DNA of 21,012 nt. Source: a virus. Position numbers and translations under genes: made by a program. Position 1 is the stretch's first letter, and each line of letters opens with the position of its first letter. A model generated the notes under the pieces. That model made no database searches and was not told the DNA's origin. It saw nothing but the letters and a program-made list of their open reading frames with translations. Positions 1 to 21,012 of the stretch are shown here, one piece after another. The stretch lies in IMG/VR virus record IMGVR_UViG_3300032093_008317, positions 1-21,012 of that record; one strand, 5' to 3'.

Positions 1-1519
1 AACTGGCGTTGGATCGGTTGGTGCAACAGGAAGCACAGGCGTAATCGGCGCAACTGGCGCGGGAGCGACTGGCGCAACTGGCGTTGGATCGGTTGGCGCG
101 ACAGGAAGCACAGGCGTAATCGGCGCGACTGGCGCGGGAGCGACAGGCGCAACTGGCGTTGGATCGGTTGGCGCGACAGGCGCAACTGGCGCAGGGGGAA
201 TTGGCGCGACTGGCGCGGGAGCGACAGGCGCAACTGGCGTTGGATCGGTTGGCGCGACAGGCGCAACTGGCGCAGGGGGAATTGGCGCGACTGGATTAAC
301 TGGGGCAACGGGGCTTTCAGGAACTGCGGCGGCAGGAGGAATTCGTTGGCAATATAATGGTGATGGAACGCAAACAATATTCAATATAAGCGGAGCAGAT
401 TCTGTTGTATCTGCTTCTTATTTAGTTTCTATTGATGGAATTGTTCAAGACCCTGATAATTATACAATTCAATCTGGCTCTCCGTTCACCTTGACAATTT
501 CTGATCCAGTCCCAAGTGGATCGAGTATTGTTATTGTTAGTATTATTGGGCCAATCGGACCAACTGGTTTCTCTGGCGCGACTGGCGTTGGCGCAACAGG
601 TTTTCAAGGCGCGACTGGCGTTGGCGCAACTGGACAAGTAGGTTCTACTGGTTTCGGGGCAACCGGGGCGACTGGAGTTGGCGCAACAGGCTTCCAAGGA
701 GCAACTGGCGTTGGTGAAGTTGGCGCAACAGGTTTTCAAGGAAGCACAGGGTTTGTCGGTGCAACTGGCGTTGGCGCAACTGGCGCAACAGGTTTATCTG
801 GAGATAAATATACAACAACATCTAATACTTCGTTAACTATTGCAATTGGAACGCAATCGTTGACTGTTCAAACTGGTTTAGCTTTAAGTGTAGGTCAAAG
901 CGTTATTATTGCTAATTCTTCTTCTAATAAAATGGAAGGAAGCGTTACGAGTTACAATAGTGTTACTGGTGAATTGATCGTAAATATTACATTAATTACT
1001 GGTTCTGGAACATTTTTAAGTTGGAGTGTATCATTGTCTGGGGCACCCGGGCCTCAAGGCCCAACAGGAGCAACTGGAGTTGGCGCGACTGGAGCAACTG
1101 GGGTTGGATTTCAAGGTTCAACTGGCGCAACTGGCGTTGGGGGAATAGGGTCTACAGGCGCAACTGGTGTCGGAGAAATCGGAGCAACTGGCGCAGGAGC
1201 AACTGGCGCAACAGGAATTGGTGAAGTTGGCGCAACAGGTTTTCAAGGAAGCACAGGATTTCAAGGCGCAACTGGCGCAATTCCTCCATCAAATTCAGGA
1301 AATGTTTACACTTTTACAGGGGACGGAACAACAACAATTTGGACATTAACTGGCAATACATCTGGAAGCATTGTTTCTGCTAATTATTTAGTAACCATTG
1401 ATGGCATATTCCAATCTCCATCAAATTTTACAATTGACAATGTTTCACCAAGAACTATAACAATATCAACAGTTCCTTCTGGAAGTTCTTTGATTGTCAT
1501 TTCACTTTCAACTGCATAA
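1..1519 (+). CDS. collagen-like tail fibre protein, 5' end outside window
   Basis: The frame is open from base 2, so the gene starts upstream; the in-frame TTG at 491 falls inside a folded domain and is not a credible start. The visible 505 residues alternate collagen-like Gly-X-Y stretches (about 1-113, 183-267, 347-426) with globular beta-type domains. The domains at 114-182 and 427-505 are copies of each other, sharing GDGT, YLV-IDGI-Q-P, an IT-I-S strand and the VPSGSS turn. The domain at about 268-346 ([12 protein letters not shown]...SYN-TGEL...SW) recurs in the next gene. The Gly repeat is dominated by GAT/GST triplets and is often interrupted by Gly-X-Gly steps. This build is typical of trimeric phage fibres that reach the host surface. 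Receptor-binding function is inferred; the fibre call is firm. Confidence 0.85.
2..293 (+). repeat. in-frame tandem repeat coding collagen-like segment (75- and 81-base units)
   Basis: The string actggcgttggatcggttgg recurs at 2, 77, 152 and 233 (one base differs shortly after it in the first copy). This gives two 75-base units followed by 81-base units. Both lengths are multiples of three, so copy-number changes keep the reading frame. Units are nearly identical at the DNA level, which suggests recent expansion. The array runs off the left edge, so its full copy number is not visible. Confidence 0.9.
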
Positions 1520-1552
1520 AAATAACAAAAAAACAAATAGAAAAACAAAAAT

Positions 1553-2656
1553 ATGCCTATCACAAAAGCAACTCAAAATGTAATTACTCCAAGCATTGTT
1601 ACTACTGATACTCCTCAAACAATTAAAGCGGAAAAAAATATTTCCTTAAATTATAATGGAACTTCAAGCACTTCATTGACATTTGCATTAGGAACACAAA
1701 CATTAACTACAAATACAGGACTTGATTTTAAACCGGGAGATGGAGTAAAAATTGGAAGGTTTTCAACTTTTACTGCATCAGTAATGATTGGCACTGTTGT
1801 GAGTTATAATTTTTCAACAGGAGTTCTTGTTGCAAATATTACATCAGAAGATGCTTCTGGAACATATTCAAGTTGGTTTATTACAAATACAAGCACATCT
1901 GCCGCTCTTACAATCACTCAAAATGGAAATGGCGATTCTTTTAAAGTAGAAGATTCATCCAATCCAGATTCAACTCCATTTGTAATTACTAATCGTGGTT
2001 ATGTTGGGATTGGGAAAACAACAGCAGGAAATCCGTTAGATGTCGTAGGAAAAATTGGATCAGATAGCATTATTACAACTTTTTATGAAACTAATTTTGC
2101 TAGTGGTTCTGGAACCTTATATCAATTTGGCAGAAGTGCTTCTTTTTTAAACGGAGTTGCAACTTATAAACCTTTTGATGGTTTTTCGACATCAACTCCA
2201 AATGATAGTTTTTCTTTGGATTTGTTTTCAGAATTTAGTTTATATCCCGGATCATGTCTTTCTCAAGCATTATTTGGAGGAACTGGAAATCTAGGTCTTT
2301 TTATTAGAGTTTTTGTTAGCACAGCAGTAATAGCAACAACAATATCAACAGGAGTTCAGCAAGTTACAAAAGGAAATTATGTTGCAGATATTGTTATAAA
2401 TTCTTTTGTTAATGGTGTTTATACAGGATGGACAGTAAATGGAGCAACATCTTTTAATGTTACTACAGCAGCAGGATTAGCTCAAACTGTTGGAGGAGTT
2501 CCCGCTACTGGATATTTAGGTTTTACAGCAACAAGAGAAACTTCATCTGCAATGGGAACAATAAATATGATTTGCAGAGGACATACATCCTCCAATACAG
2601 CATCAATAACATATGAATCCTATGTAAGACCAACTATGCAAATATTTGTAAATTAA
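1553..2656 (+). CDS. phage tail fibre / appendage protein
   Basis: A 367-residue protein. Residues 1-25 carry the motif MPITKATQNVI-P-I-TTDT-QTI, shared with the next gene and likely an attachment or assembly segment. Residues about 30-120 are a beta module homologous to the middle domain of the preceding collagen-like fibre (TSLTFALGTQ-L...TGL...SYN-STG-LV-NIT...SW). It is followed by the fibre signature TNRGYVGIGKTTAGNPLDVVGKIG, the VGIGTT-P-LDV element common upstream of fibre head domains. The C-terminal about 180 residues (from TTFYETNFASG) are not recognised and may be the host-contacting head. The 33-base leader is A-rich with no Shine-Dalgarno site. The gene is AT-richer than the collagen-coding DNA before it, consistent with separate acquisition. 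Receptor binding is inferred. Confidence 0.75.
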   Translation: MPITKATQNVITPSIVTTDTPQTIKAEKNISLNYNGTSSTSLTFALGTQTLTTNTGLDFKPGDGVKIGRFSTFTASVMIGTVVSYNFSTGVLVANITSEDASGTYSSWFITNTSTSAALTITQNGNGDSFKVEDSSNPDSTPFVITNRGYVGIGKTTAGNPLDVVGKIGSDSIITTFYETNFASGSGTLYQFGRSASFLNGVATYKPFDGFSTSTPNDSFSLDLFSEFSLYPGSCLSQALFGGTGNLGLFIRVFVSTAVIATTISTGVQQVTKGNYVADIVINSFVNGVYTGWTVNGATSFNVTTAAGLAQTVGGVPATGYLGFTATRETSSAMGTINMICRGHTSSNTASITYESYVRPTMQIFVN

Positions 2657-2712
2657 TATAATTTAATTATAATTATAAAAAAATCATTGACAGAAACAAT
2701 CACAAAGTAATT
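2657..2712 (+). other. AT-rich intergenic leader, longest gene-free gap in the window
   Basis: These 56 bases separate two fibre genes. They contain AT-only imperfect palindromes (around ataatttaattataattat) followed by A7. No GC stem, no Shine-Dalgarno site and no convincing promoter is visible. The next gene therefore seems to start from an A-rich unstructured leader. No other gap in the window exceeds this one. Confidence 0.4.
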
Positions 2713-3591
2713 ATGCCACTAAAAAAAGCAACTCAAGCAGTAATCGCTCCGAATATCTGCACAACAGATACAACGCAGACTATTACTGGTGTAAAAACAT
2801 TTGGCAATGCGACCATTACTGGTTCATTGACTGGTAATGTTACTGGTAATGTTACTGGAGATGTTACTGGAGATGTTACTGGAGATGTTACTGGAGATGT
2901 TACTGGAGATGTTACTGGTAATGTAACAGGCAATGTAACTGGAAACGCATCTAGTGCAACAATTTTACAAAATAGTAGGACAATTCAAGTTGCTGGTGCG
3001 GTAACCGGAGCAACCGGATTTAATGGAAGTGAAAGTATTTCTATAAATACAACAATTGCATCTGAAGCTACAATTACTTCTCCTGTATTTAGCGGAATAG
3101 CAACTGGCGCAACTGGAGCGCAAGTCCCAAGTTCTTTAATATTCGGATCAATTACTGGAGCATCTGGAGCGTCTGGTTATGTAGGGGAAGTTATTTCATC
3201 AAGCATTGCTGTTGCAAATTCGGTTTCATTAACATCTCAAACTCAACCAAGTTCTACTGCTACAGCAGTAACTAGCATTAATTTGCCGCCCGGAGAATGG
3301 TTAATTACTGGTCAAATTTCTTTTCGAGCCGCAACCACTACTAGTATTACTGTTTTAAAAAGAGGAATTGGAACATCTGCAACAGCACTTGGATCACAAG
3401 ACACTTACGCAACTAATTTTTCTGCTGCATTTGTGCCGACTGCAAGCGTTGATGTAGCATTGCCAATACCGACTCAATCAATTATTACAACTACATCCCC
3501 ATCGACCCCTATTTATTTGTTAGCTCAAGCAACATTTACTGTTGCTACGCTTTCAGCATTTGGAAACATACAAGCAAGGAGAATTCGATAA
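2713..3591 (+). CDS. phage tail fibre protein with GNVT/GDVT repeat shaft
   Basis: A 292-residue protein. The N terminus MPLKKATQAVIAPNICTTDT matches the preceding fibre at most positions. Residues 41-76 are nine tetrapeptides, GNVT x2, GDVT x5, GNVT x2, a pattern usual in beta-helical fibre shafts. Short collagen-like pieces (GATGFNG, GATGAQ) follow. The last about 140 residues, from YVGEVISSS through SVSLTSQT, LPPGEWLITGQISF, IYLLAQATFTV and FGNIQARRIR, resemble the small C-terminal head domain found in many prophage and phage fibre proteins. The shared N terminus implies that this protein and its neighbour dock to the same partner. There is no Shine-Dalgarno site. Confidence 0.8.
   Translation: MPLKKATQAVIAPNICTTDTTQTITGVKTFGNATITGSLTGNVTGNVTGDVTGDVTGDVTGDVTGDVTGNVTGNVTGNASSATILQNSRTIQVAGAVTGATGFNGSESISINTTIASEATITSPVFSGIATGATGAQVPSSLIFGSITGASGASGYVGEVISSSIAVANSVSLTSQTQPSSTATAVTSINLPPGEWLITGQISFRAATTTSITVLKRGIGTSATALGSQDTYATNFSAAFVPTASVDVALPIPTQSIITTTSPSTPIYLLAQATFTVATLSAFGNIQARRIR
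2833..2940 (+). repeat. 12-base tandem repeat, nine units
   Basis: Nine in-frame 12-base units each encode Gly-Asn/Asp-Val-Thr. Units 1-2 are ggtaatgttact, units 3-7 are five perfect copies of ggagatgttact (2857-2916), and units 8-9 are diverged Asn versions. The unit length is a multiple of three, so slippage would lengthen or shorten the fibre shaft without a frameshift. Confidence 0.95.
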
Positions 3592-3592
3592 T

Positions 3593-4006
3593 ATGCCATA
3601 TTCAAAAGAAAAATACGATTTGCCGTCTGGTTTTGAAGACCTTGGTGAACCTGTAAAGCCAATGTCAATGGAAATGGAGATGCCGAAAAGCGAATTTCAT
3701 TATCCATCGCTTTATTTTGAAAATGCCGAGGCATTGAAAAGCTTGCCAAAAGAGGGAACCGCCATGATTTTCTTCAAGAAAGTCATGGAGAAAGAGGAAA
3801 CCATGATGCGTGATGGAAAGACCGAGAAGCGTCATTGTGTCGAGCTTTGCATTTGTGGAATCAAACCTGAAGATTCTGAAGAGTCTGGAGAGATGGAAGA
3901 AGAGATGGATGATGAAGATGCCATTGAAAATGGACTTGAAGAAGCTGAAGAAAAACCAAAAACCAAGATCGAAATTGAAATTGGTGGAAGTGAAGAAGAA
4001 GACTAA
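3593..4006 (+). CDS. small acidic protein, possible capsid-staple/decoration protein
   Basis: A 137-residue protein. The ATG at 3593 is chosen over an upstream in-frame TTG because it follows the previous stop by one base and has AGGAGA just upstream. Residues about 30-100 (FHYPSLYFENAEALKSLPKEGTA...GK-EKRHCVELCICGIKP) have a strand-rich pattern, with a Y-P-S-L-Y opening and a closing I-C-G-I-K-P strand. That resembles small phage capsid-staple or decoration proteins from memory. The last about 40 residues are a highly acidic tail. A chaperone or scaffolding-type role is an alternative. Gene overlap and position support a structural role; the specific name is tentative. Confidence 0.5.
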   Translation: MPYSKEKYDLPSGFEDLGEPVKPMSMEMEMPKSEFHYPSLYFENAEALKSLPKEGTAMIFFKKVMEKEETMMRDGKTEKRHCVELCICGIKPEDSEESGEMEEEMDDEDAIENGLEEAEEKPKTKIEIEIGGSEEED

Positions 4007-4009
4007 TTT

Positions 4010-4300
4010 ATGAAAAAACAAGATACCGCAATGCCTATGGAGGCTATGACTGAAGCACCAATGCCTCCTGCCGCTCCTGAAGGAGGCGAGGTAATGATGA
4101 GCATCCCTAAATCTACCTTCGACCAATTGCACGGAATTGTAGTGCAATTGGCAGAGGCTATCGATGCTCTGGCAGTTCAGGTGGAGCAGCAAGCCGCAGG
4201 CGCGGGTGAAGGCGAGATGCCTGTTGCTGCAACTCCCGGCGAGACTGAAGATGCTGATCTTGCCGCATTCGCACAAGAACTTTCCCGTGGTGCTGTATAA
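4010..4300 (+). CDS. hypothetical small phage protein
   Basis: Not recognised. The 96 residues have a Met/Ala/Pro-rich N terminus, a central helix-forming stretch (about residues 30-60, STFDQLHGIVVQLAEAIDAL) with heptad-like hydrophobics that could form a coiled coil, and a low-complexity Gly/Ala/Glu linker before a short terminal helix. It starts 3 bases after the preceding stop and ends 2 bases before the next start, so it is part of the same transcription unit. Its size and make-up would fit a minor head or scaffolding component, but this is only context. It has markedly higher GC than the fibre genes. Confidence 0.6.
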   Translation: MKKQDTAMPMEAMTEAPMPPAAPEGGEVMMSIPKSTFDQLHGIVVQLAEAIDALAVQVEQQAAGAGEGEMPVAATPGETEDADLAAFAQELSRGAV

Positions 4301-4302
4301 CC

Positions 4303-7300
4303 ATGTTCGTTTCGCAAATTTTCGAGGAATGTGCGGAGATTTTAGGAACGACTGATAAGCCAAAAGTTTTCCGAAAGATTTCGCAGGCAGTCCAGACTCT
4401 TATGGAGTCTGGGCATTGGATGCAATCGACTGCCGAGGTCGATGTCTGCACAGGTTGGGATGGTTGCTCCATTGCGCTTCCTCGCGGCGTTTCTGTGCCT
4501 CTTGCAGTCAATGTAGATGGCAGTCCTACATACTTCCGCAATCGTCTTTTCCAGTACCATGTAAACAAAGGCGGAAAATATAACCCCGTCGAGTGGGCGT
4601 GGGATGATCGAGGATATGTAGCTACCTTGATGGAGATCATTCAACCTTCCGAGTTGATAGCTATTGCGGAATCCTCCAACGATGTAGGCAAGGTCATCCG
4701 AGTTGTTGGCACTAACGACACGAATCGTCCGATCCGCAGTCAACTAGCCGATGGGACTGGCGTTGATGGGTTGCTGATTCCGATCAATTCGCCTTCCGAT
4801 TTTGCGTATGGCACAATCTCGCCATCTGGCGCAAATGTTGCGACTCGCGAAGTTGGAATCACGCCAATTCAGTCATTCAAATCTGCAACTCCTCACCAAT
4901 TAAATTCTGGTCAAGGGATGAGTATTACTCCGATTAGCGGGACCATCCCTGTGGCGTTATCCGATGGGCAGACTTACTACATTGGGGTGATTGATGCGCT
5001 GACAATCAAGATTTTTAATGACTCGCTTAACGCACAATCAGGCGACTACCCTATTTCGTTGCAATCCATCGTTGGGGCTGGACCATTGGAATTCCTTGAT
5101 GAGCGAGCAAGTCGAGTAGTTACTGCATTGCAGTTTAAAGATAGTTTAAACAATCCTATTGCTCCTACGATTGGAATCTCAACTGCAAATCCTATTTTCT
5201 TTCCGCCGAGCCAAACATTGCCTGCTCCTCTCAAGACCGAGACAACTTATTTCGGGAATCTTTTAGACCCTACTCGACTTCAAATTTTCGAGACTGAAGA
5301 AAACGCTCAAAACAACTACGGAGAGGTTTACACGACAGGCTCAACTGCCAATATCAATGTTGACATCCGCAAAGAGATTGCGCCTGAAACAAAGTTAACT
5401 TTTGAATATCCGCATTTGTTTCAAGATGGAGATCAAGTTCAAGCATTTACATCTGGCGGGGTTCTTCCAAAACCATTAATATTAAATAAAAATTATTATG
5501 TTAATGTTATTGATTCTAATACAGTAACATTGCATGAAAATAAATCTGATGCAGATGCTTCATCAACTACATTTTTTGTAAATCCAATTGTTTTAACAAC
5601 TCCAAATACAGGAGTTGTGTCATTGGTAAAATTAATTCCAGCTACAATTGCAACTGGAAAAACAAATCAGGTTACTGCAACAGGATTAACTCTCCCAACT
5701 CCAGCAGGAATAAATGCTACAGGAACAGCGGTTCCTGTAGGTTCTGTAACAAGTGTAAGAGTAACATCATCTGGGTCTGGATATACAGTTGAGCCAACAG
5801 TAACATTTAGCAATCCTCCTACACCTCCAACTGGACAACAAGCAAGGGCGGCAAAAGGATATGCTATAAGGAATACAATTAATAATACAATTAGTGAAGT
5901 TATTATAACTGATTCTGGAGCGGGTTATGATATAGCACCTATTGTAGAAATTTCTTTGCCTATTCCTGTTAGTTTTTCGGTTGATTCTATAACAACATTA
6001 GCAACTGCACCATTTACAACAACAGTAACAACCTCGGTTGCACATGGATTTCAAAATGGAGATCAAATTGAAATAGCGAACGCAAGCGTTCTAGAATATA
6101 ATGGAATAAAAACAATTGCTGGAGTTGCGACTGCGACTCCAAAAGTATTTACTTTTGTTTCGCCTAGTGCATTGGGACCAGATACAGCACCCAACACAAC
6201 TGCCACAAATACAAATGCAGGCAATAGAGCAACTGCCACATCAGAAATTACAACTTCATTTATTTCTAAAATAAATATTAATAATGCAGGAACTGGATAT
6301 ACTCAAGAACCGCAAGTAAAAATTGAAGGTGGTGGAGGTACTGGAGCGACAGCAAGAGCAAATATATCTGGAGGACAAATAACATCCATTGACATGATCA
6401 CTCTTGGTAGTGGATATACGACTCCTCCTGCTGTAAGTATAATTTCTTCAACTGGCGTGTTTGTAGAGTTTCAGTCTACTGGAACTTTGCCAACTCCTTT
6501 AGCCTCTGGAACCGCATATCGTGCGGAAAACCCCGGTGCTGGGAAATTTACAATTAAAAGTTCTGATTTTGGTGAAGTTGACATTAAATCGTCTGGTTCT
6601 GGAACTCTCTATGTTGTGCTTTCGCGAGCATTTGGAATTTCATTCACGGGCAATTGGCGCGGCGATTATTCGTCGCTAGGTCAGACTCAAGGATTCTATT
6701 TTGGGACCGACTTCCTGTTGCCAACTACATCGCCATCCATTGACAACGGAGTCACGCAATTTTGGCTACGCAAGGACACAGATGAATCTGGTCGAGTCTA
6801 CACATCGGAGGCAAATGCTATTTCTGGCGGCGCAACTGGTCAGGTTGTAACCACCGCATTTGGTACTGGACAAACCTACTTTGGCATCCGCTTTAGCGTC
6901 ACGCCGAGTGTCTACGACAACTTAATCGAACCAGACAATATCCAGTTCATTGCAGATGACGAAATCGTGAATTTCACATCGTCTGGCACATTGCCGTTGC
7001 CGATCGTTGCTGGCACAGATTACACAGTAAAATTGTTTGGCAATCGGGTTAAGGTTTATCAAGGTGGAACGCTAGTTCCGATCACGACTCCCGGCACAGG
7101 TCGATTGACTCTGGACATTCGCCGAGTGATGACAGTTCAACCTTCGACCAGCATTTATGCTCCTGCCTGCCTGTACGAGACTGGAGACAAGATTTCGGTG
7201 CGAGCAGCAGAAAACGATGTCCTGCCTAATGGACTTGTCGCAGGAACGACATACTATGTCCGAAAAGTCGATGCTGATGAATTTGAGTTGTACAACACGC

Positions 7301-7839
7301 TTTCCAACGCTCAAAACTTGTCTTCAACGACTGGTCGAGTTCAGTATCTTACAACCGGAAATAAGACCACTTCGACATTCTTTGTCGATAGCATCCAAGG
7401 TCCGGTTTTAGTTAAGAGCATTTCAAATATTGAAAAGCCAAAGACCGATGGATATGTTTCGTTGTATGCATTCGACTACGGACGCAGCAATGATATGACC
7501 TTGATCGGTCAGTATCACCCAGACGAGATTAATCCTAGTTATCGCAGGATTCGCATTGGGAAAAGATGTGCTTGGGCGAGGATTGCATACCGCTTGACTC
7601 CTCCGACAGTCACATCTATGCAGGACTACATCCCTGTAGAGCATGAAAGAGCGATCATTACTGCTGTTCACGCTTGCGATCTTGAAGACAAAGATTTCGC
7701 AGATCAGGCAGTTCGTTACTGGGGTGTTGCTTTCAACTATCTAAAGAACCAGCAAGAGCATCTTGATGGTCACGCATTCCAGCCTCCGCAAATCCAAAAT
7801 CTTGTTTACGCCGATGGCGAGGAACCTGTGATGTTCTAG
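4303..7839 (+). CDS. adaptor / tail tube-like protein enlarged by repeated beta modules
   Basis: A 1178-residue protein. The helical N terminus (FVSQIFEECAEIL...FRKISQAVQTLMESGHW) and the C terminus (about 1120-1170: YIPVEHERAIITAVHACDLEDKDFADQAVRYW-VAFNYLKNQ) fit the helical core of short-tailed phage adaptor/tail-tube A proteins. T7 gp11 is only about 196 residues, so roughly 1000 residues here are insertion. The insertion holds six or so copies of an LP-x-x-L-x-x-x-T-x-Y module (beginning near 214, 305, 387, 728, 896 and 973). It also holds four GSGY-type repeats (491, 539, 663, 702) and one AHGFQNGDQIEI module near 585. Such modules decorate phage surface proteins, probably as beta-sandwich extensions. 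The stop directly abuts the next start. The adaptor role is an inference from the ends and gene order. Confidence 0.65.
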   Translation: MFVSQIFEECAEILGTTDKPKVFRKISQAVQTLMESGHWMQSTAEVDVCTGWDGCSIALPRGVSVPLAVNVDGSPTYFRNRLFQYHVNKGGKYNPVEWAWDDRGYVATLMEIIQPSELIAIAESSNDVGKVIRVVGTNDTNRPIRSQLADGTGVDGLLIPINSPSDFAYGTISPSGANVATREVGITPIQSFKSATPHQLNSGQGMSITPISGTIPVALSDGQTYYIGVIDALTIKIFNDSLNAQSGDYPISLQSIVGAGPLEFLDERASRVVTALQFKDSLNNPIAPTIGISTANPIFFPPSQTLPAPLKTETTYFGNLLDPTRLQIFETEENAQNNYGEVYTTGSTANINVDIRKEIAPETKLTFEYPHLFQDGDQVQAFTSGGVLPKPLILNKNYYVNVIDSNTVTLHENKSDADASSTTFFVNPIVLTTPNTGVVSLVKLIPATIATGKTNQVTATGLTLPTPAGINATGTAVPVGSVTSVRVTSSGSGYTVEPTVTFSNPPTPPTGQQARAAKGYAIRNTINNTISEVIITDSGAGYDIAPIVEISLPIPVSFSVDSITTLATAPFTTTVTTSVAHGFQNGDQIEIANASVLEYNGIKTIAGVATATPKVFTFVSPSALGPDTAPNTTATNTNAGNRATATSEITTSFISKININNAGTGYTQEPQVKIEGGGGTGATARANISGGQITSIDMITLGSGYTTPPAVSIISSTGVFVEFQSTGTLPTPLASGTAYRAENPGAGKFTIKSSDFGEVDIKSSGSGTLYVVLSRAFGISFTGNWRGDYSSLGQTQGFYFGTDFLLPTTSPSIDNGVTQFWLRKDTDESGRVYTSEANAISGGATGQVVTTAFGTGQTYFGIRFSVTPSVYDNLIEPDNIQFIADDEIVNFTSSGTLPLPIVAGTDYTVKLFGNRVKVYQGGTLVPITTPGTGRLTLDIRRVMTVQPSTSIYAPACLYETGDKISVRAAENDVLPNGLVAGTTYYVRKVDADEFELYNTLSNAQNLSSTTGRVQYLTTGNKTTSTFFVDSIQGPVLVKSISNIEKPKTDGYVSLYAFDYGRSNDMTLIGQYHPDEINPSYRRIRIGKRCAWARIAYRLTPPTVTSMQDYIPVEHERAIITAVHACDLEDKDFADQAVRYWGVAFNYLKNQQEHLDGHAFQPPQIQNLVYADGEEPVMF
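4942..7260 (+). repeat. six diverged protein-level repeats, LP-x-x-L-x-x-x-T-x-Y type
   Basis: Repeat cores begin at 4942 (TIPVALSDGQTYYI), 5215 (TLPAPLKTETTYF), 5461 (VLPKPLILNKNYYV), 6484 (TLPTPLASGTAYRA), 6988 (TLPLPIVAGTDYTV) and 7219 (VLPNGLVAGTTYYV). Each is followed by a strand such as DALTIKIFNDSLNA or DEFELYNTLSNAQ. They are clearly related in protein but not in DNA, so the duplications are old. The six are unevenly spaced because GSGY-type repeats are inserted between the third and fourth. Confidence 0.8.
5773..6441 (+). repeat. four GSGY-type repeats inside an AT-rich insertion
   Basis: Units are GSGYTVEPTVTF (5773), GAGYDIAPIVEI (5917), GTGYTQEPQVKI (6289) and GSGYTTPPAVSI (6406), each a G-x-GY-x-x-x-P-x-V-x-I core. 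In the better copies it is preceded by an I-S-x-I-x-I strand. The surrounding DNA, roughly 5470-6440, is visibly AT-richer and uses A/T-ending codons, unlike the flanking parts of the same gene. Confidence 0.8.
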
Positions 7840-9969
7840 ATGAAAAGCGAAAACATCACATCAGGTAGACTTCAAAAGGTTTCAACTGGATGGACGCAGG
7901 GAGTCAATTCGGTGCGGAACCCTTGGGCGTTGCCAGAAAATCAATTTAAGTGGGGGGTCAACCTCTCGATTCGCGGCGGCATCGCGCAGACTCGCCCCGG
8001 CTACAAAATGCAGTTGAGTCTTCCGCCGGGCAACTTGCAAGGAGGCGTGATTTTTCAGGCAAACAAGCAGAAAGAAGCATCGTTTAGCCGCGAAGAAAAT
8101 GGAGTCACGACTGTAGTTCCTGCTAAAATTTTTGATGTAAACGGAGATGGTGTTGTTCAACAAGAATTGAGCTACATCGTCTTTGCAGTTGATGGTTCTG
8201 TTTACTATGCGCCATTTCCATTAGTTCAACCGAAGAACTGGAATGATTTTAAGCTAACGAACATAAAGTTCGACAAGGATGTTGAGAACATTGCTTTTGC
8301 TTTAGCCACAAAAACAGCAAATCTGGCGACTTCCGAAAATGAGTTAGTAACCCCAGCCCATACCATCGTGATGATGCAGGACGGGCAGTCTGCGCCGGGT
8401 TGGTGGGATGGTAGCGACAAGGTTGGCAATCAGGATCGCGCTATTCCAACTGGGACTCATATGGCTTATTCAGGCAATCGAATGTGGATTGCTGAAAAAA
8501 ATATTGTTCTTGCATCCGATCTTGGCGACCCCACCTCATGGCAAGAACGCACAACAGGAACTGGGCGCGGAGACTTCGCTTTTGTGCGACCAGTTACTGG
8601 TCTTGTTTCCTATGTAGGTCAAGATACCTCTACACGATTAATTGTGTTTACAGATCGAGCCACATATTCGCTTGCAAGTGGAATTTTGGACCGCACTCAA
8701 TGGTCCACTACGGCAAACTTTCAAAACACGCTTTATCCTACAATTGGATGCGTTTCTAATAGGTCGATTGCATTCCAAGCTGGTCAATTGTGGTGGTATT
8801 CTGATGGAGGATTAGTTGCAGCAGACATTGCGTCTGCAAGTTATTTATCTTCTCAAGTCTTGTTTAAAGACATTGAGATGGCGCGAACCAAGCAATTAAT
8901 GGATGGCGACCCATCTAATATTTGCGCGGTTGCATTTGAAAACTATTTAATGTACTCCGTTCCATATCTGTCAAAGCTAAATACTGACACAATGGTTATG
9001 GATTATGCTCCTGCGGCAGAGTGGGGTGGAGGACGGCAACCAGCATGGGCAGGAGTATGGACAGGAACTCGTCCTGTACAATGGACTACAGGCAAGATCG
9101 ACAATCAAAATCGATGCTTTCAATTTTCAATTGACTACGCTCCGACTGCCGATGGTTCTTACAACCATCTTTGGGAGGCTTTTCAACCAGAACGCTACGA
9201 CACTTATCTGCAAATCAATCCTGATGGAACGAATACTGATTTGTACAATAGGATTTATTGCCAATTAGAGACTCCATTGCTTGGTGATTCAATGGATTTA
9301 AAGCAGTTTATCTATTCTGAAATTGATGCTTGCGAGATTGGCGGGACAGTTGATTTAAAAGTAAGCTACAAAGGAAGTAAAGGCAGGTATTTGCAAATCT
9401 TGAATCAAAGGATTTTGGCGGTCACTAATGAATGGCAGTACAAAGGGACTCCATTTGAAGATCAGATTAACAAGGTTTCGCTTTTAAACACTCAATATCG
9501 CAGGTTAATTACGGAATCTGCGAATAGAAGCGCAACTTACGAAACTTGCGAAAGTTCCCTTACCAATGATGTTGATAAGGCTTTTTCAATTCTAATCGAA
9601 TGGTGCGGAGAGATGGGGATTGAGATCGTTCGCTTATTCATCGATCCTTGGAGCGAGAAAGCCACAGGAATCCCTCAAGCTAACGAAACGAAGTCATGCG
9701 TGGTTGGACAGAACGGACAGAATTTCACGATTGACCTTGAGTCAAGCCCATACGAAAACGCTTTGCTAAACCAGCAGACATGGAGTGCGAAGGTTTACAA
9801 GACTGTCACACTCTCTTGCACAAGCAGCAGTCAGACCATTTCAGCTACCGCAAGCGCATCGTTTATCTCGACTGTTTCTTATAGTCACGCGAAGGAAGAA
9901 GCTAGTAAACTCGCAGAGCAAGCCGCGACAAATGCCGCACAGGAATTCAAGGCAAACAATCCCTGCTAA
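7840..9969 (+). CDS. tail nozzle / tail tube B-like protein with Ala-rich C-terminal tail
   Basis: A 709-residue protein starting immediately after the preceding TAG. The N terminus (GWTQGVNSVRNPWALPENQFKWGVN...GGIAQTRPGYK) is the typical opening of phage proteins that build the tail nozzle or a beta-propeller stabilising layer. The opening describes ordered variables, then repeated W/Y-rich strands (YIVFAVDGSVYYAPFP, RMWIAEKNIVLASDLGDPTSWQ, RLIVFTDRATYSLASG, QLWWYSDGGLVAAD) read as propeller blades. T7 gp12 is of similar length (794 residues). The last about 50 residues (ATASASFISTVSYSHAKEEASKLAEQAATNAAQEF...NPC) are an added Ala-rich helical tail resembling DUF5977-type ends of phage proteins. 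It presumably assembles directly below the product of the upstream gene. Confidence 0.75.
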   Translation: MKSENITSGRLQKVSTGWTQGVNSVRNPWALPENQFKWGVNLSIRGGIAQTRPGYKMQLSLPPGNLQGGVIFQANKQKEASFSREENGVTTVVPAKIFDVNGDGVVQQELSYIVFAVDGSVYYAPFPLVQPKNWNDFKLTNIKFDKDVENIAFALATKTANLATSENELVTPAHTIVMMQDGQSAPGWWDGSDKVGNQDRAIPTGTHMAYSGNRMWIAEKNIVLASDLGDPTSWQERTTGTGRGDFAFVRPVTGLVSYVGQDTSTRLIVFTDRATYSLASGILDRTQWSTTANFQNTLYPTIGCVSNRSIAFQAGQLWWYSDGGLVAADIASASYLSSQVLFKDIEMARTKQLMDGDPSNICAVAFENYLMYSVPYLSKLNTDTMVMDYAPAAEWGGGRQPAWAGVWTGTRPVQWTTGKIDNQNRCFQFSIDYAPTADGSYNHLWEAFQPERYDTYLQINPDGTNTDLYNRIYCQLETPLLGDSMDLKQFIYSEIDACEIGGTVDLKVSYKGSKGRYLQILNQRILAVTNEWQYKGTPFEDQINKVSLLNTQYRRLITESANRSATYETCESSLTNDVDKAFSILIEWCGEMGIEIVRLFIDPWSEKATGIPQANETKSCVVGQNGQNFTIDLESSPYENALLNQQTWSAKVYKTVTLSCTSSSQTISATASASFISTVSYSHAKEEASKLAEQAATNAAQEFKANNPC

Positions 9970-9970
9970 T

Positions 9971-10222
9971 ATGCCAAGTATTAATAAAGCAAAAATAAGA
10001 TTGACGAACTTTCCAAACAAGTTCATATCTCCATTTGCCGATGAATTTCTCGTTCCGGTTTACTCTTCAATTCCATTTGAAAAAACCCAAAACAACTGCT
10101 TGCCATGTGCCTTGTGTGGCACTTATAACGAGCGTCAAGATGTCTTGGATCAAATTGGGTCGAAGTATGTTGGTTTCAAACAAGGACCAATACCAGACGA
10201 TGTATTTGTAGGTTTCAACTAA
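9971..10222 (+). CDS. hypothetical small CxxCxxC protein
   Basis: Not recognised. The 83-residue product starts at the ATG at 9971, one base after the preceding stop; a longer frame would lie inside the upstream gene. The only cysteines are C43, C46 and C49 (CLPCALCGTYNERQDV), a compact CxxCxxC arrangement that could bind a metal or act in disulfide chemistry. The N-terminal third is basic, and there is no membrane segment or signal peptide. It sits between the nozzle gene and a GNAT-like gene. Its Cys motif is worth noting given two further cysteine-based proteins downstream, but no function is claimed. Confidence 0.6.
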   Translation: MPSINKAKIRLTNFPNKFISPFADEFLVPVYSSIPFEKTQNNCLPCALCGTYNERQDVLDQIGSKYVGFKQGPIPDDVFVGFN

Positions 10223-10229
10223 TAAATAA

Positions 10230-10619
10230 ATGAGATCACCAATTGAATATAAATTAATCCCAAAAGATTCAGGAGAGTTTCTTGAACTTGTTGATTTTGC
10301 AGAAACATTTGATCATAAAGTTGTAGAACATCCGCAAATAAATGTTTATGGTCATTATAAAGATAATAAGTTAATTGGCTATAGTGACCATGTCTTTATT
10401 CCGACAATCTATCCAGCTTTCCACCCTGACTTTACAAGTCCAAGAGATGTAGTACAAACAATGCATGATTGGAGAGTTTACAATCAATTAACTGGTGGTC
10501 CGGGCTATGTTGGAGTGCCATTGCAAGATGAAAGAAAAACATTTACTAATGAAATTATGGAAAAACTTGGCATGGAAAGATTGCATAGAGAAGTTTATTA
10601 CATCAAACGAAAGGAATAA
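10230..10619 (+). CDS. GNAT-like (N-acetyltransferase fold) phage protein, possibly inactive
   Basis: A 129-residue protein. The order of elements fits a small GNAT domain: helix LELVDFAETF, strand INVYGHYKDN, the paired strands KLIGYSDHVFIPTIYP, then a C-terminal helix-strand EIMEKLGMERLHREVYYIKR, the usual 'LGF...yy-kr' end of phage GNATs. The acetyl-CoA loop R/Q-x-x-G-x-G/A is not recognisable; the middle instead reads FHPDFTSPRDVVQTMHDW. So it may be degenerate or bind another group. It has no clear Shine-Dalgarno site and is AT-richer than its neighbours. Acetyltransferases are common cargo in phage structural regions, but the target is unknown. Confidence 0.5.
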   Translation: MRSPIEYKLIPKDSGEFLELVDFAETFDHKVVEHPQINVYGHYKDNKLIGYSDHVFIPTIYPAFHPDFTSPRDVVQTMHDWRVYNQLTGGPGYVGVPLQDERKTFTNEIMEKLGMERLHREVYYIKRKE

Positions 10620-10630
10620 TTTATGGGAGG
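10609..10630 (+). promoter_or_regulatory. Shine-Dalgarno and start region, duplicated at 13609
   Basis: GAAAGGAATAAT followed by ATGGGAGG. The same arrangement recurs before the gene at 13624, differing only in the bases directly before ATG. AGGA at 10612-10615 lies 7 bases from the start, good spacing for a Shine-Dalgarno site. Confidence 0.8.
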
Positions 10631-11495
10631 TGTAGCATCAGTTGACGCAGGAAGATATATGAGCAGACCTGACATGAGTCAGGAAGGTGCTTTGTTATCT
10701 CAAAAACATGAAATGGGGCGTGGAGCTTTGGAGGGACAGATTGCTGACCTACAAACCCGTGGACAACTTTTTGACTTATATTCAAAAAGCCAACCATTAA
10801 TGCAAGATTTTGATGCCGAGCAAACCTCGCGACAAGCAGCAGAATTTGGATTAAGCAATGAAGCTACTTCCCGTCGATTTGAGCAGATGCTTTCTCCAGC
10901 AACTGCTCGTATGCGCTACCAGTTGCCAGAGCAAATTGAACAGGCAACCTCCGCTCCTGCTTTCAAGAATTTAATGGATGAATGGCTACAGAACAAAGGT
11001 ATTGCGGCATCGTATGCTACTGGAGTTGATCCATCCAGCACTTTTGGTCGTTCTGCACTTGCCGATATGTCTACGGAAGAAGGCAGGAAAAGAATTTTAG
11101 AAGACATCAATATTCGACAAGGTTTTGTTCAATCTCAAGCAAAGCCTATGGGTGGACTAGACCCCGGCGCATTGATCGGCGGCAGGATGGCATCAGAAGC
11201 AGCAAACCTTGGTGCTATGGCAGACTGGCAAAAGAACATTTTTGCTGGGGCGCAATCAATGGGAGAAGGTCTTGGTCAAGCCAGACAGAATGCTTTTGAC
11301 TATCTCTCTAAAAACATGGGTGAGATTTTGAATTTGCAACAGACCTCAAAGGCAAATCGTCAAGCATACGAACAATCTCTGTACGATGCTGCTAGTCAAA
11401 AAGCGCAAGGTCAAAACCAAAGGACAGGCGCAATGATTGGTGGAGGCGCAGCATTAGGTGGAGCGGCAATTGGTGCGGCGGCAATTCTTATATGA
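10623..11495 (+). CDS. probable internal virion / ejection protein, Met-Gly-Gly type with glycine-zipper end
   Basis: A 290-residue protein starting MGGVAS. The bulk is polar, Gln/Ala-rich and predicted helical, with no cysteine. The last about 25 residues (TGAMIGGGAALGGAAIGAAAILI) are a hydrophobic Gly/Ala segment with GxxxG-like spacing, suitable for crossing a membrane or packing in an oligomer. In T7-like phages proteins of this kind (for example gp14) are ejected into the host envelope with the DNA; that role is inferred here from composition and position, not from sequence identity. The last four bases overlap the start of the PP-loop gene (ATGA). Confidence 0.6.
   Translation: MGGVASVDAGRYMSRPDMSQEGALLSQKHEMGRGALEGQIADLQTRGQLFDLYSKSQPLMQDFDAEQTSRQAAEFGLSNEATSRRFEQMLSPATARMRYQLPEQIEQATSAPAFKNLMDEWLQNKGIAASYATGVDPSSTFGRSALADMSTEEGRKRILEDINIRQGFVQSQAKPMGGLDPGALIGGRMASEAANLGAMADWQKNIFAGAQSMGEGLGQARQNAFDYLSKNMGEILNLQQTSKANRQAYEQSLYDAASQKAQGQNQRTGAMIGGGAALGGAAIGAAAILI
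11492..11495 (+). promoter_or_regulatory. ATGA start/stop overlap (translational coupling)
   Basis: ATG of the PP-loop gene and TGA of the upstream Met-Gly-Gly gene share four bases. This arrangement usually lets ribosomes finishing the first gene start the second, coupling their output. Confidence 0.85.
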
Positions 11496-12349
11496 CAAAA
11501 CTTATCGAAAACACGATTGAAAAAGCAAAGTTGTGGGCTAAAAATTGGCCTCACTCTGTTGTTTTTTGGAGTGGCGGCAAAGACTCAACTGCCATGCTAC
11601 ACTTGCTTCGTTTTAAAGCTGGAATTGACATTCCAGTAATCCAGTTTCGCCAACCGAAATTTCGAGAACGCTACGCTTATTCAGACCGATTAATTAAAGA
11701 ATGGGACTTGACTGTTTTTGAGTATCCAGCAAGCCGATATGCGCTTGCAGATGGGCCTGATACCGAGACTGGAGAGGTTCGCTTTGATCTCCTGCATTAC
11801 TTTCAATGGGGAACCAAGGCAGTTGTACTTTCGTTAGGAACCGAGCGTCCGAAAGAAGGCGAGAAGTTCATGTGTGGCGTGGATGACTTCTTAAAACGCC
11901 CGACAGGCACTTTCAATTGGCCTTGGGAATCGGTGTGGATTGGAACCAAAAATAGCGACACAGATTTGATCAAGGGTCATGTACCATTGTCGCAGGAAAT
12001 TCGCTACGCAGAGGGCAGTCCTGTGAGTTTATACCCCATGCACGACTGGATGGATCACGACATCTTCCAGTATCTCATCGATAACAATGTCGAGCCTGAT
12101 CCGACTCGTTATGTCGAGCGGATCAACATTCACACAAGCGCAAAGCAATGGGGAAATAACCCAGATAAATCGCTCAATGCCGACTTCTATCCGACTTGTT
12201 TAAACTGCGTAGATCGGCATCAAGGCAGTCATGTGCATTGTCCTAAATTAAAAGCTACGATTAGCAACATTTCGCATTTAGCACCATACGAGGATATCGT
12301 CATCCCTGATTTAGGATTTCGACCAGTAGAATGGAAGGAGAACAAATAA
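11492..12349 (+). CDS. PAPS reductase-like PP-loop protein
   Basis: A 285-residue protein with the PP-loop SGGKDST at residues 27-33, the nucleotide-binding motif of the adenine-nucleotide alpha-hydrolase superfamily. The order of elements fits PAPS reductases: HLLRFKAGIDIPVIQFRQ, then FREGYA-type segments, W-G-TKAVVLSLGTERP, and DWMDHDIFQYLIDNN. The standard CysH ECG(I/L)H active-site motif is absent. Instead there is C236-x-x-C239, H242, C250 near the end, likely a metal or Fe-S site, and C128. So PAPS reduction is not assured; sulfur transfer to another substrate is possible. It begins inside the stop codon of the upstream ejection-like gene (ATGA), so translation is coupled. Its codon use resembles neighbouring genes. 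Confidence 0.8.
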   Translation: MTKLIENTIEKAKLWAKNWPHSVVFWSGGKDSTAMLHLLRFKAGIDIPVIQFRQPKFRERYAYSDRLIKEWDLTVFEYPASRYALADGPDTETGEVRFDLLHYFQWGTKAVVLSLGTERPKEGEKFMCGVDDFLKRPTGTFNWPWESVWIGTKNSDTDLIKGHVPLSQEIRYAEGSPVSLYPMHDWMDHDIFQYLIDNNVEPDPTRYVERINIHTSAKQWGNNPDKSLNADFYPTCLNCVDRHQGSHVHCPKLKATISNISHLAPYEDIVIPDLGFRPVEWKENK

Positions 12350-12350
12350 T

Positions 12351-12758
12351 ATGGGAGGATCAGCAACAAGCACAACGCCCGGCGGGGCATTCAATCCACA
12401 AGCAGAAGTTCGTCCAGCAACACGGGCAACCGCAGCAGACTTGCAAGCATTTGATGCATCGCAAGCGCAAAATAAACGAATAGCACAAGGTCTAGGAGCA
12501 TTTGCGGAAGGCATCAAAGGCATTAATTTTGACTCTTCCGAATCAAATGCAATGCAAAGCCAAGATCAAGCAGAGAAATATTTGAAGATGCTTGAAATGC
12601 TTCAGAAAAACCAAAAAGAAGGTTTAAACTTCATGCCAAATTTGCCATTCCAACTTCGCAGTTCTGGCGAAAGCGCAGTCTATGATGCTTGGGCGAATGC
12701 TGGGAAAACTTTAGCTAGTAGCGCAATTGGTGGCGTTGGTAAAATGTACGGAATGTGA
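12351..12758 (+). CDS. Met-Gly-Gly virion-type protein sharing PFQ-RSSGE element
   Basis: A 135-residue protein beginning MGGSATS, one base after the PP-loop gene's stop. A strong site AAGGAG lies in the preceding coding end. It is Ala/Gln-rich and helical with no cysteine. Residues 99-107, PFQLRSSGE, recur as PFQIRSSGE at residues 42-50 of the 573-residue protein encoded at 14653. The following segment is also alike (A-or-G-rich helix with GK/NKG-x-x-x-x-L). The C terminus (SSAIGGVGKMYGM) is Gly-rich. The start region matches that of the gene at 13038 (MGGSA). Function is unknown; an ejection-complex or head-to-tail role is inferred from neighbours. Confidence 0.6.
   Translation: MGGSATSTTPGGAFNPQAEVRPATRATAADLQAFDASQAQNKRIAQGLGAFAEGIKGINFDSSESNAMQSQDQAEKYLKMLEMLQKNQKEGLNFMPNLPFQLRSSGESAVYDAWANAGKTLASSAIGGVGKMYGM
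12755..12758 (+). promoter_or_regulatory. GTGA start/stop overlap (translational coupling)
   Basis: The GTG start of the Cys-cluster gene overlaps the TGA stop of the preceding Met-Gly-Gly gene. The next in-frame ATG would drop the first four conserved cysteines, so the GTG is the right start. Confidence 0.8.
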
Positions 12759-13036
12759 CGACCTATGATTGTGAAAAATGTGGAGCTTGTTGCAGTTTTA
12801 AGTGGTCGTGGCCGATTTTCAAGCGAGATCGATCAGACGCAATTGGCATTCCTATTGAAATGCAACGAACTGATTATCCGCTAATGAAGACAGAAAATAA
12901 TAGATGCGTAGCTTTGGATGGAGAAGTAGGTAGTAAAGTTAAGTGTTCTGTTTATAATTGCAGACCACAAGCGTGTCGATTATTTGAACCCGGATCGGAG
13001 CTTTGTTTGGAGGCTAGAACAAAACTAGAAATTTAA
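12755..13036 (+). CDS. YkgJ-type cysteine-cluster (putative zinc- or iron-binding) protein
   Basis: A 93-residue protein with nine cysteines: C6-x2-C9-x2-C12-C13 (CEKCGACC), then C51, C64, C69, C74, C84. The segment Y67-N-C69-RP-x-x-C74-R-x-F-x-x-G80-S-x-x-C84 is the family signature of YkgJ-like proteins, which are expected to hold an Fe-S cluster or zinc. The length is near the usual minimum for the family. All the expected cysteines are present, so it looks intact. It starts with GTG, overlapping the stop of an upstream Met-Gly-Gly gene. The cellular role of this family is not established. Here it accompanies the PAPS-reductase-like protein, both buried in a structural gene run. Confidence 0.8.
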   Translation: MTTYDCEKCGACCSFKWSWPIFKRDRSDAIGIPIEMQRTDYPLMKTENNRCVALDGEVGSKVKCSVYNCRPQACRLFEPGSELCLEARTKLEI

Positions 13037-13037
13037 T

Positions 13038-13595
13038 ATGGGTGGATCAGCATTTGGAAAAACATTTGGCAAATTAACAACAAAAGTTGTTGATCCTTTT
13101 GGAATTAGTAAACCGCTTCGCAGAATTATTGATCCATTAAATATAATGGACCCTTTAAATGTTTTGCCTACAAGCGGAGAAAAATGGTTAACCGCAGACA
13201 AGAATTTTGGCGCACCATTAATGAACTGGTTAAATCCAAAACAAAGTTCATATGCTCCAATGACAAAAGGCTTGAGCCGCGATCCTCAATATTTTGCTCA
13301 ACAACAACAGATGCTGAACAATATGCGTCAGCAACAGCAGGCTAAATTAGCTAATATAAGAGCGCAAGGACAAGCATATCCAACTGCCGCTCCTACGCAA
13401 TCTGTAGAAACTGCACAAGCACCAACAACTACAACTCCAGTTGCACTTGCACAATCCAAAGTTAGTGATACAACTGCTCCTGCTAATATGCCTACCGAAT
13501 TTATTTATAATCCTGCAAAAACAACAACCAAAAGCGTTGCTGCGAATACTTTTCAAATGCCTGATATGTCAAGCATAAAGTTTGGCGGGGTATAA
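13038..13595 (+). CDS. Met-Gly-Gly / Phe-Gly-Gly virion-type protein (1 of 3)
   Basis: A 185-residue protein beginning MGGSAF. Its start region is nearly the same in DNA as that of the gene at 12351. An N-terminal domain with repeated DP-x-N-I/V pieces (IIDPLNIMDPLNVLPT, residues about 30-47) is followed by a Gln-rich helix (about 85-105) and a Thr/Ala/Pro linker. The final 16 residues NTFQMPDMSSIKFGGV align without gaps to the ends of the next two proteins. Here the Gly codons are ggc ggg and are not the next gene's ribosome site. Function is unknown; the shared tail suggests a common binding partner in the virion. Confidence 0.6.
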   Translation: MGGSAFGKTFGKLTTKVVDPFGISKPLRRIIDPLNIMDPLNVLPTSGEKWLTADKNFGAPLMNWLNPKQSSYAPMTKGLSRDPQYFAQQQQMLNNMRQQQQAKLANIRAQGQAYPTAAPTQSVETAQAPTTTTPVALAQSKVSDTTAPANMPTEFIYNPAKTTTKSVAANTFQMPDMSSIKFGGV

Positions 13596-13608
13596 ACAAA
13601 TAAAATAA

Positions 13609-13631
13609 GAAAGGAATAATAATATGGGAGG
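13609..13631 (+). promoter_or_regulatory. Shine-Dalgarno and start region, copy of that at 10609
   Basis: GAAAGGAATAAT leads into ATGGGAGG. AGGA at 13612-13615 lies 8 bases before the start. The near-identity to the region before 10623 suggests either duplication of a gene start or selection on the initiation site. Confidence 0.8.
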
Positions 13632-14127
13632 CGCACCAAGCGGACCAAGTAAAAGTCAAATCCAAGCAGAGCAAAACTTGCGATCTCAAGAAATGCAAAT
13701 GCAGCAAGCCATGTTTAACCAGCAGATGGCGCAACAGATGCAGATGTATCAGGAGCAGCAGGCGGCATATGCTGCTGAACAAAAACGATTAGAAGAACAA
13801 CAGCGGCAAGCGGCAATTGAATCGCAGAACGCTTCCGCTCAACAACTTCGTCGTCAGCAAGAATCGAAAGCGCAACAAGAACTTTCTACGCTTTCCAATA
13901 TTCAACAAATTTCCGACCAAAACAAATTAGAACAAGAACGACAGGCTCAAATGGCGGCAGGAACTGCTGCAACTGGTGGCGGTTACAATCTTGGTGCGGC
14001 ACGGCAAAAGGCACTTGTTGACATGGGTGCAATGGCAAATTTGCCGACTACAGAAGTAAATAAACCAAACACAAGTAATGTTTTTGGTTTGCCTAAAACA
14101 ACTGGACTTCAATTTGGAGGTACATAA
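13624..14127 (+). CDS. Met-Gly-Gly / Phe-Gly-Gly virion-type protein (2 of 3), coiled-coil
   Basis: A 167-residue protein beginning MGGAPS. Residues about 12-105 are a long, Gln/Glu/Ala/Met-rich stretch, almost certainly a helical coiled coil with no proline. After it comes a GGGYNLGAARQK block, matched in the next protein as GSGYNIGTAQQQK. The 16-residue tail NVFGLPKTTGLQFGGT follows. The Gly-Gly codons (gga ggt) double as the Shine-Dalgarno site of the next gene. Its composition resembles small ejection or core proteins of podoviruses, but there is no identity that proves it. Confidence 0.65.
   Translation: MGGAPSGPSKSQIQAEQNLRSQEMQMQQAMFNQQMAQQMQMYQEQQAAYAAEQKRLEEQQRQAAIESQNASAQQLRRQQESKAQQELSTLSNIQQISDQNKLEQERQAQMAAGTAATGGGYNLGAARQKALVDMGAMANLPTTEVNKPNTSNVFGLPKTTGLQFGGT
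14116..14121 (+). promoter_or_regulatory. Shine-Dalgarno GGAGGT within FGG codons
   Basis: GGAGGT encodes Gly-Gly of the Phe-Gly-Gly tail and lies 8 bases before the ATG at 14130. It is a full-strength ribosome site inside the upstream coding sequence. Confidence 0.85.
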
Positions 14128-14129
14128 TT

Positions 14130-14651
14130 ATGGGTGGTGGAGGTGGAAAAAAATCAAGCAGCAGCAGCAGCAACAATCAATCAAGTTGGCAAAACGATCA
14201 AGCTGAAGCAATGCGTAGGCAGATGGAAGCTGCACAAAAAGCAGCAGAAGCTGAACGCAAGCGACTAGAGGCTGAACGAAAAGAACAAGAAAGACAACAG
14301 GCTATTCGTGCAGAAAACCAAAAAGCCGCAGATTTTCGCCGTTCTGCTGAAAACAAAATTCAGTCAAATTTTCAATCGATGGCAGAAAATCAACAACGAT
14401 TAGATCAGCAAGCAACGCCACAAGGAGTTGCTGGCTCTGGATACAATATAGGAACTGCCCAACAACAAAAAATCTCTGCCGCTGGTGGTGCTGGGGGCGT
14501 TGCTGGACCCGCATCAACAAACACACCAAGTGCTGTACAAATGGGAATACCACAAGTTTTAGCATCAAATGTTGGGACTGGAGGAACGCAGCAATCAACT
14601 AATCGTTTCACACTACCAGCCGCATCCGGGCTACAATTCGGAGGAATGTAA
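14130..14651 (+). CDS. Met-Gly-Gly / Phe-Gly-Gly virion-type protein (3 of 3), coiled-coil
   Basis: A 173-residue protein beginning MGGGGGKKSSSSSS. It has a basic/Ser low-complexity head, a Glu/Lys/Arg/Ala coiled coil (about 22-90), the GSGYNIGTAQQQK block, a Gly/Ala-rich linker, and the tail NRFTLPAASGLQFGGM. It has the same plan as the previous protein and is clearly a paralogue, though the sequences outside the shared blocks have diverged. Its last Gly codons (gga gga) form the ribosome site of the next gene. Start MGG and end FGG are thus conserved across three adjacent genes. A role in the ejection or tail assembly is inferred. Confidence 0.65.
   Translation: MGGGGGKKSSSSSSNNQSSWQNDQAEAMRRQMEAAQKAAEAERKRLEAERKEQERQQAIRAENQKAADFRRSAENKIQSNFQSMAENQQRLDQQATPQGVAGSGYNIGTAQQQKISAAGGAGGVAGPASTNTPSAVQMGIPQVLASNVGTGGTQQSTNRFTLPAASGLQFGGM
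14640..14645 (+). promoter_or_regulatory. Shine-Dalgarno GGAGGA within FGG codons
   Basis: GGAGGA encodes Gly-Gly of the upstream protein's tail and lies 7 bases before the ATG at 14653. It supports that ATG over any upstream in-frame TTG. Confidence 0.85.
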
Positions 14652-14652
14652 T

Positions 14653-16374
14653 ATGGCAGCAGAATCCTACTCTTTTTCACCGCAATTCGCGACAATCCGC
14701 AGCGAATCTCCACTTGCTGGAATGCGTCCTGTCGCAAGCATTCAGCACACGGCACTATCATTCAAAGAAGATAAGCCATTTCAGATTCGTTCATCTGGTG
14801 AAGAATTGGTAGGTCTTGGCGCGATTGAAGGAGTGAATAAGGGTGTAGGGGCGGCACTTCAGGGGATCACTACTGCTTATGTAAGCGCAAGAGATGCGAA
14901 AGCAAAGAAAGAAAAAGAAGACCTTGATCGCGGAGCGGCAGAAAGAATTGCTAATATTCGGGCCAAAGGAAGCAAGACTGATGAAGAAAAGAAATACGAA
15001 GAAGAATATAAAGACGCTCGTTTAAAAGTTCTTAAAAAACAACTTGGAAAAGAAGACAAAGATGAGCCAATTGATTATGGTACTTTAGACGATCCTGATG
15101 CTGCCGCAGGAGAAGATTTAGATAATCTTGCTCCATCAGGGCAAGAAATGTGGAATTTGCCATCAACTGATTTGCAAGCCGAACCTATTGATTGGAGCTT
15201 ATCTGATATCCCGCTTGCTGAACAAACAAGCATTGGTCCAACTCCACAAGAAGTTCAAAATTTATGGAGTAAACCTTTAAGTGAACTAACTGCGGCAACT
15301 CCTGCTGGTGCTGGTCAAGCCGCGCAACTTGCCGCAACGCAAGCTGGGCAGATTCCAGTTCCTAGTCAGGATATGTCAACTGATGTTCAGGCGCAAGTTA
15401 GACCATTGACTCCAGCTTATGACCTGACTGCTAAATATAAAGGTTTAGTAACGCCAGAGCAAGCGCAGGGACTGCGTGAACAATTTTATAAAGCTACAGG
15501 TGAACAGATGACCGGACTCGGTCAACCTTCTTTGGCTAATATGCCAACTCCAGTTGCACAAGCTAGGAAGGAATCACCTCAAGCTGCAACTCAAAATTTA
15601 AGCAATTATTTAAGAACTTGGGCAGACCCAGATGTTGCCGCTAAAGCACAACAAAAAATAAACGAAATCATGGGAAGTAGTTATGCTCCTGCTGAAATTG
15701 AAGAAATAACAACAGGAAGTGGCGAGCGAGGATTTAAAGTTAAATATCCTAAAAAATTAACTGCAAAAGAAATTCAAGATATTAAAAAATCAGAGGGTAC
15801 TGGAATTGATTTTGATACTGAAAAAAAATTACGAGATGAGTTTGTAACTCAAAGTAAAGATTATAAAACAATTCAAAGCGCATGGAGGAGCATAAGAACT
15901 TCTGGAAGCGAAGCGTCTGCTGCTGGAGATATGTCTTTGATATTTGGATTTATGAAATTACTTGATCCATCTTCTACAGTTAGGGAAGGTGAATATGCAA
16001 ACGCTCAAAACGCAGCAGGAGTTCCAGATAGAGTAGCTGCGGCATATAACAAAGCAATAAATGGACAAATTCTTGCTGATGCACAAAGAAAAGATTTTCT
16101 TAACCAAGCTAAAAAACAATACGATTCTAGGTTAGGTGAGCATAATCAAATTAAAAAAGAATTTACTAGGCTTGCAAAAGAATATAATGTTGAGCCGAAA
16201 AGAGTTGTTTTAGAATTTAGTATGCCAGAAGAAGTTTCTTCAACAGAAAATTTAGCTCAACAAGTTCAATCTAAAATCAAGGAACTGCAAAGTTATCCTG
16301 CTAATAGTGAGCAAAGATTAAAGGCGGCAAGTGAATTAAATGCATTGAGGCAACAATTGACTGGTTCCAAATAA
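14653..16374 (+). CDS. phage virion protein, probable ejection/internal-core component
   Basis: A 573-residue protein. The start at 14653 is set by the site GGAGGA; a longer frame from 14569 would overlap the previous gene. Residues 42-50, PFQIRSSGE, match the protein encoded at 12351. Residues about 70-150 are a charged coiled coil, 150-330 an acidic Pro/Gln/Ala-rich stretch of low complexity. The best-conserved part is at about 386-500 (DFDTEKKLRDEFVTQSKDYKTI...FMKLLDPSSTVREGEYANAQNAAGVPDRVAAAYNKAINGQ). It recalls a domain found in many podovirus and siphovirus structural proteins of unknown role. The C-terminal half is AT-richer than the N-terminal half. An internal virion protein is the likeliest role. 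Confidence 0.65.
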   Translation: MAAESYSFSPQFATIRSESPLAGMRPVASIQHTALSFKEDKPFQIRSSGEELVGLGAIEGVNKGVGAALQGITTAYVSARDAKAKKEKEDLDRGAAERIANIRAKGSKTDEEKKYEEEYKDARLKVLKKQLGKEDKDEPIDYGTLDDPDAAAGEDLDNLAPSGQEMWNLPSTDLQAEPIDWSLSDIPLAEQTSIGPTPQEVQNLWSKPLSELTAATPAGAGQAAQLAATQAGQIPVPSQDMSTDVQAQVRPLTPAYDLTAKYKGLVTPEQAQGLREQFYKATGEQMTGLGQPSLANMPTPVAQARKESPQAATQNLSNYLRTWADPDVAAKAQQKINEIMGSSYAPAEIEEITTGSGERGFKVKYPKKLTAKEIQDIKKSEGTGIDFDTEKKLRDEFVTQSKDYKTIQSAWRSIRTSGSEASAAGDMSLIFGFMKLLDPSSTVREGEYANAQNAAGVPDRVAAAYNKAINGQILADAQRKDFLNQAKKQYDSRLGEHNQIKKEFTRLAKEYNVEPKRVVLEFSMPEEVSSTENLAQQVQSKIKELQSYPANSEQRLKAASELNALRQQLTGSK

Positions 16375-16381
16375 TAATACA

Positions 16382-19300
16382 ATGGCAGAAATTGACGATC
16401 TTCTGAAGAGCATCGATGATGTTCTTGCTAACGAAAACTTACAAACTGAAGAAGAAAAGCCAGATGAAAATCAAGATTTAATTAATCAAATTAATGCTGC
16501 CATTGAGCCTCCAAAACAAGAGGCACAATCTAAAGAAGAACTTCCAAAGGCGACTCCTTCTCCTTTGCCTGCGCCTGCTCCTGTAAAAGAGCCAGAGGTT
16601 GATTTATCAAAACCATCTAATCAAGTTTTATCTATTCTTGGCGACCGAGATCAAGAAGACTTTGATGCGGCGGATTTAGAATTAATCGATGGATTAGAAG
16701 ACGGCAAAGATTTATATGAATTAAGCAAAGCTAGACCTGATATTTCTTTAAACACAGATCAAGCAAGAAAGATTTTTGAGTATCAAAGAACGGCATCTCC
16801 ATATACCAAAGTTCCAGAGAATGCTGCTGACTGGTATAACTTAACAGATGCTGCTTTAGAGGATGTTGGTGATGTCTTGAGCATGACTGGTGAAATGGTT
16901 TGGGGAGGCATGAAGGGTGCGGCTAAAGCGGTTCAATATGGGACTCCAGCATTGCTAGGCATGAATAGCACATATGCTGAAGCGTTAGCTTTGGAAAAAA
17001 AATTGCCTCCAGAGAAGCGTGGAGAAGTTGAAGCGTGGAGAAAAAGAGCATGGCAAATCGCCAATACTCCTTTAAAAGGTGGAGAACAACCTAATCCTGA
17101 TGCATACACAGATGAAAAATATCTGCAAAAGGTAAAAGAGAATTTATCTCCTGAAAAAGCTCAAGAAGCACAAAAGACTGAACAAGAATTTCAAGAGAAG
17201 CGATACAAGGCAAAACAAGTTCCGTATTCCATTTTGGATGAACTTGCAGGGTTACCGATTAGTTTGAATTTCTTGGGTACAAAAGTTGGTACTGGAGGGA
17301 TGCAGACTTGGGACAATATAAGCGAAAAATTTGGACTCCAAGATAAAGAAAAGTCTTTTGAAAATTGGCTTGCTCGTAACGAAATTGATACTGCCCAAGC
17401 CAAGATGATGAAAGCTGAACCTCGCGCATTTGCGAGGGTTGTACAGACTTATTATGCACCAGCGATGAAGTCGTTTACTAATCTTCTTCATCCATCTGTT
17501 AAGGAATACATGATCATGTATCCAGAATTAAGCATGGAGGAGGCTCAAGCTAAAAGAGCAGAGCAGATTGACTCTGATGTCCAGACAACAATAGAAGACA
17601 TCAAAAAAGACATTCCTGAAACTGATCCAGACCAAGCAATGTTTGGCAGTCTTGCTATTCCGGGTCAATTTGGTTTGGACAATTTTGGATTTGCTTACAA
17701 TGTTTTAAGCGCAACCAAGCAGTTGACTCCATTGGTTAGAACTAAACTGCGTCAGATGCGGTATACTGATGACCAGATCAATGCTTTTGAAAAACAAGCG
17801 CAACAGGCATTGCGAGCTAAAGAACTGAAGCGACTAGAAAAGCTAGAAAAGCCGGGGATGGTTGAGCGAGCGGCAGGAGCAACTGCAAAAGGAATTGAAA
17901 AAGCTGGAGACTATTTTGAAAGAAGTCCGACTTGGCAAAAAATCGGAAAGGCGACTCCAGTTGTGTCTGGTGCTATGCTTGGCTATCAACTCGACCCAGA
18001 AAATCCGTTGCAGAGTCTTGCTGTAGGCAGTCTTGGTGGCGCAGTTGGAATACCAGTTGCCAAGCAAACTTTAAAGACAATAACGGAGATTCCGAAATCA
18101 ATCAAAGAGATTTCTGCGGCACGAAGGATTTCTGCTGGTGGAGCGCAAGGACCATTGGCTACGCTTAAAACCATAGCTCAACAGCAAGACGAGGTTAAAA
18201 CGCTTTCTGCTAAATTAAAAACCTACGCAGAGGGAACCGACGATTACATCGAGACAGAGAAGCTACTGAAAGATGCCAAGGACAAATTGAAAGGCATCAA
18301 AGCAGGAGGAACAGATGTAATCGACTACCAAGGTATCGGAAAGGTAAGCGATACGACAAAGCGCATTTTGCGATTTGTGAACGATGACATGGTTTCCAAC
18401 ATTGGCGAATATGCCAAGCTGGGCGTTGAGCCAACATTGGTTGGTCTTGCCACCGGGATCATTGATTCTTCTGATGAAGAGGAACTGAAAACAATGATCG
18501 GTCAGGGATTGGCCTTTTCTTTAGGCGGAAGGGCAGTCCAGCAGTCGTTTAACAAGTTCATAGGCGAAGACCCTGTAATTGCCGCTCGGAAGTCAAGGCA
18601 AGCCAATGTGGACGCTTTTAAGGCATATCGCGATTCCAGCCCAGAAACCCGTGGAGAAATCGATCAGTTAACCGATTGGGACAATGTCATCAATCGGCAA
18701 GCCACAAAAGCAGAGCAGGCTCAAATTGCGTTGCAGGAATTGCAGGCAAAAGGTGCGGACCCTGCCAAAATAGCTGAAGCTCAAAAAGCGGCAACCGCAG
18801 AGCAGAAATCATTGTCATTGCTGAAAACAGCAAATGTTCAAACTCGAAACGAATTTGGCAGGCAGTTCCTTCAGCAACTAGGACGCAACAATATGTTGCT
18901 GAATGGATCGCTTAAAGCGGGTCAAAACAATGTTGGATTTCACATTCTTTCCACCCAACAAATCTTTGACCATTTCCGCAAGAATCCAGCATTCGCCAAT
19001 GTTCCAGACGATGTGATTTTAACTTATGCGGGACAATCTGGATTCTACTCTGGTGGAGGACAGCAAGGTGAAAGCAACATGGCATTTGATCCTGCCAAAC
19101 CTGCTATTGTTCTTAACTCGGATGCTCTGCGGAATCGTATGGAAGTGTTTGGCGAGACTCCAATTGATGCGTTAAATCACGAAACAGGGCATCATATTTC
19201 TAGGGTTCCAGAAATCCAAGATGCTCTTGGTGATGTTAGGAAAATTCTTTTCACTAATGAAATTAAGGACGCTTCTGGCTTAACTAAAACGATCACAAAT

Positions 19301-21012
19301 GGCTTATACACAAACGATCAATTAGTTGATTTATTTGACAGTCAATATTTAAAAAACAAGTCCAAACAAGAAAAAGAACAAATAGCAAAATCACTTGGAT
19401 TGTGGGATTCTGGTTTAAATCAGTTGGATAGAGAAAATGTAAAAAACTATATGCAGGAAGAAATTCTTGCTGAAGTTTTCTCTAATACATTATCTCGCAA
19501 TCTTGGAAAAAACATTGATGACAAGCAGATTCATTTGCTGGATTTTGCTAGACTGAAGCTGAAGAATAACCTGCTTAAAAAGGCAGCAGTTAAGATGCTT
19601 GGTCTTGGGATGGATGGCAATGTCGAGTCAGCAGTAACCGGGGCGCAAATCACTCCAGAAGCACAAAGCGCAGCACGAAATGCTTTGCGAATCATGCAAA
19701 GCATGAATGGCGACTTTTCTACCATAACTTCGCAACCAGATGTGCCTGCTATTTCAAAAGCAGATATTAAGAAAAGCAGGGTTGCCGCAGAACGCTATGG
19801 AATGGATTCTGGATTGTTTGAAACAAAGACCATTGCTCAAGTATTTGACGCAGCAGGAAAGCCTATAGGAGATGCTGTAGAGATTACCGATCCAGCAGTC
19901 TTTGAGGGTTCTTGGAGAATCGGCAAGGATGGCGAGGAGAGGCTTTCAGGATATGGTCAGGTTCCCGTTGAACTTCGACAACTGCAAGTTCCAGAAGGCG
20001 GAACTCTATCGATTAGTAAACAACTTCAAACGGAGGCAGATGGTGTTACGCCAAAAATGCTTGAAAAAGGTGAATTGGCAAAGCGCATAAAAAATCGCGC
20101 AGAGTTATTCAAGAAAGCCATAGACACTCCTGACTACGGCACTCCGGGTCGATTTGAGCCTGTTTACGAAGGGTCTGAAACCTATCGAGGATCATTCACT
20201 CCAATGCAGATTCAGGCTATCAAAGATTTGCCAGAAGGGATTGTTCCTTTGAAAATCAAGAAATACCTTCTTGAATTAAATGATGCCATTGTTCGCAAGG
20301 ATGGCACTCGTTTCTTTGTCGATTACGCAGCGGTAATGGATGACAAAGGAAACTACAAAGCATTTTCTCCAAAGATTTACGATGTAGTTCCTATTGGCTT
20401 GCAATTATCAAGCGCAGGCAACTTTTTAGTTACAACAATTTCCGTTGGAAGAATGAGGGAAAAACTGAATCTTTGGGCAGATAGAATGCCCGGCAGATTG
20501 AGTCCTTGGAATGGAAGCAAAGAAGCATTTTGGCAGGACTTCTCAAAAAAATATTTAGCAAATTGGGCGGCAGAAATTGAAGGAAGTGGATATAAAAATG
20601 GAGTTCCAGTTGGAAACAATCAACTTGATCCTGACTATCAAAAAGCAGAAGAGAAAAAATCTATTTTAAATGATTATCTTAATTTGTTTACTAATGAAAC
20701 TCGACCTTTAAATCTTGATAGAACACAGATTCCACGAAAACAAGGTGACCCTAAAAACAAAAGCGCAGACCGGACAATCATGTCAATGCGTGTCGATCAC
20801 TTTGCTGAACTATTAAGTGGAGAGCATTTGCCTAAATTGCCAATTGATTATGGCAAGGCTATTATTAATTTCTCCCCTGCACCAGCAGTAGAAGTCGAGA
20901 TGCCACAGGAATTAGGTAAAATTAAATCAAAAGTTCCTACGCAAGAGGAACTGGATGCTATGAAGGAAAGATTGCCGAAATATAGCACAAAATTAGAAGA
21001 TATAAATGAAAC
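16382..21012 (+). CDS. giant internal virion / polyvalent protein with HExxH metallopeptidase motif, 3' end outside window
   Basis: The frame is open from ATG 16382 to the window's end: 1543 complete residues with no stop. The N terminus is acidic with a Pro-rich linker near residues 50-75. Two Gly-rich hydrophobic stretches (about 525-560, SGAMLGYQLDPENPLQSLAVGSLGGAVGIP; about 681-725, TLVGLATGIID...GQGLAFSLGGRAV) could insert into or pass a membrane. An HETGH (HExxH) motif is at 933-937, preceded by a strand AIVLNSDALRN and followed by EEILAE (1026-1031), so E1027 or E1031 may be the third zinc ligand, as in gluzincins. After 1090 come further regions with RFFVDYAAV and DRTIMSMRVDHFAEL, typical of large polyvalent phage proteins injected with DNA. 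The catalytic activity is inferred. Confidence 0.7.
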   Translation, partial: MAEIDDLLKSIDDVLANENLQTEEEKPDENQDLINQINAAIEPPKQEAQSKEELPKATPSPLPAPAPVKEPEVDLSKPSNQVLSILGDRDQEDFDAADLELIDGLEDGKDLYELSKARPDISLNTDQARKIFEYQRTASPYTKVPENAADWYNLTDAALEDVGDVLSMTGEMVWGGMKGAAKAVQYGTPALLGMNSTYAEALALEKKLPPEKRGEVEAWRKRAWQIANTPLKGGEQPNPDAYTDEKYLQKVKENLSPEKAQEAQKTEQEFQEKRYKAKQVPYSILDELAGLPISLNFLGTKVGTGGMQTWDNISEKFGLQDKEKSFENWLARNEIDTAQAKMMKAEPRAFARVVQTYYAPAMKSFTNLLHPSVKEYMIMYPELSMEEAQAKRAEQIDSDVQTTIEDIKKDIPETDPDQAMFGSLAIPGQFGLDNFGFAYNVLSATKQLTPLVRTKLRQMRYTDDQINAFEKQAQQALRAKELKRLEKLEKPGMVERAAGATAKGIEKAGDYFERSPTWQKIGKATPVVSGAMLGYQLDPENPLQSLAVGSLGGAVGIPVAKQTLKTITEIPKSIKEISAARRISAGGAQGPLATLKTIAQQQDEVKTLSAKLKTYAEGTDDYIETEKLLKDAKDKLKGIKAGGTDVIDYQGIGKVSDTTKRILRFVNDDMVSNIGEYAKLGVEPTLVGLATGIIDSSDEEELKTMIGQGLAFSLGGRAVQQSFNKFIGEDPVIAARKSRQANVDAFKAYRDSSPETRGEIDQLTDWDNVINRQATKAEQAQIALQELQAKGADPAKIAEAQKAATAEQKSLSLLKTANVQTRNEFGRQFLQQLGRNNMLLNGSLKAGQNNVGFHILSTQQIFDHFRKNPAFANVPDDVILTYAGQSGFYSGGGQQGESNMAFDPAKPAIVLNSDALRNRMEVFGETPIDALNHETGHHISRVPEIQDALGDVRKILFTNEIKDASGLTKTITNGLYTNDQLVDLFDSQYLKNKSKQEKEQIAKSLGLWDSGLNQLDRENVKNYMQEEILAEVFSNTLSRNLGKNIDDKQIHLLDFARLKLKNNLLKKAAVKMLGLGMDGNVESAVTGAQITPEAQSAARNALRIMQSMNGDFSTITSQPDVPAISKADIKKSRVAAERYGMDSGLFETKTIAQVFDAAGKPIGDAVEITDPAVFEGSWRIGKDGEERLSGYGQVPVELRQLQVPEGGTLSISKQLQTEADGVTPKMLEKGELAKRIKNRAELFKKAIDTPDYGTPGRFEPVYEGSETYRGSFTPMQIQAIKDLPEGIVPLKIKKYLLELNDAIVRKDGTRFFVDYAAVMDDKGNYKAFSPKIYDVVPIGLQLSSAGNFLVTTISVGRMREKLNLWADRMPGRLSPWNGSKEAFWQDFSKKYLANWAAEIEGSGYKNGVPVGNNQLDPDYQKAEEKKSILNDYLNLFTNETRPLNLDRTQIPRKQGDPKNKSADRTIMSMRVDHFAELLSGEHLPKLPIDYGKAIINFSPAPAVEVEMPQELGKIKSKVPTQEELDAMKERLPKYSTKLEDINE

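Follow-up and report, generated by a model that had tools for sequence, protein, structure and literature searches.

A virus-specific PP-loop protein and its frequent YkgJ-type cysteine-rich partner among particle-building genes of uncultured phages

Introduction

CysD, the small subunit of ATP sulfurylase, and CysH, the PAPS/APS reductase, are described PP-loop proteins in which the DTG and GxRR motifs bind sulfate or the sulfonucleotide. When a virus carries a gene with a PAPS-reductase domain, it is usually described as an auxiliary metabolic gene of sulfur assimilation. The literature has treated such genes in this way (PMC7785012). Among cysteine-rich proteins, the PF03692-like motif of FliB binds one [4Fe-4S] cluster, and FliB has eight conserved cysteines (PMC8598068).

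Here we describe a locus of an uncultured virus that combines both kinds of protein. The window, i.e. the whole stretch of DNA that was analysed, is the 21,012-base IMG/VR record IMGVR_UViG_3300032093_008317. It encodes a PP-loop protein (hereafter PPL) and a small YkgJ-type protein, together with a series of proteins that start with Met-Gly-Gly (MGG1 to MGG5). While the PP-loop superfamily is well known, our literature searches turned up no description of the PPL subfamily, of its cysteine site, of its loss of the two substrate signatures or of the recurrent YkgJ-type partner, and no paper on the PPL-YkgJ pair.

Results and discussion

Gene order in the window

The order reported in the first-pass annotation, namely MGG, PP-loop, MGG, YkgJ-type and then three MGG genes, matches the gene coordinates exactly (Table 1), and both start-in-stop overlaps of four bases that it described were verified in the sequence. 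The exact four-base overlap was ruled out as a conserved feature, since it was found in only 8 of 154 distinct PPL genes; an overlap of one base with the upstream stop was found in 82 of the 154. An ORF upstream was overlapped by 113 of 118 distinct YkgJ genes. In phages that lack MGG2, PPL and YkgJ are adjacent or overlapping. Tight start/stop overlaps are ordinary in phage operons.

The MGG proteins had no Pfam match, and their PHROG matches were weak and of low complexity only. Their earlier designation as virion genes is based on their position beside the gene with a PHROG internal-virion match.

Table 1. Features of the locus, with positions in the window.
Feature	Position	Strand	Basis
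Large virion protein, phrog_511 'internal virion protein', E 1e-8	7840..9969	+	anchor in co-occurrence test
MGG1: Met-Gly-Gly start, hydrophobic Gly/Ala C-terminus	10623..11495	+	sequence
ATGA overlap, MGG1 stop/PPL start	11492..11495	+	sequence
PPL: 285-aa PP-loop ATPase, PF01507, virus-specific subfamily	11492..12349	+	Pfam, structure model, tree
PP-loop motif S27-GGKDST33 of PPL	11570..11590	+	sequence; invariant in relatives
Cys128 codon of PPL, invariant	11873..11875	+	alignment of relatives
C236-x-x-C239 of PPL, invariant	12197..12208	+	alignment of relatives
Cys250 codon of PPL, invariant	12239..12241	+	alignment of relatives
MGG2, between PPL and YkgJ	12351..12758	+	kept in related phages; missing from many others
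GTGA overlap, MGG2 stop/YkgJ start	12755..12758	+	sequence
YkgJ-type Cys-rich protein, PF03692, 93 aa, eight invariant Cys	12755..13036	+	Pfam, alignment
C-x2-C-x2-CC motif (CEKCGACC) of YkgJ-type protein	12770..12793	+	sequence; invariant
MGG3: MGG start, end = FGG + one residue	13038..13595	+	sequence
MGG4: MGG start, end = FGG + one residue	13624..14127	+	sequence
MGG5: MGG start, end = FGG + one residue	14130..14651	+	sequence

Relatives and likely host

A close IMG/VR search gave 57 loci, and profile searches gave 439 PPL and 291 YkgJ-type relatives, of which we worked with the best 80 of each. Hundreds of uncultured phage contigs carry PPL amid particle-building genes. Among 50,697 cultured-phage records, no relative of PPL was found, and none of the YkgJ-type protein once a mislabelled bacterial contig was set aside; this match, in 'Acinetobacter phage MD-2021a', sits among aceE, guaB and recJ and belongs to a bacterial chromosome.

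In bacterial and archaeal genomes we found a single clear relative, with 51% identity, and its contig had been binned as Chthoniobacter. The five cellular genome matches comprise a prophage-like region and four that are CysD-like or distant; no relative was found in a further 140 genomes of the host class. The Chthoniobacter-binned contig is bacterial chromosome from position 1 to ~ 46 kb and phage from ~ 47 kb to its end. Its bacterial part encodes thymidylate kinase and an Smc protein 77% identical to that of a relative in the same order. This junction of chromosome and phage on one contig suggests a Verrucomicrobiota host for the phage group concerned, with a chimeric assembly being possible. 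No tRNA genes were found in the phage parts and genomes sampled, which are partly annotated.

The PP-loop protein

PPL matched PF01507 with 30.1 bits (cut-off 22.5), over residues 23–77 only. Its membership of the PP-loop superfamily is given by SGGKDS, present in 44 of 44 sequences, and by the matching fold. The AlphaFold model, with a mean pLDDT of 85, was most similar to CysD (1zun_A; Z 14.2, 2.5 Å over 153 residues), followed by the PAPS domain of FAD synthase and the APS/PAPS reductases, and then by TtuA, NcsA and LarE. The C-terminal 50 residues were hardly covered by the structural matches. A tree that included cellular CysD, CysH and DndC-like references placed PPL in a clade of its own with a long stem (100/100). 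The CysD clade was nearest to it (93/82), and the CysH clade (98/99) excluded it. With so long a stem, the exact sister group is uncertain.

In PPL, DTG is replaced by QxRxPxFRxRY and the GxRR arginine loop by LGTExP. Most of the CysD, CysH and DndC-like references had DTG and GxRR or close variants of them, which no PPL had, and both ECGxH and the CC pair were absent from all PPL sequences tested. Because the two lost motifs bind sulfate or the sulfonucleotide in CysD and CysH, the substrate of PPL is likely a different one. The absence of the CysH ECG motif had already been recognised from the window, and the phylogeny suggested at that stage as a check places PPL apart from CysH. The CxxC plus C described for the PP-loop protein is also there (C236, C239 and C250), joined by an additional invariant residue, C128, which had not been listed. 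All four cysteines are invariant in 44 diverse and 52 further PPL sequences, including those of phages without YkgJ. The alignment did not support C128 as a homologue of the CC pair of CysH. The dN/dS of PPL was 0.03–0.06, similar to that of the neighbouring virion protein, and PPL is under strong purifying selection.

The PF01507 match would agree with a conventional auxiliary metabolic gene whose product, as CysH or CysD, raises cysteine synthesis in the host, yet we consider this very improbable. The NCBIfam scores are far under the cut-offs (15.5 bits vs 154 for CysH, 32 vs 396.6 for CysD), none of the four motifs named above is retained, and the clade is separate. Moreover, in the likely host class of phage group B (see below), PF01507 genes above the cut-off are already present in 50 of 57 genomes. 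The first-pass suggestion of a host sulfur-metabolism gene inserted in the operon is thus disfavoured, as this host class has its own CysH/CysD and PPL lacks motifs common to most of the cellular CysH, CysD and DndC-like sequences sampled.

A different nitrogen-based chemistry also has to be weighed. The four cysteines could bind zinc, as in QueC, and PPL gave weak QueC matches (PADLOC E 0.001–0.007; PHROGs E 0.006). PPL would then have a structural zinc site and act on a nucleobase or metabolite by QueC-like or other ATP-dependent chemistry (amidation/cyano) that transfers no sulfur. We find this rather unlikely: PPL is nearest to CysD, not to QueC, by family score and structure, and nearest to the CysD clade in the tree of CysD, CysH and DndC-like references; no other 7-deazaguanine genes were seen among the annotated proteins of one group A genome (G001); and a Cys-rich protein as frequent partner is in keeping with Fe-S or metal chemistry.

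The YkgJ-type protein and its pairing with PPL

The YkgJ-type protein matched PF03692 with 42.5 bits (cut-off 23) over most of its length. Its invariant cysteines are residues 6, 9, 12, 13, 51, 64, 74 and 84, which include the CxxCxxCC motif, and its dN/dS was 0.09–0.17. The structure model (pLDDT 43.8) was unusable. PF03692 was present in 35 of 57 host-class genomes and in 9 of 14 control genomes.

Co-occurrence of the two families, proposed earlier as a check, proved strong in samples that overlap in part and include several loci from the same contigs. With PPL also outside the CysH clade and devoid of the CysH motifs, neither of the outcomes named beforehand as refuting the earlier interpretation was observed. 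Both genes were present in 35/35 loci with the large virion protein, a test limited to loci with at least 5 kb downstream of that protein. Starting from YkgJ, PPL was found upstream in 78/78 loci, and starting from PPL, YkgJ was found downstream and always on the same strand in 87/87. In the second phage group, YkgJ followed PPL in 62/62 loci, usually overlapping the PPL end. In a third sample, ranked around the divergent locus L053, YkgJ accompanied 38 of 45 PPL genes. The idea of a fixed pair has to be amended, a strict two-gene unit being ruled out by the seven PPL loci without YkgJ. These seven had no PF03692 match anywhere in the available records, which are possibly incomplete. In four loci (L362, L364, L366 and L367) a Cys-free protein of 70–80 aa starts at the PPL end, in the YkgJ position, and a Cys-free small gene is likewise placed in L361, a truncated contig. 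As the seven loci keep PPL with its four cysteines, we take PPL to be the core component and YkgJ to be an accessory one that is dispensable in some phages.

These seven loci, and the Cys-free gene in the YkgJ position of five related ones, would also be expected if YkgJ and PPL were independent late genes, neighbours by chance and linked only by common descent. We judge this improbable, given that YkgJ never occurred without PPL in the 78 loci and was always downstream on the same strand, and that the two proteins are common to both phage groups at a level far above the rest of the genome. Furthermore, the match positions in 57 host-class genomes revealed no PF03692 and PF01507 neighbours apart from a prophage pair, so cells do not generally place the two families side by side.

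Two phage groups and the exchange of PPL

Full-length neighbours split the loci into group A (213, window included) and group B (86); lax neighbour-clustering criteria merged nearly all loci, and the full-length criterion alone separated the two. Two group A records (G001 and G002) have 63–64 kb, 43–44% G+C and a 127-base terminal direct repeat, which suggests that they are complete circular records. Group B records have ~ 42–44 kb and 59% G+C. Between the groups, identity was 47–55% for PPL and 60–68% for YkgJ, compared with 25–27% for DnaB, and the terminase- and portal-size proteins had no BLAST match; one endolysin-like protein was common to both at 62%. Inside group A the terminase is slightly better conserved than PPL (80% vs 76% identical), so slow evolution of PPL alone is an insufficient explanation. 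In three loci (L380, L387 and L394), the flanks and YkgJ are of the group B type (YkgJ 83–90% to B), whereas PPL is 69–70% identical to group A and 56–60% to group B. Another locus (L369) has group B flanks, a group A-like PPL and no YkgJ. These loci are direct evidence that PPL has been exchanged between the phage groups, with a group A-type PPL swapped into some group B genomes.

An MGG1-type protein with a hydrophobic C-terminus is encoded directly upstream of PPL in both groups. There are 118 distinct upstream proteins in one group and 73 in the other (A and B), with MGG within the first 40 residues in 89/118 and 47/73, respectively. Compared group against group, their C-terminal parts gave an hhalign profile match (70% probability, E 4e-5). 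The retention of this upstream gene in both groups is more in keeping with a role tied to the virion than with a general role. It is also what would be expected if the pair modified a virion protein, most likely the upstream MGG-type one, with translational coupling setting the ratio, and the common start/stop overlaps would agree. A shared terminal motif could, for example, be adenylated, thiolated or amidated. We nevertheless regard modification of a virion protein as unlikely: the overlaps are ordinary in phages, and in group B genomes the group A-type PPL lies beside upstream proteins that hardly resemble those of group A. PP-loop enzymes with protein substrates are rare. That PPL has passed between phages whose virion proteins differ speaks for a common substrate; we prefer something that different phages share, be it tRNA, DNA or a host factor, to a virion protein specific to a phage.

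Proposed function

PPL probably carries out a modification driven by sulfur or ATP instead of supplying host metabolism. More specifically, it is quite possible, if short of probable, that PPL is an ATP-activating, probably sulfur-inserting Fe-S/metal PP-loop enzyme with the YkgJ-type protein as its helper. By analogy with the superfamily, PPL would activate its substrate with ATP (adenylation) and would probably insert sulfur into the activated substrate. C128, C236, C239 and C250 may hold an Fe-S cluster (or metal); four invariant cysteines are compatible with a putative Cys-bound [4Fe-4S] cluster like that of PP-loop thiolases. The YkgJ-type protein would be an accessory Fe-S or metal protein, acting in cluster supply or in electron or sulfur delivery. 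We infer ATP hydrolysis, cluster binding and sulfur transfer for PPL. Against this reading, the four cysteines could hold zinc, and neither a cysteine desulfurase, a DndD/E-like partner nor a tRNA gene was noticed in the sampled, partly annotated phage genomes.

The broader proposal is conceivable and somewhat doubtful: a virus-only system, exchanged between phages and assisted by a YkgJ-family Fe-S helper, would act late in infection and add an undescribed sulfur (or other PP-loop-derived) modification to DNA, tRNA or a virion protein. The recurrent YkgJ-type partner provides a small testable system for PF03692 function. If such a modification system exists, the widespread PF03692 family would have a role in addition to that of FliB, and viral genes labelled 'PAPS reductase' would in some cases not be metabolic genes.

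Comparison with known systems

CysD (TIGR02039; 1zun) shares the PP-loop fold with PPL and is its nearest clade (32–36 bits, Z 14.2). PPL differs in falling far under the family cut-off, in the loss of DTG and GxRR (GxRRxEE) and in its four extra cysteines; no CysN neighbour was seen in the window. CysH has the PF01507 domain and a similar overall fold (Z 12–14), but PPL lacks ECGxH, DTG, the arginine loop and CC, and forms a separate clade. PPL carries the domain and has lost the substrate signatures; in consequence, the sulfur-assimilation reading should not apply to it.

TtuA, NcsA and LarE resemble PPL in the PP-loop fold (Z 10–12) and in a small set of cysteines, which in these enzymes hold a [4Fe-4S] cluster. 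The identity is, however, ~ 13%, the cysteine spacing is different, and no tRNA-binding zinc domain was recognised in PPL. DndC, which acts in DNA phosphorothioation, is likewise a PP-loop protein with a cysteine site (Fe-S in DndC), whereas PPL scores 11.6 bits against a cut-off of 290.4 and has no GxRR/GVRR motif; no DndD/DndE partners were found among the phage proteins scanned, from genomes scanned in part.

The phage YkgJ-type protein has the CxxCxxCC motif of YkgJ/PF03692 and FliB, and FliB also has as many conserved cysteines (PMC8598068). The phage protein differs in having 93 aa and in being linked to a PP-loop enzyme, and the likeness implies no methyltransferase activity. Finally, A0A6J7XPH8 (BFVD), a 'PAPS reductase' of an uncultured Caudovirales phage, the name being an automatic label, shares the full-length fold of PPL, with TM 0.78/0.83 and 32% identity.

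Gene exchange and probable hosts

Four group B phages (L380, L387, L394 and L369) carry a PP-loop ATPase gene (PPL) resembling that of group A, the phage group that includes the window; this is gene replacement between phage lineages. An endolysin-like protein is also common to both groups (L336–L338 in group A and L331 in group B), matching at 62% between phages that are otherwise dissimilar, which suggests that their hosts are related. On contig 4 of G003 (L340–L343), binned as Chthoniobacter, a group B phage region is joined at ~47 kb to a Verrucomicrobiota chromosome; this is likely a prophage and a likely host assignment. Genes for a tyrosine integrase and for tRNA-Ala are located close to the opposite contig end. 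CAKLQH020000013.1 (L344), labelled 'Acinetobacter phage MD-2021a', is not phage DNA in the stretch concerned; its aceE, aceF, guaB, glmM, pdxH, recJ and prfB genes identify this stretch as bacterial chromosome.

Small proteins and other genes of the virion region

Coordinates of the features discussed
Feature	Sequence	Position	Remark
Long collagen-like GATG/GxTG repeat protein	window	1-1519	upstream of virion module; probably tail fibre
MGG3-MGG5	window	13038-14651 (+)	
Endolysin-like protein	G002	40705-41238	L336-L338
Endolysin-like protein	G004	22109-22657	L331

In L361, L362, L364, L366 and L367, a Cys-free protein of 70–80 amino acids begins where PPL ends, in the position that the Cys-rich YkgJ-type gene occupies in other phages; it has the pattern MIHEFK..P..VVTP..GDG and no Pfam or PHROG matches. 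MGG3–MGG5, putative virion proteins by position, and their group A homologues have a variable, Q/A-rich middle part, and most distinct sequences start with MGG and end with FGG plus one residue. These termini look like a terminal signal common to small virion proteins, which may be comparable to T7 gp7.3-type proteins.
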